Part shown: positions 1 to 64,000 of the stretch, one piece after another
Layout: every line of letters starts with the position of its first letter
Numbering within the stretch: position 1 is the stretch's first letter
Assembly (NCBI GenBank): GCA_030066685.1
Contig: JASJBF010000014.1
Span: 1 to 64,000, forward strand
Length of the DNA: 64,000 nt
Source: Kiloniellales bacterium
GTDB taxonomy: Bacteria > Pseudomonadota > Alphaproteobacteria > Kiloniellales > JAKSBE01
Direction of reading: 5' to 3'
Translations under genes and position numbers: made by a program
The notes under the pieces: generated by a model
What the model saw: the letters and a program-made list of their open reading frames with translations, nothing else
What the model was told of the DNA's origin: nothing
The model's database searches: none

Positions 1-1476
1 CAAGCCCGGAACGTGGGCGAACCAGGCCTCCAGCGATTGGCAATGCTGCGCCGCCAGGCGGATGCCGGCGCCCTGGGGACCGCGGAAGACGATGGGGATG
101 GTCGGCTTGCCGCCCATCATGAAGCGGGCCTTGGCCGCATGGTTGACGATCGAATCCATCATCAGGGAGACGAAATCGAAAAGCTGGATCTCGACGATCG
201 GCCGCAGGCCCGACATGGCGGCGCCGACGCCGCAGCCCGAGATCACGCCCTCGGCGATCGGCGTGTCGCGCACCCGCTCCGGGCCGAAGGCCTCCAGCAA
301 GCCGCGGGTCAGGCCGAAGATGCCGCCGATCTGGCCGACGTCCTCGCCGAGGACGATCACGCCTTCGTCGCGCGCCATTTCCTGGTGCATGGCCTCGGTG
401 ATGGCCTGGGCGTAGGTGATGGCGCGGCTTCCGGCCGGCGGCTCGGGCTCGAAGGCCTCGCGGCGCGGCGCGGTCACCAGGGCCTGAGCCGTCTCCAGCT
501 CGGGCTCCGGCAGGGCCGAGGCCCAGTCGATGGCATCCTCCACCTCGCGCTCCGCCTGGGCCGCCAGCCCGCCATAGGCGCGCTCGTCGAGCAGGCCCGC
601 CTCGGCCGTGCGGTCACGCAGGCGGAGGATGGGATCAACGTGGCGCCACTGCTCCTCTTCCTCCTCCGTCCGGTAGCGCGGCAGGTTGGCGCGCATGGAG
701 TGGTCGTCCCAGCGGTAGGTCAGGGCCTCGATCAGGGTCGGCCCCTCGCCGGCCCGCGCCCGCAGCGCGGCGCGCAGCACCGTGTCGTGGACGGCCGCGG
801 CGTCGTTGCCGTCGATCCGGTGGCCGGGCAGGTCGTAGGCGGCGGCGCGGCGGGCGATTCCGCCGCCGGCAATGACGCCCGCGCTGGGGGTGGTCAGGCC
901 GTAGAGGTTGTTCTCGCAGAAGAAGATCAGCGGCAGCTTCCAGATCGCCGCCAGGTTCATGGCCTCGTGGAAGATGCCCTCGCTGGCCGCGCCGTCGCCG
1001 AAGAAAGCGATGCCGACCGCGCCCGAGCCGCGCAGCCGCTCGGCCAGGGCGGCTCCGGTGCCGAGGCCCATGCCGGCGCCGACGATGCCGTTGGCGCCGA
1101 GGATGCGACGTTCGAAGTCGGCGATGTGCATAGAGCCGCCAAGGCCGTAGCAGTAGCCTTCGGCCTTGCCCATCAGCTCGGCCATCATCCGGCTCAGCTC
1201 CGCACCCTTGGCGATGGTGTGCCCGTGGCCGCGGTGATGGGTCAGGATGAAGTCATCGGGCTCCAGCGCCTTGCAGGCGCCGGCGGCAATGGCCTCCTGG
1301 CCGATCGAGGAATGCGCCGTACCCTTGATCCGGCCATCGAGGAAGAGCTCCTTGGCGCGTTGCTCGAAGCGGCGGATGCGCAGCATGGTGGTCAGCATGG
1401 CGACCAGGTCCTCGCCCTCCAGCGCGTTGGAGGGCTGGACCGGGTCGACCGTCTTGAGGATCTCGATCGTCGTCAT
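1..1476 (-). CDS. 2-oxoacid dehydrogenase E1, fused alpha-beta subunits (partial, runs off left edge)
   Basis: Thiamine-diphosphate-dependent E1 component that decarboxylates a 2-oxoacid (or acetoin) and passes the acyl group to a lipoyl E2. The 492 visible codons read as an E1-alpha domain (thiamine-binding GDGAASEG near residue 157, followed by FFCENNLYG) joined to an E1-beta domain starting near residue 360 (ITYAQAITEAM, then VLGEDVGQ and RDTPIAEG). Alpha and beta are separate proteins in most pyruvate and branched-chain complexes, so this is the fused single-chain form; the C-terminal half of beta lies beyond base 1. The ATG at 1476 follows a purine-rich GATGAGAG; an in-frame ATG at 1485 overlaps the dctM stop and is possible. 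It is the fifth gene of the operon that starts with the beta-keto acid cleavage enzyme. Substrate unknown; the E2/E3 genes would be expected further left. Confidence 0.9.
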   Translation of the reverse strand, partial: MTTIEILKTVDPVQPSNALEGEDLVAMLTTMLRIRRFEQRAKELFLDGRIKGTAHSSIGQEAIAAGACKALEPDDFILTHHRGHGHTIAKGAELSRMMAELMGKAEGYCYGLGGSMHIADFERRILGANGIVGAGMGLGTGAALAERLRGSGAVGIAFFGDGAASEGIFHEAMNLAAIWKLPLIFFCENNLYGLTTPSAGVIAGGGIARRAAAYDLPGHRIDGNDAAAVHDTVLRAALRARAGEGPTLIEALTYRWDDHSMRANLPRYRTEEEEEQWRHVDPILRLRDRTAEAGLLDERAYGGLAAQAEREVEDAIDWASALPEPELETAQALVTAPRREAFEPEPPAGSRAITYAQAITEAMHQEMARDEGVIVLGEDVGQIGGIFGLTRGLLEAFGPERVRDTPIAEGVISGCGVGAAMSGLRPIVEIQLFDFVSLMMDSIVNHAAKARFMMGGKPTIPIVFRGPQGAGIRLAAQHCQSLEAWFAHVPGL

Positions 1477-1481
1477 CGCTC

Positions 1482-2798
1482 TCATCCGTAGACCAGCGCC
1501 GGCAGCCAAAGCGCGATCTGGGGGAAGACCACGACCAGGGCGAGGCCGATCAGCTGCAGCCCGATGAAGGGCCATTGCGCCCGGAAAATGTCATTCAAGG
1601 TGACCTCCGGCGGCGCGGCGCCCTTGAGATAGAAGCAGGCCGGGCCGAAGGGCGGCGTCAGATAGGCGATCTGCATCGAGAGATTGAAGACGATGCCGAA
1701 CCAGATCGGGTCGTAGCCCAGGGCCTGAAGCGTCGGCAGGAAGATCGGCATGGTCAGGAAGAGGATGCCGATCCAGTCGATAAAGAAGCCGAGCAGGATG
1801 AAGACGCCGATCATCACCAGGAGGATCACTGCAGGCTCGCTGGAGATGCCGGCCAGCAGGGTCTTGGCGAAGGCGATCCCGCCAAGGACATTGTAGACGC
1901 CGATCAGGGCGTTGGTGCCGAAGACCAGCCAGAAGACCATGCCGCAGGTCTTCAAGGCCTGCACCAAGGCGCCGCGGATCATCTCCAGGCTGAACTCGCG
2001 CCGGACCCAGGCGGCCAGGATCGCACCGGCGACGCCCACGGCCGCCGACTCCGTGATCGAAGCGAAGCCGGCGTAGATCGAGACCAGCACGGCCGCCGCG
2101 ACCCCAAGGGGCAGCGCGACCCCCTTCAGCAGGGCGAGCTTCTCGGCCAGCGACATCTGCCGATCCGCCTCGTCGACCGGCGGCCCCAGTGCCGGGTTCA
2201 GGCGGCAGCGCAGCAGGATGTAGGCGATGTAGAGACCGGCGAGCAGCAGCCCCGGCATGACGGTCGCGAGGAAGAGGTGCGAGATCGAGACCTCGGCGGA
2301 GATTCCATAGAAGATCAGGATGATGCTCGGCGGGATCATCGTGCCCAGTGACCCGCCCGCGGTGATGGTGCCGATCGCCAGCTTCTTGTCGTAGCCGAGC
2401 TTGAGCATCTGCGGCAGGGCAATCAGGCCCAGCAGCACGATCTCGCCGCCGATGATGCCCGTGGTCGCGCCCAGGATCACCGCAACCACCGTGGTGATCA
2501 CCGCAACCCCGCCGCTGGTGTTTCCGGCCCATACGTGGAAGGCGCGGTAGAGGTCCCGCGCCACCCCCGAGCGCTCCATGACCGAGGCCATCAGCACGAA
2601 CATCGGCACCGCGACCAGGGCGAAGGAGCTGACGAACTCGGCCGTCCGGCTGCCGATGATGAAGAGCCCGCCGGTCCCGAAGTGCGCAAAGGCCAGCACG
2701 ACCGCGATCGCGCCGGAGACGAAGGCCAGCGGCACGCCGAGCATCAGCAGCCCGGCCATCGCGACGACGATCAGCAGGGACAGGCTGGCGATGTCCAT
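1482..2798 (-). CDS. dctM: TRAP transporter large permease subunit
   Basis: DctM-type membrane subunit of a tripartite ATP-independent periplasmic transporter, which couples sodium import to uptake of a carboxylate delivered by the binding protein. The 438 residues are almost wholly hydrophobic, with about a dozen membrane segments and the family hallmarks GGSLGTMIPPS and YLTPPFGPACFYLKG. Length matches the family (about 430). Its start overlaps the dctQ stop by one base (TGATG), indicating translational coupling, and the E1 gene follows within a few bases. The substrate cannot be read from this subunit. Confidence 0.95.
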   Translation of the reverse strand: MDIASLSLLIVVAMAGLLMLGVPLAFVSGAIAVVLAFAHFGTGGLFIIGSRTAEFVSSFALVAVPMFVLMASVMERSGVARDLYRAFHVWAGNTSGGVAVITTVVAVILGATTGIIGGEIVLLGLIALPQMLKLGYDKKLAIGTITAGGSLGTMIPPSIILIFYGISAEVSISHLFLATVMPGLLLAGLYIAYILLRCRLNPALGPPVDEADRQMSLAEKLALLKGVALPLGVAAAVLVSIYAGFASITESAAVGVAGAILAAWVRREFSLEMIRGALVQALKTCGMVFWLVFGTNALIGVYNVLGGIAFAKTLLAGISSEPAVILLVMIGVFILLGFFIDWIGILFLTMPIFLPTLQALGYDPIWFGIVFNLSMQIAYLTPPFGPACFYLKGAAPPEVTLNDIFRAQWPFIGLQLIGLALVVVFPQIALWLPALVYG

Positions 2799-3325
2799 CA
2801 GGGCTCACGGTCCGGCGCCTCGAGCTCAAGGCGGCCGCGCAGCAACCGCCAGGCCTGCAGGACGATGACGGCGAGGAAGAGGGCCGCACCCAGAAAGAGC
2901 GCGAACTTCACGATCGCGGGCGACACCGTGTTCCAGGAGGTCCCGGAACGCTCCGGCAGCCAAATGCCTTCCGCCGAGAAGCGGAACAGCGACTTCTGCG
3001 AGATCGACCACATGGCGAGCGCAAGGCCGCCCAGATAGACCGCGCCGCAGAGCAGGCTCAGCGCTTCCGCCAGACGCCGCCAGCGCGGCTTGGCCCGGTC
3101 GACCAGCAGACCGATCCGCATGTGCGAGCGCTCGACCATGCAGGTCACGCCGCCGAAGATGAAGGCGGCAGCCGCCAGGACGCCGGCGATCTCGTGGGCC
3201 CAGAAGGTCGGCGCGTTGAAGGCGTAGCGGGCGGCAACCTCGTAGACCATCATCCCGACGATCGCCAGGAAGCCCCAGGACAGGCCCCGGCCGATCCAAA
3301 GAAGAGCCCGATCGATCTGGCCCAT
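2798..3325 (-). CDS. dctQ: TRAP transporter small permease subunit
   Basis: DctQ-type four-helix subunit that joins DctM in the inner membrane. The 175 residues begin with a short cytoplasmic stretch and show four hydrophobic segments, the first near residues 13-33 (GFLAIVGMMVYEVAARYAF), with the family-typical AFNAPTFWAHE after helix one and a conserved basic loop after helix two. Coupled to dctM by a one-base overlap. An 84-base gap separates it from dctP, so it belongs to the same transcript. Confidence 0.93.
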   Translation of the reverse strand: MGQIDRALLWIGRGLSWGFLAIVGMMVYEVAARYAFNAPTFWAHEIAGVLAAAAFIFGGVTCMVERSHMRIGLLVDRAKPRWRRLAEALSLLCGAVYLGGLALAMWSISQKSLFRFSAEGIWLPERSGTSWNTVSPAIVKFALFLGAALFLAVIVLQAWRLLRGRLELEAPDREP

Positions 3326-3409
3326 GCCTCACTCCAGGATGGGGACCGCAGACGCGGCTTCGCGCCCCGGTAATGACAGCCAGGTGTGTGGCAAACTGCT
3401 GGTCCTCGC

Positions 3410-4423
3410 CTACAACAGCCCGAGCGACTTCATGTAGGCCTTGTGGCTGTCGACGATGGCCTGCGCGTCGGGTCCCTTGGCGCCCCAGTCGGCCCAGACC
3501 TTCAGCAGCATCTCGCGGAACTGGGCCGCGTCGTCGGCGCCGAACTCGATGAAGGTGACGCCGAGCTCGCCCTTGGCTTTCTTGATGGCCTCCTCGTCCT
3601 GCTTGGTCAGCCGCTGCTTCAAGGTCGCCGAGAGGCCGAGGCAGGCCTCCTCGAACTTTCCTTTGGACTCGTCGGAGAGCTTGTTCCACTTCGCCTTCGA
3701 AACCGACATCTCGGTCACCGGCATGGAATGCCGGGCGAGGATCGAGTACTTCGCCTTGGTGTGCATGCCGAAGGCGACGTTGAGGCCGACGCTCGCCAGG
3801 TCGCTGGCGTCGAGCACGCCGGTCTCCAGGGCGTTGATCGCTTCGGCCGGCGTCAGGTTGACCAGCGAGGCGCCGGCCCGGGTGAGCAGGTCGGAGGGCA
3901 GGCCGCCCGGGGCCCGGATCTTGACGCCCTTGAAGTCGCTGATCGTGTTTATCGGCACCGTCGAGGGGATCTGCTCCTGGGGCCAGTAGACGTTGCAGAT
4001 CATGTGCAGGTCGTACTTGGCGTAGAGCTTGCGGCCGAGCTCCAGCCCGCCGCCCTTGGTGAACCACTGGTCGCGCGTCGCAGTGTCGGGATAGGCGGAG
4101 AGGGTGTCGCCCAGGACCGCCATGGCCGGGTCCTTGCCGGCGAAGAAGGTCGGCCCGGTGTACTGGCCGTCCAGAAGCCCGCTCTCGATCGCGTCCATGG
4201 TCTCGCGCGGACCGACCACGGCGCCGCTCGGAAAGACCTGGATGTCGACCTCGCCCTCGGTGGCGGCCTTCAGGTCGGCGGCCATCTCCTCGAAAGCCTT
4301 GGTGGTCGCCGCGTTGGCGCCCAGAAAGGTCTGCATCTTGAAGCTTTCCGCCGCCGCCGGGACGGCGAAGCAGACGGCCAGAGCGCCGAGCGCGGCGCCC
4401 TTCAGCAAGGAATTGACGTGCAT
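3410..4423 (-). CDS. dctP: TRAP transporter substrate-binding protein
   Basis: Periplasmic solute receptor of the DctP family, 337 residues. Residues 1-25 form a Sec signal peptide (hydrophobic core GALAVCFAVPAAA, cleavage after AAA-E). The family motif with the carboxylate-binding arginine is visible as KIRAPGG near residue 168, and a downstream INALETGVLD segment matches the ligand-cleft helix. Located between the beta-keto acid cleavage enzyme and dctQ. The ligand is probably an organic acid acted on by the neighbouring enzymes (inference). The gene is preceded by GAGGACACCGAA at the usual spacing. Confidence 0.93.
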   Translation of the reverse strand: MHVNSLLKGAALGALAVCFAVPAAAESFKMQTFLGANAATTKAFEEMAADLKAATEGEVDIQVFPSGAVVGPRETMDAIESGLLDGQYTGPTFFAGKDPAMAVLGDTLSAYPDTATRDQWFTKGGGLELGRKLYAKYDLHMICNVYWPQEQIPSTVPINTISDFKGVKIRAPGGLPSDLLTRAGASLVNLTPAEAINALETGVLDASDLASVGLNVAFGMHTKAKYSILARHSMPVTEMSVSKAKWNKLSDESKGKFEEACLGLSATLKQRLTKQDEEAIKKAKGELGVTFIEFGADDAAQFREMLLKVWADWGAKGPDAQAIVDSHKAYMKSLGLL

Positions 4424-4482
4424 TTCGGTGTCCTCCCCGATGGATGCGGTTTCTTGTCGTTGATGGCGTCTCTTCGCCGTCT

Positions 4483-5379
4483 TCAGGCCGCGACCCGGAC
4501 CTTCTCCATGGCCAGGATGTCTCGGGTCTCCTCGACCGTGGCCGGCTCGCGGCCCAGACCGCGCGCGATTTCAACGACCTTGGCGATGACCTCGGCGTTG
4601 GTCGGCTGGCCGAGTTCGGTGAAGGGGTAGTCGCCCAGGCCGATCGAGATGTGGCCGCCGGCCTTGATGATCTTCTCAGCCAGGAGCAGCAGGTTGCCCT
4701 TGTAGTTGACCACGGTCCAAACGATCCGGCGGTCCTTGGGCAGGAAGGTGACGTGGGCGTCGAGCCCTTCCGGCGTGCCCGGGTGACCGGCCAGCATGAT
4801 GCCGTCGGTCAGGCAGAAGCAGACGTAGGCCGGCTCGGGGATCACGCCCATCTTCATGAAGGCCTCGATCTGGCGCGTGAAGCTGATGTTCCAGGAAACA
4901 AGGTACTGCTTCAGACCGTGATGCTTGATGCGCTCGGCGAAGTGCATCAGCGTCTCGGTGGAGTTCTTGTAGATCAGGTCCGTGGTGTCGAACTTGACCT
5001 CCACGGGGTTCCACCAGTCGACGTTGACGCTGCCGACGTCCATCGGCGCGAAGTCGGGCGCCGTCGTGGCATCCTTCATCATCTCCTCGACCGCTGCGAA
5101 GCGGCCCAGGGCATCGGCGTCGTTCGCCACATAGCCGAGGGTCGGGTGCAGCAGCATCGGGCAGAGCGCGCGCACCCCGGCGTTGGTCTCCAGGTAGAAG
5201 TCCGCGCCGTGCTCGGGCGCGCCCTCGGCCGTGCGGCCGTGGTAGTGCAGGATCGCCGCGCCCTCGTCGTAGCAGGCCTTGGCGTCCCGGACGATCTCCT
5301 GGGGCAGGAAGGGCACGTTGGGGTTCTCGTCCCGCGGGGCGAGCTCGTTGACCCGAGCCTCGATGATGATCTTGTCCAT
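4483..5379 (-). CDS. beta-keto acid cleavage enzyme (BKACE/DUF849 family)
   Basis: Zinc-dependent Claisen-type lyase that condenses a beta-keto acid with acetyl-CoA to give acetoacetate and a new acyl-CoA; known members act on 3-keto-5-aminohexanoate or dehydrocarnitine. The 298 residues start IIIEARVNE and contain HYHGR near residue 45, whose two histidines bind the metal. Length fits the family (about 300). I chose the ATG at 5379 because GGGAGG lies five bases upstream; an ATG six codons earlier has no such site. It is the first gene of the island, transcribed away from the PAS-LuxR regulator. The substrate is open: co-occurrence with a TRAP carboxylate importer and a 2-oxoacid E1 suggests a side-chain-bearing beta-keto acid. 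Confidence 0.85.
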   Translation of the reverse strand: MDKIIIEARVNELAPRDENPNVPFLPQEIVRDAKACYDEGAAILHYHGRTAEGAPEHGADFYLETNAGVRALCPMLLHPTLGYVANDADALGRFAAVEEMMKDATTAPDFAPMDVGSVNVDWWNPVEVKFDTTDLIYKNSTETLMHFAERIKHHGLKQYLVSWNISFTRQIEAFMKMGVIPEPAYVCFCLTDGIMLAGHPGTPEGLDAHVTFLPKDRRIVWTVVNYKGNLLLLAEKIIKAGGHISIGLGDYPFTELGQPTNAEVIAKVVEIARGLGREPATVEETRDILAMEKVRVAA

Positions 5380-5450
5380 GGCGACCTCCCTCGGCATCTA
5401 TATCTTTTTTGAGTTTGGATATACGAACAACCGAGAAAAGGGAAGAAAAT

Positions 5451-5508
5451 TATAACTTTTGAAGAATCGTCTTGACGGAACGCCTGGAATACCATAACTA
5501 AAGTTATA
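5451..5508. promoter_or_regulatory. divergent regulatory region with 9-bp inverted arms
   Basis: TATAACTTT at 5451-5459 and its exact inverse AAAGTTATA at 5500-5508 flank the middle of an AT-rich gap in otherwise GC-rich DNA. On the minus strand the left arm overlaps a perfect TATAAT (5449-5454) suited as the -10 of the catabolic operon. The right arm belongs to a 14-bp palindrome (ATAACT-AA-AGTTAT, 5494-5507) that touches the ATG of the PAS-LuxR gene. The arrangement suggests one protein, possibly the LuxR product itself, binding both sides. This is inference; no footprint is known to me. Confidence 0.5.
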
Positions 5509-6419
5509 TGAGCCGCCTGACCCGACAGCCACCGCCGGAGCCCCGGCCGCGCGCCGCCTCGCCACCGCCGCCTTCGATCCGAGGTTTGCTCGATCTGGTC
5601 GGCGGACACTTCCCGGGTCACACCATGCAGCGGGTCCGGACGCCGGAGGGGCAGTATCGCTACACCTACGTCAGCCCCGGGGTGAAGGAGACTTTCGGCC
5701 TCGATCCCGAGCTGCTTCTGGCGCAGGATGCCGTGCAGCACGACTGGCTCCATGACGAGGACCGTGCGCGTTTCCTGGAGACGCTGGAGCACTCGGCCGC
5801 GACCCTGGAGACCTTCGACATCGAGGTTCGGGTCAAGGTGCCGGACGGCCGCTTCAAGTGGGTCCGCTCCATAGGCCATCCCCGGCGCCTGGCCGACGGC
5901 ACGGTGATCTGGGACGGGGTTGCTCTGGACGTGACCGATCGCCGCGAGGCCCTGGAGGCCCTGGAGCGCTCCTTGAACGCGGCCCGCAATCAGGAGACCT
6001 CGATCTCCCGCTTCGCCGCCATCGCCGCCCAGGACATCTCCGTCCCCTTCCGCCGGCTTCAGGACGAAATGGAAGCGCTCCTTGCGGCGCCGGACGCCGG
6101 GTCTCGAGAGAAGGTCGGCCAAGCGCTGAGCGATTTGGAGCGGACGATGCAGACCGCCTTCGGGTTGCTCGGCGTCGCTTGGCCGGGCGGCGAAGCTGCC
6201 GCGCCGGACCCGGGCGATGCCTCTCCGAGCCCGGTGGAGAGCCTGACCCGCCGGCAGCGCGAAATCCTATCGCTGGTCGGCGCCGGCCTGTCAAACCGGG
6301 ACATCGCCGCGCGCACCGGCCTGACGGAAGGCACGGTCAAGCTCCACGTCTCCAACATCCTGAAGCGTCTGGGCGCCAGGAACCGGACGGAGGCGGCCCG
6401 CCTGATCGGCGGGCCCTGA
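5508..6419 (+). CDS. PAS-domain LuxR-family transcriptional regulator
   Basis: One-component regulator of 303 residues. A proline/arginine-rich head (1-25) precedes a PAS-3 type sensor domain (about 45-155, ending IWDGVALDVTDRREA), a helical linker with a short coiled coil (155-220), and a C-terminal LuxR/GerE helix-turn-helix (about 240-300; LTRRQREILSLV, then GTVKLHVSNILKRL). There is no receiver domain, so it probably senses a ligand through PAS. It is divergent from the BKACE-TRAP-E1 operon and is the obvious candidate to control it. The ATG has no Shine-Dalgarno sequence: the 14 bases before it are a palindrome, so the message may be leaderless or autoregulated at the start site. The next in-frame ATG lies within the PAS domain. 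Confidence 0.88.
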   Translation: MSRLTRQPPPEPRPRAASPPPPSIRGLLDLVGGHFPGHTMQRVRTPEGQYRYTYVSPGVKETFGLDPELLLAQDAVQHDWLHDEDRARFLETLEHSAATLETFDIEVRVKVPDGRFKWVRSIGHPRRLADGTVIWDGVALDVTDRREALEALERSLNAARNQETSISRFAAIAAQDISVPFRRLQDEMEALLAAPDAGSREKVGQALSDLERTMQTAFGLLGVAWPGGEAAAPDPGDASPSPVESLTRRQREILSLVGAGLSNRDIAARTGLTEGTVKLHVSNILKRLGARNRTEAARLIGGP

Positions 6420-6428
6420 GAAACCGGG

Positions 6429-6665
6429 TCAGCCGCTCTGATCGGGATCGCGCACGGTGGCCAAGCAGACCGTCATGAGCTGCAGGTAGTAGCCCCGGTC
6501 CTTAGGACCGCTGTCCTTCTCGGCCTGGGCGATGCGTTCGAAGAGATAGGCGGCCAGCGCATGCTCGTTGGTCGGATAGACGCCGGCGCCCATCAGGTCG
6601 CCGACCATGCCGGCGGCTGCCTCCGCCGCCTTCGCGCCTACCTTGCCGATACCGCCGATCGCCAT
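6429..6665 (-). CDS. small hypothetical protein
   Basis: 78-residue protein, unrecognised. The N-terminal half is Gly/Ala-rich (MAIGGIGKVGAKAAEAAAGMV) and the C-terminal half is amphipathic helix with one cysteine (LMTVCLATVRD). No signal peptide or membrane helix. A strong GAGGAGG site precedes the ATG, codon use matches its neighbours, and it lies convergent to the PAS-LuxR gene with nine bases between stops. It is likely a real gene; no function can be proposed. Confidence 0.6.
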   Translation of the reverse strand: MAIGGIGKVGAKAAEAAAGMVGDLMGAGVYPTNEHALAAYLFERIAQAEKDSGPKDRGYYLQLMTVCLATVRDPDQSG

Positions 6666-6735
6666 CTCCGCCTCCTCTTCGCTGCACCGCCTAGATGTTG
6701 GACCGTCCTAGCGACGGATCAAGGCGCCCGGCGGC

Positions 6736-8229
6736 TCAGCCCAGATAGCGGGCCTGGAGGTGGGCCTTGAAGACCGCCGGGTCGAGCGGGCGGCCGGTGA
6801 CCTCCGCCAGCAGCCCGTCGGTGGAGAGGCGTGCCGCGGCGCCGTGCACCTTCTCGCGCAACCAGCCGATCAGGGGTGCGAAGTCGCCGCGGCTCAGGGC
6901 CTCGGGGATCTCCGGCAGGGCTCGCCTGGCGGCGTCGAAGAACTGGGCGGCGGCCAGGGCGCCCAGGGTATAGGTCGGGAAGTAGCCGAAGGCGCCGTCG
7001 TACCAGTGGATGTCCTGCAGGCAGCCCAGGCGGTCGTCCGGCGGGCGGGCGCCGAGCAGGTCCTCCATGGCGTCGTTCCAGGCGCCGGGCAGATCGGCCG
7101 GTGTCAGGTCGCCGGCGACCAGGGCGCGCTCCAGGCGGAAGCGCAGGATGACGTGCAAGGGATAGGTCACCTCGTCGGCGTCGACCCGGATCAGGCCGCG
7201 CTCGACCCTGTGGGTGTGGCGGACCAGGTTCTCGGCCTCCCAGGCATGCCCCGAGGCGCCGAAGGCCTCGCGCACCAGCGGCGCCATGAAGGCGATGAAG
7301 GCGGGGCTGCGGGCGGCCTGCATCTCGATCAGCAGGGACTGGCTCTCGTGCAGGGCCATACCGCCGGCCTCGCCGACCGGCTGCAGCCGCCATTGCGGCG
7401 GCAGGCCGCGCTCGTACAGGGCGTGGCCGGTCTCGTGCAGCACCGCCATGAGGCCGGAGAGGAAGTCCGCCTCGTCATAGCGCGTGGTGATGCGCACGTC
7501 CTCGGGCACCCCGCCGCAGAAGGGATGGAAGGAGACATCCAGGCGGCCGTGATCGAAGTCGAAGCCGACCGCCTGCATCATCCGGCGGCCCAGCGCCTCC
7601 TGCCGCGCCTTCGGGAAGGGCCCGTCCAGGGGCAGCGGCGCCGGGGCCGCCGCCTGGCCCGCCAGGACCTCGTCCAGAAAGCCGGGCAGGAAACCCGCTA
7701 GGTCGTCGAAGACCGCCTCGATCCGCGCGACCGAGCTGCCGGGCTCGTACTCGTCCAGCAGCGCCGCATAGGGCGCGAGCTCCAGGGCCTCGGCCTTGGC
7801 CTGGGCGACCTGGCGGACCAGCCGAAGGACCTCCTCTAGCGCCGGCCGCACCGCCGCGTAGTCGGACGCGGGCCGGGCGCCGCGCCACAGCATCTCGCAG
7901 TGCCGGCAGGCCCTGCTGAAGGCCTCGACCAGGTCGGCCGGCAAGGCCGTGGCGTGGCGCCAGCGCCGGCGCATCTCCTTGAGGTTGGCGGCCTGCCAGG
8001 GATCAAGGCCGTCGTCCTCGGCGGCCTCCGCCGCGTCCAGCAACTCGGCGACCTCGGGTCCAGTCAGGAGCTCGTGCTGGGTCACCGCCAGGGCGGCCAG
8101 CTGCTCGCTGCGCGCGCCGGCGCCGCCCTCGGGCATCATGGTCGACATGTCCCAGTGCAAGACGCCCTCCGCCTCGCCCAGGGCCGAAAGGCGGCGGAAA
8201 CGGTCTTCGAGCTGCTGATAGGCGGTCAT
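6736..8229 (-). CDS. M32 family carboxypeptidase (carboxypeptidase Taq)
   Basis: Zinc metallocarboxypeptidase of family M32, 497 residues (family about 500). The metal site HETGH lies near residues 264-268 (VLHETGHALYERG) and a second glutamate ligand occurs in the following ALHESQS helix. An early LHWDMSTMMP matches the family N-terminus. Cytoplasmic; it removes C-terminal residues from peptides with broad specificity. Single gene, separated by 70 bases from the small upstream-strand neighbour and divergent from the membrane protein at 8338. Confidence 0.93.
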   Translation of the reverse strand: MTAYQQLEDRFRRLSALGEAEGVLHWDMSTMMPEGGAGARSEQLAALAVTQHELLTGPEVAELLDAAEAAEDDGLDPWQAANLKEMRRRWRHATALPADLVEAFSRACRHCEMLWRGARPASDYAAVRPALEEVLRLVRQVAQAKAEALELAPYAALLDEYEPGSSVARIEAVFDDLAGFLPGFLDEVLAGQAAAPAPLPLDGPFPKARQEALGRRMMQAVGFDFDHGRLDVSFHPFCGGVPEDVRITTRYDEADFLSGLMAVLHETGHALYERGLPPQWRLQPVGEAGGMALHESQSLLIEMQAARSPAFIAFMAPLVREAFGASGHAWEAENLVRHTHRVERGLIRVDADEVTYPLHVILRFRLERALVAGDLTPADLPGAWNDAMEDLLGARPPDDRLGCLQDIHWYDGAFGYFPTYTLGALAAAQFFDAARRALPEIPEALSRGDFAPLIGWLREKVHGAAARLSTDGLLAEVTGRPLDPAVFKAHLQARYLG

Positions 8230-8337
8230 TCCTGCTCCTGAAGCCAGGTTGCATCGCGGCGGCCCTTAACGGTCTCCAAAGGCCGCGGCGCGATTTTAGG
8301 TGTCCTGACGCCTGGGTCAAAACCCGGAGTAGCGCGC

Positions 8338-8883
8338 ATGAAAACGCCCACCATCGAGCACCATGAGTTCCGGCCAGCCAAGGACGTCGCCGAGGAGACG
8401 GATGCCAAGTCCCTCTACACCCTGGCGCTCACGGTGCTGCCGATGGCCTTGTCGGGCTTGTTCACGGGCGATTGGAGCTGGCGCGGCATCGGCATCGGGA
8501 TGGGCGCCGTGCTGGCCATGGTGCTGCTGCTCTGGCTGCTGTCGCGCGGCGATTTGCTGCGCCATCCCGAGCGGCGGGCGCTCCTGCGGATCGGACCGCA
8601 GGGCATCCGCAGCTGGTCCAAGCTGAGCGCCTATATCCCCTGGCACAGGATCATCGATGTCGAGCCGCTGAACTCGGATCCTCGGGCCTATGCCGACTTT
8701 GCGATCACGATCGAGGGGCCGAACCACTACTCCTATTCGGCCTTGGCCCGCTTCTTCGACAACGCCGTCCTGCGACCCATCGGCGGCCAGCCCCGTTTCA
8801 CGATCTCCTTCGAGAACCTGGAAGTCGATTCCGGCGAGGTCGCCGCCCTGGTCGGGCGGATCGTCGAAGCCACGAAGGCTTAG
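8338..8883 (+). CDS. two-helix membrane protein with possible PH-like domain
   Basis: 181 residues, not assigned to a named family. Two membrane helices lie at about 27-45 (LYTLALTVLPMALSGLF) and 50-72 (GIGIGMGAVLAMVLLLWLL), followed by a soluble beta-rich domain in which RIGPQGIRSW...IPWHRIIDVE resembles bacterial PH-like or STM3941-type domains. That resemblance is an impression only. Its stop overlaps the convergent surf1 stop by four bases. Confidence 0.7.
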   Translation: MKTPTIEHHEFRPAKDVAEETDAKSLYTLALTVLPMALSGLFTGDWSWRGIGIGMGAVLAMVLLLWLLSRGDLLRHPERRALLRIGPQGIRSWSKLSAYIPWHRIIDVEPLNSDPRAYADFAITIEGPNHYSYSALARFFDNAVLRPIGGQPRFTISFENLEVDSGEVAALVGRIVEATKA

Positions 8884-9593
8884 CCTTCCGCGCGGCGGCG
8901 GTGGTAGAGGACGAAGATCACCACCAGGATCGCGGCCAGGGCGAACCAGGTGATGGCGTACTCCAGGTGGTTGTTCGGGACGTCGAGGCCGGGCTGCCGG
9001 CCCCGGAACTCGGTCTCGGGCAGGGCGCCAGGCAGCGCGACGGCGTAGAGCTCGGCCACCCGGATCTCCAGGCCGGCGGCCGCGGCCATCTCCCGGGTGT
9101 CGACGTAGTGCCAGACGTTCTTGGCCGGATCGTTGGCGGGCTTGAGCCAGGCGCTGCCGCGCCAGCCGTCGCGCAGCAGGATCGCCTCGAAGCTCTGCCG
9201 ACCCGCGGGCACGGCGGCGGCGTCGGCCGCCGGCTCGGGCAGCCAGCCGAGCTCGACCAGGATCGTTCGCCCGTCGGTCAGGACGAAAGGGGCGTAGAAG
9301 TAGAAGCCGAGCCGCTTGTTCAGGTTCCGCGGGGCCGAGCGCAACAAACCCTCTGGCAGGAAGCGGCCGGCCAGGCCGACCCGGCGGTACTGCAGCTCCT
9401 CGGACCGGAAGACCGGCGGCAGCTCGAGCGCCGGCGCCGCGGCGCGCGCCCGCAGATCGGCGATCAGCTCGGTCTTCCAGGCCAGGCGCTCGACCTGCCA
9501 GAAGCCGAGGCCGAGCAGGACGAGCAGCGCCGCGCCCGCGACCAGGCTGGTGATGAGCGTCGGCCGGAAGCCGCTGCGGCCGGACCCGGGCAT
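8880..9593 (-). CDS. surf1: SURF1 family cytochrome oxidase assembly protein
   Basis: Assembly factor that helps insert heme a into CoxA. 237 residues with an N-terminal membrane helix (about 10-30, ending LGLGFWQVERLAWK, the SURF1 signature) and a C-terminal one (about 205-228, LEYAITWFALAAILVVIFVLY) enclosing a periplasmic domain. I chose the ATG at 9593 because it overlaps the DUF983 stop by one base and gives normal SURF1 length; the longer open frame upstream is antisense-like sequence. It is the last gene of the cox operon. Confidence 0.93.
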   Translation of the reverse strand: MPGSGRSGFRPTLITSLVAGAALLVLLGLGFWQVERLAWKTELIADLRARAAAPALELPPVFRSEELQYRRVGLAGRFLPEGLLRSAPRNLNKRLGFYFYAPFVLTDGRTILVELGWLPEPAADAAAVPAGRQSFEAILLRDGWRGSAWLKPANDPAKNVWHYVDTREMAAAAGLEIRVAELYAVALPGALPETEFRGRQPGLDVPNNHLEYAITWFALAAILVVIFVLYHRRRAEG

Positions 9594-9979
9594 CAGTCGT
9601 CGTAGCTTTCCTTGCCGCCTTCGCTGGCCTTGAGGTCGAACTGGTAGGCGATCATCACGCCCTTCATGGGCCGCAGCATGGCCAAAGCGCCGCCCAGGAT
9701 CACCAGGGTCCAAAGGATGGCGTGCAGCCAGAGCGGCGGCGAGAAGGCGCTCTCGACCCAGAGCGCCAGCGGCACCACCGCGGCGCCCAGGATGAAGATC
9801 ATGAAGACCGCCGGGCCGTCGCCGCTGTCGGCCTTGCCGAGGTCGAGGCCGCAGCGGCCGCAGCGCGACGCCACCGTCAGGAATCCGGAGTACAGGGCGC
9901 CCTGGCCGCAGCGCGGACACTTGCAGCGCAGACCCGCGCTGAGGGGGGAGACCCTGGGGTAGTAGTCCGGACCCGACAC
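9593..9979 (-). CDS. DUF983 zinc-ribbon membrane protein
   Basis: 128-residue protein typical of alphaproteobacterial cox operons. Two CxxC pairs (CPRCGQG near residue 22 and CGRCGLDL near residue 40) suggest a zinc ribbon, followed by two membrane helices (VFMIFILGAAVVPLALWV and LWLHAILWTLVILGGALAML). The start is a GTG at 9979, preceded by AGGGACGGGA and eight bases after the coxC stop. It is missed if only ATG starts are considered. Its biochemical role in oxidase assembly is not established. Confidence 0.85.
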   Translation of the reverse strand: MSGPDYYPRVSPLSAGLRCKCPRCGQGALYSGFLTVASRCGRCGLDLGKADSGDGPAVFMIFILGAAVVPLALWVESAFSPPLWLHAILWTLVILGGALAMLRPMKGVMIAYQFDLKASEGGKESYDD

Positions 9980-9987
9980 TCCCGTCC

Positions 9988-10821
9988 CTAGATGCTGGCG
10001 AAGTAGACGAAGGTGAAGAGGAACAGCCAGACCACGTCGACGAAATGCCAGTACCAGGCCGCCGCCTCGAAGCCGAAGTGATGGTCCGGCTTGAAGTGCC
10101 CCAGGTAGGCCCGGAAGAAGCAGACGATCAGAAACAGGGTGCCGATGATCACGTGGGCGCCGTGGAACCCTGTCGCCATGAAGAAGGTCGAGGAATAGAT
10201 CCCGCCCTGGCCGGGCTCGTTGCCCTCCGCCCAGGCGAAGGAGAAGCCGGCGTGGGAGTACTCGAAGGCCTGCAGGGCGGTGAAGGCGGCGCCCAGCAGG
10301 ATGGTCAGCGCCAGGCCGATCAGGGTGCCGCGGCGGTCGCCCTCGCGCAGGGCGTGGTGCGCCCAGGTGACGGTGCAGCCCGAGAGCAGCAGGACCAGGG
10401 TGTTGAGGAAGGGCAGGCCGAAGGGCTCGAAGACCTCGACCCCGATCGGCGGCCACTGGTAGCCGGTCGCCGCCTTGGGAAAGAGCCAGGCGTCGAAGTA
10501 GGCCCAGAACCAGGCGACGAAGAACATCACCTCCGAGGCGATGAAGAGCGCCATGCCGTAGCGCATGCCGATCTGAACGATCGGCGTGTGATGGCCCTGG
10601 AAGGTCGCCTCCTTGATCACGTCGCGCCACCAGACGACCATCACAAAGGCGATGGCGAGCATGCCGACCGGCAGCAGCCAGACACCCATGTCGTGCATGT
10701 AGAGCACCATGCCAAGCGCGGCCAGGCCGCCGGCGATGGAGCCGACCAGCGGCCAGGGGCTGGGATCGACCAGGTGGTAGGGATGCTTGTGGCCGTGGTC
10801 TTCTGCGTGAGCCTCGCTCAT
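9988..10821 (-). CDS. coxC: cytochrome c oxidase subunit III
   Basis: Seven-helix core subunit of aa3 oxidase, 277 residues. It begins with a short soluble head and HPYHLVDPSPWPL, the subunit III signature, and shows WWRDVIKEAT and FFVAWFWAYF typical of helices two and three; the late VDVVWLFLFTFVYF matches the last helix. It stabilises the proton-pumping activity of CoxA. Positioned after ctaG as in other alphaproteobacteria. Confidence 0.97.
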   Translation of the reverse strand: MSEAHAEDHGHKHPYHLVDPSPWPLVGSIAGGLAALGMVLYMHDMGVWLLPVGMLAIAFVMVVWWRDVIKEATFQGHHTPIVQIGMRYGMALFIASEVMFFVAWFWAYFDAWLFPKAATGYQWPPIGVEVFEPFGLPFLNTLVLLLSGCTVTWAHHALREGDRRGTLIGLALTILLGAAFTALQAFEYSHAGFSFAWAEGNEPGQGGIYSSTFFMATGFHGAHVIIGTLFLIVCFFRAYLGHFKPDHHFGFEAAAWYWHFVDVVWLFLFTFVYFASI

Positions 10822-10864
10822 GCCGTTCCCCTTGGTGCAGAGCCGCGCCGTTCCGAGCGGCGCT

Positions 10865-11494
10865 TCAGTTGACCCGATCGGTGCCGGAGGCCGGCGCCGC
10901 GCTGGAAAGCTGTCCGTCCTCGGCCGACCCGCCCTCTTCGGGCAGATCGTCCAAGGACCTCAGGAAGGTGTAGGACAGGGTAATGGTCCGGACGTCGGCC
11001 AGGTTAGGGTCGTCCTCGATGGCCGGGTCGACGAAGAAGCTGACCCCCATCTCCATCTCCTCGCCGGGCTGCAGGGTCTGCTCCTCGAAGCAGAAGCACT
11101 GCACCTTGTTGAAGTAGACGCCGGCCTTCTGCGGCGTAACGTTGAAGGTCGAGACCCCGGTCGTGGGTTCCGCGGCCAGGTTGCGCGCCTTGTAGAAGGC
11201 CAGGCCCGACTCGCCGACCCTGAGTTCGACCGCGCGCTGTACCGGCTGGAAGGCCCAGGGCAGGTCCGGATGGACGTCGGAGTTGAAGCGGATGGTGACG
11301 ACCCGCTCGCCGATCTGCGCCGGCAGCGCCTCGGCCACGCGGGTTGTGCCGCCGAAGCCGGTGACTTGGCAGAACAGGCGGTAGAGCGGCACCGAGGCGA
11401 AGGACAGGCCGATCATGCCGGCGACCAGGCCGACCAGGACCAAGGCCGTGCGGCCGTTGCGCGACTCGGGGCGCCGGGGCTGCGGGGCCGCCAT
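10865..11494 (-). CDS. ctaG: cytochrome c oxidase assembly protein CtaG/Cox11
   Basis: Copper chaperone that forms the CuB site of CoxA. 209 residues with one N-terminal membrane helix (about 18-38) followed by ASVPLYRLFCQVTGFGG, the Cox11 signature. The copper-binding pair is visible as QCFCFEEQ near residue 122, then the family-typical PGEEMEMGVSFFVDP. The start overlaps the stop of the upstream small membrane protein by one base. Confidence 0.96.
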   Translation of the reverse strand: MAAPQPRRPESRNGRTALVLVGLVAGMIGLSFASVPLYRLFCQVTGFGGTTRVAEALPAQIGERVVTIRFNSDVHPDLPWAFQPVQRAVELRVGESGLAFYKARNLAAEPTTGVSTFNVTPQKAGVYFNKVQCFCFEEQTLQPGEEMEMGVSFFVDPAIEDDPNLADVRTITLSYTFLRSLDDLPEEGGSAEDGQLSSAAPASGTDRVN

Positions 11495-11628
11495 CAGGAG
11501 CCTCCCATCCGGACCAGCGAGACGACATAGACCAGAACCACGAAACCGGCCAGGGCCGCCAGCAGAACCAAGTTCTTGCCGCGCTGGCGCTTGCGAAGCT
11601 CGCTGCCCTGCTCCCGGTCACCGGTCAT
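11494..11628 (-). CDS. small cox-operon membrane protein (CoxF-like)
   Basis: 44-residue protein between ctaB and ctaG: a charged head (residues 1-18) and one membrane helix (NLVLLAALAGFVVLVYVVSLV, shown in part). Equivalent small ORFs, sometimes called coxF, occupy this slot in other alphaproteobacteria. The ATG at 11628 overlaps the ctaB stop (ATGA) and its own stop overlaps the ctaG start, so it is translationally coupled on both sides. Function is not known; a role in oxidase assembly is inferred from position. Confidence 0.75.
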   Translation of the reverse strand: MTGDREQGSELRKRQRGKNLVLLAALAGFVVLVYVVSLVRMGGS

Positions 11629-12557
11629 GACGCCAGGCCCGGCAACCCCACGGTCCGGTCGACCACCAGGACCGTGAAGATCAGGAAGAGGTAGAGCACC
11701 GAATAGCCGAACATCTGCCGCGCCCGGCGGTCGTCGTTGTGCTGCCAAACCCTGAGCGCGCTGACGATGAACAGCAGGCTAAGCGCCGTCGCGGTGATTC
11801 CGTAGACCAGGCCCGCGGTGCCCAGCAGCGCCGGCAGCACCGCGACCGGCAGCAAAAGCAGGGTGTAGATCAGCATCTGCCGGCAGGTCCGGTCGCGCCC
11901 GGCGACCACCGGCAGCATCGGGATGCCGGCGCGGGCGTAATCGCCGTTGCGGTAGAGGGCGAGGGCCCAGAAGTGCGGCGGCGTCCAGAGGAAGATCAGC
12001 AGGAAGAGCACCAGGGCTTCGATCCCGACGTCGCCGGTGACCGCGGCCCAGCCGATCACCGGCGGGAAGGCCCCAGCCGCGCCGCCGATGACGATGTTCT
12101 GCGGCGTGCGGCGCTTCAGCCAGATGGTGTAGACGAAGACGTAGAAGCCGTTGGCCAGGGCCAGCAGGACCGCCGCGGTCCAGTTGACCGCCAGCCCCAT
12201 CATCATGACCGACAGGATCGAGAGGGCGACGCCAAAGCCCAGCGCGTCCTCCGGCGCCATGCGGCCCTGCGGCAGGGGCCGGGCCGAGGTCCGGGCCATG
12301 AGCGCGTCGATGTCGCGCTCGTACCACATGTTGATGGCGCCCGCGGCACCGGCGTTGACCGCGATGCAGAGCACCGCGACCGCGGCGATCACCGGATGGA
12401 TCGCCCCCGGCGCGATCAGGAGCCCGGCCAGTCCGGAGAAGACGACCAGCGACATCACCCGCGGCTTGAGCAGGTCGATGAAATCGCCCACCGCCGTGCC
12501 GGAGGCCGCGAGGCGCGGCTCCGTCACAAGGCCGCCCATTGCCGTCTGGTCCGTCAT
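11625..12557 (-). CDS. ctaB: protoheme IX farnesyltransferase (heme O synthase)
   Basis: UbiA-superfamily enzyme that adds a farnesyl group to heme b, the first step toward heme a. 310 residues with about eight or nine membrane helices. The prenyl-diphosphate/magnesium motif is visible as NMWYERDIDALMART near residue 78, followed by RPLP. LLKPRVMSLVVFSG near residue 29 is the family start signature. Gene order coxA-ctaB-ctaG supports the assignment. Confidence 0.97.
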   Translation of the reverse strand: MTDQTAMGGLVTEPRLAASGTAVGDFIDLLKPRVMSLVVFSGLAGLLIAPGAIHPVIAAVAVLCIAVNAGAAGAINMWYERDIDALMARTSARPLPQGRMAPEDALGFGVALSILSVMMMGLAVNWTAAVLLALANGFYVFVYTIWLKRRTPQNIVIGGAAGAFPPVIGWAAVTGDVGIEALVLFLLIFLWTPPHFWALALYRNGDYARAGIPMLPVVAGRDRTCRQMLIYTLLLLPVAVLPALLGTAGLVYGITATALSLLFIVSALRVWQHNDDRRARQMFGYSVLYLFLIFTVLVVDRTVGLPGLAS

Positions 12558-12587
12558 CTCACCGCCTCGCCCCGTCCGACCCCGGTC

Positions 12588-15691
<3,104 letters not shown>

Positions 15692-15904
15692 ATGCAGCAG
15701 TACTGGGTCGTCGGCGGGGAGTACTCGGACACCCGCTTCCATAATACGGTCGGTCGTGACGAAACCTGGATCGGCCCCTTCGACTCTTACGATGCGGCCA
15801 TGGCCGAATGGTCCAAGCACGCTTGGCACACGGTCGACGACTGCCACACCCGCTACCGCATCGAGAGCATCGACAAGGACGCCCCGCCACCCTGCACCGA
15901 CTGA
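15692..15904 (+). CDS. DUF4170 protein
   Basis: 70-residue soluble protein beginning MQQYWVVGGEYSDTRF, which matches the alphaproteobacterial DUF4170 family, with the conserved GPFDSYDAAMAEW and a final RYRIE strand. Function unknown. A longer frame opens upstream, but the family motif begins at this ATG. The next gene starts about 13 bases after its stop. Confidence 0.85.
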   Translation: MQQYWVVGGEYSDTRFHNTVGRDETWIGPFDSYDAAMAEWSKHAWHTVDDCHTRYRIESIDKDAPPPCTD

Positions 15905-15917
15905 GCGGCGACGCGCT

Positions 15918-16664
15918 TTGCCCTGGCCGCTCCCCGAAGCTCCCGAGGACCGTCTGGCGCTGGCCAAGAGCTATCCCTTCGAAGCGCCTGCCGCGTGCTA
16001 TGTTTTCGCCGCTGGTGAAATTCGGCCCATCGAGGAGGCCGACTTTGCCGGGCGGCGTCCCGTGCTGGCACACGGCTCCAACCGGGCACCGGCGCAACTG
16101 GCCCGCAAGTTCGGTCATCTGGGCGACGAAGACGGGGCGGTGCCCGTCACCCGCGCCTGGCTGCACGACTACGACGTGGTCTACGCCGCCCACATCACCC
16201 GCTACGGGGCCGTGTCCTCGACCCTGCAGCACGCGCCGGACTGCGAGGCGGCCCTCGCCGTGACCTGGCTGACCGAGGTCCAGTTGCAACGCATGCACGA
16301 GACCGAGGGCGTCGGCAACTATGCCTTCGGGCAGCTCGCCGCGGTCGATATCAGGCTCGAGGCCGGACCCTCGACGCAGCTCCACGAGGTCGCGCTCTAC
16401 CTCGGCCGCCACGGCTGCCTGGCGATCGAGGGCGCCGCGGTCGGGCTCGCCGCCGTGCCGAGCCGCAAGCGGCCGCATCGTGCGCTGGACCAGGAGGCAA
16501 TCCAGGCCTGGCTGCGCGCGCGGCACCGGCCCGACCAGGACCTGGACGAAATGATCCTGCACCACATCGCCGACTCCGAAGCCCGGCAAGGGCTGGCCCG
16601 GCGCCTGCAGGCCGAGGCCCTGCCCTCCGCGACGCCCCACTTCCGGGCCGCGGCGCCGCGCTGA
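15918..16664 (+). CDS. gamma-glutamylcyclotransferase-like hypothetical protein
   Basis: About 248 residues. The segment RPVLAHGSNRAPAQL near residue 45 resembles the YGSN glycine loop at the start of the gamma-glutamylcyclotransferase fold, but I cannot identify the catalytic glutamate with confidence, so the activity is only suggested. No ATG exists in the plausible start region; the TTG at 15918, 13 bases after the DUF4170 stop, is the best candidate and the true start may differ. Coding is supported by consistent third-position GC and by the hairpin just after its stop. Confidence 0.65.
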   Translation: MPWPLPEAPEDRLALAKSYPFEAPAACYVFAAGEIRPIEEADFAGRRPVLAHGSNRAPAQLARKFGHLGDEDGAVPVTRAWLHDYDVVYAAHITRYGAVSSTLQHAPDCEAALAVTWLTEVQLQRMHETEGVGNYAFGQLAAVDIRLEAGPSTQLHEVALYLGRHGCLAIEGAAVGLAAVPSRKRPHRALDQEAIQAWLRARHRPDQDLDEMILHHIADSEARQGLARRLQAEALPSATPHFRAAAPR

Positions 16665-16668
16665 CCCG

Positions 16669-16689
16669 CCGGCCCGGGACTCGGGCCGG
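16669..16689 (+). terminator. hairpin after the GGCT-like gene
   Basis: Perfect 8-bp stem CCGGCCCG/CGGGCCGG with a five-base loop begins five bases after the stop codon. Only a weak T-containing tail (TCCTTCC) follows, so termination efficiency is uncertain. Confidence 0.45.
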
Positions 16690-16776
16690 TCCTTCCCCGA
16701 CGTTTGATCTTTGCCGCCGCCGGCGCAACCCTGTCCTAGCCCGCTGGCCGGGCCTACCGCAGGATGGGGACAGGAG

Positions 16777-18153
16777 ATGACCGCTCTCACCACGCCGCCG
16801 CCGTCCGTCTCGAGCCGAGGGGCGGCAAACCAGCCGATTCCAGACCGGGACCGGGTGGACCGGGCCATCGACAGGGAAGGCCGGGACGGCCTGCAGCTCG
16901 CCCTCAGAGGCCGCTTGCTCGCCCTTCTGGCGATCGCGGTCCTCCTGGTCTTCCTGACCTCCTTTCCAGGCGTTCTCTACTACCACGCCCTGCTCGCGGT
17001 CTTCGCGGCCAACGGTCTGCTGCAGGGCTGGCTCGAAAGGTCCGCTTATCACCGCAGCTGGCACGAGTACCTCTTCGTGGCCTTCGACTTCGCCCTCATG
17101 AGCTTCACCCTGATCTATCCGAACCCCTTCGCCCAGGTCGAGTACCCGGCCCCGATGACCTTCCGTTTCGGCAACTTCATCTACTTCTTCGTCTTGCTCA
17201 GCGGCCTGGCCTTCAGCTACCGGCCGATTGTCATGGTCTGGGGCGGCCTGGTCGGCGCCGTGACCTGGACTATCGGAGTGCTCTGGGTTTTGAACCAGCC
17301 GTCGACCATCATCGCGGTCCCCGAACCCTTCGACCCGGACACCCTGGCCGGCCTGCTGGGCGACCTCGGCTACGTCGACCTGGGCGTGCGCTATCAGGAG
17401 GTCACGGTCTTCCTCATCGTCGCGGGCCTGCTGGCGGCCGTCGTCCTGCGGACGCGGCGCCTGGTGCTGCGGCAGGTCCGCTCCGAGCGCGAGCGCGGCA
17501 ACCTGGCGCGCTACTTCCCGCCCAACATCGTCGACCGCCTGGCCCGGACCGAGGCGCCGCTGTCCCAGGTCCGCGAGCAGGAGGTGGCGGTGCTCTTCGC
17601 CGACATCGTCGGCTTCACCCGCTGGTCGGAGAAGCGCGCGCCGAGCGAGGTGATCGGGCTGCTGCGCGACGTCCATGGCCGCCTCGAGACCCTGGTCTTC
17701 GACCACGGCGGCACCCTGGACAAGTTCATCGGCGACGGGGTCATGGCGACCTTCGGGACTCCCGAGACCTCGCCGCGCGACGCGGACAACGCCCTGGCCT
17801 GCGCCCGGGCGATCCTCGAGGCCTTCGAGGCCTGGAACGCCGAGCGCCGGGCGCGCGGGGAGGAGCCTGTCCGGCTCTCGCTCGGCCTGCACTACGGCGC
17901 GGTGGTGGTCGGCGACATCGGCTCGGAGCGCCGCCTGGAGTTCGCCGTGCTCGGCGACACAGTCAACGTCGCCAGCCGCCTGCAGGAGCTGACCCGAAGC
18001 CTGGACTGCCGCGCCGCGATCAGCGACGCCGCCCTGCAGGCGGTCCGCGCCGGCGCGCCGGAGGGCGAAGGCAGCGCCCTGGACGGCCTCGAGCGGCGCG
18101 GCGAGCTGCCGATTCGCGGCCGCGAGGAGCAGGTCGGCGTCTGGGTCATCTAA
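16777..18153 (+). CDS. membrane-anchored class III adenylate/guanylate cyclase
   Basis: 458 residues. The N-terminal half has about six membrane helices (residues 40-245); the C-terminal half is a class III nucleotide cyclase domain after a short cytoplasmic helix (YFPPNIVDRLA). Metal-binding aspartates are visible in VLFADIVGFTRWSE and in LDKFIGDGVMATFG; the late VLGDTVNVASRLQ holds the transition-state region. It therefore should make cAMP, or cGMP, in response to a membrane signal. I start at ATG 16777 (GGGGA six bases upstream). Monocistronic, convergent with the EamA gene. Confidence 0.92.
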   Translation: MTALTTPPPSVSSRGAANQPIPDRDRVDRAIDREGRDGLQLALRGRLLALLAIAVLLVFLTSFPGVLYYHALLAVFAANGLLQGWLERSAYHRSWHEYLFVAFDFALMSFTLIYPNPFAQVEYPAPMTFRFGNFIYFFVLLSGLAFSYRPIVMVWGGLVGAVTWTIGVLWVLNQPSTIIAVPEPFDPDTLAGLLGDLGYVDLGVRYQEVTVFLIVAGLLAAVVLRTRRLVLRQVRSERERGNLARYFPPNIVDRLARTEAPLSQVREQEVAVLFADIVGFTRWSEKRAPSEVIGLLRDVHGRLETLVFDHGGTLDKFIGDGVMATFGTPETSPRDADNALACARAILEAFEAWNAERRARGEEPVRLSLGLHYGAVVVGDIGSERRLEFAVLGDTVNVASRLQELTRSLDCRAAISDAALQAVRAGAPEGEGSALDGLERRGELPIRGREEQVGVWVI

Positions 18154-18178
18154 CGGCAACCCGGAGTTTCGCAGGGCA

Positions 18179-19042
18179 TCATCCGCTCGCCCGGCGGGCC
18201 GGCCAGAGCGCCAGGCAGAGACCGAGGAAGATCAGGGCCGCGCCGGCGACCTGAAGCCCCGTCAGGCGCTCGCCCAGGAACACCGCGGAAAGGCTCAGGC
18301 CGAAGACCGGGACCAGGAGGAAGAAGGGTGCCACCTTCACGGCGGCGTAGCTGGCCAGCAGCCGGCCCCAGATGGCGAAGACCAAGACCGTCGCCAGCAC
18401 CGCCGAATAGGCGACCGCGCCGAGGGTGGTCCAGGAAATGCCTCGGAACAACGCTGCCGGCGTCCCCTCGGCCTCCAGGGCGAGAGAGAGCGCCAGCATC
18501 GGCAGCGGCACGGCCAGGCTCATCCAGACCGCGACTCCGAGCATGTCGACCTCGCCCAGCGACTTCAGGACGCTGTTGCCCGAGGCCCCGCAGAGCGCCG
18601 CCAGCAGGATCAGGGCAACGCCGAGGAGCGCCCCGGTCTCGGCGCGGTTCACGACCAGCAAGGCGAGCCCGGCCACAGCCAGTCCGATCGCGATCACCTG
18701 GCGGCCCCGCAACGGCTCGGCAAAGACCACCATGGCGATCAGGATCGTGAAAAAGGCCTGGGTGTGGACCAGGAGCGACGCCAGGCCCGCCGAGATCCCC
18801 TGGGTCATGGAGACGAACATGAAGCCGTACTGGCCGGCACCGAGCAGGAGCCCGACCAGCACCAACCTCCGCCAGGGCACTGCCGGCCGCGGGACCACCA
18901 GGACGAAAGCGGCCGCTCCGGCGAAGCGCAGGAAGGTGAAAAAGATCGGCGGCGTGTCCATCAGCGCCAGCGCCGAGATCGGAAACGTCGCCCCCCAGAT
19001 CAGGGCGGCGAGCACGGCAAAGGCGACGTCGCGCGGCGTCAT
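18179..19042 (-). CDS. EamA/DMT family transporter
   Basis: Ten-helix drug/metabolite exporter, 287 residues, made of two EamA repeats (about 5-135 and 148-280). The first shows ALIWGATFPISALAL and the second SWTTLGAVAYSAVLATVLVF, both characteristic of the family. Close homologues export amino acids or related metabolites, but specificity cannot be read. It follows the LysE exporter gene with an 18-base gap, so the two exporters may be co-transcribed. Confidence 0.92.
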   Translation of the reverse strand: MTPRDVAFAVLAALIWGATFPISALALMDTPPIFFTFLRFAGAAAFVLVVPRPAVPWRRLVLVGLLLGAGQYGFMFVSMTQGISAGLASLLVHTQAFFTILIAMVVFAEPLRGRQVIAIGLAVAGLALLVVNRAETGALLGVALILLAALCGASGNSVLKSLGEVDMLGVAVWMSLAVPLPMLALSLALEAEGTPAALFRGISWTTLGAVAYSAVLATVLVFAIWGRLLASYAAVKVAPFFLLVPVFGLSLSAVFLGERLTGLQVAGAALIFLGLCLALWPARRASG

Positions 19043-19060
19043 GGCCGGATTGAACCGGGC

Positions 19061-19675
19061 TCAGCGGGTCGCAACAGCGACCCCGGCGCCCATCAGGAGG
19101 CCGCCCGAGATCCTGTTGAGGCGCCTCAGGGCGCGCTCGGAGCGGAACAGGCGGCCGGCCCGCGCCGCCAGGGAGGCATAGCCGCCCAGCACCGCCAGCA
19201 GGACGCCCGCGACCACGCTGCAGAGCAGCGCGAGGTCCCAGGCCGAGAGCGCGGTCGGATCCACGAAGGTCGGCACGAAGGCGACGTAGAACAGGATCAC
19301 CTTGGGGTTGCCGAGCGTGACGAAGAGTCCGAGGCCGAAGGACCGTCCCAGACCGCGGCGGTCGCGCGACGGCCGAGCCGACCCGGGATCCACCGGCGCG
19401 CGCCAGCACCTGACGCCCAGCCAGATCAGGTAGGCCGCGCCCAGGATCTTCACGACCAGGAAGAACTCGCCCATCAGGGTCGCCAGGGCGCTCAAGCCGA
19501 AGACCGCCAGCACGAGGTAAAGGAGGTCGCCCAGCACCAGCCCCAGGACCGCCGCCAGGCCCGACCGGAAGCCGCCGGCGAGCGCCCGGGCGATCACCAT
19601 CGCGCAGCCCGGCCCCGGAGTCGCGGAGAGGACGATCATCGCGACGGTGAAGGCGACGAAGGTCTCAACGCCCAT
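19061..19675 (-). CDS. LysE/RhtB family amino-acid exporter
   Basis: 204 residues with six hydrophobic segments and the LysE signature ATPGPGCAMVIARAL near residue 18. The family exports amino acids such as homoserine, threonine or lysine; the substrate here is unknown. It lies 51 bases after the keto-deoxyarabonate dehydratase gene on the same strand and 18 bases before the EamA gene. Confidence 0.93.
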   Translation of the reverse strand: MGVETFVAFTVAMIVLSATPGPGCAMVIARALAGGFRSGLAAVLGLVLGDLLYLVLAVFGLSALATLMGEFFLVVKILGAAYLIWLGVRCWRAPVDPGSARPSRDRRGLGRSFGLGLFVTLGNPKVILFYVAFVPTFVDPTALSAWDLALLCSVVAGVLLAVLGGYASLAARAGRLFRSERALRRLNRISGGLLMGAGVAVATR

Positions 19676-19726
19676 GGGGCAGGCTCTCTCGACTCGCTGT
19701 CGGCCTGTCGCGCACCCGCGGTCCCG

Positions 19727-20644
19727 CTACCGGCCCCAGGTCAGCGCCAGCGGCGCCTGCTCGCGGGCCAGCTCCAGCAGCTCGGCCCGGGTCGCCGGGT
19801 GCAGCGGGGCCAGTGGATGGCGGACGGTATCGGACTTGATGACGCCGCCCTCCATCATCACGGTCTTGCAGGCGCGCAGGCCGCACTGCCGGTTCTCGAA
19901 GTTGATCAGCGGCAGGATGCGGGCGTAGCGGGCGGCGGCTTCGTCGCGGCGGCCTTCGCGATGATGGACCAGCACGGGCCGGATCAGGTCGGGCAGCAGG
20001 GCGCTCGGCATGGTGCCGGTCGCGCCGGCGTCGAGGTCGGCCATCAAGGTGATCGACTCCTCGCCGTCGAAGGGCCCCTCGACGGCCGTGCCGCCGGCCT
20101 CAATCAGGGCGCGCAGCTTGGCGGCGGCCTGGGGAGTCTCGATCTTGAAGTAGCCGACCTCGCCGATCTCCCGCGCCAGGCGGGCCAGCAACGGCACCGA
20201 CAGGTCGACGCCGCTGAGCGGCGCGTCCTGGACCATGACCGGGATCCGCGCGGCCTCCGCCACCGCCGCGAAGTGCTCGACGATACCCTCGTCGCCCGCC
20301 TTGAGCGCCGCGCCGTGGTAGGGCGGCATCAGCATCAGCATGGCCGCCCCCGCCTCGGCCGCCCGCTTGCCGCGGGCCGCGGCGATCCGGGTCGAGAAGT
20401 GGCTGCAGGTGACGATCACCGGCACCCGTCCGGCGACCTGGGCGAGGCAGAGCTCGAGCAGCACCTCCCGCTCCTCGTCGGAGAGCAGGAATTGCTCCGA
20501 ATAGTTGGCGAGGATGCAGATCCCGTCGACCCCCTGGTCGACCATGCATTCGAGCACCCGCTTCTGGCCCTCGAGATCGAGCCCGCCCTGGTCGTCGAAG
20601 GGCGTCGGCGCGATCGGAAAGACCCCGCTGTAGGCTTCGGTCAT
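19727..20644 (-). CDS. DHDPS-family dehydratase, probable L-2-keto-3-deoxyarabonate dehydratase
   Basis: 305-residue class I aldolase-fold enzyme. The Schiff-base lysine is in GYFKIETPQ near residue 165. The segments ILANYSEQF, HFSTRIAAAR and MPPYHGAA closely resemble, from memory, the Azospirillum enzyme that converts L-2-keto-3-deoxyarabonate to alpha-ketoglutarate semialdehyde. The next gene upstream encodes a dehydrogenase suited to oxidise that semialdehyde. ATG 20644 follows GAGGGGAG. An alternative is the related deaminase of hydroxyproline catabolism, which feeds the same intermediate. Confidence 0.8.
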   Translation of the reverse strand: MTEAYSGVFPIAPTPFDDQGGLDLEGQKRVLECMVDQGVDGICILANYSEQFLLSDEEREVLLELCLAQVAGRVPVIVTCSHFSTRIAAARGKRAAEAGAAMLMLMPPYHGAALKAGDEGIVEHFAAVAEAARIPVMVQDAPLSGVDLSVPLLARLAREIGEVGYFKIETPQAAAKLRALIEAGGTAVEGPFDGEESITLMADLDAGATGTMPSALLPDLIRPVLVHHREGRRDEAAARYARILPLINFENRQCGLRACKTVMMEGGVIKSDTVRHPLAPLHPATRAELLELAREQAPLALTWGR

Positions 20645-20657
20645 CGGCCGGCTCCCC

Positions 20658-22088
20658 TCACGGCGCGATGTAGGCGGTCTTGACCGTGGTGTAGAACTCG
20701 GCGGCATAGCTGCCCTGCTCGCGCGGGCCGTAGCTGGAGCCCTTCCGGCCGCCGAAGGGCACGTGGTAGTCGACCCCGGCGGTCGGCAGGTTGACCATGA
20801 CCATGCCGGCCTGGGACTTCTTCCGGAAGGCGGCGGCCTGCTTCAGGCTGGTCGTGCAGATGCCCGAGGACAGGCCGAACTCCGTGTCGTTGGCGACCGC
20901 CAGGGCCTCGTCGAAGTCGGCGACCTTGATGATCGAGGCGCAGGGCCCGAAGATCTCTTCGCGGCTGACCCGCATCCCGTTGTTCGCGCCCAGGAAGACC
21001 GCCGGCGCCTGGTAGAAGCCCTCGGTCGCCCGCTCCAGGCGCTCGCCGCCGATTACCTCGCAGCCCTCCTGACCGGCCAGCGCGACGTAGGAGAGGTTCT
21101 GGTCGAGCTGGCTCTGGTCGACCACCGGGCCGACCTGGGTCTCCGGGTCCAGGGCGTCGCCGACCTTGAGGCCGGCCGCCGCCGCGGTCAGCTTCTCGGC
21201 GAAGGCGTCGTGGATCTTCTCGGTCACGATCAGGCGCGAGGAGGCGGTGCAGCGCTGGCCGGTCGAGAAGAAGGCGCCGTTGACGCAGGCCGGCACCGCG
21301 ACCCCGAGGTCGGCGTCGTCGAGCACCACCATGGGGTTCTTGCCGCCCATTTCCAGCTGCACCTTCTTGTGGGTCTCGGCGCACGTGACCGCGATGCCGC
21401 GGCCGGTGGCGACCGAGCCGGTGAAGGAGATGGCGTCCACGTCGGGATGCTCGACCAGGCGCGCCCCGACGGTGGAGCCGCGGCCGACCACCAGGCTGAG
21501 GACGCCCTTGGGCAGGCCGGCGTCGTCGAGGATCTTGGCCAGCTCCCAGGCGCAGCCCGGGGTCAGGTCGGCCGGCTTGAGCACCACGGCGTTGCCGAAG
21601 CTCAGCGCCGGCGCGATCTTCCAGGCCGGGATCGCGATCGGGAAGTTCCAGGGCGTGATCAGGCCGACCACCCCTAGGGCCTCGCGGGCGATCTCGACCT
21701 CCACGCCGGGGCGCACCGAGGCGACCTTCTCGCCGCGCAGCCGCAGGGCCTCGCCGGCGAAGAACTTGAAGATCTGGGCGGCGCGGATGGTCTCGCCGAT
21801 GCCCTCGGCCAGGGTCTTGCCCTCCTCCCGGCTCAGTAGGCGCCCGAGCTCTTCCTTGCGCGCCATGATCGCCGCGCCGGCGGCCTCCAGCACGTCGTGG
21901 CGGACTTGCGGGCTGGCCTCGGCCCAGGCGGGCTGCGCGGTGCGAGCGGCGGCCACCGCGGCGTCGACGGCCTCGGTGCCGGCGCGGGTGTACTCGCCGA
22001 CCACCTCGGCGGTGTTCGAGGGGTTGATGTTGGGCGCGACTTCCCCGTCCTCGACCCATTCCCCGGCGATCAGATTGGCGTGCAGCAT
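20658..22088 (-). CDS. alpha-ketoglutarate semialdehyde dehydrogenase
   Basis: NAD(P)-dependent aldehyde dehydrogenase of 476 residues. Visible are ITPWNFPIAIPAWK (cofactor region), the glutamate in QLEMGGKNPMVVLDD near residue 250, and the catalytic cysteine about residue 280 in TGQRCTAS. Specific assignment rests on the adjacent dehydratase 13 bases downstream: together they would turn 2-keto-3-deoxy-arabonate into alpha-ketoglutarate for the TCA cycle. ATG 22088 follows GGGAGGAGG at ideal spacing; the longer frame has no site. Arabinose dehydrogenase and lactonase genes are not in this window. Confidence 0.88.
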   Translation of the reverse strand: MLHANLIAGEWVEDGEVAPNINPSNTAEVVGEYTRAGTEAVDAAVAAARTAQPAWAEASPQVRHDVLEAAGAAIMARKEELGRLLSREEGKTLAEGIGETIRAAQIFKFFAGEALRLRGEKVASVRPGVEVEIAREALGVVGLITPWNFPIAIPAWKIAPALSFGNAVVLKPADLTPGCAWELAKILDDAGLPKGVLSLVVGRGSTVGARLVEHPDVDAISFTGSVATGRGIAVTCAETHKKVQLEMGGKNPMVVLDDADLGVAVPACVNGAFFSTGQRCTASSRLIVTEKIHDAFAEKLTAAAAGLKVGDALDPETQVGPVVDQSQLDQNLSYVALAGQEGCEVIGGERLERATEGFYQAPAVFLGANNGMRVSREEIFGPCASIIKVADFDEALAVANDTEFGLSSGICTTSLKQAAAFRKKSQAGMVMVNLPTAGVDYHVPFGGRKGSSYGPREQGSYAAEFYTTVKTAYIAP

Positions 22089-22425
22089 GGCCTCCTCCCT
22101 TTGCGCTTTGGCCCCTGTTTTAGTGCGAAGCCGTCCGCCAGGCCACGGGTGATTTCTTCCGCCGGCCGGACACCAAACGGAACCGACCACAGCTCCGAAA
22201 AGTCAGACAAGGCTCAGAAAACCCTTAGAAGAAATAGGACTAAGCGATTTTTTATTTAGCTTCTAAACCGCTTTTTAAATCATAATTGGCATAAATCGCA
22301 AAGGTTCGCTGGCATTCAGGTGAATGGATCGTCCGCGACCCATTTTTTTGCCTGCTTTTTCTCTGGCCGCGGAAGAAGCGGTCAGACTCGGTACTTCGGC
22401 TCGAATCTGCAGGGGTAGAGGTCTC
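22089..22425. other. divergent promoter region, AT-rich
   Basis: 337 bases between the divergent semialdehyde dehydrogenase and PilJ-domain genes. A strikingly AT-rich core (about 22235-22310, with runs of T and A) contrasts with the flanking DNA and must hold both promoters. No operator symmetry or clear -35/-10 pair stood out. Confidence 0.4.
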
Positions 22426-23334
22426 ATGCTCAAGAAATCAGCAATCGTGATCGGCTGTCTTGTCGTCATCGGCATCGGCGTGCAGGTGACGGGGATCCAT
22501 TCCGCCCGCGGCGTGATCGCGCCGGCGCGCGCGGCGGCGGGCGACGTCAACTTCAAGCACATCATCAACCTCGCAGGCCGCGAGCGCATGCTGTCGCAGA
22601 AGATGAGCAAGGAGTTTCTGCTGGTCGCGCTGGGCTACAACGAGCGGGAAAACCTGCGGAACCTGAAGTACAGCCGCGAGACCTTCGCCCGGGTGCTGAA
22701 AGGGCTGCGCTTCGGCGATGCCGACCTGGAGCTCCAGACCGTGGAGGACGGCACGATCAGCGCCCGGCTGTCCCGGGTCGAGGAGCTCTGGCCGGAGTTC
22801 GAAAGCCTGCTCCTGGCAAGCAAGTCCAAGGACAGCATAACGGTGGAAAGCGTGGCGCGCATCGCCGAGATCCGCCTGCCCCTGCTGAGCGCCATGCACG
22901 AGGCGGTCAACGCCTACGAAGAGCTCAGCAACAAGGACAAAAAGGCCTTCTCGCTTGCCGAGCGGCTGGTCAACATCGCCGGGCGGCAGCGCATGCTGAC
23001 CCAGAAGATGTCCACCGAGTACCTCCTGATCGTCTATGGCCACGAGGTCCAGGAGAACCGCAAGAAGCTCGCCGAGACCATGGCCACTTTCGAGAAGTTC
23101 CTCACCGCCCTGCTCGTCGGTGATCCCAAGGAGCGGATCATCCCCGCGCCGACGCCGCGCATCCGCTCTCAGCTCCGCACGGTCGAGCGGGTCTGGCAGG
23201 AGTTCAAGCCGATGATGGAGGCCGCGCTCAAGGGCGGGAAGATCGACCAGAACGCCATCGCGGACGTGGCGAGCTTGAACGTCACGCTGCTCACCGAGAT
23301 GGACAACGCGGTCGACATGTACGAGGCGAAGTAG
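22426..23334 (+). CDS. tandem PilJ-domain (type IV pili sensor) periplasmic protein
   Basis: 302 residues: an N-terminal signal/anchor helix (4-24) followed by two repeats of the PilJ-type sensor domain, each opening with the same pattern, INLAGRERMLSQKMSKE near residue 45 and VNIAGRQRMLTQKMSTE near residue 185. In the family this domain is the periplasmic sensor of chemoreceptors and nitrate-sensing kinases (NarX/PilJ). Here there is no HAMP, methyl-accepting or kinase domain, so the protein would be a free or membrane-tethered ligand-binding unit. ATG 22426 follows AGGGGTAGAGG. Regulation unknown; neighbours give no clue. Confidence 0.85.
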   Translation: MLKKSAIVIGCLVVIGIGVQVTGIHSARGVIAPARAAAGDVNFKHIINLAGRERMLSQKMSKEFLLVALGYNERENLRNLKYSRETFARVLKGLRFGDADLELQTVEDGTISARLSRVEELWPEFESLLLASKSKDSITVESVARIAEIRLPLLSAMHEAVNAYEELSNKDKKAFSLAERLVNIAGRQRMLTQKMSTEYLLIVYGHEVQENRKKLAETMATFEKFLTALLVGDPKERIIPAPTPRIRSQLRTVERVWQEFKPMMEAALKGGKIDQNAIADVASLNVTLLTEMDNAVDMYEAK

Positions 23335-23414
23335 GCGCGAGCGCGCTTTCCGCCAGCGTCCCTCGGGCCGGCGGACGTTGTCGAGGGGCCGGGAGCCGGA
23401 TAGCCTCGCAGGCG

Positions 23415-23810
23415 ATGCGACCCGCGCTGCTGCTGCTGCTACTACCACTGGCTCTCGCGCTCCCTCCCCATGGGGCGGCCGGGGCCGACGATGCGGCGCG
23501 CAGCTACGACTGCGAGCCGCTTCGACCGTTCTTCTGCCGGAACATCCATATCGCCTGCGCCGGCCGGACGAGGATCCCGACGTCCCCGTTCAGGGTTTCT
23601 GTCGCCGGCGATCTTGCGACGGTCGACTTCGAGGGCCCGGAGCCCTCGGTTCGGGCGCGCGTCGGCGGCAACGGCGACTTGGTGATCCGGCTCGAGAGCG
23701 GCCGGGCCTGGATCCGCATCCAGCCGGACGGCCGCTACAGCCACCGCATCTACTGGGGCGGCGGCACGGCCATGAGCCAGGGGACCTGCGAAGCAACGCC
23801 GAGCCCGTGA
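23415..23810 (+). CDS. small secreted hypothetical protein
   Basis: 131 residues with a clear Sec signal peptide (hydrophobic core LLLLLLPLALAL, cleavage near GAAGA) and a beta-rich mature part containing four cysteines (YDCEP, FFCRN, IACAG, GTCEA), which could form two disulfides. Family not recognised. It starts 80 bases after the PilJ-domain gene and could be co-transcribed with it. Confidence 0.65.
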   Translation: MRPALLLLLLPLALALPPHGAAGADDAARSYDCEPLRPFFCRNIHIACAGRTRIPTSPFRVSVAGDLATVDFEGPEPSVRARVGGNGDLVIRLESGRAWIRIQPDGRYSHRIYWGGGTAMSQGTCEATPSP

Positions 23811-23835
23811 CCGCCGCCCGGCGCCGTCACCTCTA

Positions 23836-23925
23836 ATACTTTAGCAAGCTCCGCGCCGACAGGCTCCGCATCAGGCCCCCGGGGGCTGAAGGTCCGGCCG
23901 ACCAGGTCGGTGATGGCGTAGCCAA
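23836..23925 (-). pseudogene. relic of a FAH-family gene (internal deletion plus frameshift)
   Basis: Reading the minus strand, ITDLVGRTF aligns with the ITDLVGQTF of the intact FAH-family gene at 25584-26768, and then, in another frame, GGLMRSLSARSLL aligns with its extreme C-terminus GALMRNLAARGLL. In the intact gene the two blocks are about 70 codons apart. Both blocks border a TTCGGCCC-like sequence in the intact gene (TFGP in each), so a deletion between short repeats followed by a one-base shift explains the structure. No functional product is expected. Confidence 0.65.
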
Positions 23926-23990
23926 GGCACGCCCCCAAAGACAAAGACCAGGCCGCTCGGCCCCGTCTCCCCTTGAGGCTCGGGAGGATG

Positions 23991-25289
<1,299 letters not shown>

Positions 25290-25411
25290 CTTTCTGTCTC
25301 CGATCAGAGCTGGCCGCGCGAGGGTTGCCGACTTGCGGCATGACAATCCAGGGGGCGGCCGTTATTTCTTAAATATCACTTAGCAATAGTCGAGCTTTTA
25401 CCACAGATCTC

Positions 25412-25440
25412 ATAATATTTCTTGAATTGAAGGTTGCGAA
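25412..25440 (-). promoter_or_regulatory. candidate promoter of aceA with TTGCGAAA motif
   Basis: On the minus strand TTCGCA (25435-25440) and TATTAT (25412-25417) are separated by 17 bases inside an AT-rich gap, a reasonable sigma-70 type pair. The -35 overlaps TTGCGAAA (plus strand 25434-25441), similar to the TTTGCAAA-type sites bound by short-chain-fatty-acid regulators of the RamB/ScfR family that control glyoxylate genes in other bacteria. The link is inference. Confidence 0.4.
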
Positions 25441-25583
25441 AACCCAAACATGGGAGGATGACGCCTTGGTATTCGCAAGACGTCATTGGCGCAGCTCGAC
25501 AGGCCGAGGCGTCGGATTGTGCGGAGGCCGCCGACGCGGCGGTCAGGCCCGGCTGAATTGACGCGGTGGCGCCGCCGCCCGGT

Positions 25584-26768
25584 TCATCCGCGCGAAAGCA
25601 GCCCCCGCGCCGCCAGGTTCCGCATCAGGGCCCCGGGGCCGAAGGTCCAGGGCGGGGCCTTGTCGCAGGTGGTGACCCGGTTGGTCAGGCCGCCCAGCTC
25701 CGGGCAGGAGATGGTGACCAGGTCGCCCAGCTTGTGGGTGAAGCCCTGGCCCGGCGCGTCGCGGTCCTCGATCGGCGCGAACATGGTCCCGGCGAAGAGG
25801 ACGAAGCCGTCCGGGTACTGGTGGTTGGGGCCGAAGGTCTGGCCGACCAGGTCGGTGATATCGCGGCTGATCTCGGCCATCGAGCTGGTCCCGGTCAGCT
25901 CGAAGCCGTCCTCGCCGGCGACCCTGAGGCTGATCGTAGTCCGCCGCAAGTCGTCCAGGGTGAAGTCCTCGTCGAGCAGGCGGATGAAGGGCCCCAGGGC
26001 GGTCGAGGCGTTGTTGTCCTTGGTCTTGCCGAGCAGCAGGGCGCTCCGGCCCTCGAAGTCGCGCAGGTTGACGTCGTTGCCCAGGGTCGCACCCCGGATC
26101 CGCCCCTCGGGGTCGACCACGACGACCAGCTCCGGCTCCGGGTTGTTCCAGGTCGAATCGCCGCGGATGCCGATCTCCACACCCAGGCCGACCGCCGAAA
26201 GCACCGGCGCCTTCGTGAAGACCTCGGCGTCGGGACCGATGCCGACCTCCAGGTACTGCGACCAGGCGCCCTCCTCGATCAGGTGCGCCTTGAGGCGCCG
26301 GGCGGCCTCCGAGCCGGGCTCGATCTGGGAGAGGTCGCCGCCGAGGACCTCGGTGATCGTGGCTCGGATGGACTCGGCCTTGGCGGCGTCGCCGCGGGCG
26401 TTCTCCTCGATCACCCGCTCCAGCAGGCTGGTCGCGAAGGTCACGCCGCTGGCCTTGAGCACCTGCAGGTCGACCGGCGCCAGGAACCAGGGCAGCGCCG
26501 GGTCGCGCGCGTCCTGGGCGCTGTTCGCCAGGATCGTCTCGAGGTCGCCCAACCTCGGCCCCTCCGCGCGGGCGAGGGCCAGCGGGTCCGGGGCGGCCAT
26601 GAGATCGGCCATGGTGGCCGCGACGCCCGAGAGGTCGATCACGCCGTCCTCCCGGATCGCCACCACGCTGGGCCCCGCCGGGCTCCCGGGCACCCAGGCC
26701 CGCCCGACCAGGGTTCCCGCCGTGCCGTCCGCCGGCAGCACCGCCTCAGGCGTCAGATGTTCCCGCAT
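25584..26768 (-). CDS. fumarylacetoacetate hydrolase (FAH) family protein
   Basis: 394-residue protein whose C-terminal two thirds form the FAH fold: acidic metal-site residues appear around VEIGIRG and NPEPELVVVVD (near residues 200-220), followed by GNDVNLRD, then GTMFAPIEDR. The N-terminal 100 residues are a variable extension as in the long AraD1/COG3970-like members that act on 2-keto-3-deoxy sugar acids or similar diketo acids. A hydrolase or dehydratase role in sugar-acid breakdown would fit the keto-deoxyarabonate genes 4 kb away, but that is inference. ATG 26768 follows GGGGAGACGG. A broken paralogue lies downstream of aceA. Confidence 0.85.
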   Translation of the reverse strand: MREHLTPEAVLPADGTAGTLVGRAWVPGSPAGPSVVAIREDGVIDLSGVAATMADLMAAPDPLALARAEGPRLGDLETILANSAQDARDPALPWFLAPVDLQVLKASGVTFATSLLERVIEENARGDAAKAESIRATITEVLGGDLSQIEPGSEAARRLKAHLIEEGAWSQYLEVGIGPDAEVFTKAPVLSAVGLGVEIGIRGDSTWNNPEPELVVVVDPEGRIRGATLGNDVNLRDFEGRSALLLGKTKDNNASTALGPFIRLLDEDFTLDDLRRTTISLRVAGEDGFELTGTSSMAEISRDITDLVGQTFGPNHQYPDGFVLFAGTMFAPIEDRDAPGQGFTHKLGDLVTISCPELGGLTNRVTTCDKAPPWTFGPGALMRNLAARGLLSRG

Positions 26769-26872
26769 CCCCGTCTCCCCTCTGCACCGCGCGGCTCGGC
26801 GGCCCAAGATATCGGGACAGAATAGCAGGCGGACACCAACTTGCCGATTTCCAGAAGTCACCCCCACCCCGG

Positions 26873-26896
26873 CCCTCCCCCATCGAAGGGGGAGGG
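26873..26896. terminator. perfect 9-bp hairpin between convergent transcripts
   Basis: CCCTCCCCC/GGGGGAGGG with a six-base loop, preceded by CACCCCGGCC. It sits between the FAH-family gene start and the methyltransferase stop, so it may terminate minus-strand transcription of the methyltransferase. The sequence resembles the hairpin module of the 100-bp repeats at 49374 and 49850, so it may equally be a repeat fragment. Confidence 0.5.
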
Positions 26897-26914
26897 AGAA
26901 GGTTGCGGCCGCCG

Positions 26915-27592
26915 TCATCCCGCCTCGGTCGCCCAGGCGATCTCCTCCGTGACCTGCCAGACCACGGCGTTGCGCAGGTCGCTGTCCTCCAGCTCGCGGG
27001 TGGTCGGGACCGCGTAGCGGGCGAGGCGCGTCAGGCCCGCCTTGGGCAGGTAGCTGCGGCCGGGATCGCCCAGCAGCACCGTCACTCCCCCGCGCGCCAG
27101 GCCGCCCAGCCAGCGCGCTACCCTTTCGGCCATGGGCCGCTCGTAGCAGACGTCGCCCGCGAGGACGACCTCCCAGCCGGGATTGGGCAGCCCGACGACG
27201 TCCTCGTCGCGCAGCGCCAGGGCGACGCCGTTGGCCTCGGCGTTAAGCGCCAGGGCGGCCAGGGCGAAGCGGTCGATCTCGCTGGCCTCGACCCGGGCCG
27301 CGCCGGCCAGGGCGGCGGCGATCCCCTGCACCCCGGAGCCGGCCGCGAAATCAAGCACCCGCTTGCCGGCGACCCAGTCCGGCTCGTCCAGCAGGAAGCG
27401 CGCCAGCGCCTGGCCGCCGGCCCAGGCGAAGGCCCAGAAGGGCGGCGGAAGGCCGGTCTCGGCCAGGTCGGCCTCGGTCGCCTGCCACAGCGGCACGACC
27501 TCGCTGGCCAGGTGCAGGGCGATCTCGGGCACTAGGGCCGGCCGCTCGACCGCCGTGTTGTCGCGGACGAAGGCGGCAGGGTCCTCGATCAT
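26915..27592 (-). CDS. class I methyltransferase, ETF-beta lysine methyltransferase-like (METTL20 type)
   Basis: 225-residue S-adenosylmethionine-dependent methyltransferase. The SAM loop is VLDFAAGSGVQGIAAA near residue 80, and PPFWAFAWAGGQALAR before it plus GDPGRSYLPK near residue 175 are hallmarks of the METTL20/ETFB-KMT group that trimethylates lysines of electron transfer flavoprotein beta; the wider family includes PrmA. Substrate therefore probable, not certain. It follows ubiA on the same strand with a six-base gap. Confidence 0.82.
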   Translation of the reverse strand: MIEDPAAFVRDNTAVERPALVPEIALHLASEVVPLWQATEADLAETGLPPPFWAFAWAGGQALARFLLDEPDWVAGKRVLDFAAGSGVQGIAAALAGAARVEASEIDRFALAALALNAEANGVALALRDEDVVGLPNPGWEVVLAGDVCYERPMAERVARWLGGLARGGVTVLLGDPGRSYLPKAGLTRLARYAVPTTRELEDSDLRNAVVWQVTEEIAWATEAG

Positions 27593-27598
27593 CCCGGG

Positions 27599-28546
27599 TC
27601 AGGCCAGGGCCGTCTCGGCGAGGCAGCCGGCGCAGAGCAGCCAGCCGGTCCAGCGGTTGGAGCGGAAGCGGTCGATGCAACTCTGCGGGTCGTCGATGTC
27701 GAGGGTGCGGACCTGCCAGGCGAGCTGGACCGCCACTGCGGCGCAGGCGACGAGGTAGGCCATGCCGAGCCCGGCGGCGAGGCCGGCCGCCGCCAGCAGC
27801 GCCACGGTCACGGCATAGAAGGCCACGATCCAGGGCTTGGAAGCGGCGCCGAACTTCAGCGCCGTCGACTTGACCCCGATCAGGGCGTCGTCCTCCTTGT
27901 CCTGGTGGGCATAGATGGTGTCGTAGCCCAGAGTCCAGGCGATGCCCGCGGCGTAGAGTAGGATCGCCGGCAGGGCCAGGCTGCCCTCCAGGACCGCCCA
28001 GCCCATCAGGGCGCCCCAGTTGAAGGTCAGTCCTAGCCAGGCCTGGGGCCAGTAGGTGATCCGCTTCATGAAGGGATAGGTGAAGACCAGGGCCAGCGAG
28101 GCCAGGCCGAGCAGGATCGAGAAGCCGTTGAACTGCAGGAGCACAGCCAGGCCGACCAGCATTTGCAGGCCCATGAAGACGACGGCCCGGCGCGGCGTCA
28201 CCTCGCCGCTGGGGATCGGCCGGGTCGCGGTGCGCGCGACCTTGGCGTCGAAGTCCCGGTCGACCAGGTCGTTGTAGGTGCAGCCGGCGCCACGCATGAC
28301 CAGGGCGCCGATCGCGAACAGCAGGACGTAGAGCCAGTTCGGCCAGGCGCCCGCCGCGGCCGCGGCCAGGCCGAGGCCCCACCAGCAAGGGAAGAGCAGC
28401 AGCCAGGTCCCGATCGGCCGGTCGAGCCGGGCCAGGCGCAGGTAGGGCCGCAGCGGCGCCGGCGACAGGCGCAGGGTCCAGTGGTCGCGGCGGATGTCGC
28501 TGGCCCCGGCCGCGGCCTGGGTCGTTGTCTGGGAGGGCGGCGTCAT
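27599..28546 (-). CDS. ubiA: 4-hydroxybenzoate polyprenyltransferase
   Basis: Integral-membrane prenyltransferase of ubiquinone synthesis, attaching the polyprenyl tail to 4-hydroxybenzoate. 315 residues with about eight helices. The two aspartate-rich motifs are visible: NDLVDRDFDAKVART near residue 90 and YDTIYAHQDKEDD near residue 215. I chose ATG 28546; the frame continues 16 codons further without family features. It diverges from rsmE with a 74-base gap. UbiD at 40213 acts later in the same pathway. Confidence 0.97.
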   Translation of the reverse strand: MTPPSQTTTQAAAGASDIRRDHWTLRLSPAPLRPYLRLARLDRPIGTWLLLFPCWWGLGLAAAAAGAWPNWLYVLLFAIGALVMRGAGCTYNDLVDRDFDAKVARTATRPIPSGEVTPRRAVVFMGLQMLVGLAVLLQFNGFSILLGLASLALVFTYPFMKRITYWPQAWLGLTFNWGALMGWAVLEGSLALPAILLYAAGIAWTLGYDTIYAHQDKEDDALIGVKSTALKFGAASKPWIVAFYAVTVALLAAAGLAAGLGMAYLVACAAVAVQLAWQVRTLDIDDPQSCIDRFRSNRWTGWLLCAGCLAETALA

Positions 28547-28620
28547 GCTGTTATCTTGCCCGGGCGGCCCGGCCCGCCTCAAGTCCCGGTTCAAGAGAAG
28601 GCCCGCCGCGGGGAAGCGTC

Positions 28621-29451
28621 ATGACCGACGATCAGGCGCCAGGTGATCAAGGCTCCGGCGATCGCGCTTCGGGCCCACGCCCGGTCACCCGGCTCTGGAC
28701 CGAGGCGGAGCTCGGCGCCGGCCTGACGCTGGGCCTGGACCACGCCCGCGCCCACTTCCTGCGCAGCGTGCTGCGCCTCGAGCGGGGCGCGCCCGTCGCC
28801 CTCTTCAACGGCCGCGACGGCGAATGGCTGGCCCGGATCGAGGGCCTGGGCAAGGGCTGGTGCTCGCTCGCCGTCGAGGCCCGGCGCCGACCCCAGGCGG
28901 GCGGGCCGGACCTCTGGCTGGTCTTCGCGCCGGTCAAGCGGGCCCGCCTCGACTTCCTGGTCGAGAAGGCGACCGAGCTGGGCTGCGCCGCGCTGCAGCC
29001 GATGATGACCCGGCACACCGCGGTCAGCCGGGTCAACCTGGAGCGCCTGCAGGCCAACGCCCGCGAGGCGGCGGAGCAGTGCGAGCGCCTGGACCTGCCC
29101 GAGGTCCGCCCGGTCGCCGACTTCGGCAAGCTGCTCGACGCCTGGCCCAAGGAGCGCCGGCTCCTGGTCTGCGCCGAGAGCGGCCGGGCCAGGCCGATCG
29201 CCGAGGCGCTGCTTCCGCTGCGCCGGGAGAGCCCCGAATTCGCCGCCGGACCCTGGGCGATCATGACCGGGCCGGAGGGTGGCTTCGCGCGATCCGAGCT
29301 TGACGCTCTCAGCGACTTGTCCTTTGCTATCAAGGTCGGACTCGGCCCGAGGGTGCTGCGCGCCGACACGGCGGCCCTGGCCGCCATCGCCGCCTGGCAG
29401 GCGATTCTGGGCGACGGCCGGTCGCGGCCGCCGCTGCGCGATGGAGACTGA
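28621..29451 (+). CDS. rsmE: 16S rRNA m3U1498 methyltransferase
   Basis: SPOUT-class RNA methyltransferase, 276 residues. An N-terminal PUA-like domain (HARAHFLRSVLRLERG near residue 40) is followed by the knotted SPOUT domain with KATELGCAALQPM, the SAM-site GPEGGF near residue 217 and the final LGPRVLRADTA signature. The start at 28621 follows GGGGAAG. A 30-residue acidic/Gly-rich N-terminal extension before RLWTEAEL is unusual and may be disordered or reflect a later start. Confidence 0.96.
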   Translation: MTDDQAPGDQGSGDRASGPRPVTRLWTEAELGAGLTLGLDHARAHFLRSVLRLERGAPVALFNGRDGEWLARIEGLGKGWCSLAVEARRRPQAGGPDLWLVFAPVKRARLDFLVEKATELGCAALQPMMTRHTAVSRVNLERLQANAREAAEQCERLDLPEVRPVADFGKLLDAWPKERRLLVCAESGRARPIAEALLPLRRESPEFAAGPWAIMTGPEGGFARSELDALSDLSFAIKVGLGPRVLRADTAALAAIAAWQAILGDGRSRPPLRDGD

Positions 29452-29496
29452 CGCGACCCTCGTTCCTTCTCTCCTTTTCCAGGTCAGCGATCGCCC

Positions 29497-30861
29497 ATGT
29501 CCGCCCCGCCGCAAACCAAGGGTGCCCCGATCACCGATAGGGCCGACCTGGTCCGCTACTTCGAGGCGGGCTGCAAGCCGGTCCAGGACTGGCGCATCGG
29601 GACCGAGCACGAGAAGTTCGGGTTCTGCTGGGAGAGCCTGCGCCCGCTGCCCTATCACGGCGAGCGCAGCGTCCGGGCCCTGCTGGAAGGCCTCTCCGAG
29701 CTGGGCTGGCAGCCGGTCTTCGAGAACGACAACCCCATCGCCCTGCAGAAGGGCGCCTGCAACATCACCCTGGAGCCGGGCGGCCAGCTCGAGCTCTCCG
29801 GCGCGCCGCTGGAGACCATCCACCAGACCTGCGGCGAGGTCCACAGCCACCTGGACGAGGTCAAGCAGGTCGCCGAGCCCCTGGGCGTCGGCCTGATCGG
29901 CCTCGGCTTTTTGCCCAAGTGGGCGCGCGACGAGATCCCGATCATGCCCAAGGGCCGCTACGACATCATGCGCGCCTACATGCAGAAGCAGGGCGCGCTG
30001 GGGCTCGACATGATGCTCCGGACCTGCACCGTGCAGGTCAACCTGGACTTCGCCTCCGAGGCCGACATGGTGCAGAAGTTCCGGGTCGGACTGGCGCTGC
30101 AGCCCATCGCGACCGCGCTCTTCGCCAACTCGCCCTTCTCCGACGGCGCGCCCAACGGCTTCTTGAGTTACCGCAGCCACGTCTGGACCGACACCGACCC
30201 CGACCGCACCGGCATCCTGCCCTTCGTCTTCGAGGACGGCATGGGCTTCGAACGCTACGTCGACCACGTGCTCGACGTGCCCATGTACTTCGTCTACCGC
30301 GACGGCGCCTACCTCGACGCCAGCGGCCAGTCCTTCCGCGACTTCCTGGAGGGCCGGCTGCCGGCCCTGCCCGGCGAGCGGCCGACCATGAGCGACTGGG
30401 CCGACCACGTCACCACCCTGTTCCCCGAGGTCCGCCTCAAGCGCTATATCGAGATGCGCGGCGCCGACGGCGGGCCCTGGCGCTCGCTTTGCGGCCTGCC
30501 CGCGCTCTGGGTCGGCCTGCTCTACGACCAGGGGGCGCTGGACGCGGCCTGGGATATCGCCAAGGACTGGACCCCGGAGGAGCACGCCTACCTGCGCTCG
30601 GCGGTGCCGCGCCAGGGCCTGAAGACCCCCTTCCGCGGCCGGCCCCTGAACGACCTGGCCCGCGAGGTCCTGGACCTGGCCGCCGCCGGCCTGGCCGCCC
30701 GCAAGCGCGAGGACTGGCAGGGCCGCGACGAGAGCTGCTTCCTCAAGGTGCTCTACGAGACCGTCGAGACCGGGATCTGCCCGGCTCAGGGCCTGATCGA
30801 CGCCTACCTCGAAGACGACCGGATCGACTTCCAGGCGCTCTACCGCGAGTGCGCCTACTGA
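29497..30861 (+). CDS. gshA: glutamate-cysteine ligase (plant/alphaproteobacterial type)
   Basis: First enzyme of glutathione synthesis, 454 residues. WRIGTEHEKFGF near residue 30 and the block LEPGGQLELSGAP near residue 92 hold the metal- and glutamate-binding glutamates of the plant-type GCS2 family; MRTCTVQVNLDF follows. This class is usual in alphaproteobacteria and plants and differs from E. coli GshA. Lies 45 bases after rsmE in the same direction and may share its promoter. Confidence 0.97.
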   Translation: MSAPPQTKGAPITDRADLVRYFEAGCKPVQDWRIGTEHEKFGFCWESLRPLPYHGERSVRALLEGLSELGWQPVFENDNPIALQKGACNITLEPGGQLELSGAPLETIHQTCGEVHSHLDEVKQVAEPLGVGLIGLGFLPKWARDEIPIMPKGRYDIMRAYMQKQGALGLDMMLRTCTVQVNLDFASEADMVQKFRVGLALQPIATALFANSPFSDGAPNGFLSYRSHVWTDTDPDRTGILPFVFEDGMGFERYVDHVLDVPMYFVYRDGAYLDASGQSFRDFLEGRLPALPGERPTMSDWADHVTTLFPEVRLKRYIEMRGADGGPWRSLCGLPALWVGLLYDQGALDAAWDIAKDWTPEEHAYLRSAVPRQGLKTPFRGRPLNDLAREVLDLAAAGLAARKREDWQGRDESCFLKVLYETVETGICPAQGLIDAYLEDDRIDFQALYRECAY

Positions 30862-30961
30862 CCCGCTGGCGCCCGGCCGGCCCCTTCACGACCGTCCCCC
30901 TCACGACCGACCGCCACTAACCAAGTCGAAAGACTCTTGGTGCTAGACGAGCGGGACCGCC

Positions 30962-31456
30962 ATGCTGAAGATCCACAACCCTGCCGGCCTCTCCGCCTCC
31001 AACCTGCGCCACCACCATGGCGTCGAGGTCCCCTATCCGGCCAACATCGTCTTCATCTCGGGACAGGTCGGCGTCAAGGCCGACGGGCGCCTGGCCGAGG
31101 GGCCGAAGCCGCAGATCGAGATGGCCTGGCGGAACCTGCTCTCGGTCCTCGACGCCGCGGGCATGGTGCCGGGCGACCTGGTCAAGGTCACCGCCTACCT
31201 GACCCGGATGCAGGACGTCGAAGTCTACCGTTCGGTCCGCGACGAGGTGCTGGGCGAGGTCACCACCGCCTCGACCGTGCTGATCGTCGCCGGCCTGTCG
31301 AACCCCAGCTTCCTGGTCGAGATCGAAGCCTACGCCGCGGTCCACATCCCCGAGGCCGCGAACGGCGGCGGCCGCAAGATGGGCCGCGCCGAGGCCGCCC
31401 TCGCCGACTTCGGCAAGAACTTCAGCGAAGAGGACTACCTCCCCGAAGAAGGGTGA
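30962..31456 (+). CDS. RidA/YjgF family protein
   Basis: 164 residues, Rid-fold protein. Core family members deaminate reactive enamine/imine intermediates. The typical VFISGQVGVKADGRL near residue 30 and the late FLVEIEAYAAVH are present; however, the catalytic arginine of true RidA (usually in a short CxxxR-type segment) cannot be confirmed, and a C-terminal tail of about 30 residues is longer than in RidA. So it is a Rid subgroup of unknown substrate. Confidence 0.9.
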   Translation: MLKIHNPAGLSASNLRHHHGVEVPYPANIVFISGQVGVKADGRLAEGPKPQIEMAWRNLLSVLDAAGMVPGDLVKVTAYLTRMQDVEVYRSVRDEVLGEVTTASTVLIVAGLSNPSFLVEIEAYAAVHIPEAANGGGRKMGRAEAALADFGKNFSEEDYLPEEG

Positions 31457-31500
31457 GGGCGACTCGCCCGGCGAGTCTCAGTAGAGCAATGAAACACTGC

Positions 31501-31587
31501 TGTCATGCCCGGACTTGATCCGGGCATCCATGGTCGAAGCCGCGCTCGGCCCGACCATGGATCACCGGGTCAAGCCCGGTGATGACA
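31501..31587. repeat. cloverleaf-like palindromic repeat, copy 1
   Basis: 87-bp element folding as an outer stem TGTCAT/ATGACA enclosing three hairpins: TGCCCGGA/TCCGGGCA (31506-31526), ATCCATGGTCG/CGACCATGGAT (31526-31562) and TCACCGGG/CCCGGTGA (31562-31582). The two lateral loops are CTTGA and TCAAG, inverse of each other. Further copies occur at 39475-39556 and 62633-62721. It lies between convergent ridA-like and tldD genes and could act as a two-way terminator. Confidence 0.85.
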
Positions 31588-31606
31588 CCTTGTAGACGGC
31601 CGGCAG

Positions 31607-33040
31607 CTACGCCGCAGTGCCGCCGACGGTCAGGCCCTCCAGCAGCATGGTCGGCTGACCGACGCCGACCGGGACGCCCTGGCCGTCCTTGCCGCAGGTG
31701 CCGATGCCGCTGTCCAGCTTCATGTCGTTGCCGACCATGCGGACCCGGGTCATGGCGTCGGGGCCGTTGCCGATCAGGGTCGCGCCCTTGACCGCCGGGC
31801 CCAGCTTGCCGTCCTCGACGATGTAGGCCTCGGTGCAGGTGAAGACGAACTTGCCCGAGACGATGTCGACCTGGCCGCCGCCGAAGTTGACCGCGTAGAG
31901 CCCCTTGTCCACCGAGGCCAGGATCTCCGCCGGCTCGTGGGGGCCGGCCAGCATGTAGGTGTTGGTCATGCGCGGCATGGGGATGTGGCCATAGCTCTGG
32001 CGCCGGCCGTTGCCGGTCGGCTTCATGCCCATGAGGCGGGCGTTCTGCCGATCCTGCATGTAGCCGACCAGCACGCCGTCCTCGATCAGCACCGTGTACT
32101 CGCTGGGCGTGCCCTCGTCGTCGATGGTGAGCGAGCCGCGGCGGTCGCTGATCGTGCCGTCGTCGACCACGGTCACGCCCTTGGCGGCGACCTGCTCGCC
32201 GATCCGGCCCGAGAAGGTCGAGGTCTTCTTGCGGTTGAAGTCGCCCTCCAGGCCGTGGCCGACCGCCTCGTGGAGCATGACCCCGGGCCAGCCCGGCCCG
32301 AGGACCACCGGCATCTCGCCGGCCGGCGCCGGCACCGACTCCAGGTTCACCAGGGCCTGGCGCAGGGCCTCGTCGACCGCGGCGCGCCAGTAGTCCGGCT
32401 CGACCAGGGTGGTGAAGGCGATCCGTCCGCCGCCGCCGTAGCTGCCGCTCTCCATGCGCTCGCCCTCGCCGACCACGACGTTGACGTTGAGCCGGACCAG
32501 CGGCCGCACGTCGGCCAGGCGCTGGCCGCCCGGCCGCAGGATCTGCACCGCCTGCCATTCGCCGGCGAGCGAGGCCATGACCTGCTTGACCCGCGGGTCC
32601 TTGCCGCGGGCGTAGGCGTCCAGGTCGGTCAGCAGCTTGACCTTGGCCTCGTGGCCGAGGTCGCCGAGCGGGTTGTCGTCGGCGTAGAGCAGGCGGTTGG
32701 TGCCCTGCGGCCCGCCGTCCAGGCTGCCGCTGCGCCCGGCGTGGACCGCGCGCACCGTCTCGGCGGCGCGGCGCACCGCCGCCTCGGAGAGCTCGCTGGC
32801 GTGGGCGTAGCCCGCCGCCTCCCCGGCGATGGCCCGCAGGCCGAAGCCCTGCATGGTGTCGAAGCTGGCCGACTTGATCCGCCCGTCGTCCAGCGACAGG
32901 GCCTCGGACTGCCGGTATTCGAGAAAGAGCTCGCCGTCGTCGGCGCCGGCCAGAGCCTCGTCGACGATGGACTCCAGGCGGGCGCGGTCGAGGCCGGCGC
33001 GGGTGAAGAAGAGGTCGTCGGTGGTGGCGATGTGACTCAT
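31607..33040 (-). CDS. tldD: metalloprotease TldD
   Basis: Catalytic zinc subunit of the TldD-TldE (PmbA) protease, which processes peptides such as microcin B17 and the CcdA antitoxin in E. coli. 477 residues. The metal site HEAVGHGLEGD is near residues 256-266, with a third ligand expected near the C-terminal CGKDGQGVPVGVGQP. Its partner PmbA is encoded at 48004, 15 kb away rather than adjacent, which is common. Confidence 0.97.
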   Translation of the reverse strand: MSHIATTDDLFFTRAGLDRARLESIVDEALAGADDGELFLEYRQSEALSLDDGRIKSASFDTMQGFGLRAIAGEAAGYAHASELSEAAVRRAAETVRAVHAGRSGSLDGGPQGTNRLLYADDNPLGDLGHEAKVKLLTDLDAYARGKDPRVKQVMASLAGEWQAVQILRPGGQRLADVRPLVRLNVNVVVGEGERMESGSYGGGGRIAFTTLVEPDYWRAAVDEALRQALVNLESVPAPAGEMPVVLGPGWPGVMLHEAVGHGLEGDFNRKKTSTFSGRIGEQVAAKGVTVVDDGTISDRRGSLTIDDEGTPSEYTVLIEDGVLVGYMQDRQNARLMGMKPTGNGRRQSYGHIPMPRMTNTYMLAGPHEPAEILASVDKGLYAVNFGGGQVDIVSGKFVFTCTEAYIVEDGKLGPAVKGATLIGNGPDAMTRVRMVGNDMKLDSGIGTCGKDGQGVPVGVGQPTMLLEGLTVGGTAA

Positions 33041-33235
33041 CGGGGGCCCTTCTCGGAGTAAAGGCGGGCGCCAGGCTCGGCGCCAGGAAAATCCAGCCGG
33101 TTGCAGATCCCGGTCGATATAGTTCTACATATGGGCGCGGCCTGAGGCAAAGCCAGCCGGCCGCAGGCGGATGGGTGATCACCCTAGGCCGTCAAACGAG
33201 ATCGCGGAGCCAGGAGGGGGAAAGGGCCGCGTGCC

Positions 33236-34525
33236 ATGAAAGACCACCCGCTGCGACAGAGCCTGAACGACGAACTCCACGCCCGGCCCTACGCCAAGCT
33301 GGCGGCGCCGCTGCGCGCGCTGCACCTGGCCCTGCTCACCGGCGAAGGCGGCGGGGCCGAGGATCGTGCGCACCTGGCCCGGCTCTGCGCCCACTTCGGC
33401 GTCTCGCTCCCCCAGGATCACCACATTCACCTGCTGCTCGATTTCGGTGCCTTCAGCCTGAAGTGGGAGCGCCACACCGAGTTCTCCACCTACACCTTCT
33501 ACGCCACCGAGGATCCCGAGGCCGCACCCTTCACCCGGCTTGCGACCGAGCAGGTCCCTCAGTCCTGGCTGGACGATCTGCCGGGCGAGGTGATGGCGGC
33601 GACCCGGGTCGAGATCCTGGGACCGAAGGCACCGGAGCCGTCCTACGAAGAGCTGCTCGCCTTCTTCGGAAACGACGCCTTCTGCGGCGCCGCGGCGGTC
33701 GGCGGCGCGGCGGCGGCCTGGATGGACTTCACCGTCGGGCCGAACGGCTTCGGCCGCTTGCTGATCAAGGACCGGGACCTGCGGCCCCGGCAGACCGGCC
33801 GCCTGCTGCAGCGCCTGCTGGAGATCGACACCTACCGGATGATGGCCCTGCTCGCCTTGCCGGTGGCACGCCGCCTCGGCCCGCAGCTCACCGAGGCCGG
33901 CCGCCGCCTGCTCGAGGTCACCCGACTGATGCCCGAGGTCGGCGAGCTGGAGCAGCAACGCAAGCTGCTCGGCGACCTTACGGCGCTTTCCGCCGAGATC
34001 GAGCAGACCGCCACGGTCAGCGGCTATCGCTTCGCCGCGGCCAAGGCCTACCATGCCCTGGTCCTGCGGCGGATCGAGGAGCTGCGCGAGACGCGTCTCG
34101 AAGGCCTGCAGACCTTCGGCGAGTTCATGGACCGCCGGCTCAGCCCGGCCATGCGCACCTGCGAGGCGACCGGCGACCGCATCGACCGCCTGTCCCGGCG
34201 CCTGACCCGGGCCGGCCAGCTGCTGCGCACCCGGGTCGAGATCGAGCTGGAGGCCCAGAACCAGGACGTCCTGGCGCGCATGGACCGCCGCGCCAAGCTG
34301 CAGCTGCGCCTGCAGGAGACGGTCGAGGGACTCTCGGTGGCGGCGATCACCTACTACGTCGTCGGCCTGGTCGCCTATGCCGCCAAGGCCCTCAAGGTCT
34401 CGGGCCTGCCGCTGGACGCCGACGTCGCCCCGGGGATCGCGATCCCCGTCGTCGCCGGCCTCGCCTGGTACGGGGTCCGGCGCGTCCGCCGCTACGTGAC
34501 CCGGCAGAGCGACCGCCAGGGCTGA
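33236..34525 (+). CDS. DUF3422 membrane protein
   Basis: 429 residues, starting with HPLRQSLNDELHARPYAKL as in the DUF3422 family. A large cytoplasmic helical part (1-350) with coiled-coil stretches (about 200-340) is followed by two C-terminal membrane helices (SVAAITYYVVGLVAYAAKAL and IAIPVVAGLAWYGV). The arrangement recalls CorA-like or other C-terminally anchored proteins. Function unknown. Divergent from tldD with 195 bases between. Confidence 0.9.
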   Translation: MKDHPLRQSLNDELHARPYAKLAAPLRALHLALLTGEGGGAEDRAHLARLCAHFGVSLPQDHHIHLLLDFGAFSLKWERHTEFSTYTFYATEDPEAAPFTRLATEQVPQSWLDDLPGEVMAATRVEILGPKAPEPSYEELLAFFGNDAFCGAAAVGGAAAAWMDFTVGPNGFGRLLIKDRDLRPRQTGRLLQRLLEIDTYRMMALLALPVARRLGPQLTEAGRRLLEVTRLMPEVGELEQQRKLLGDLTALSAEIEQTATVSGYRFAAAKAYHALVLRRIEELRETRLEGLQTFGEFMDRRLSPAMRTCEATGDRIDRLSRRLTRAGQLLRTRVEIELEAQNQDVLARMDRRAKLQLRLQETVEGLSVAAITYYVVGLVAYAAKALKVSGLPLDADVAPGIAIPVVAGLAWYGVRRVRRYVTRQSDRQG

Positions 34526-34641
34526 CCCGAGGGCCGCGTTGACGCTTAGGAAATCCTTAGCCTCTCACCTATAGTAACGGCAGGAATCCGTTAACCATCC
34601 GAGGGCTGCGATTCCGCCCTCACGTCCCGGAGATCCCAGAC

Positions 34642-35670
34642 ATGGACTTCGCCATCGATGCCTTCAGCATCCTCGCCATCGTCATCGTCCTCCTGGCCGT
34701 CGTCATCGTCGCCATGGGCGTCAAGTCGGTGGCCCAGGGCTACGAGTACACCGTCGAGCGCTTCGGCCGCTACACCCGGACGCTCAGGCCCGGGCTGCAC
34801 CTGATCGTGCCGGTCGTCGACCGGATCGGCGCCAAGATGAACATGATGGAGACGGTCCTCGACGTCCCCTCCCAGGAGGTCATCTCCAAGGACAACGCCG
34901 TGGTCCAGGTCGACGGGGTGGTCTTCTTCCAGGTGCTGGACGCGGCCAAGGCCGCCTATGAGGTCCGCAACCTGGAGCGGGCGATCCTCAACCTCGCGAT
35001 CACCAACATCCGTACCGTCATGGGCTCCATGGACCTGGACGAGCTGCTGTCAGAGCGCGACCAGATCAACGCCCGCCTGCTGTCCATCGTCGACGACGCG
35101 ACCGAGCCCTGGGGCATCAAGGTGACCCGGATCGAGATCAAGGACATCACCCCGCCGACCGACCTGGTCGACGCCATGGCCCGGCAGATGAAGGCGGAGC
35201 GCGACAAGCGCGCCGACATCCTCCAGGCCGAAGGCCATCGGCAGGCCGAGATCTTGCGCGCCGAGGGCGAGAAGCAGGCTCAGATCCTGGCCGCTGAAGG
35301 CCGCCGCGAGGCGGCGTTCCGCGACGCCGAGGCCCGCGAACGCGAGGCCGAGGCCGAGGCCAAGGCGACGACCATGGTCTCGGAGGCCATAGGCCGCGGC
35401 GACGTCCAGGCAATCAACTACTTCGTCGCCCAGCGCTACGTCGACGCCCTGGCCCAGTTCGCCACCTCGCCCAACCAGAAGACCTTCTTCCTGCCGATGG
35501 AAGCGGCGGGCGTGATCGGCGCCATCGGCGGCATTGCCGATATCGCCCGCGACGCCTTCAACAGCGGCAGCGGTGGTGGCGGCGGCAACGGCACCCGGCC
35601 GCCGAGCCCGCGAAGCCCGGTGCCGCCGGCCGGCGGCAGCGTGCCGCCGAGCGGAAGCGCTGCGCCATGA
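34642..35670 (+). CDS. SPFH/band-7 (QmcA/paraslipin) protein
   Basis: 342-residue prohibitin-like membrane protein: N-terminal helix (7-30), SPFH domain (35-195, with [17 protein letters not shown] and [19 protein letters not shown]), then a charged coiled-coil with a repeating AEG/EAE pattern (about 180-245) and a glycine/proline-rich tail. Members oligomerise into membrane microdomains. Its stop overlaps the start of an NfeD-like gene, the usual partner (E. coli qmcA-ybbK). Confidence 0.93.
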
Positions 35671-36128
35671 GCCCGCTGGAGCAGATCGAGTTCTGGCACT
35701 GGTGGATCGCCGGCGTCGCTCTGGTCATCATCGAGGTCTTCGCGCCGGGCGCCATCTTCATGTGGATGGGCATCTCGGCCGGGATCGTCGGTGCGATGCT
35801 GCTTGCGGTGCCGGACATCTCCTGGCAGGTGCAGTTCCTGGTCTTCGCTGTCCTTTCGGTCGGCTCGATCGCGGGCTGGCGGGTCTATCACAAGCGTAAT
35901 CCGACCGAGAGCGACCAGCCGAGCCTGAACCGCCGGGGCGAGCAGTACGTCGGCCGGGTCTTCACCCTCCAGGACGGCATCACCAACGGCACCGGCGTGG
36001 TCCGGGTCGACGACAGCCGCTGGAAGATCGAGGGCGAGGACCTGCCGGCCGGGACCAAGGTCCGGGTCACCGGGGTCGAGGGCACGGTCCTCAAGGTCGA
36101 GCGCGAGGCCGCCGCCGTCCAGGGCTGA
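35667..36128 (+). CDS. NfeD-like membrane protein
   Basis: 153 residues: two or three N-terminal hydrophobic segments (about 14-75) followed by a soluble OB-fold domain (about 90-150, [17 protein letters not shown] and a final VEGTVLKVE strand), the short NfeD class. The ATGA overlap with the SPFH gene indicates translational coupling, and the pair is a well-known functional unit in membrane quality control. Confidence 0.93.
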
Positions 36129-36314
36129 GCGCGCGGTTGTCGTCGCGCATCGCAACGCCGGGCAAGACGGATCGGGGCCGTGCCACCTGCCATTAGGCGC
36201 CACGTCGGTGGCACATCGAAAAGTTGTATGTCATGCTCTCGCGGCCGGGCGGCTCCCGGTCGAGACGTCCGGTTCATCGCGAATGGCGCAACGTACGCGA
36301 AACGGAGAAAGAGC

Positions 36315-36755
36315 ATGGCAGTCGCCAGGTTGCTTGCGACCTTCCTGGTCGTATCCCTGATCCTTCACACCACGGCGCGTGCCGACGAAGAGCCGGATGC
36401 GACCCTCACGTTCCAATCGACGAACGTCGGCGTGGGGGTCGGCGTTCAATGGGGCAGCGGTGTGCTCACGCTGAAGGACGGCACCGAGCTTCCCTTCAAG
36501 GTCACCGGTGGCAAGCTGGTGACGGCCGGCTTCACCAAGGTCAGCGGCAAAGGCGAGGTCTTCGGGCTCACGAATGTCGAGGACTTCAACGGCAAGTATG
36601 GCAAGCTCGGCGCCGGCGGGGCCTTCGTCGTCGGCAAGTCGATCTCGGTCCTGGAGAACGAGGACACCAAGGTCAAGATACATCTGAGCGCGGACCAGGA
36701 GGGGGTCGAGATCGACCTGAGCGCCGGCGGCCTCGGCTTCGAGCTCAGGGAGTGA
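36315..36755 (+). CDS. secreted beta-rich hypothetical protein
   Basis: 146 residues with a Sec signal peptide (ARLLATFLVVSLILHTTARA). The mature part is Gly-rich and beta-like (VGVGVGVQWGSGVLTLKDG, then KVTGGKLVTAGFTKVSGKGEVFGL in part), suggesting a periplasmic or envelope beta fold. I recognise the general pattern from proteobacterial envelope proteins but cannot name the family. ATG 36315 follows GGAGAAAGAG. A 187-base gap separates it from nfeD. Confidence 0.7.
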   Translation: MAVARLLATFLVVSLILHTTARADEEPDATLTFQSTNVGVGVGVQWGSGVLTLKDGTELPFKVTGGKLVTAGFTKVSGKGEVFGLTNVEDFNGKYGKLGAGGAFVVGKSISVLENEDTKVKIHLSADQEGVEIDLSAGGLGFELRE

Positions 36756-37110
36756 GCGGCACCCCAATCTAGGCGGTAACACGGTCACGGCACGGGCGCC
36801 GGTGACGACGGGCCAGGCCCGCCGTTCGGCGGCCTGACCTCGCTTCCGGCGCCGGCCGCTCTCCGGGCCTGCGCTGAAGGCGGCTGGACTCCCAGCGCAG
36901 GGCTCGGCCGCGACCCCTGATCGCCCGGGCGGCGGCCGGTGTGGCGCGGTCGCGCCCACTTGCGCGAAAGCGGCGGCGCGCCATGTTGGCCGAGCCCCCG
37001 GTGCCGAGGTCGCTGCAAGGGGAACCCGACGCCGTCGCGGCGCCGGTTAAGGCTTTGCCAATCTCGCTCCACTAGGACCTTGGTCAGGCATCAGCTGACG
37101 AGGCCACGCC
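36756..37110. other. intergenic region
   Basis: 355 bases, GC-rich throughout. Short open frames here lack ribosome sites and family features. No repeat, hairpin with T-tract or promoter could be supported. Confidence 0.35.
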
Positions 37111-38214
37111 ATGCAGACCCTGACCGTCTCGGCGGTGCCCGGCATCCTGGGCGCATACCTCCGGCGTGCGCTGCGCGTCCATGTCTGGTTCATCACGGCG
37201 GTCTTCGTCTACGCCCTCTTCGGCCAGGTCGTACCCCGGCTGTTCGGCCTCGGGGACTACGCCCGGCTGTCGCTCTACAACGACGCGCTGCCGCTCCTCC
37301 TGGCCTGCTTCCTTCTGGCCTTCGCGATCGGCCACGCGCTTCATGTCATGTTGGTCAAGCGGCCGGCCCGGCTGATCGCCCATCTCCTGAAGGACTACCG
37401 GGAGCGCTTCCTCGACCCCGAACGCCTGGCCAACGCCGCGGTCCTGCTCCTGATCCTGCCGATCTTCTTCTCGGTCTTCACCTCCTTCAAGGTGATGATC
37501 CCGCTGATCGAGCCCTTTTCCTGGGATCCGGCCTTCGCGCGATGGGACGAGGCCCTGCACGGCGGCCAAGCGCCTTGGGAGCTGCTGCACCCGGTTCTCG
37601 GCTTTCCACCCGTCACCACGGCGATCAACTTCGTCTATCACCTCTGGTTCTTCGTGCTCTACGCCGTGATGTTCTGGCAGGGCTTCACCCTCGCCGACCC
37701 GCACCTCCGGATGCAGTACCTCTTGTCGACGGTCCTGATCTGGAGCCTGCTGGGCTCCCTGGCCGCCACGCTGCTGTCCTCGGCGGGGCCCTGCTACTAC
37801 GGCGCAGTGACCGGAAAGGCCGATCCCTTCTCGCCCCTGATGGCCTATCTGCGCGCGGCCGCGGAGAGCCACTACGTTCCGGCGGTCGCCGTCCAGGACA
37901 TGCTCTGGGCCGATTACCAGGCGGGCCGGCTGATCGGGGCGGGCGGCATCTCCGCCATGCCCTCGCTGCACGTCGCCTCCTCCTTCCTCTTCGTGCTCCT
38001 GGGCTGGCGGACCAACCGGATCCTCGGCTGGGCGACGACGGTCTTCTTCCTTTTCATCCTGATCGGTTCGGTCCACCTCGGTTGGCACTACGCGATCGAC
38101 GGCTACCTCGCCGTGGCCCTGGCCTGGCCGCTCTGGCTCCTGGCCGGCCGCCTGCTCGACCTCGATCCCCTGTTCCGCCGCAGCGGCGCGCGGCCGCGCC
38201 CCGCCGCGGCTTGA
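37111..38214 (+). CDS. PAP2 superfamily membrane protein (inositolphosphotransferase-like)
   Basis: 367 residues with about eight membrane helices. The two PAP2 catalytic motifs are visible near the C-terminus: MPSLHVASS (about residue 290) and HLGWHYAIDGYLA (about 325), holding the nucleophile and acid/base histidines. The long N-terminal membrane part and spacing resemble the Aur1/Ipt1-type inositol phosphorylceramide synthase group rather than simple lipid phosphatases. It probably transfers or removes a lipid head group; the substrate is unknown. Confidence 0.85.
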   Translation: MQTLTVSAVPGILGAYLRRALRVHVWFITAVFVYALFGQVVPRLFGLGDYARLSLYNDALPLLLACFLLAFAIGHALHVMLVKRPARLIAHLLKDYRERFLDPERLANAAVLLLILPIFFSVFTSFKVMIPLIEPFSWDPAFARWDEALHGGQAPWELLHPVLGFPPVTTAINFVYHLWFFVLYAVMFWQGFTLADPHLRMQYLLSTVLIWSLLGSLAATLLSSAGPCYYGAVTGKADPFSPLMAYLRAAAESHYVPAVAVQDMLWADYQAGRLIGAGGISAMPSLHVASSFLFVLLGWRTNRILGWATTVFFLFILIGSVHLGWHYAIDGYLAVALAWPLWLLAGRLLDLDPLFRRSGARPRPAAA

Positions 38215-38273
38215 CTCCGGCGCGCCGCTCCGGCATGCGCTGATCTGGGATCCGACGCGCTGGGAGGGCGGAC

Positions 38274-39422
38274 ATGACGGATGAGCGCGCGCTATCGCCG
38301 AGATCGATCCTGGCGCAGATCGACCACTACCTCGACCCGGCGACCGGTGCCGTCAGCCCGCCGATCCAGCCGGCTACGACCTTCGCCCGGGGCACCGACC
38401 ACGAGCCGCTCGGCGCCTACCGCTACGCACGAACCCGCAGCCCGAGCGACGACCTCGCCGAGCGCGTCTTCGCGGAGCTGGACGGCGGCGCCGAGGCCCG
38501 GCTCTTCGGCTCGGGCATGGCCGCGGTCACCAGCCTCTTCGAGACGGTCGACGGCGGCCGCCACGTCGTGGCGCCGCGGGTCATGTACCACGCCGCCCAG
38601 GATTGGCTGCGCCGCATCTCGCAGCGCCGCGGCATCGGCCTGACCCTTTTCGACGCCTCCGACCCGGCCGCCCTCGCCGGGGCGATCCGGCCCGGGGAGA
38701 CCGACATCGTCTGGATCGAGTCGGCCACAAACCCGAACTGGCAGGTCATAGACATCGCCGCCGCCGCCGAGGCGGCGCACGCAGCCGGCGCGCTGCTCGG
38801 CGTCGACTCGACCGTGGCGCCGCCGGTCACCACCCGGCCCATCGAGCTCGGCGCCGATTTCGTCTTCCACTCGGCGACCAAGTACCTCAACGGCCACAGC
38901 GACGTGACCGCCGGCGTGCTGGTCGCGGCCAAGGCCGACGAACGCTGGGAGGAGGTCAAGCTGGTGCGCAACCTGACCGGCGGCATGCTGGGGGCCTTCG
39001 AGGCCTGGCTGCTGCTGCGCGGCCTGCGCACCCTGGCCATCCGCTTCGACCAGGCTTCCCGCAACGCGCTGGCGCTGGCCCGCCACTTCGAGGGCCATGC
39101 CAAGCTGGAGGCCGTGCTCTACCCCGGCCTGGAAAGCCATCCCGGCCACGACGTCGCCAGGCGGCAGATGACCGGCGGCTTCGGCGGCATGCTCTCGATC
39201 ATGGTCAGGGGCGGCACGGCCGAGGCCAAGGCCGTGGCGACCGGGACCCGGCTCTTTGTTACCGCGACCTCGCTCGGCGGCGTCGAGAGCCTGATCGAGC
39301 ACCGCGCCACCATCGAGGGTCCGCACTCGGCGGTCGCCGATAACCTGCTGCGCCTCTCCGTCGGCATCGAGGACACCGACGACCTCATCGCCGACCTCGA
39401 GCAGGCGCTGGCGCGGATCTGA
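38274..39422 (+). CDS. Cys/Met metabolism PLP-dependent enzyme
   Basis: 382-residue fold-type I PLP enzyme of the cystathionine gamma-synthase family. The PLP lysine is in FHSATKYLNGHSDVTAG near residue 200, the aspartate in LLGVDSTVAPP near residue 178, and YRYARTRSPS near 45 binds the cofactor phosphate. Possible activities are cystathionine synthase/lyase or methionine lyase; sequence motifs alone do not separate them. GGAGGGCGG precedes the ATG. Follows the PAP2 gene after 59 bases. Confidence 0.93.
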   Translation: MTDERALSPRSILAQIDHYLDPATGAVSPPIQPATTFARGTDHEPLGAYRYARTRSPSDDLAERVFAELDGGAEARLFGSGMAAVTSLFETVDGGRHVVAPRVMYHAAQDWLRRISQRRGIGLTLFDASDPAALAGAIRPGETDIVWIESATNPNWQVIDIAAAAEAAHAAGALLGVDSTVAPPVTTRPIELGADFVFHSATKYLNGHSDVTAGVLVAAKADERWEEVKLVRNLTGGMLGAFEAWLLLRGLRTLAIRFDQASRNALALARHFEGHAKLEAVLYPGLESHPGHDVARRQMTGGFGGMLSIMVRGGTAEAKAVATGTRLFVTATSLGGVESLIEHRATIEGPHSAVADNLLRLSVGIEDTDDLIADLEQALARI

Positions 39423-39474
39423 GGCGCGCAGAAGCGGCCGTCGCCCCAGCGCGCCCTCTCTGCTACCCGTCTGC

Positions 39475-39556
39475 TGTCATCACCGGGCTTGACCCGGTGA
39501 TCCATGGCAATGGCCGAGCGGCGGCATGGATCCCCGGATCAAGTCCGGGGATGACA
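39475..39556. repeat. cloverleaf-like palindromic repeat, copy 2
   Basis: 82-bp relative of the element at 31501: outer stem TGTCAT/ATGACA, lateral hairpins TCACCGGG/CCCGGTGA (39480-39500) and TCCCCGGA/TCCGGGGA (39531-39551), central ATCCATG/CATGGAT. Located between convergent genes. Confidence 0.85.
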
Positions 39557-39595
39557 TTGAAAAGGCAGGGGCCGTGCGGATAGCGATCTCAGCGC

Positions 39596-40066
39596 CTAAG
39601 CCCGCTCCACCTTGCAGAGGAAGCAGCCGTAGAGGGCGGTGCGGATCTGCAGGTAGGCGTTCTTCGGGTCTTCCAGGAAGCGGCGGATCACCGGCTCGGC
39701 GTCCTCGCCCTCGACGATCTCCGAGGCCTCGTAGTTGATCCGCTCCTCGGCCGTGTAGCCGCGCACGACGACCCTCCGGCCCTGGAGGACCGGCGGCAGG
39801 CGGTTCTCCGCCGCGAAGGGCGCGCAGGCCTCGTTGCACACGAAGATCGGACCGACCTCGCTGTAGGGCCCGGGCACCGGCGCGGGCCGATAGGACAGGA
39901 GCAGGACCTCCTGCTCCAGGCCGATGCTGTCCAGACAATGGCGGCAGGGCTTGCGCGGATCGTCAGTGGGAAAGACCTCGACGGGCTCGCCGAAGGCGTC
40001 CCGGCGCTGCTCCCGGACCTGGCGGGCGAAGTTGCTGTCGAGGCCGACGACACGATAACCGGACAT
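39596..40066 (-). CDS. DUF1203 protein
   Basis: 156 residues starting YRVVGLDSNFARQV, with the family pattern PCRHCLDSIG near residue 40, VCNEACAPF near 75 and a final YGCFLCKVERA. The repeated cysteines (CRHC, CNEAC, CFLC) and one histidine suggest metal binding or redox activity, but the function of DUF1203 is unknown. Divergent from the ubiD-family gene. Confidence 0.9.
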   Translation of the reverse strand: MSGYRVVGLDSNFARQVREQRRDAFGEPVEVFPTDDPRKPCRHCLDSIGLEQEVLLLSYRPAPVPGPYSEVGPIFVCNEACAPFAAENRLPPVLQGRRVVVRGYTAEERINYEASEIVEGEDAEPVIRRFLEDPKNAYLQIRTALYGCFLCKVERA

Positions 40067-40212
40067 GACGAGCTCCCTTGCTGCAAGAGGTAAAGGATGC
40101 CGCCTTGTATCTCCGGGCCCGAGGTGCCGCTATCCGGAGCTTGCGCGGGGCCGCTTGACGCGCCGACTCGGCCCCGGCCTTATGGGGCCAGCGAGATCTG
40201 CGAGCCGCTTCC

Positions 40213-41727
40213 ATGCCTTACGCCTCCCTCCGCGACTTCATCGAACGACTGGAACGCGACGGCCGCCTGGTCCGGGTCACGGCGCCGGTCTCGCCGGTGC
40301 TGGAGATGACCGAGATCCAGACCCGGCTGCTGGCCGAGGGCGGCCCGGCGGTGCTCTTCGAGACCGTCGTGGAAGAGGGCGGCAAGGCCTACGACATGCC
40401 GGTCCTGGCCAACCTCTTCGGCACGGTCGAGCGGGTCGCCTGGGGCATGGACCGGGAGCCGGCGCAGCTCCGCGAGGTCGGCGAGACCCTGGCCTTCCTG
40501 CGCCAGCCCGAGCCGCCGGGCGGCCTGCGCGAGGCCTGGGAGAAGTGGCCGCTCCTGAAGCAGGTCCTGGCTATGCGGCCCAAGACCGTCTCGCGGGCGC
40601 CCTGCCAGGAGGTCGTCCTCCAGGGCGACGACATCGACCTTTCGGCCCTGCCGGTCCAGACCTGCTGGCCGGACGAGCCGGCGCCCCTGATCACCTGGCC
40701 GCTGATCGTGACCCGGGGCCCCGACCCCGAGGGCGACAAGGCCGATTCCTTCAACCTCGGCATCTACCGGATGCAGGTGATCGGGCGCGACCGGACCCTG
40801 ATGCGCTGGCTGAAGCACCGCGGCGGCGCCCAGCACCACGCCCGCTGGAAGCAGTCCCGGCCGGAGCCCCTGCCCGCCGCCGCCGTCATCGGCGCCGATC
40901 CCGGCACCATCATCGCCGCCGTGACCCCGGTCCCCGATACCCTGTCCGAGTACCACTTCGCCGGCCTGCTGCGCGGCCAGAAGGTCGAGCTGGTCGACTG
41001 CAAGACCGTGCCCCTCAAGGTCCCGGCGGCCGCCGAGATCGTCCTGGAGGGCGAGGTCAGCCTCCAGGACTATCGCGACGAGGGCCCCTACGGCGACCAC
41101 ACCGGCTACTACAACGCGGTCGAGCCCTTTCCGGTCTTCACCGTCAAGGCGATCACCCGGCGCCGGGCGCCGATCTACCTCTCGACCTTCACCGGCCGGC
41201 CGCCGGACGAGCCCTCGGTCCTGGGCGAGGCCCTGAACGAGGTCTTCGTCCCCCTGCTGCAGCAGCAGTTCCCCGAGATCCGAGATTTCTGGCTGCCGCC
41301 CGAGGGCTGCAGCTACCGGGTCGCGGTGGTCTCGATGAAGAAGGCCTATCCCGGACACGCCAAGCGGGTCATGCTCGGCGTCTGGTCCTACCTGCGCCAG
41401 TTCATGTACACCAAGTGGGTCATCGTGGTGGACGACGACATCGACGCCCGCGACTGGAAGGACGTGATCTGGGCGGTCTCGACCCGCATGGACCCGGCCC
41501 GCGACATCACCCTGATCGAGAACACGCCGATCGACTATCTGGACTTCGCCTCGCCGGAGAGCGGCCTGGGCTCCAAGATCGGCCTGGACGCCACCGACAA
41601 GTGGCCGCCCGAGACCAAGCGCGAATGGGGCCGCAAGATCCGCATGACCGACGCCGTGGTCGAGAAGGTCGACCGGATGTGGGCGGACCTTGGCCTGCCC
41701 GGCAGCGGCAAGGCGATCTGGAAGTAG
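40213..41727 (+). CDS. ubiD: UbiD-family decarboxylase
   Basis: Prenylated-FMN-dependent decarboxylase, 504 residues. [20 protein letters not shown] is the UbiD start; the ERL-type catalytic and prFMN-binding region is seen around [13 protein letters not shown] near residue 295, and EAPYPEH-like segments are replaced by family variants. In ubiquinone synthesis it removes the carboxyl of 3-polyprenyl-4-hydroxybenzoate; with ubiA at 27599 this is the likely role. No ubiX is in the window. Confidence 0.93.
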
Positions 41728-41883
41728 GGACCCGAAAAAGTCCGCTTTCCCGTCCAAATGGGTGAGGACGCTGGCGCGCCGCCGAACTAGGATCGGGCGG
41801 CTTGACCACGACGGCAGGGTGCCCCCGCCCTGCCGAAGCCTCGCAGCCCCCCGTACTGATCGTCCGCAAACGAAGGAGGCAGA

Positions 41884-42444
41884 ATGCCGCCGTTCTCGGA
41901 GTCCGTCCTATGCCGCCTGAGGCTGGCCGTGATCGCCGGCCTCCTGGTCGGCGGCCTGACCTCGACCGCCGCCTATCCACAAGAGGGGTTTTGGCCGCAC
42001 GCCTGCGACCTGCTGGTCGAGGCCGGGGCCGACAGCCGCCTGGGCGGCAGCACCGAAGTCACCGCACGCCTGGAGTTCGAGCGCGAAGGCGCCCAGGTCA
42101 CGACCTGTTCGCTCGCCAATGGCACCAAGGTCGCGACCCTCATGGTGCTGCGAAACCTGGGAGGGCCGGCCGAGGGCGGGCCTGCCGACCTGCTGAAGGC
42201 CCACGCCGCCTCGGTGAACGCGGCGCTCTCCGGAGCGCAGAGGCTCGCCTTCGAGCCCCTGCCGGCCCTGGGCGCCGGTGCCGCCTGGAGCCCGGGACTG
42301 AACCAGATCACCCTGTTCAAGGAGGACGGCAGCCTCCTGACCCTTGGGCTCTCCGGGCCCGCGGCGCGAAAGACCGCGGTCGAGCTGCTCAAGAACGTGC
42401 TGGAACGGCTGAATCTGGCGGATCTCGGGCGGAAGTCCGGGTGA
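41884..42444 (+). CDS. secreted hypothetical protein
   Basis: 186 residues with a signal peptide (LRLAVIAGLLVGGLTSTAA) and a mature domain with two cysteines (HACDLL, TTCSLA) that may form a disulfide. The pattern of a short alpha-beta domain ending in an amphipathic helix (AVELLKNVLERL) gives no recognised family. Third-position GC is high, as in neighbouring genes. GGAGGCAGA precedes the ATG. Confidence 0.7.
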   Translation: MPPFSESVLCRLRLAVIAGLLVGGLTSTAAYPQEGFWPHACDLLVEAGADSRLGGSTEVTARLEFEREGAQVTTCSLANGTKVATLMVLRNLGGPAEGGPADLLKAHAASVNAALSGAQRLAFEPLPALGAGAAWSPGLNQITLFKEDGSLLTLGLSGPAARKTAVELLKNVLERLNLADLGRKSG

Positions 42445-42605
42445 CCGCGACCTCCCGGCGCAGGCCCGAGGACTGCGGTCCTAATCGTTCCATTTAAACA
42501 ATATTGAAGGATTCTCTGCGATCCTGAGCGGCGCGGCAGTACACCACCGGCGGGGGCGGCCATCGGGCCGGGCTTGCGCCAGACTTACGAAAGACCCGAA
42601 AGCTC

Positions 42606-43040
42606 GTGATACCACCGGAAATCGAAGGCCTGCTCGGAGATCTTCAGCTCCACCCGCCGGCAAAACCGGCGGCGCTGGACGCAATCGAGCGCGCGCTGAC
42701 CTTCCCGCTGCCCGGGCAGTACAAGGCCTTCATGATGTACTCCAACGGCGCCGAAGGCAGCATTTCGACCAACCACTTGCATCTTTGGCGCCTGGAAGAC
42801 CTGATCGACTGGAACCAGAAGTACCAGTTGGAGGAGAAGGCGCCGGGCCTCTTCGCCTTCGGCGGCAACGGCGGCGCCGAGGCCTATGCCTTCGACACCA
42901 TCACGCTGGGCCTGCCGATCGTCATGGTGCCCTTCATCGGCATGTCCCGGAAGGCCGCCATCTTCGTGGCGCCCGGCTTCAACAGCTTCCTGAAGATGCA
43001 GGCCAAGGCCGACTTCGTCGAACGGATCTACGGCGGCTGA
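42606..43040 (+). CDS. SMI1/KNR4 (SUKH) family protein
   Basis: 144 residues with the SUKH-1 pattern: [28 protein letters not shown] near residues 23-50 (in parts LPGQYKAF and YSNGAEG), [12 protein letters not shown], and [16 protein letters not shown] proteins are common as immunity proteins of polymorphic toxins but also as housekeeping adaptors. No toxin gene is adjacent, so the role is open. Start is GTG at 42606 with GAAAG upstream. Confidence 0.88.
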
Positions 43041-43071
43041 GCCCCTCCCGGCCGGCCAGGCCGGCGGAGCA

Positions 43072-43092
43072 AGCCCCCGCGCGCGGGGGGCT
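43072..43092 (+). terminator. hairpin after the SUKH gene
   Basis: AGCCCCC/GGGGGCT, 7-bp stem with a seven-base loop, 32 bases after the stop codon; no T-tract follows, so it may only stabilise the 3' end. Confidence 0.4.
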
Positions 43093-43158
43093 GGACAGGG
43101 CCGCGCCGACGGCCAAGAATTCCCGAAAGCCAGAAACGCCGAAACCGGGAGGACGCCG

Positions 43159-44466
43159 ATGGGCTGCTGCCACTACTATGCGCCGAGCGAAGGGGGCGAC
43201 GAGGCCTTCTCGGTCGACATGTCGGCGATCACCTTCGGCCGCGGCGTCCTGAAGGAGGCCGGCGACCACGCCGCGGCGCTCGGCATCTCGCGCATCGCCC
43301 TGATGACCGACGCCCGCCTGGCAGAGCTCGAGCACACGGCCATCGTCAAGGATGCGCTGCAGTCCGCCGGCCTGGACGTGGTGCTCTACGACGAGGTCCA
43401 GGTCGAGCCGACCGACGGGTCCTTCCAGGCGGCCAGCCGCTTCGCCGGCGAGTCCGGGGTCGACGGCTTCCTCTCCCTGGGCGGCGGCTCGGTGATCGAC
43501 ACCACCAAGGCGGCCAACCTCTATTCCAGCCACCCGGCCGAGTTCCTGACCTACGTCAACGCGCCGATCGGCGGCGGCCAGGCGATCCCCGGGCCGCTCA
43601 AGCCGCACATCGCGTGCCCGACGACCAGCGGCACCGGCAGCGAATGCACCGGGATCGCGGTCTTCGATCTCTTGGCCATGAAGGCCAAGACCGGGATCGT
43701 CTCGCGCCGGCTGCGGCCCGCCATGGCGCTGATCGACCCGGAGACGACGCGCAGCCTGCCCAAGAACGTGGTCGCCGCCAGCGCCTTCGACGTCCTGAGC
43801 CACGCCCTGGAGTCCTACACCGCCCAGCCCTACTCTCAGCGCGCCGCCCCGGCCAAGCCGTCGCTGCGCCCGATGAGCCAGGGCGCCAATCCTTGGAGCG
43901 ACCTGGGCTGCCGCGAGGCGGTGCGGATCCTAGGCGAATACATGGTCCGGGCGGTCGACGACGCCGAGGACGATGAGGCCCGGGGGCAGCTGATGTGGGC
44001 GGCGACCCTGGCCGGGATCGCCTTCGGCAACGCCGGCTGCCACGCGCCCCACGGCATGTCCTATTCGGTCTCGGGCCTGGTCCGCGACTTCCGCCCTGAA
44101 GGCTATCCGGCGGCGCTGCCGATCGTGCCCCACGGCATGTCGGTCATCGTCAACGCGCCCTCGGTCTTCCGCTTCACCGCCGAGGCCTGCCCCGAGCGCC
44201 ACCTCGAGGGCGCCCGGCTGCTGGGCGCCGAGACCCGGGGCGCGACCCCGGCGGACGCCGGCGAGGTCCTGGCCGGCGAGATCATCGGCCTGATGCGCAA
44301 GACCGAGATGCCCAACGGCCTGAGCGGGGTCGGCTACGGCGAGGCCGACGTGGCGGCCCTGACCGAGGGTTCCTTCCCCCAGAAGCGCCTGCTGGACAAC
44401 GCACCCCGGGAAATCAGCAAGCCGGTGCTCTCGGATCTCTACGTCTCCGCCCTCGCCTACTGGTAG
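43159..44466 (+). CDS. hydroxyacid-oxoacid transhydrogenase (iron-containing ADH, ADHFE1 type)
   Basis: 435-residue iron-dependent alcohol dehydrogenase family member. [14 protein letters not shown] near residue 113 is the nucleotide loop, [17 protein letters not shown] and [13 protein letters not shown] match the human ADHFE1 group, and the metal histidines are in the [11 protein letters not shown] (near 215) and CHAPHGMSY (near 295) helices. ADHFE1 enzymes couple 4-hydroxybutyrate oxidation to alpha-ketoglutarate reduction. An N-terminal CCHYY is also shared by this group. Confidence 0.9.
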
Positions 44467-44784
44467 GAAATCCCGCCTTTCCCCGGAGGCGCCGATCCCG
44501 CGGCGGCCGCCCCCGGCCGCCGCGTTAAGGATTCCTTCACAGCTGGTCACCGAAATGTCACAGGTCTCATCGGACTTCGGTGCCTAAATATGGCCCACTG
44601 CAAGAGCTTAGGGTGGCCACTTATAAGCTCCTGAATCAGAACGGTGATCAGTCGTCGCCTTAACCGACTGTTATTCACTTCACAAAGAAGATGGCCGCCG
44701 CTGACCGCGACGTGCCCCCTCGATCGAATAAGCACCGGCGCTTCCGCCGGGCCTTGATCCGCTGAGGAGCAGCAGGAGGCGAAT
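44467..44784. other. intergenic region before the VWA module
   Basis: 318 bases. The first 60 hold a strong GC hairpin (44499-44524). After it the DNA becomes markedly AT-richer up to the module, as expected of a promoter. TTAA-GGATTCC-TTCA at 44525-44539 is one base from a CtrA-type box. No clear -35/-10 pair was fixed. Confidence 0.4.
44499..44524 (+). terminator. strong GC hairpin after the transhydrogenase gene
   Basis: CGCGGCGGCCG/CGGCCGCCGCG, 11 perfect base pairs with a four-C loop, 32 bases after the stop; followed only by TTAAGG, so probably a terminator without a full T-tract. Confidence 0.5.
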
Positions 44785-46218
44785 ATGCGTTTCACGGAGA
44801 CCCTGAGCCTTATGCCCGATTCCTTTCTTTTCTGGTTGATGATCGCCCTGGTCGCGACCCTCGCGCTCTATTTCACGCGCGAACCCGGCCACCGCGCGAT
44901 CCTTCATCTCGGCAGGGCGCTGAACTACGTCTGCCGCCTCGGCGCGGCCTCGATGATCCGCGCCGAAAAGCACCTGCAGCTGCGCAACCGCGAGGTTCTC
45001 CTGGCCGCCGGCCGCGAAGAGGCCGAGCGCCACATCGAGCGGGAGTTCGAGCGCCTGGAGGCCGCGGTCCACCGGGACCTGGCCCAGTGCCCGAGCCTGC
45101 ACCGCAAGATCCAGGAGCAGGTCACCCAGATCGAGGAGGACCTGCAGGCCAGCGTCGAGGTGCCGCCGGCGCCCCCGGGCTGGGTCAAGGCGGTCCAGGC
45201 GGTGGCGCAGATTCCGGATTCCGGCGACGGCATGGTCTCCAAGATCCTGGAGAACATCCACCAGTCGCTGGTCAAGGCCCAGGAGCAGGCGCTGGACGAG
45301 TACCGCGGCGCCACCCAGGAACGCCACGCCCACCTCAAGAGCATGATGCCGCACTGGCGCAAGCTGATTGACCTGGTCGGCCAGGCCGACAAGCGGGCCA
45401 ACAAGATCATGGACCACGCCAAGGTCCTCGACCGCCACATGGACGAATACGAGCAGATTCTCAAGCGGGACGACCGGGCGGTCCGCAAGCTGTCGTCGTC
45501 CTCGCTGGTCGACTTCCTGATTGCGGTCTTCGTTCTGACCATCGCGATCGGCGGCGCGGTGATCAACTTCCACCTGATCGCCCGGCCGATGGCCGAGATG
45601 GTCGGCGGCAACACCCTAATCGGCGCCTTCAAGACCGCCGACGTCGCCGCCCTGGTGATCATCCTGCTCGAGATCACCATGGGCCTCTTCCTGATGGACT
45701 GCCTGCGCATCACCCGGCTCTTCCCGGTGGTCGGCGCGCTCTCCGACAGGCTGCGCAAGATCATGATGCTGTCCGCCTTCAGCCTCCTATTCTTCCTGGC
45801 AAGCATCGAGGCCGGCCTGGCCTACATGCGCGAGATCCTGGTCCAGGACGAGCTGGCGACCAGCGCCCTGCTGCGCGGCGAGGCCGCCGGCAGCGTCGCG
45901 GTCAGTTTCCAGTGGATCACCACCCTGGCGCAGATGGGCATGGGCTTCATCCTGCCCTTCGCGCTTACCTTCGTGGCGATTCCCTTGGAGACCTTCTTCA
46001 AGTCCCTGCGCACCGTCTCCGGCCTGGTGACCGGCGGTGTGCTCAAGGGCATCGCGGTGGCCCTGCGGCTGACCGGCGGCTTCTTCAAGTACATCTCGGA
46101 GCTGCTGATCGACCTCTACGACCTCTTCATCTTCTTCCCGCTGTGGGTCGAGCGCCAGTTCAGGCACGGCGACCCGCAGCGCAAGGCCAAGACGGCCCAC
46201 GTGCAAGAGAGGTACTGA
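44785..46218 (+). CDS. large coiled-coil membrane protein, partner of VWA lipoprotein
   Basis: 477 residues, family not recognised. One N-terminal membrane helix (about 12-30), then a cytoplasmic or periplasmic helical domain of about 200 residues rich in charged heptads (about 55-240, with HIEREFERLEAAVHRD and QVTQIEEDLQASVE), then four more membrane helices starting near residues 242, 286, 327 and 379, and a basic C-terminus. GGAGGCGAAT precedes the ATG. The next gene, a VWA lipoprotein, starts two bases after its stop, so the two almost certainly form one operon and probably one envelope complex. The topology suggests a scaffold or channel; no enzymatic motif was found. Confidence 0.85.
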   Translation: MRFTETLSLMPDSFLFWLMIALVATLALYFTREPGHRAILHLGRALNYVCRLGAASMIRAEKHLQLRNREVLLAAGREEAERHIEREFERLEAAVHRDLAQCPSLHRKIQEQVTQIEEDLQASVEVPPAPPGWVKAVQAVAQIPDSGDGMVSKILENIHQSLVKAQEQALDEYRGATQERHAHLKSMMPHWRKLIDLVGQADKRANKIMDHAKVLDRHMDEYEQILKRDDRAVRKLSSSSLVDFLIAVFVLTIAIGGAVINFHLIARPMAEMVGGNTLIGAFKTADVAALVIILLEITMGLFLMDCLRITRLFPVVGALSDRLRKIMMLSAFSLLFFLASIEAGLAYMREILVQDELATSALLRGEAAGSVAVSFQWITTLAQMGMGFILPFALTFVAIPLETFFKSLRTVSGLVTGGVLKGIAVALRLTGGFFKYISELLIDLYDLFIFFPLWVERQFRHGDPQRKAKTAHVQERY

Positions 46219-46220
46219 GC

Positions 46221-46871
46221 ATGAAACGCGTCGTATCCCTGGCAGCCCTGGCCTTGGCGGTCGTGCTGGGCTCCTGCTCCGGCGAGGCCCAGAAGCCCGG
46301 CAAGGGCGTCTACATGCTGCTGGACACCTCCGGCACCTATACCCTGGAAATGAAGAAGGCGCAGCAGATCATCAACGTGATCCTGGCGCGCCTGGACCCG
46401 GGCGATTCCTTCGCGGTCGCCCGGATCGACACCGGCAGCTTCTCGGAGAAGGATATCGTCGCCAAGGTGACCTTCGACGAGCGGCCCTCCATGGCCAACC
46501 AGCAGAAGCTGAAGTTCAAGGAGAACATCGACAAGTTCGTGAAGTCTCTGAAGCCGGCCTCCTATACCGACATCACCGGCGGCATCCTGCAGGCGACCGA
46601 GTTCCTGGAGGAGAAGGACCACGGCGAGAAGATCATCATCATCTTCTCGGACATGGCCGAGGACCTGAAGAAGGGCTACAAACGCGACCAGGCCTTCACC
46701 CTGGACGGCTTCCGGGTCGTGGCGCTCAACGTCACCAAGCTCAAGAGCGACAACTTCGATCCGGACGAATACCGTAGCCGTCTGGACGCCTGGGAGGCCC
46801 GCGTCGTCAACGGCGGCGGCGAGTGGCGCAAGATCAACGACCTCGACACCCTGGACCGGATCTTCGGCTAG
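46221..46871 (+). CDS. von Willebrand factor A domain lipoprotein
   Basis: 216 residues with a lipoprotein signal peptide (lipobox LGSC, cysteine near residue 19) and a VWA domain. The metal-ion-dependent adhesion site is recognisable: DTSGT near residue 35, a threonine-aspartate in SYTDITGG near 115, and FSDMAED near 143. VWA domains usually bind a protein partner through this metal. Anchored to the inner or outer membrane, it would meet the coiled-coil protein encoded two bases upstream. Its TAG stop is the first triplet of a palindromic repeat. No family name is known to me for the pair. Confidence 0.88.
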   Translation: MKRVVSLAALALAVVLGSCSGEAQKPGKGVYMLLDTSGTYTLEMKKAQQIINVILARLDPGDSFAVARIDTGSFSEKDIVAKVTFDERPSMANQQKLKFKENIDKFVKSLKPASYTDITGGILQATEFLEEKDHGEKIIIIFSDMAEDLKKGYKRDQAFTLDGFRVVALNVTKLKSDNFDPDEYRSRLDAWEARVVNGGGEWRKINDLDTLDRIFG

Positions 46872-46983
46872 AGCACGATGATATGAGGTTGAACCAAACT
46901 CATATCTGAATCGTGCTCTAACCTGTTGAAATAGAGCGGGATTCAGATTTGAAGTCGATTGGACTTCAAATCATCGCGCTCTA
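46869..46983. repeat. double palindromic repeat starting at the VWA stop codon
   Basis: Two hairpins in a row. First: TAGAGCACGAT (46869-46879) with ATCGTGCTCTA (46910-46920), enclosing GATATGAG/CTCATATC. Second: TAGAGCG (46932-46938) with CGCTCTA (46977-46983), enclosing an 11-bp stem GATTTGAAGTC/GACTTCAAATC. This class (AGAGC...GCTCT) is a common alphaproteobacterial intergenic repeat. AT-rich relative to flanks. Confidence 0.85.
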
Positions 46984-47055
46984 GGGCCCTATCCGCGAGG
47001 ACCAAACACCCCAAGACCGAACACCCCAACGATCATAGGCACCTCCTCGAAACCG

Positions 47056-47087
47056 CCGGGCGTCCCAGAAAAGGGACGCCCGGTTTT
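47056..47087 (+). terminator. intrinsic terminator
   Basis: CCGGGCGTCCC/GGGACGCCCGG, 11 perfect pairs, loop AGAAAA, followed by TTTTCGTTT. This is the best Rho-independent terminator in the window. It lies 185 bases after the VWA stop, with the palindromes in between, so it may be the operon's original terminator pushed away by repeat insertion, or mark the end of an unseen small RNA. Confidence 0.85.
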
Positions 47088-47136
47088 CGTTTGACCGCGG
47101 CTTTTCCTCGGTCTCGAAATGGCGGAGACTCCGGTA

Positions 47137-47478
47137 ATGCGATGGTTCTCATCCTGGCGGCGGCGGCGCGCGGCGAAGCGCTACGCGCAGTGCCTCGGTC
47201 CGTGCCTGCTCAGGCACTTCGGCAATTCGCAGACCTATACCCGCGCCCAGATCCAGCGCTGCGTGACGAAGGCCGGGCTGACCCCGCGCTACATCGCCCT
47301 TGGCTATGCATCCTTCCTGGAGGAAAGCGATTTCGAGGCCCTGGTGCCGGGCCTGCCGATCCGGATCGGCTACGAAGAGGCCCGCGCGCTGGTCGCGCGG
47401 TATCGTCCGTATCGAGGCGAGTATGTCCCTCAGACCGCGATGAACGCCCACGCCGGACAGAAGACCTATCTCGACTAG
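47137..47478 (+). CDS. small basic hypothetical protein
   Basis: 113 residues (119 if an ATG at 47119 is used; I prefer 47137 because GGAG lies nine bases before it). The N-terminus is very basic (WRRRRAAKRYAQCLGP) and the middle is predicted helix-strand (ARAQIQRCVTKAGLTPRYIALGYASFL in part). I do not recognise the family. Starts 50 bases after the terminator; no partner is evident. Confidence 0.65.
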   Translation: MRWFSSWRRRRAAKRYAQCLGPCLLRHFGNSQTYTRAQIQRCVTKAGLTPRYIALGYASFLEESDFEALVPGLPIRIGYEEARALVARYRPYRGEYVPQTAMNAHAGQKTYLD

Positions 47479-47528
47479 ACAAGGCCGCGATTCTTCGAAC
47501 CGGGACGGACCGAAGCGAGGACACGCGA

Positions 47529-47723
47529 ATGTTCTTGAAAGGAAGGTTCGCGGTCGCGCCCAGCGCGACCGACACCGGCATGCTGCGGGCCGTGCTGACC
47601 GAAGGGGCGGAGCAGCAGATCCGGGAGAAGACGCTCCTCGGCGGCCGCCTCGGCGGGCCGGACGACATCGCGGCGGTGGTCGCCTTCCTCGCCGGTCCCG
47701 AGGCTGCCTGGATCGCCGGCTAG
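47529..47723 (+). pseudogene. C-terminal relic of a short-chain dehydrogenase
   Basis: The translated end reads VAPSATDTGMLRAVLTEGA, then LLGGRLGGPDDIAAVVAFLAGPEAAWIAG, which matches the last 55 residues of classical SDR enzymes (normally VAPGATDT..., GRLGRPDDIA..., WITG followed by Q and VDGG). The Rossmann nucleotide loop, the catalytic Tyr-Lys and the final strand are absent. The frame ends in TAG, which is the first triplet of the next palindromic repeat, so the 3' end was probably cut by that insertion. Confidence 0.75.
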
Positions 47724-47846
47724 CGCACTTCCCGATCAGACGCGTTCGCGTCTGGCCGGGAGTAGTGCGCTATCGCTCTGAAGTTAGGGCATTACATCCG
47801 GCCAGATGGATCGCGAAGCGATTCCATCTGATCGGATAATGCCTTA
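47721..47846. repeat. two further palindromic repeats
   Basis: First (47721-47772): TAGCGCACT/AGTGCGCTA enclosing TCCCG/CGGGA and CAGACGCG/CGCGTCTG. Second (47788-47843): GGCATTA/TAATGCC enclosing CAGATGGA/TCCATCTG and ATCGC/GCGAT. Both have the nested hairpin style of the repeats at 46869 but different sequences. They separate the dehydrogenase relic from pmbA. Confidence 0.8.
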
Positions 47847-48003
47847 GATCATCAACGCTTCCGGCGGCCGGCAGATCTGATACGGCCCTGCCCGCCCGGA
47901 CCCGCAAGGGCGACCGCGGCCTTTTCTGGGTGATAGACCGCATGGCCAGTCCGGGCGCGGCGGGCTATACAGGGACGCGAGCCCACGTCCCGCCGGAGTT
48001 TCC

Positions 48004-49347
48004 ATGCCCGCCGACCAGAACGACCTCGACCTGCTGACCGATCTGCTCGCCCGCGCCAAGGCCGCGGGCGCCGACGCGGCCGACGCCGTGATGGTCCATG
48101 CGACCTCGCTGTCCCACGCCCGCCGCCTGGGCGAGCTGGAGCGCCTGGAGCGGGCCGAGAGCAGCGACCTGGGCCTGCGGGTGCTGGTCGGGCGCCAGCA
48201 GGCGGTGGTCTCCTCGACCGACGTCACGCCGCCCGCCCTGGCGCAGCTGGTCGAGCAGGCCGTGGCCATGGCCCGCAGCGTGCCGGAGGATCCCTATTGC
48301 GGCCTGGCCGATCCGGAGGACATCGCCCGCGAGGTCCCCGAGCTCGAGACCTGCGATCCGGAGGAGCCGGCCACCGAGATCCTGATCGAGCGCGCCAAGG
48401 CCTGCGAGGATGCCGCCCGCGCGGTGCCCGGCGTGACCAATTCCGAGGGCGCGGAGGCCGGCTGGTCGATGAGCCGGGTCACCCTGGCGGCGAGCAACGG
48501 CTTCGCCGGCGGCTACGCCGGCTCCTCCCACTCGATCGGGGTCGCCGTCCTGGCCGGCGAGGGCCAGGGCATGGAGCGCGACTACGACTACTCCTCGGTG
48601 GTTTACGGCGCCGACCTCGAGGACCCGGCCGAGGTCGGGCGGCGCGCCGGCGAACGCACGGTCCGCCGCCTGGGCCCGCGCAAGCCGGACACCGGCAAGT
48701 ATCCCGTGGTCTTCGACCCGCGGGTCGGCAACGGCCTGCTGCGGCACCTCTCCGGGGCGATCAACGGCACCGCGATCGCCCGCGGCACCTCCTTCCTGAA
48801 GGACGCCATGGAGACCCCGGTCTTCGCCGCGGGCATCACCATCGTCGACGACCCGCACCGCCCGCGCGGCCTGCGCTCCAAGCCCTTCGACGGCGAGGGC
48901 CTGGCCAACCGGCGGCGCGAGATCGTCGAAGCCGGGGTGCTGAAGACCTGGATCCTCGACCTGCGCTCGGCCCGGCAGCTCGGACTGACCTCGACCGGCC
49001 ACGCCGCGCGCGGTACCTCCGCGCCGCCCTCCCCGGCGGCGACCAACCTCTACATGAAGGCCGGGCCTGAGAGCCCGGAGGCGCTGATCGGCGAGATCGA
49101 CCAGGGCCTTTACGTCACCGAGATGATGGGCATGGGCATCAACATGGTGACCGGCGACTACAGCCGGGGCGCCGCTGGCAACTGGATCGAGAAGGGCGAG
49201 CTGACCCATCCGGTCAGCGAGCTGACCGTGGCCGGCAACCTGAAGGACATGTTCGCCAAACTCACCCCGGCCAGCGACCTGGTGTTCCGCTACGGCGTCA
49301 ACGCTCCAACCCTGCGCATCGACGGCATGACCCTGGCCGGAGCCTGA
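48004..49347 (+). CDS. pmbA: PmbA/TldE subunit of the TldD-TldE protease
   Basis: 447 residues, non-catalytic partner of TldD; it has the same fold (SSHSIGVAVLAGEGQGMERDYDYS in part near residue 175, then NGLLRHLSGAINGTAI) but no HExxxH site, as expected for TldE. Together with TldD at 31607 the genome encodes the full heterodimer. The ATG at 48004 follows GCCGGAG. Confidence 0.95.
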   Translation: MPADQNDLDLLTDLLARAKAAGADAADAVMVHATSLSHARRLGELERLERAESSDLGLRVLVGRQQAVVSSTDVTPPALAQLVEQAVAMARSVPEDPYCGLADPEDIAREVPELETCDPEEPATEILIERAKACEDAARAVPGVTNSEGAEAGWSMSRVTLAASNGFAGGYAGSSHSIGVAVLAGEGQGMERDYDYSSVVYGADLEDPAEVGRRAGERTVRRLGPRKPDTGKYPVVFDPRVGNGLLRHLSGAINGTAIARGTSFLKDAMETPVFAAGITIVDDPHRPRGLRSKPFDGEGLANRRREIVEAGVLKTWILDLRSARQLGLTSTGHAARGTSAPPSPAATNLYMKAGPESPEALIGEIDQGLYVTEMMGMGINMVTGDYSRGAAGNWIEKGELTHPVSELTVAGNLKDMFAKLTPASDLVFRYGVNAPTLRIDGMTLAGA

Positions 49348-49373
49348 GGCCGCCCACCCGACCGGCGAGTTCA

Positions 49374-49475
49374 CCCCTCACCCGGCCGCTGCGCGGCCAC
49401 CCTCTCCCGGCGGGAGAGGGATGCGAAGGCTTGGCGAGGCCAAGGGCCGAGCCCTAGCCGGAGCTGGGTGAGGGG
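49374..49475 (+). repeat. 100-bp palindromic repeat, copy 1 (left of DUF559)
   Basis: 102 bp with inverted ends CCCCTCACCC/GGGTGAGGGG. Inside are GGCCGC/GCGGCC, CCCTCTCCC/GGGAGAGGG (49400-49420) and CTTGG/CCAAG (49430-49444). Nearly identical, in the same orientation, to 49850-49950. The stop codon and last seven codons of the DUF559 gene lie inside this copy. Confidence 0.9.
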
Positions 49476-49813
49476 TCGTCCGCTCCGGCAGCTTCCAGGA
49501 TCACCGTCAGCACGCCTTCGGGGTTCTCCGCGACCTCGTTGTTCCAGAACCGGATGACCCGGTAGCCCTCAGCCTCCAGCCACCGGGTCCGGCGCGCATC
49601 CTGTGCTCTGCCGTCAGGAGCGCCATGCTGACCTCCATCCACCTCGACGACCAAAGACGCGCTCAAACAGAAGAAGTCGACGACGTAGGGCCCCAGGGGC
49701 ACCTGCCGGCGGAACTTGAGCCCCGCAGCCTGCCGATTGCGCAGGGCAGACCAGAGCTTCGCTTCGGCCCTGGTCTGGTTGCGGCGCAGCTCTCTGGCAC
49801 GTGAGGTCGACAT
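49454..49813 (-). CDS. DUF559 endonuclease-like protein
   Basis: 119-residue single-domain nuclease related to very-short-patch repair and restriction endonucleases. The catalytic pattern is visible: the helix RRNQTRAEAKLWSALR near residue 10, then KFRRQVPLGPYVVDFF with the metal Asp (near 46), and VVEVDGGQHG with Glu/Asp/His (near 57). Typical for the family in length and order. Its C-terminal DPSPSSG is encoded by the left repeat, and the gene is bracketed by two direct repeats. No ribosome site precedes the ATG. Family role in vivo is not established. Confidence 0.9.
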   Translation of the reverse strand: MSTSRARELRRNQTRAEAKLWSALRNRQAAGLKFRRQVPLGPYVVDFFCLSASLVVEVDGGQHGAPDGRAQDARRTRWLEAEGYRVIRFWNNEVAENPEGVLTVILEAAGADDPSPSSG

Positions 49814-49849
49814 CGATCAGAGTTCACCATGGCGAGGTCCGGGGCGCCA

Positions 49850-49950
49850 CCCCTCACCCGGCCGCTGCGCGGCCACCCTCTCCTCGGGGAGAGGGATGCG
49901 AAGGCTTGGCGAGGCCAGGGGTCGAGCCTTAGCCGGAGCTGGGTGAGGGG
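49850..49950 (+). repeat. 100-bp palindromic repeat, copy 2 (right of DUF559)
   Basis: 101-bp direct copy of 49374-49475 with the same terminal inverted CCCCTCACCC/GGGTGAGGGG. A few substitutions occur in the hairpin loop (CTCGGGG in place of CCGGCGGG) and near GTCGAGCCTT. It starts 36 bases before the DUF559 start (reading leftward) and ends nine bases before the DUF2336 stop. Confidence 0.9.
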
Positions 49951-49959
49951 AGCCCGCGC

Positions 49960-51195
49960 TCAGCCGGCCATGCTCTCGAAGAGCTCGAGCTGCCAGGTCA
50001 TCTCGTCTTCGCTCAGGGGATAGCCGCCGCCGCGCGGGCGCAGCAGGTCGCCCGGCGCGATGCCGCCCAGGCGGGCCTGGAGCTGGACCGCGAACTCGGC
50101 CGAAAGCCCGGCCTTCCAGGCCAGGGAGACCACGCCCTTGGCGCTGCGGGCGTCCAGGACCTTGGAGATCCCGGCCTCGGGCAGGCCGGACTTCTCGGCC
50201 AGGGCCGCCTTGACTAAGCCGCGGTCGCCGCCGCCCAGGGCCTTGGCGATCGCCGCCTCGGTCAGCTCGCCTTTGGCCTCCAGGGCCTTGACCCGCTCCG
50301 CCGGCGGCACCTCGCCCTCGGCCGCCGCCTCGCGGGCCTCAAGGCGCTTCTTGACCTCCTTGGCCAGGGACTTGGCGGTCTTGGCGTCCAGGTCACGGCG
50401 CGCCTCCAGCTCCTCCAGCAGGCGGTCGGCGACGAAGCCGGCCAGCTTGCGCACCGCGGCCATGGAGAGCTTGGGCCGGGCGACCAGGGGTTCCTGCCAG
50501 GCCACGACCTTGCGCGCCCGCTCGACCAGCAGGTCCAGGGTCTCCTCGCGAATCTGCGCGCTGTCGTTGGCCAGCAGGGCGGCGGTCGCCGGCTCGCTGT
50601 CGACCGCGACCACGGCGTCGGCGACCGGCGCGCCCAGGCCGCGGCGCCGCGAGATCGCTTCGAGCTGGCCCTCGGCGCAGCCGGCCTGGATGATCTCGAT
50701 GAGGTCTTCGTCGGAGAGCAGCGGAGAGAACTCCAGGACCGGCGCCGCGACCGCAGCCGCGGCGTCGCGCGCCAGGCGCTGCACCACCTCGCCCGGGACC
50801 TCGGCCAGGTCCTTGACCGCTTCGGCCAGGACCCGGCGGACCCGGACCGCCTCGTCCCGGGCCAGGGTCACCAGGACCTTCTCGACGTAGGCCTCGGCGC
50901 GCTTGTGCTCGGCCGGGCCAAGGTCGGGCAGGACCCGCGCGACCTTGGCCGCCAGGCCGGCGCGCACCGCCTCGTCGCGGTCCTCGGAAAGCAGGATGTC
51001 GGCTTGGTAGGGCGTCGAGGCGTTGGCCGCCACCTCGGCCCGCACCGCGGCCTCGGCGTCCTCGGCCAGGTAGTAGAGCATCTCGGGCCGCAGGTCGGCG
51101 CGCCCGGCGAGCTCGGCCCGGACCCGCGGGTCGGCGCTCTGGAGGTAGACCTTGGCCTCCTCGTAGGGCAGACCGCCGACGCCGCCGTCGCTCAC
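49960..51195 (-). CDS. DUF2336 protein
   Basis: 411-residue alpha-helical, Ala/Leu/Glu-rich repeat protein of the DUF2336 family, seen in alphaproteobacteria. The first 150 residues show HEAT-like helix pairs (e.g. DPRVRAELAGRADL and DEAVRAGLAAKVARVL). Function unknown, likely a scaffold. The start is GTG at 51195, overlapping the stop of the upstream GGDEF gene by four bases (GTGA), so it is translationally coupled to a c-di-GMP enzyme. Confidence 0.88.
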   Translation of the reverse strand: MSDGGVGGLPYEEAKVYLQSADPRVRAELAGRADLRPEMLYYLAEDAEAAVRAEVAANASTPYQADILLSEDRDEAVRAGLAAKVARVLPDLGPAEHKRAEAYVEKVLVTLARDEAVRVRRVLAEAVKDLAEVPGEVVQRLARDAAAAVAAPVLEFSPLLSDEDLIEIIQAGCAEGQLEAISRRRGLGAPVADAVVAVDSEPATAALLANDSAQIREETLDLLVERARKVVAWQEPLVARPKLSMAAVRKLAGFVADRLLEELEARRDLDAKTAKSLAKEVKKRLEAREAAAEGEVPPAERVKALEAKGELTEAAIAKALGGGDRGLVKAALAEKSGLPEAGISKVLDARSAKGVVSLAWKAGLSAEFAVQLQARLGGIAPGDLLRPRGGGYPLSEDEMTWQLELFESMAG

Positions 51196-52949
51196 GCCGC
51201 GTCCTCCTCCCGGCAGCTGGGGGCGATGGCGAGGCCGCTCTTGCCGCCGTGCTTGACCTCGTACATGGCCTTGTCGGCGCGCTTCATCAGGGCGGCCAGG
51301 GTCTCGCGCCGGTTCGGATCGGTCACCGCCAGGCCGACCGAGAAGCCCAGGGACGGCCCGCCGGGCGGCGAGAAGGGCTTCAGCTGGCTGGCGGCGCGCA
51401 CCAGGGTGCGGGCCTTGCGCCGGGCCGCTTCCAGGGGGATGTCGACCAGGAAGAGCGCGAACTCGTCACCGCCCAGGCGCGCCGCCAGGTCCTGGCGTCG
51501 GGTAAAGCGGTTGAGGATGCCCGCGACCGCGACCAGGGCCGCATCGCCGCGGTCGTGGCCGAAGCAATCGTTGACCTGCTTGAAGTTGTCGAGGTCGACG
51601 TAGAACAGGACCCCGTCCCGCCAGGCGCCGGGCGCCTGCTTCAGGCGCTCTTCCAGGCTGCGCTCGAAGCTGCGGCGGTTGAGGAGGCCGGTCAGGGGGT
51701 CGATGGCGGAGTCCTTCTCCAGCGCCTCCTTCCGGCGCAGCTGCTCGATCGCCAGGCCGAGCTGGACGCTGAGCTCCTCGACCAGGCCGCGATCCTCCTC
51801 CGCCCAGGCCCCCTCGGCCGGCTCGCGCCAGAGGCAGATCGCGCCGTTGACCCGGCCGTCGTGGGCCGTCGTGTGGAGCATCAGCAGGCCGTCGTCGGTC
51901 TCCAGGTCGACGGTCATTTCCTCACCGTCCAGCTCTTCCAGGGCCTCCTCGAGGACCTCCTCCGGAATCAGGACGCCGGTCTCGACCGCCCGATGCGGCA
52001 CGCCCTCGCCGTCCTCGGCCAGGCGGTAGACCGCGACGCCCGCCGTCGGCAGGGCCGGCATCAGGGCGGCGGCCGCCGCCTCGAGCATCCGTCCGGGCTC
52101 CAGCTCGCTGCGGATCAGTCCCAGGATGTAGCTTAGGAGGCGCTCCTGGTTCCGGCTGCGGGCCCGTTCGCTCTCCTGCTGGTGGCGTTCGGTGACGTCG
52201 CTGGCGACGCCGCGCGCGCCCCGCCAGGTGCCGTCCGGGCCGAGCAGGGGCGTGGCGTCGAGCAGCAGGCAGGCCGGCTCGTCGTCGGCCCGGGTGACCC
52301 AGACCTCGACGTTCTCCCGCGGCGCCTCGGTGGAAAAGGGTCCCGGCGCCGGCTCGTCCTCGACCAGAAGCTCCTCGGCCCTGCGGCCGATCAGCTCCTT
52401 GGCGCCGTAGCCCAGCGCGCCGCGCGGCGAGACGAAGGTGAAGCAGCCCTTGGCGTCGGTCTCCCAGACGAACTCGTGCGAGGCCTCGATCAGGTCCTTG
52501 TAGCGCTGGCGGGACTCGATCAGCGCCTCGCGCAGGTTGCGCTCCAGGGTCACGTCGCGCCCGAGAATCAGGACCGCCGTGCCCTGGCCCCAGGGCATGA
52601 CCGCGAGGTCCAGGGCCTGGCTGTCGCCCTCCGCGCTCAGCAGCCCGGCCTCGATCACCAGCGGCGAGATCTGGGCGCTGCGGCCGTTCAGGGCGTCGTC
52701 GATCGCGGCGCGCAGCTCGCGCTTGCCGCCGCGGGTCAGCATCTCGACCAGCGGCCGGGCCTTGGCATTAGCGGCCAGCACCACGGCGTTGCCGCCGACC
52801 ACCAGGGCCGGGCCGGGATAGTGCCAGAGCGGCCCGTCTTCGGTGAACAGGCTGAACTCGCCGCCCGGCTCCGGCGCAGCCGGGCCGTCCGCGTCCCGAT
52901 CCTTGGCCCGATCCCCGGCCCCGTCTTTCGGATGCTCCTGATCGCTCAT
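51192..52949 (-). CDS. PAS-GAF-GGDEF diguanylate cyclase
   Basis: 585 residues. Two PAS-like regions (about 35-145 and 148-255), a GAF-like segment (270-410), then a C-terminal GGDEF domain (about 420-575) with an intact active site in RLGGDEFALFLV. A possible inhibitory RxxD lies a few residues before it. No EAL domain. It should make c-di-GMP under PAS/GAF control. It has no membrane helix, so it is cytoplasmic. Forms an operon with the DUF2336 gene, and a CtrA-like box lies 60-75 bases upstream. Confidence 0.93.
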   Translation of the reverse strand: MSDQEHPKDGAGDRAKDRDADGPAAPEPGGEFSLFTEDGPLWHYPGPALVVGGNAVVLAANAKARPLVEMLTRGGKRELRAAIDDALNGRSAQISPLVIEAGLLSAEGDSQALDLAVMPWGQGTAVLILGRDVTLERNLREALIESRQRYKDLIEASHEFVWETDAKGCFTFVSPRGALGYGAKELIGRRAEELLVEDEPAPGPFSTEAPRENVEVWVTRADDEPACLLLDATPLLGPDGTWRGARGVASDVTERHQQESERARSRNQERLLSYILGLIRSELEPGRMLEAAAAALMPALPTAGVAVYRLAEDGEGVPHRAVETGVLIPEEVLEEALEELDGEEMTVDLETDDGLLMLHTTAHDGRVNGAICLWREPAEGAWAEEDRGLVEELSVQLGLAIEQLRRKEALEKDSAIDPLTGLLNRRSFERSLEERLKQAPGAWRDGVLFYVDLDNFKQVNDCFGHDRGDAALVAVAGILNRFTRRQDLAARLGGDEFALFLVDIPLEAARRKARTLVRAASQLKPFSPPGGPSLGFSVGLAVTDPNRRETLAALMKRADKAMYEVKHGGKSGLAIAPSCREEDAA

Positions 52950-53008
52950 TGGGTGCCCGCCCTCTCCGACTGACTCGAGTGGTCAGCAGGGAGATTGCCT
53001 GCCCCCGC

Positions 53009-53024
53009 CTAACAGCCTGTTAAC
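53009..53024. promoter_or_regulatory. CtrA-like box (CTAA-N7-TTAAC)
   Basis: CTAA-CAGCCTG-TTAAC matches the CtrA consensus TTAA-N7-TTAAC with one mismatch. It lies 60-75 bases upstream of the GGDEF gene (minus strand). Confidence 0.45.
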
Positions 53025-53152
53025 CGCCAAATACCAAGGTGCGTTGATAATGACCTATTTGACGGCGCCCGTCGGTGTAGGAGTCGGCTCCGAAAAACAC
53101 AGCATCTCGGCCTTAATACATGAGAACGAAAGATTTAGCCTGCGGCGTTTTC

Positions 53153-53168
53153 TTAACCTTCTCTTAAC
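53153..53168 (+). promoter_or_regulatory. perfect CtrA-type box (TTAA-N7-TTAAC)
   Basis: TTAA-CCTTCTC-TTAAC is an exact match to the alphaproteobacterial cell-cycle regulator CtrA site. It ends 23 bases before the ATG of the DivK-like gene, consistent with overlap of its -35 region. Confidence 0.65.
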
Positions 53169-53191
53169 CATGGGCGTTTATCTTCCTTAAC

Positions 53192-53677
53192 ATGACGGTG
53201 GACTGGCCTTATGCCGAAGGGCGTGGCCGACCAGCCAGTCGCAGGGGTGCGGGGGCGACCCCCCTGGTCCTGGTCGTCGAAGACCACACGCTCATATCGG
53301 TCCTGATGCGCGACACCCTCCAGAGCTACGGCTACAGGGTGCTGATCGCGCACGACGCGCCGGAGGGCATCCGGCTCGCCTGGGCCCTGCGGCCCGACGT
53401 GATCCTGATGGATATCTGCCTGCCCGGCATGTCGGGGCTGGACGCCACCCGCGTGATCAAGGACAACCCGGCCCTGCGCCACATCCCCATCGTGGCCGTC
53501 ACCGCCCACGCGATGTCCGGCGACCAGGAGAAGATCCTGGAGGGCGGCTGCGAGGGCTATCTCTCCAAGCCTTTCCGCATGGCCGACCTCGAGCAGGCCG
53601 TCGACGAAGCCTTGAAGAAGCGGCCCGGACCGCGGCTCCTGCCGCCGGCGATCGAGGACCTGCCGCAGGCCTCCTGA
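53192..53677 (+). CDS. DivK-like single-domain response regulator
   Basis: 161 residues: a basic leader (1-25) and one receiver domain. The acidic pair in LVVEDH, the phospho-acceptor aspartate in LMDICLPGMSG near residue 72, the threonine in VAVTAHAMSGD and the lysine in YLSKPFRM are all present. No output domain, as in DivK/CheY. Close to DivK in the PGMSGLDA and AHAMSGDQEKIL segments. No ribosome site precedes the ATG (a CtrA box is 23 bases upstream), so translation may start leaderless. Confidence 0.88.
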   Translation: MTVDWPYAEGRGRPASRRGAGATPLVLVVEDHTLISVLMRDTLQSYGYRVLIAHDAPEGIRLAWALRPDVILMDICLPGMSGLDATRVIKDNPALRHIPIVAVTAHAMSGDQEKILEGGCEGYLSKPFRMADLEQAVDEALKKRPGPRLLPPAIEDLPQAS

Positions 53678-53768
53678 CACCGCCCCTCGACAGATCGTCC
53701 CCGATCGGACGGCCCCCAGGACGGCCGGCCAGGAAAAATTTCCCCTGGCCGCCGGGAAATCCGCCGCG

Positions 53769-53783
53769 TTAACCCTGCGTAAA
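53769..53783 (+). promoter_or_regulatory. CtrA-like box (TTAA-N7-TAAA)
   Basis: TTAA-CCCTGCG-TAAA has one mismatch to the CtrA consensus and lies 145 bases upstream of the histidine kinase start. Confidence 0.4.
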
Positions 53784-53928
53784 GCCGATTCCTTGATCCT
53801 TTGGGCTACCCCAAAGCGATAGGGCGACGCGGCGGCCCGGCCGAATCGCGTCAGCCCAGGCGGACCACTGCGGCGCAAGCGGGCGCAGCGGACCAGCCGC
53901 CGAGACCAAGGTGCGGAGAATCCGAGGC

Positions 53929-55941
<2,013 letters not shown>

Positions 55942-55947
55942 GTTCGC

Positions 55948-56415
55948 ATGGCTCTCGGCAACCCTAGTCACCTTACCGGGCCGGAGCGGCCGATCGAGAT
56001 CCTCCTGGTCGAGGACAACCTGGCCGACGTGCGCCTGGCGCAGGAGGCGCTCAAGGAGATCCGGGCGCCGCATCACCTGACCGTGGCCCGAGACGGGGTC
56101 GTGGCCGAGGCCTTGCTGTCCGCCCCGCCGTCCGGCGCGGAACCCGCGCGCCCCGACTTGATCCTGCTGGACCTCAACCTGCCCCGAAAGGACGGCCGCG
56201 AGCTGCTGGAGATGATCAAGGCGGATCCACAGCTGAGGCGCATTCCGGTCATCATCCTGACCACCTCCTGCGCCCACGACGACGTGATTGCCGCCTACGA
56301 CCTCAACGCCAACGCCTTCGTGCGCAAGCCGATGGGCGTCGACAGTTTCATCGAGCTGATCCGGGCGATCGACGCCTTCTGGCTGAGATCCGCGGTCCTG
56401 CCGCCGCCCGACTGA
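55948..56415 (+). CDS. Rcp1-like response regulator
   Basis: 155 residues, a single receiver domain of the Rcp1 type that partners phytochrome-like kinases. The phospho-acceptor is in LILLDLNLPRKDGRELL near residue 74; LLVEDNLADVRLAQEAL opens the domain and ANAFVRKPMG holds the lysine. Starts six bases after the kinase stop, so it is almost certainly its cognate receiver. Confidence 0.93.
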   Translation: MALGNPSHLTGPERPIEILLVEDNLADVRLAQEALKEIRAPHHLTVARDGVVAEALLSAPPSGAEPARPDLILLDLNLPRKDGRELLEMIKADPQLRRIPVIILTTSCAHDDVIAAYDLNANAFVRKPMGVDSFIELIRAIDAFWLRSAVLPPPD

Positions 56416-56511
56416 ACCGCGAACCTACGCAACCATGGGGTCGGACGGACCGACCTCGGCCGACCTGGACCAGCCGCAGCCAGGAACCAGAACCGAAGGA
56501 CTAGCCAGACG

Positions 56512-57756
56512 ATGCAAGCCAATCAAGCGATCCGGCACGAGGACGGCCGCAGCACCGGCGGCAGGTTCGGCGCGATCAATGCGCTTCTGATCGAGGACAG
56601 CGCGGCGGATGCCCGCCTTCTGCGAGAGATCCTCTCCGAATCGAAACACATCGAGTTCCGACTCACCCACGCCGAGACCCTCAAGGACGGGTTGCAGCGC
56701 CTGGGCAAAACGCATTTCGATGTCGTCCTGCTCGATCTCAATCTGCCGGATTCCAACGGGCTGGCGAGCGTCGACAACCTTTTGGCGGCCCATGTCCGCG
56801 CGCCGGTCGTGGTCATGACCGGCAACGAGGACGAGGACCTGGGCCTGCGGGCGGTCGCCGCCGGCGCCCAGGACTTCCTGGTCAAGGGGCAACTCAACCG
56901 CGCCGCCGCGGTCCGGACCATCCGCTTCGCTGTGGAGCGCTTCAACGCCCTGGCGCGCCAGCAGTACGAGACGGTGCGCGCCACCGGCGAGAAGCTGCAG
57001 GACGAGATCGGCCGCATCGCCTCCTCCCTGGACGACGCCGGCCAGAACACCAGCACCTATCGCGAGAGCCTGACCGGCCTGGCTTCGGAGCTCAAGCTGG
57101 GCACGGAAGGCGGAGACGTCGCCGACCTGATCCAGCGGTTGAGCGCGGCGACCCTCGAGATGCATCGCCACAGCACCCAGCTCGAGAGCCAGCTGAAGGA
57201 CTCCTCGGAGACCATCAACACGCTGTCACAGGATCTGGAGGAGACCCTGCAAGCGGCGATGACCGACTCCCTCACCGGGCTCTACAACCGCAAGGCCTTC
57301 GACGAGCGCCTGGCCCTGGCCACCGCCGACAGCCTGGAGAACGGCAGCACGCTCTCCCTGCTGATGGTCGACATCGACCACTTCAAGCGCTTCAACGACA
57401 CCTGGGGCCACCAGGTCGGCGACCAGGTGCTGCGTCTGGTCGGCGAGAACCTGCGGATGAACGTCAAGGGCAAGGACACCGCGGCGCGCTACGGCGGCGA
57501 GGAGCTGGCAATCATCCTGCCCGACACCGCGATCGAGGACGCTGTGACCCTGGCCGAGCAGATCCGCAAGGCGATCGGCGCGATGAAGATCGTCAAGAAG
57601 AAGTCGCGCGAGGAGATCGGCCCGGTCACGGTGTCCATCGGGGCGGCCCAGTTCCGGCACAACGAGACCCCGGAGGACTTCGTGGCCCGCGCCGACTACG
57701 CCCTCTACGCCGCCAAGGAGGGCGGCCGCAACCGCGTCAGCCGCGCTGCGGGCTGA
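56512..57756 (+). CDS. REC-GGDEF diguanylate cyclase
   Basis: 414 residues: receiver domain (about 20-145, phospho-Asp in VVLLDLNLPDSNGLA near residue 80), a helical linker (150-245), and a GGDEF domain (about 248-410) with active site RYGGEELAIILPD. Lys and DHFKRFNDTWGHQVGD are as in active cyclases. This is a PleD/WspR-type c-di-GMP synthase controlled by phosphorylation, probably by the upstream kinase. It starts 96 bases after the Rcp1-like gene. Confidence 0.94.
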   Translation: MQANQAIRHEDGRSTGGRFGAINALLIEDSAADARLLREILSESKHIEFRLTHAETLKDGLQRLGKTHFDVVLLDLNLPDSNGLASVDNLLAAHVRAPVVVMTGNEDEDLGLRAVAAGAQDFLVKGQLNRAAAVRTIRFAVERFNALARQQYETVRATGEKLQDEIGRIASSLDDAGQNTSTYRESLTGLASELKLGTEGGDVADLIQRLSAATLEMHRHSTQLESQLKDSSETINTLSQDLEETLQAAMTDSLTGLYNRKAFDERLALATADSLENGSTLSLLMVDIDHFKRFNDTWGHQVGDQVLRLVGENLRMNVKGKDTAARYGGEELAIILPDTAIEDAVTLAEQIRKAIGAMKIVKKKSREEIGPVTVSIGAAQFRHNETPEDFVARADYALYAAKEGGRNRVSRAAG

Positions 57757-57805
57757 GCCGACGGGCCGCTTGTCTTCCAAGCGTCCGGCGCTCTAACCTC
57801 CCGGC

Positions 57806-58510
57806 ATGACGACACCCCTCGACATCGCGGCCGGACGCGGCCGGCCCGCCCCCCGGACCGAGGAGGTCGAGGTCTGGCTCTTCGACCTCGACAACACGCT
57901 CTATCCGCCGAGCTCGCGCCTCTTCGACCAGGTCGACCGGCGGATCAAGGCCTTCGTCCAGGACTTTCTGGGCTTGGACCTGGAGGCCGCGCACCGCCTG
58001 CAGAAGGACTACTTCCACGAGTTCGGCACCACCATGCGCGGCCTGATGACCAACCACGGCATGGAGCCGGAGGGCTACCTCGACTACGTCCACGACATCG
58101 ACCTCTCGCCGATCGCCCCGGCGCCCGGCCTCGACGCCACCCTGGACCGCCTGCCGGGGCGCAAGCTGATCTTCACCAACGCCTCGACCCCCTATGCCGA
58201 GCGGGTGCTGGACCGCCTGGGCCTGCGGCGGCACTTCGAGGCGATCTTCGACATCGCCGCCGCCGACTACGAGGGCAAGCCCCATCCCGGCGCCTACCAC
58301 AAGCTGATCGCGCAGCACGAGGTTGCGCCCGAGCGCAGCGTCTTCCTCGACGACATCGCCCGCAACCTGGAGCCGGCCGCCGCGCTCGGCATCACCACGG
58401 TCTGGGTCGCCCACGACGACCACCGCGCCCGCCACGGCGCCGAGGGCGACCACGTGCACCACGTCACCGAGGACCTGGCGGCCTTCCTGCGGACGGTGCT
58501 CGGGCCCTGA
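57806..58510 (+). CDS. HAD-family pyrimidine 5'-nucleotidase
   Basis: 234-residue haloacid-dehalogenase phosphatase of the SDT1/PhoG pyrimidine nucleotidase type. [14 protein letters not shown] (motif I, near residue 30), FTNAST (motif II, near 120), GKPHPGAYH (motif III) and [12 protein letters not shown] (motif IV) are intact. It should dephosphorylate UMP/CMP-type nucleotides. Lies upstream of dapD, which starts 95 bases later. Confidence 0.93.
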
Positions 58511-58605
58511 CCGCGCTGCTGGCGCCGGCCGTTGACACCCAGAGGGCGCTCCCGCAGAGTCGCGCCGCTTTGGATCGGGCGGCGGGACGAGGGAGGCGGC
58601 CGGAG

Positions 58606-59469
58606 ATGGACAGCGCGGCGCTGGAACGGACGATCGACGAGGCCTGGGAGGCGCGGGACCAAGTCGACATCAACACCACCGGGCCCCTGCGCGAGGCCAT
58701 CGAGGAGGCCCTGACCGGCCTCGACGAGGGCCGCTTCCGGGTCGCCGAGAAGGCCGGCGCCGACTGGCGGGTCAACCAGTGGCTCAAGAAGGCGGTGCTG
58801 CTGTCCTTCCGGATCTACGACATGCAGGCCATCGCCGGCGGCCCGGGATCCGAGGCCGACGGCTGGGGCGCCTCGCCCTGGTTCGACAAGGTGCCCTCCA
58901 AATTCGCCGGCTGGGGCGAGAACCGCTTCCGCGCCGCCGGCTTCCGCGCCGTGCCCAACTGCACCGTGCGCCGCTCGGCCTACATCGCGCCGGGCGTCAT
59001 CCTCATGCCCTGCTTCGTCAACCTCGGCGCCCACGTCGGCGAGGGCACCATGGTCGACACCTGGGCGACCGTCGGCTCCTGCGCCCAGGTCGGCAAGAAC
59101 TGCCACATCTCCGGCGGCGCCGGCCTCGGCGGCGTGCTCGAGCCGCTGCAGGCCGGGCCGGTGATCATCGAGGACAACTGCTTCGTCGGCGCCCGCTCCG
59201 AGGTCGTCGAGGGCGTCGTGGTCGAGGAGGGCTCGGTGCTCTCCATGGGCGTCTTCATCGGCGCCTCGACCAAGATCGTCGACCGCGAGACCGGCGAGGT
59301 CCACTACGGCCGCGTCCCGGCCTACTCGGTCGTGGTGCCCGGCAGCCTGCCCGGCAAGCCTCTGCCCGACGGCGCGCCCGGCCCCAGCCTCTACTGCGCG
59401 GTCATCATCAAGCGGGTCGACGAGCGCACCCGGGCCAAGACCTCGATCAACGACCTGCTGCGGACCTAA
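58606..59469 (+). CDS. dapD: tetrahydrodipicolinate N-succinyltransferase
   Basis: Succinylates tetrahydrodipicolinate in the lysine/diaminopimelate pathway. 287 residues. The central left-handed beta-helix with hexapeptide repeats is visible from about residue 120 ([23 protein letters not shown] in part; [17 protein letters not shown]), and [16 protein letters not shown] near 240 is the family signature. ATG 58606 follows GGGAGG; an earlier TTG exists but is unlikely. Forms an operon with dapE. Confidence 0.97.
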
Positions 59470-59474
59470 GTGCC

Positions 59475-60626
59475 ATGGCGGCGATCGAGGTCGTCGAAGC
59501 GACGCGGGCGCTGATCCGCTGCCCCAGCGTCACGCCGGTCGAGGGCGGGGCGCTGGACCTGCTGCAGTCCTGGCTGGAGCCGCTGGGCTTCGCCTGCCAT
59601 CGCCTGGTATTCTCCGAGGACGGCACCGAGGACGTCGACAACCTTTACGCCCGCCTCGGCACGACCGGTCCCAACTTCTGCTACGCCGGCCACAGCGACG
59701 TGGTGCCGGTCGGCGACCCGGCCGACTGGACGGTCGATCCCTTCGGCGCCGAGGTCGTCGACGGGGTGCTCTACGGCCGCGGCGCGGTCGACATGAAGGG
59801 CGCGATCGCCGCCTTCCTGGATGCGGCGTCCGGTTTCCTCGAAGACCGCGGGACGGATTTCTCCGGCTCGCTGTCCTTCCTGATCACCGGCGACGAGGAA
59901 GGCATCGCGATCAACGGCACCCGCAAGGTGCTGGGCTGGCTGGCCGAACGCGGCGAGATCCTGGACCACTGCCTGGTCGGCGAGCCGACCAGCGACCGGC
60001 GCCTGGGCGACATGGTCAAGATCGGGCGACGCGGCGCCATGAACGGCCGCCTGACCGTCCACGGCACCCAGGGCCATTCCGCCTACGCCCACTTGGCCGA
60101 CAATCCGGTGCACCGACTGGTCCGCATGCTCAGCGCCGTGACCGCCGAGCCCCTGGACGACGGCAGCGAGTTCTTTCCGCCGACCAGCCTGCAGATCGTC
60201 TCGGTCGACGTCGGCAACCCGGCGACCAACGTGATCCCGGCCCAGGCCCGCGCGGTCTTCGACTGCCGCTTCAACGACAAGCACGCCAGCGCCGACATCG
60301 AGGCCTGGCTGCGCGAGCGCTTCGACGCCGCGGGCGCCCGCTACGAGCTGGACATCCGGGTCTCCGGCGAGTCCTTCCTGACCCCGCCGGGCCGCCTCAG
60401 CGATCTCTGCGCCGCCGCGATCGAGCAGGTGCTGGGGATCGAGACCGAGCTCGGCACCACCGGCGGCACCTCGGACGCCCGCTTCATCAAGGACGCCTGC
60501 CCGGTGGCCGAGCTCGGCCTCAGGAACGCCACCGCCCACAAGGTCGACGAGCAGGTCACCCTGGAGGAATTGAGGGACCTGTCTCGCGCCTACCGCGCCA
60601 TCCTGGAGGGCTACTTTCCATCCTGA
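59475..60626 (+). CDS. dapE: succinyl-diaminopimelate desuccinylase
   Basis: Zinc-dependent M20 hydrolase, 383 residues, the step after DapC/ArgD transamination. Metal ligands are in YAGHSDVVPVGD (His near 70), GRGAVDMKGAIA (Asp near 103), TGDEEG (Glu pair near 137) and NATAHKVDEQV (His near 355). It starts five bases after dapD. Its last codons overlap the probable start region of the membrane gene downstream. Confidence 0.97.
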   Translation: MAAIEVVEATRALIRCPSVTPVEGGALDLLQSWLEPLGFACHRLVFSEDGTEDVDNLYARLGTTGPNFCYAGHSDVVPVGDPADWTVDPFGAEVVDGVLYGRGAVDMKGAIAAFLDAASGFLEDRGTDFSGSLSFLITGDEEGIAINGTRKVLGWLAERGEILDHCLVGEPTSDRRLGDMVKIGRRGAMNGRLTVHGTQGHSAYAHLADNPVHRLVRMLSAVTAEPLDDGSEFFPPTSLQIVSVDVGNPATNVIPAQARAVFDCRFNDKHASADIEAWLRERFDAAGARYELDIRVSGESFLTPPGRLSDLCAAAIEQVLGIETELGTTGGTSDARFIKDACPVAELGLRNATAHKVDEQVTLEELRDLSRAYRAILEGYFPS

Positions 60627-61204
60627 TTCCCAGCCTGTCCGAGACCGCTTCCGGCATCTACGGCGCCTGGCGCCTGGCCCGCGTCGACCCCGGGGGCCTC
60701 AACTATTTCGACGCCAGCGACGACGGCTTCTGGAAGTCCTTCTTCGCCGCCGTCGTGGTCCTGCCCGGCATCGCCATTGTTCTGGCGATGCGCTTCGCGA
60801 TCTTCGGCTTCAAGTCCGATCCGCTGCGCGTCCTCACCGTGGAGGCCATCGCCTACGTGATCTTCTGGGTGGCCTTTCCGCTGGCGATGTATCACCTGAC
60901 GCAAGCTCTCGGCCTCGCCGAGCGCTACCGTCTGCACATCGTCGCCTACAACTGGTCGCAGGTCATACAGATCGCCGTCCTGGTCCCGATCAACGTCGTC
61001 CTCTTCGCCGCCGGTCTCATCGAAACCCCTCTCTATGCCTCGGTGTTCCTCGGTCTCCAGGTCGTCATTCTGATCTACGAAGGCTACATCGCGCATATCG
61101 CCCTGAAGCTGCCGCGCCTGGGGGCCCTTGGGGTCGCCCTGCTGAGCTTCGTGATCGCGTCCACCCTGGACAGCTGCAGCCTGGCGCTGAGGACTGCCGG
61201 TTAG
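60623..61204 (+). CDS. membrane protein of unknown function, non-ATG start
   Basis: About 193 residues with five or so membrane segments (from AAVVVLPGIAIVLAMRF on). Coding sequence clearly continues upstream of the first GTG (60755): IPSLSETASGIYGAWRLARVD and DPGGLNYFDASDDGFWKSFF (short parts of residues 2-40) read as a normal amphipathic N-terminus. No ATG/GTG/TTG exists in that stretch before the dapE stop, so initiation must use CTG 60623 or ATT 60626, with GGAGGG 12 bases upstream, or the base call is wrong. The CTG overlaps the dapE TGA, indicating coupling. Convergent with caiD-like by four bases. Function unknown. Confidence 0.7.
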   Translation: MIPSLSETASGIYGAWRLARVDPGGLNYFDASDDGFWKSFFAAVVVLPGIAIVLAMRFAIFGFKSDPLRVLTVEAIAYVIFWVAFPLAMYHLTQALGLAERYRLHIVAYNWSQVIQIAVLVPINVVLFAAGLIETPLYASVFLGLQVVILIYEGYIAHIALKLPRLGALGVALLSFVIASTLDSCSLALRTAG

Positions 61205-61983
61205 CGTCCCTTCCAGACCGGATCGCGCTTCTCGGCGAAGGCGCGTGCGCCCTCGGCGTTGTCCTCGCTGCCGTAGAGCCGGTCGACGGTCGGAAACTGA
61301 CGCTTGGTGATGCGGTTCATGGCGTCCTGAAAGGTTGTAGCCTCGGCGGCCCGCGCGACCTCCTTGATCGCGGCATAGACCAGGGGCGGGCCGCTCGCCA
61401 GCAGGCGGGCGCAGTCCCAGGCCCGGTCCATCAACTCCGCCGCCGGTACCACCTCCTTGACCAGGCCCCAGCGCTGCGCCTCCTCCGCGCTCATCCAGCG
61501 CCCGGTCAGCAGCAGGTCCATGGCGACGTGGTAGGGGATGCGCTTGGGCAGCTTGCAGGTCGCCGCGTCGGCCAGGGTGCCGGCCCGGATCTCCGGCAGC
61601 GCGAAGGACGACTCCCCGGTCGCGAAGATCAGGTCGGCCGATAGCGCCAGCTCGAAGCCGCCACCCACCGCCATGCCGGCCACCGCGGCGATCACCGGCT
61701 TGTTCAGGTCGCGCAGCTCTTGCAGGCCGCCGAAACCGCCGACCCCGTAGTCGCCGTCGACCGCGTCGCCGGCGGCCGCGGCCTTGAGGTCCCAGCCGGC
61801 CGAAAAGAAGCGCGCGCCGGCGGTGCAGAGGATCGCGACCCTGAGCTCCGGATCGTCGCGAAAGGCCTGGAAGGTCTCGCCCATGAGCCGGCTGGTCGCC
61901 AGGTCGATGGCGTTGGCCTTGGGCCGGTCGAGCGTGACCTCCAGGATGGCGCCTTCACGGCGGGTCCTAATGACGTCGGTCAT
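61201..61983 (-). CDS. enoyl-CoA hydratase/isomerase, CaiD-like
   Basis: 260-residue crotonase-fold enzyme. LDRPKANAIDLATSRLMGE near the N-terminus is close to carnitinyl-CoA dehydratase (CaiD); the oxyanion-hole glycine is in AAVAGMAVGGGFELALSAD near residue 105 and the catalytic glutamates are in ALPEIRAGTLADAAT near 130. So it hydrates or dehydrates an acyl-CoA. Start overlaps the upstream acyl-CoA synthetase stop by four bases (ATGA), implying joint function on one acyl group. True carnitine specificity is unproven. Confidence 0.88.
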   Translation of the reverse strand: MTDVIRTRREGAILEVTLDRPKANAIDLATSRLMGETFQAFRDDPELRVAILCTAGARFFSAGWDLKAAAAGDAVDGDYGVGGFGGLQELRDLNKPVIAAVAGMAVGGGFELALSADLIFATGESSFALPEIRAGTLADAATCKLPKRIPYHVAMDLLLTGRWMSAEEAQRWGLVKEVVPAAELMDRAWDCARLLASGPPLVYAAIKEVARAAEATTFQDAMNRITKRQFPTVDRLYGSEDNAEGARAFAEKRDPVWKGR

Positions 61984-64000
61984 GGGGTCTCCTCCCTGAT
62001 CCGGATGAGCGCGTCGACGGCGACGGCGCCGCAGCCCTCCGCGCGGACGATGACGGGGTTGAGGTCGAGCTCCTCGACCGCCTCGGCCTCGGCGAAGCGG
62101 CCCAAGGCCAGGACCAGCGCGACCAGGCCCTCGACGTCGCCCCGCGGCCAGCCCCGATAGCCCCGCAGCAGGGCCCCGATCCGGAGCCCCGCGAGGGCCT
62201 CGCGGATCTCGTCCTCGGACGCCGGCAGCAGCAGGCTCCGGCTGTCCTGCAGCAGCTCGGCCAGGACGCCGCCGGCGCCCAGGGTCAGCAAAAGGCCCAG
62301 CTGCGGATCGCGCTGCAGGCCGACCAGGAGCTCCGCGACGCCGCCCTCGACCTGGCGCTCGACCAGCAGGCCGTCGCCCAGCGGCAGCAAGTCCGCCGCC
62401 GCCACCCGCAGCGCTTCGGCCGAGCGAAGGCCGAGACGGAGGCCGCCGGCTTCGGACTTGTGCGCCAGCCCCAGCGCCTTGACGGCGAGCGGAAAACCAA
62501 GCGCCGCCCCGGCCGCCACGGCCTCTTCGACGCTGGCGGCCCGGCGCCCCTCGGGCACCGCAATGCCGAAGGCGGCGAGCCGCGCCTTGGCGCTGGCTTC
62601 GTCTAAACAGACTTGCGACGTTTCTCGTAGACTGTCATGCCCGGCCTTGAGCCGGGCATCCAGGGGTGCCGAACTGCCTCGCTGCGGTCCCCGGATTGCC
62701 GGGTCAAGCCCGGCAACGGCAGAGCTTTTCGTGGCAACCCGCGAGTGCTCGCCGGATGCCGCGACTCTTCGACAGCATTTCTCGGCAGTCAGCAGCGGCG
62801 GCGCCAACGGGCGGGCCCAGGTCTCTCCGATCGTTGCCGCGGCCCCGGCTGCAATCATGGCGTCCTCGATCCCGCAGAGCGGCGCCACGCCCTTGGCCAT
62901 CAGCGCCTCGGCCGCGGCCTCGGGCAGGTTCTCGGGCAGGGAGGCGACCACCGCGCCCTTGCCGCCGCTGGCCGCCAGGGCGTCTTCGAAGGCGGCCAGC
63001 GTCGGCCACCAGGCGCCGTCGTCGCAACGGTCGCCGCGCGGCAGGTCCAGGACCAGCAAGGTGAGATCGTAGCCGTTGCGCAGGACGCCGGCGAAGGTCG
63101 CCGTCATCGCCGGCCGGTCGCCCCAGATGTAGGTGTGGTAGTCGAGCGGGTTGTCGACCGTGACCAGCGGGCCCAGAACCGCCCCGACCGCCGTCGCCTC
63201 GGCCTCGCCCAGGGGCGTATAGCGCAGCCGCGTGCCGACCACGGCATCGGCCATCAGCGCCGCCTCGCCGCCCGAGCAGCTGAGCGAGGCGATGGAGAAG
63301 CCGGCCAGCGGGCCGTGCAGGTGCAGCAGCTTCAGGGTCTCGAGAAAGGCCGGGATCGAAGGGACCCGCGCGATGCCGAGGCGCCGGAGCAAGGCCTCTG
63401 CAGCGGCGTCGGACCCGGCCAGCGAGGCCGTGTGGGTGATCGCGGCGGCGCGGCCCTGCACGCTGCGCCCCACCTTCAGGGCTACGATCGGCTTGCCGAG
63501 GCCCCGGGCCTTGGCCGCCATGGCCTGGAAGGCGGCGACGTCGTCGAAGCCCTCGATGTGCAGGCCCAGCGCCGTCACCCTGGGATCCTCCAGCAGCCCG
63601 GCAGCGATCTCGGAGACGCCGGTCTGCGCCTGGTTGCCCGCGGTGACCACGTAGGCCAGCGGAAGGCCGCGGCGCTGCATGGTCATGGAGATCGCGAGGT
63701 TCGAGGACTGGGTGACGATGGCGACGCCCTTGGCCCCGGCCTCGAGCCGCCGCCCGCCCTGCTCGTCGGGCCAGAGCAATGCGCCGTCCAGGTAGTTGAT
63801 CAGGCCGTAGCAGTTCGGCCCCAGGATCGGCATCTCACCGGCCGCCTCGAGCAGGGCCGCCTGGAGGCCATCGCCCTCCGCGTCCGCCTCGCGGAAGCCG
63901 GAGGCATAGCAGACCGCGCCGCCGGCGCCGCGCGCCGCGAGCGCGGCCAGGACCCCCGGCGTCGCCTTACGGTTGACCCCGACGAAGGCGGCGTCCGGCG
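61980..64000 (-). CDS. ADP-forming acetate/acyl-CoA synthetase (partial, runs off right edge)
   Basis: At least 673 codons. The visible order is the CoA-binding/ligase-CoA region (PILGPNCYGLINY near the right edge, SSNLAISMTMQRRGL, then GRSVQGRAAAITHTASLAG with the phospho-histidine-type segment), then an ATP-grasp domain (from about 62600 leftward; AFGIAVPEGRRA, AVKALGLAHKSEAGG). In between, at 62590-62780, about 55 residues have no counterpart in the family as I remember it and overlap a palindromic repeat (62633-62721), read in-frame as AVAGLDPAIRG and LDARLKAGHDS. Coupled to the CaiD-like gene. The N-terminus lies beyond base 64000. Confidence 0.85.
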   Translation of the reverse strand, partial: PDAAFVGVNRKATPGVLAALAARGAGGAVCYASGFREADAEGDGLQAALLEAAGEMPILGPNCYGLINYLDGALLWPDEQGGRRLEAGAKGVAIVTQSSNLAISMTMQRRGLPLAYVVTAGNQAQTGVSEIAAGLLEDPRVTALGLHIEGFDDVAAFQAMAAKARGLGKPIVALKVGRSVQGRAAAITHTASLAGSDAAAEALLRRLGIARVPSIPAFLETLKLLHLHGPLAGFSIASLSCSGGEAALMADAVVGTRLRYTPLGEAEATAVGAVLGPLVTVDNPLDYHTYIWGDRPAMTATFAGVLRNGYDLTLLVLDLPRGDRCDDGAWWPTLAAFEDALAASGGKGAVVASLPENLPEAAAEALMAKGVAPLCGIEDAMIAAGAAATIGETWARPLAPPLLTAEKCCRRVAASGEHSRVATKSSAVAGLDPAIRGPQRGSSAPLDARLKAGHDSLRETSQVCLDEASAKARLAAFGIAVPEGRRAASVEEAVAAGAALGFPLAVKALGLAHKSEAGGLRLGLRSAEALRVAAADLLPLGDGLLVERQVEGGVAELLVGLQRDPQLGLLLTLGAGGVLAELLQDSRSLLLPASEDEIREALAGLRIGALLRGYRGWPRGDVEGLVALVLALGRFAEAEAVEELDLNPVIVRAEGCGAVAVDALIRIREETP
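62633..62721. repeat. cloverleaf-like palindromic repeat, copy 3, inside a coding sequence
   Basis: 89-bp relative of the elements at 31501 and 39475. TGCCCGGC/GCCGGGCA (62638-62658) and TTGCCGGG/CCCGGCAA (62696-62716) are perfect with the same loops CTTGA and TCAAG; the outer right arm (ACGGCA in place of ATGACA) and the central arm are worn. It is translated as part of the acyl-CoA synthetase linker. Confidence 0.8.

Follow-up and report, generated by a model that had tools for sequence, protein, structure and literature searches.

DUF559 nuclease genes bracketed by Box C/TM-type repeats: a candidate REPIN-RAYT-like nuclease/repeat system

DUF559 nuclease genes and a class of dispersed palindromic repeats are tightly linked, both in position and in their occurrence among genomes. 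In the 64-kb window (the whole stretch of DNA that was analyzed), one such gene lies between two repeat copies, and on balance we favor the reading that this locus is a unit of a REPIN-RAYT-like nuclease/repeat system, in which DUF559, a PD-(D/E)XK nuclease of the Vsr/EDxHD type, would replace the HUH transposase. Box C/triplex repeats, known for more than 30 years and present in genomes numbering in the hundreds, mark variable regions of E. coli but had not been connected with any gene; the DUF559 family is widespread and its function unclear, one structure has been solved, and E. coli K-12-type laboratory strains carry a member. The link gives each of them a hypothesis, and both are testable at once.

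The window locus and its repeats

The features of the locus, with their positions in the window, are as follows.

48004..49347, plus strand: PmbA/TldD-family metallopeptidase gene, the left neighbor, outside the element
49374..49475, plus strand: left repeat copy, 102 bp (fold test; further copies in the genome)
49374-49383: predicted third-strand tag CCCCTCACCC of the left copy
49384-49398: side hairpin of the left copy
49400-49420: central hairpin of the left copy, CCCTCTCCC-GGC-GGGAGAGGG
49466-49475: right-hand tag GGGTGAGGGG of the left copy
49454..49813, minus strand: DUF559 (PF04480) nuclease gene, 119 aa (Pfam profile)
49850..49950, plus strand: right repeat copy, 101 bp, oriented as the left copy and 94% identical to it
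49960..51195, minus strand: DUF2336 gene, the right neighbor, outside the element

The two copies form a direct pair of 94% identity with the ends CCCCTCACCC and GGGTGAGGGG, which bears out the first-pass annotation in its description of near-identical, same-orientation copies of ~100 bp with inverted ends; against a median of 82%, this pair is among the most similar of those compared. When folded as single-stranded DNA, both copies gave a z score of -4.4, and 0 of 200 dinucleotide shuffles were as low. In place of the three hairpins counted in that annotation, a more apt description gives each copy a central CCCTCTCCC/GGGAGAGGG hairpin accompanied by a side hairpin, with a third-strand tag at either end; GTAG/CGTC tags were absent from the repeat ends. 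Within the 64-kb window, the repeat was found nowhere beyond the flanking pair. The genome (G000) holds at least ~40 full or partial copies, a floor given that 40 of 122 candidates were scored, and 133 of its sites fit the generic hairpin pattern given below.

DUF559 is the sole substantial gene between the copies (49454-49813, minus strand), and the PF04480 profile matched it with E = 9e-42 and 141.8 bits, compared with a curated cutoff of 20.6, which upholds the earlier identification of the single bracketed gene. Its final seven codons and stop (DPSPSSG, then the stop) fall within the left copy or at its edge, and this overlap of the 49454 end with 49374-49475 agrees with the earlier view that the tail derived from that copy. 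The AlphaFold model of the protein (pLDDT 81.6) had as its nearest folds NGO0050 (3hrl), then the catalytic domain of I-Bth0305I (3r3p), with Vsr (1vsr) weaker, and the top two of a profile search were also NGO0050 and I-Bth0305I. E17, D46, E57, D59, H63, and R75 were invariant or nearly so among 143 DUF559 domains. The window DUF559 is thus predicted to fold in the PD-(D/E)XK/Vsr-like manner, and its acidic and His residues are conserved. The only functional work found on DUF559 proteins is the study of Caulobacter VsrA, a protein that causes DNA damage signaling upon loss of ScmA methylation and for which a host role in mismatch repair is plausible (PMC12907096). The DUF559 literature searched held no association with repeats, although absence from open-access papers is not proof that none was reported.

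To characterize the repeats, covariation expected of a triplex was scored in 561 hairpin readings on both strands at 122 loci. At these loci the tag downstream of the purine arm was the mirror of the arm rather than its complement: in the window, arm GGGAGAGGG goes with tag GGGTGAGGG, and other pairs were GGGGGAGGG with GGGTGGGGG, GGGGGAAGG with GGATGGGGG, GGGGGAGGA with AGGTGGGGG, and GGGAGAAGG with GGATGAGGG. A full 9/9 match to purine-motif triads was seen in 41% of readings versus 5.8% when arms were re-paired with tags from other loci; as the count covered both strands and the tag is usually one-sided, singly tagged hairpins could reach about half at most. Judged by sequence, the window repeats are members of the published Box C/intrastrand-triplex (TM) motifs and not a new family (PMC4666352): the window copy has valid purine-motif triads and is dispersed in many copies, and the triplex itself is predicted. 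Holder et al. described this kind of intrastrand triplex as the TM motif and counted 23 copies in E. coli; triplex formation by TMECO was demonstrated in vitro, and TM sites were reported to be genetically unstable in E. coli (PMC4666352). Box C goes back to Bergler 1992, as cited in PMC4666352, and the 2015 TM survey sought a mobility gene near TM repeats and found none (PMC4666352).

Bracketing and genome-level association

To score bracketing, the 250-bp flanks of a gene were compared in both orientations and their best local match was taken, with thresholds (30 and 50) of the analyst's choice. This covered 100 loci, drawn from 80 DUF559 relatives in a species collection and from relatives within the order. 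At a score of at least 30, 83 of the 100 DUF559 loci were bracketed, compared with 2.3% of 258 control ORFs from the same loci, and at a score of at least 50 the values were 66% and 0.4% (n = 258). Going by record titles, the loci span alpha-, beta-, gamma-, and deltaproteobacteria, Chloroflexi, and Nitrospirae; this first set is skewed to close relatives of the query, and a phylum-wide draw, which is less so, had 27 of 43 DUF559 loci bracketed. Some DUF559 loci in both sets were not bracketed, and some cases are concealed by contig breaks at repeats, the genomes being one per species and many of them drafts.

Both full-length DUF559 genes in G000 are bracketed by unlike repeat families, the second by inverted repeats of the CCCTCCCCC type. 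Over 98 bracketed loci the pair was direct at 45 and inverted at 53, so that the shared orientation described in the first-pass annotation holds for the window pair but not as a general trait; orientation is unconstrained, unlike that of classical transposon ends. The annotation had further suggested looking for DUF559 genes that terminate in the repeat, and the stop codon lay inside it at 34 of the 98 bracketed loci; because the stop falls within the repeat, Pro/Ser/Gly-rich C-terminal tails recur in DUF559. The E. coli DUF559 gene ycjD, in the sapF-fabI interval, likewise terminates (SPSPQPSP, then the stop) within a Box C/TM repeat, and in N. gonorrhoeae a DUF559 gene whose product is identical to 3hrl over 102 residues has ~120-bp direct repeats on both sides. 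Phage matches were few (3 records).

Several further observations concern individual places. On pSymB of S. meliloti Ak57 (L161), a DUF559 unit sits in near-identical ~115-bp inverted repeats and adjoins an ISRm16 copy; the other flank of this region was not found among other plasmid records. At G000:C23:6614-6778 (L033) and like places in many genomes, ORFs of ~1100-2200 aa have a partial DUF559-like match (profile 57-108), and these very large ORFs probably encode multidomain proteins to which a nuclease is fused and which have no relation to the repeats. In the sapF-fabI interval of E. coli (L157, L163/L164), ycjD and the efflux operon eefRABCD are alternative contents beside Box C/TM repeats, an alternation that may exemplify rearrangement associated with repeats. 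E. coli was rejected as an empty-site test, since this alternation makes it unclean.

We then asked about association at the level of whole genomes, using the generic hairpin pattern CCCTCYCCC N2-8 GGGRGAGGG with a threshold of at least 5 occurrences in 159 genomes of the phylum. The pattern reached the threshold in 26 of 46 genomes with DUF559 versus 8 of 113 without a strong DUF559 match (odds ratio [OR] 17, p = 6e-11), in a test that corrects incompletely for phylogeny and with a pattern that misses families with other stems. The association also stood when DUF559 was permuted within families (p = 0.001), and a reversed-pattern control was nearly always zero. A scatter of repeats with no link to DUF559, which the first-pass annotation had set against its own proposal, was not what was found. 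The same test on Y1_Tnp (the RAYT/IS200 family) in the same genomes gave OR 1.05 and p = 1, and a RAYT was accordingly rejected as the mover.

Gain and loss of the unit

In one alphaproteobacterial genus, DUF559 sits between glyQ and glyS, and the unit, the solo repeat, and the empty site alternate there, the kind of alleles that had been suggested as a check in relatives. Among 49 species resolved, 15 had repeat-DUF559-repeat, 27 lacked a repeat, and 7 had a solo repeat (6 the right repeat only and 1 the left only), the seven being pooled as one class for the tree. On the glyQ tree the full state changed at least 11 times, with 8 changes forced by well-supported branches, and full/empty sister pairs were seen; the most divergent species of the genus are empty. 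Most empty alleles held a short conserved sequence of ~35 bp, which full alleles replace, and no target duplication was seen between full and empty alleles. Since conserved sequence is replaced in the full alleles, the empty allele is hard to derive from them by simple deletion.

A stop or frameshift was present in 3 of the 15 full-allele DUF559 genes, and the remainder had a dN/dS of ~0.06, showing purifying selection on DUF559 at this site. The trees of DUF559 and host agree for the most part, so that the unit as a whole is not seen to move actively at glyQ-glyS. This congruence favors an old insertion, after which the two alleles persisted and were exchanged by recombination, over repeated fresh jumps; DUF559 here behaves as an old, mainly vertical resident with frequent loss or exchange and not as a busy transposon. 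Genomes with the full allele had a median of 5 solo copies matching the left repeat versus 1 in those with the empty allele (p = 8e-4, phylogeny uncorrected). In seven species of the genus (G219, G220, G231, G232, G235, G264, and G271) the GlyQ match ended at residue ~249 of 314, which suggests a variant C terminus or a different gene layout.

At the window site, congener G002 has an orthologous element, whereas in G001 synteny is lost after pmbA, where a different neighbor gene follows, with an apparent right end of the window repeat kept (L144), a possible remnant of a lost unit. No empty allele of this site was found in the two congeners. Plasmid collections (S. meliloti pSymB and Azospirillum) yielded no empty alleles either. 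Elsewhere, comparison of the window genome with congeners revealed solo repeats that were gained, lost, or swapped for another family at the same site. One intergenic site (L009, L302, and L309, in G000 and two congeners) carries TM-type families that differ among three species, as though by re-use of sites or replacement of repeats.

Proposed explanation, alternatives, and known systems

In the nuclease/repeat system that we favor, the flanking repeats would be Box C/TM elements, in which the purine arm of a hairpin is capped by a downstream mirror third strand to give an intrastrand triplex. DUF559 would recognize the repeat (folded or duplex) or the target of the repeat and cut DNA there, and the cut would be repaired by copying in either the repeat alone or the entire repeat-gene-repeat unit. 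The copying route would be homing-like, with a short target replaced and not duplicated, and solo repeats would be nonautonomous offspring. DUF559 itself may thus move the repeats, which makes it the candidate spreading enzyme. We put forward more tentatively, as a possibility, that DUF559 is a small Vsr-type nuclease that reads the intrastrand triplex, co-evolves with Box C/TM, and copies in a homing-like way, in parallel to REPIN-RAYT; if this recognition of a DNA triplex proves true, DUF559 would be one of the rare natural enzymes specific for triplexes.

The DUF559-repeat pairing survived the tests set to break it (bracketing, genome association, and alleles). Weighing against the system are the congruent trees, the free orientation, the plausible host role of VsrA, repeat-rich genomes without a strong DUF559 match, and DUF559 loci that are not bracketed. 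The first-pass annotation had proposed DUF559 as a REPtron-like mobilizing enzyme, and its view that the gene belongs with the repeats stands, given bracketing across phyla, a genome association specific to DUF559, stops in the repeat at 34 of 98 loci, and empty, solo, and full alleles, while cleavage or movement by DUF559 is what we infer.

It is conceivable, though in our estimate unlikely, that DUF559 is a passenger, i.e., a nuclease of other function (e.g., Vsr-like T:G repair beside an orphan cytosine methyltransferase) spread via homologous recombination between resident repeats that are moved otherwise. The DNA damage signaling caused by VsrA upon loss of ScmA methylation (PMC12907096) and the vertical inheritance at glyQ-glyS are consistent with such a role, and same-family repeats would permit cassette exchange. 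Repeat abundance, however, would not be expected to track a passenger, whether across genomes or inside families, and DUF559 is bracketed by many repeat families in different genomes whereas neighboring genes almost never are; nor does any other substantial gene lie between the repeats, and Y1_Tnp is unassociated.

An EDxHD/Vsr-like homing endonuclease that targets the empty intergenic site, with repeats as repair by-products or insulating transcription terminators, is improbable. I-Bth0305I is indeed the second-best solved relative, and the tree-scattered alternation of full and empty alleles, with target replacement and three broken alleles, resembles a cycle of gain, degeneration, and loss, yet tens to hundreds of solo repeats and their association with DUF559 are left unexplained. 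We give very little credence to the repeats being host-useful structures (terminators, gyrase sites, or replication-fork sites) with DUF559 as a nuclease that maintains them by resolving hairpins or triplexes, neither repeats nor gene being meaningfully mobile: purifying selection on DUF559 fits, and TM instability in E. coli (PMC4666352) could call for a resolving nuclease, but the position of the gene between two copies, the polymorphism between solo and empty alleles, and the replacement of one family by another at given sites in congeners are not accounted for. Chance co-occurrence in repeat-rich intergenic DNA, which GC-rich genomes could produce given the GC-rich scattered repeats, was discarded as next to negligible on the strength of the control ORFs from the same few kilobases (n = 258, 2.3% bracketed) and of the within-family permutation, which left the association standing.

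Returning to the favored nuclease/repeat system, its repeats resemble Box C/TM (TMECO; enterobacteria and others) in the hairpin with a purine-rich 3' arm and mirror third-strand tag, in comparable core letters (CCCTCTCCC/GGGAGAGGG/GGGGTGAGGG), and in being intergenic, dispersed, and strain variable. They differ in that no mobility gene was linked to Box C/TM before, whereas here they bracket DUF559 genes, and in that many stem variants co-vary with their tags, the window copy being a ~100-bp double-ended form. The enzyme is of the same family as the DUF559/YcjD-like proteins (NGO0050, 3hrl; VsrA, PMC12907096; YcjD, PMC1189080), whose papers examined mention no association with repeats. A composite transposon or IS origin was rejected: DNA transposons and ISs have terminal inverted repeats and a target-site duplication, whereas here the repeats occur in either orientation, no other substantial gene lies inside, and at glyQ-glyS the target is replaced, with no duplication seen. 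With the homing endonuclease I-Bth0305I (PDB 3r3p) the unit shares a second-best fold and a weak profile match and, with homing elements, the optional occupancy of one site with its target replaced (glyQ-glyS); unlike it, no intron or intein was seen here, and dispersed repeats bracket the gene.

REP/REPIN-RAYT REPtrons (PMC2817692, PMC3116915, and PMC3733652) likewise have palindromic repeats flanking an enzyme gene, many solo copies per genome, and repeat families that differ between genomes, and by position DUF559 is an enzyme gene flanked by its own repeats. The REPtron enzyme is a Y1 HUH transposase and its tags are GTAG/CGTC, in contrast to the PD-(D/E)XK nuclease and the mirror third strands such as GGGTGAGGGG here, where Y1_Tnp presence is unrelated to the repeats. 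Because enzyme and tags differ, the DUF559 system lies outside the REPIN-RAYT family; the likeness is in the way of working, with a resident enzyme gene, scattered solo repeats, and mostly vertical inheritance.
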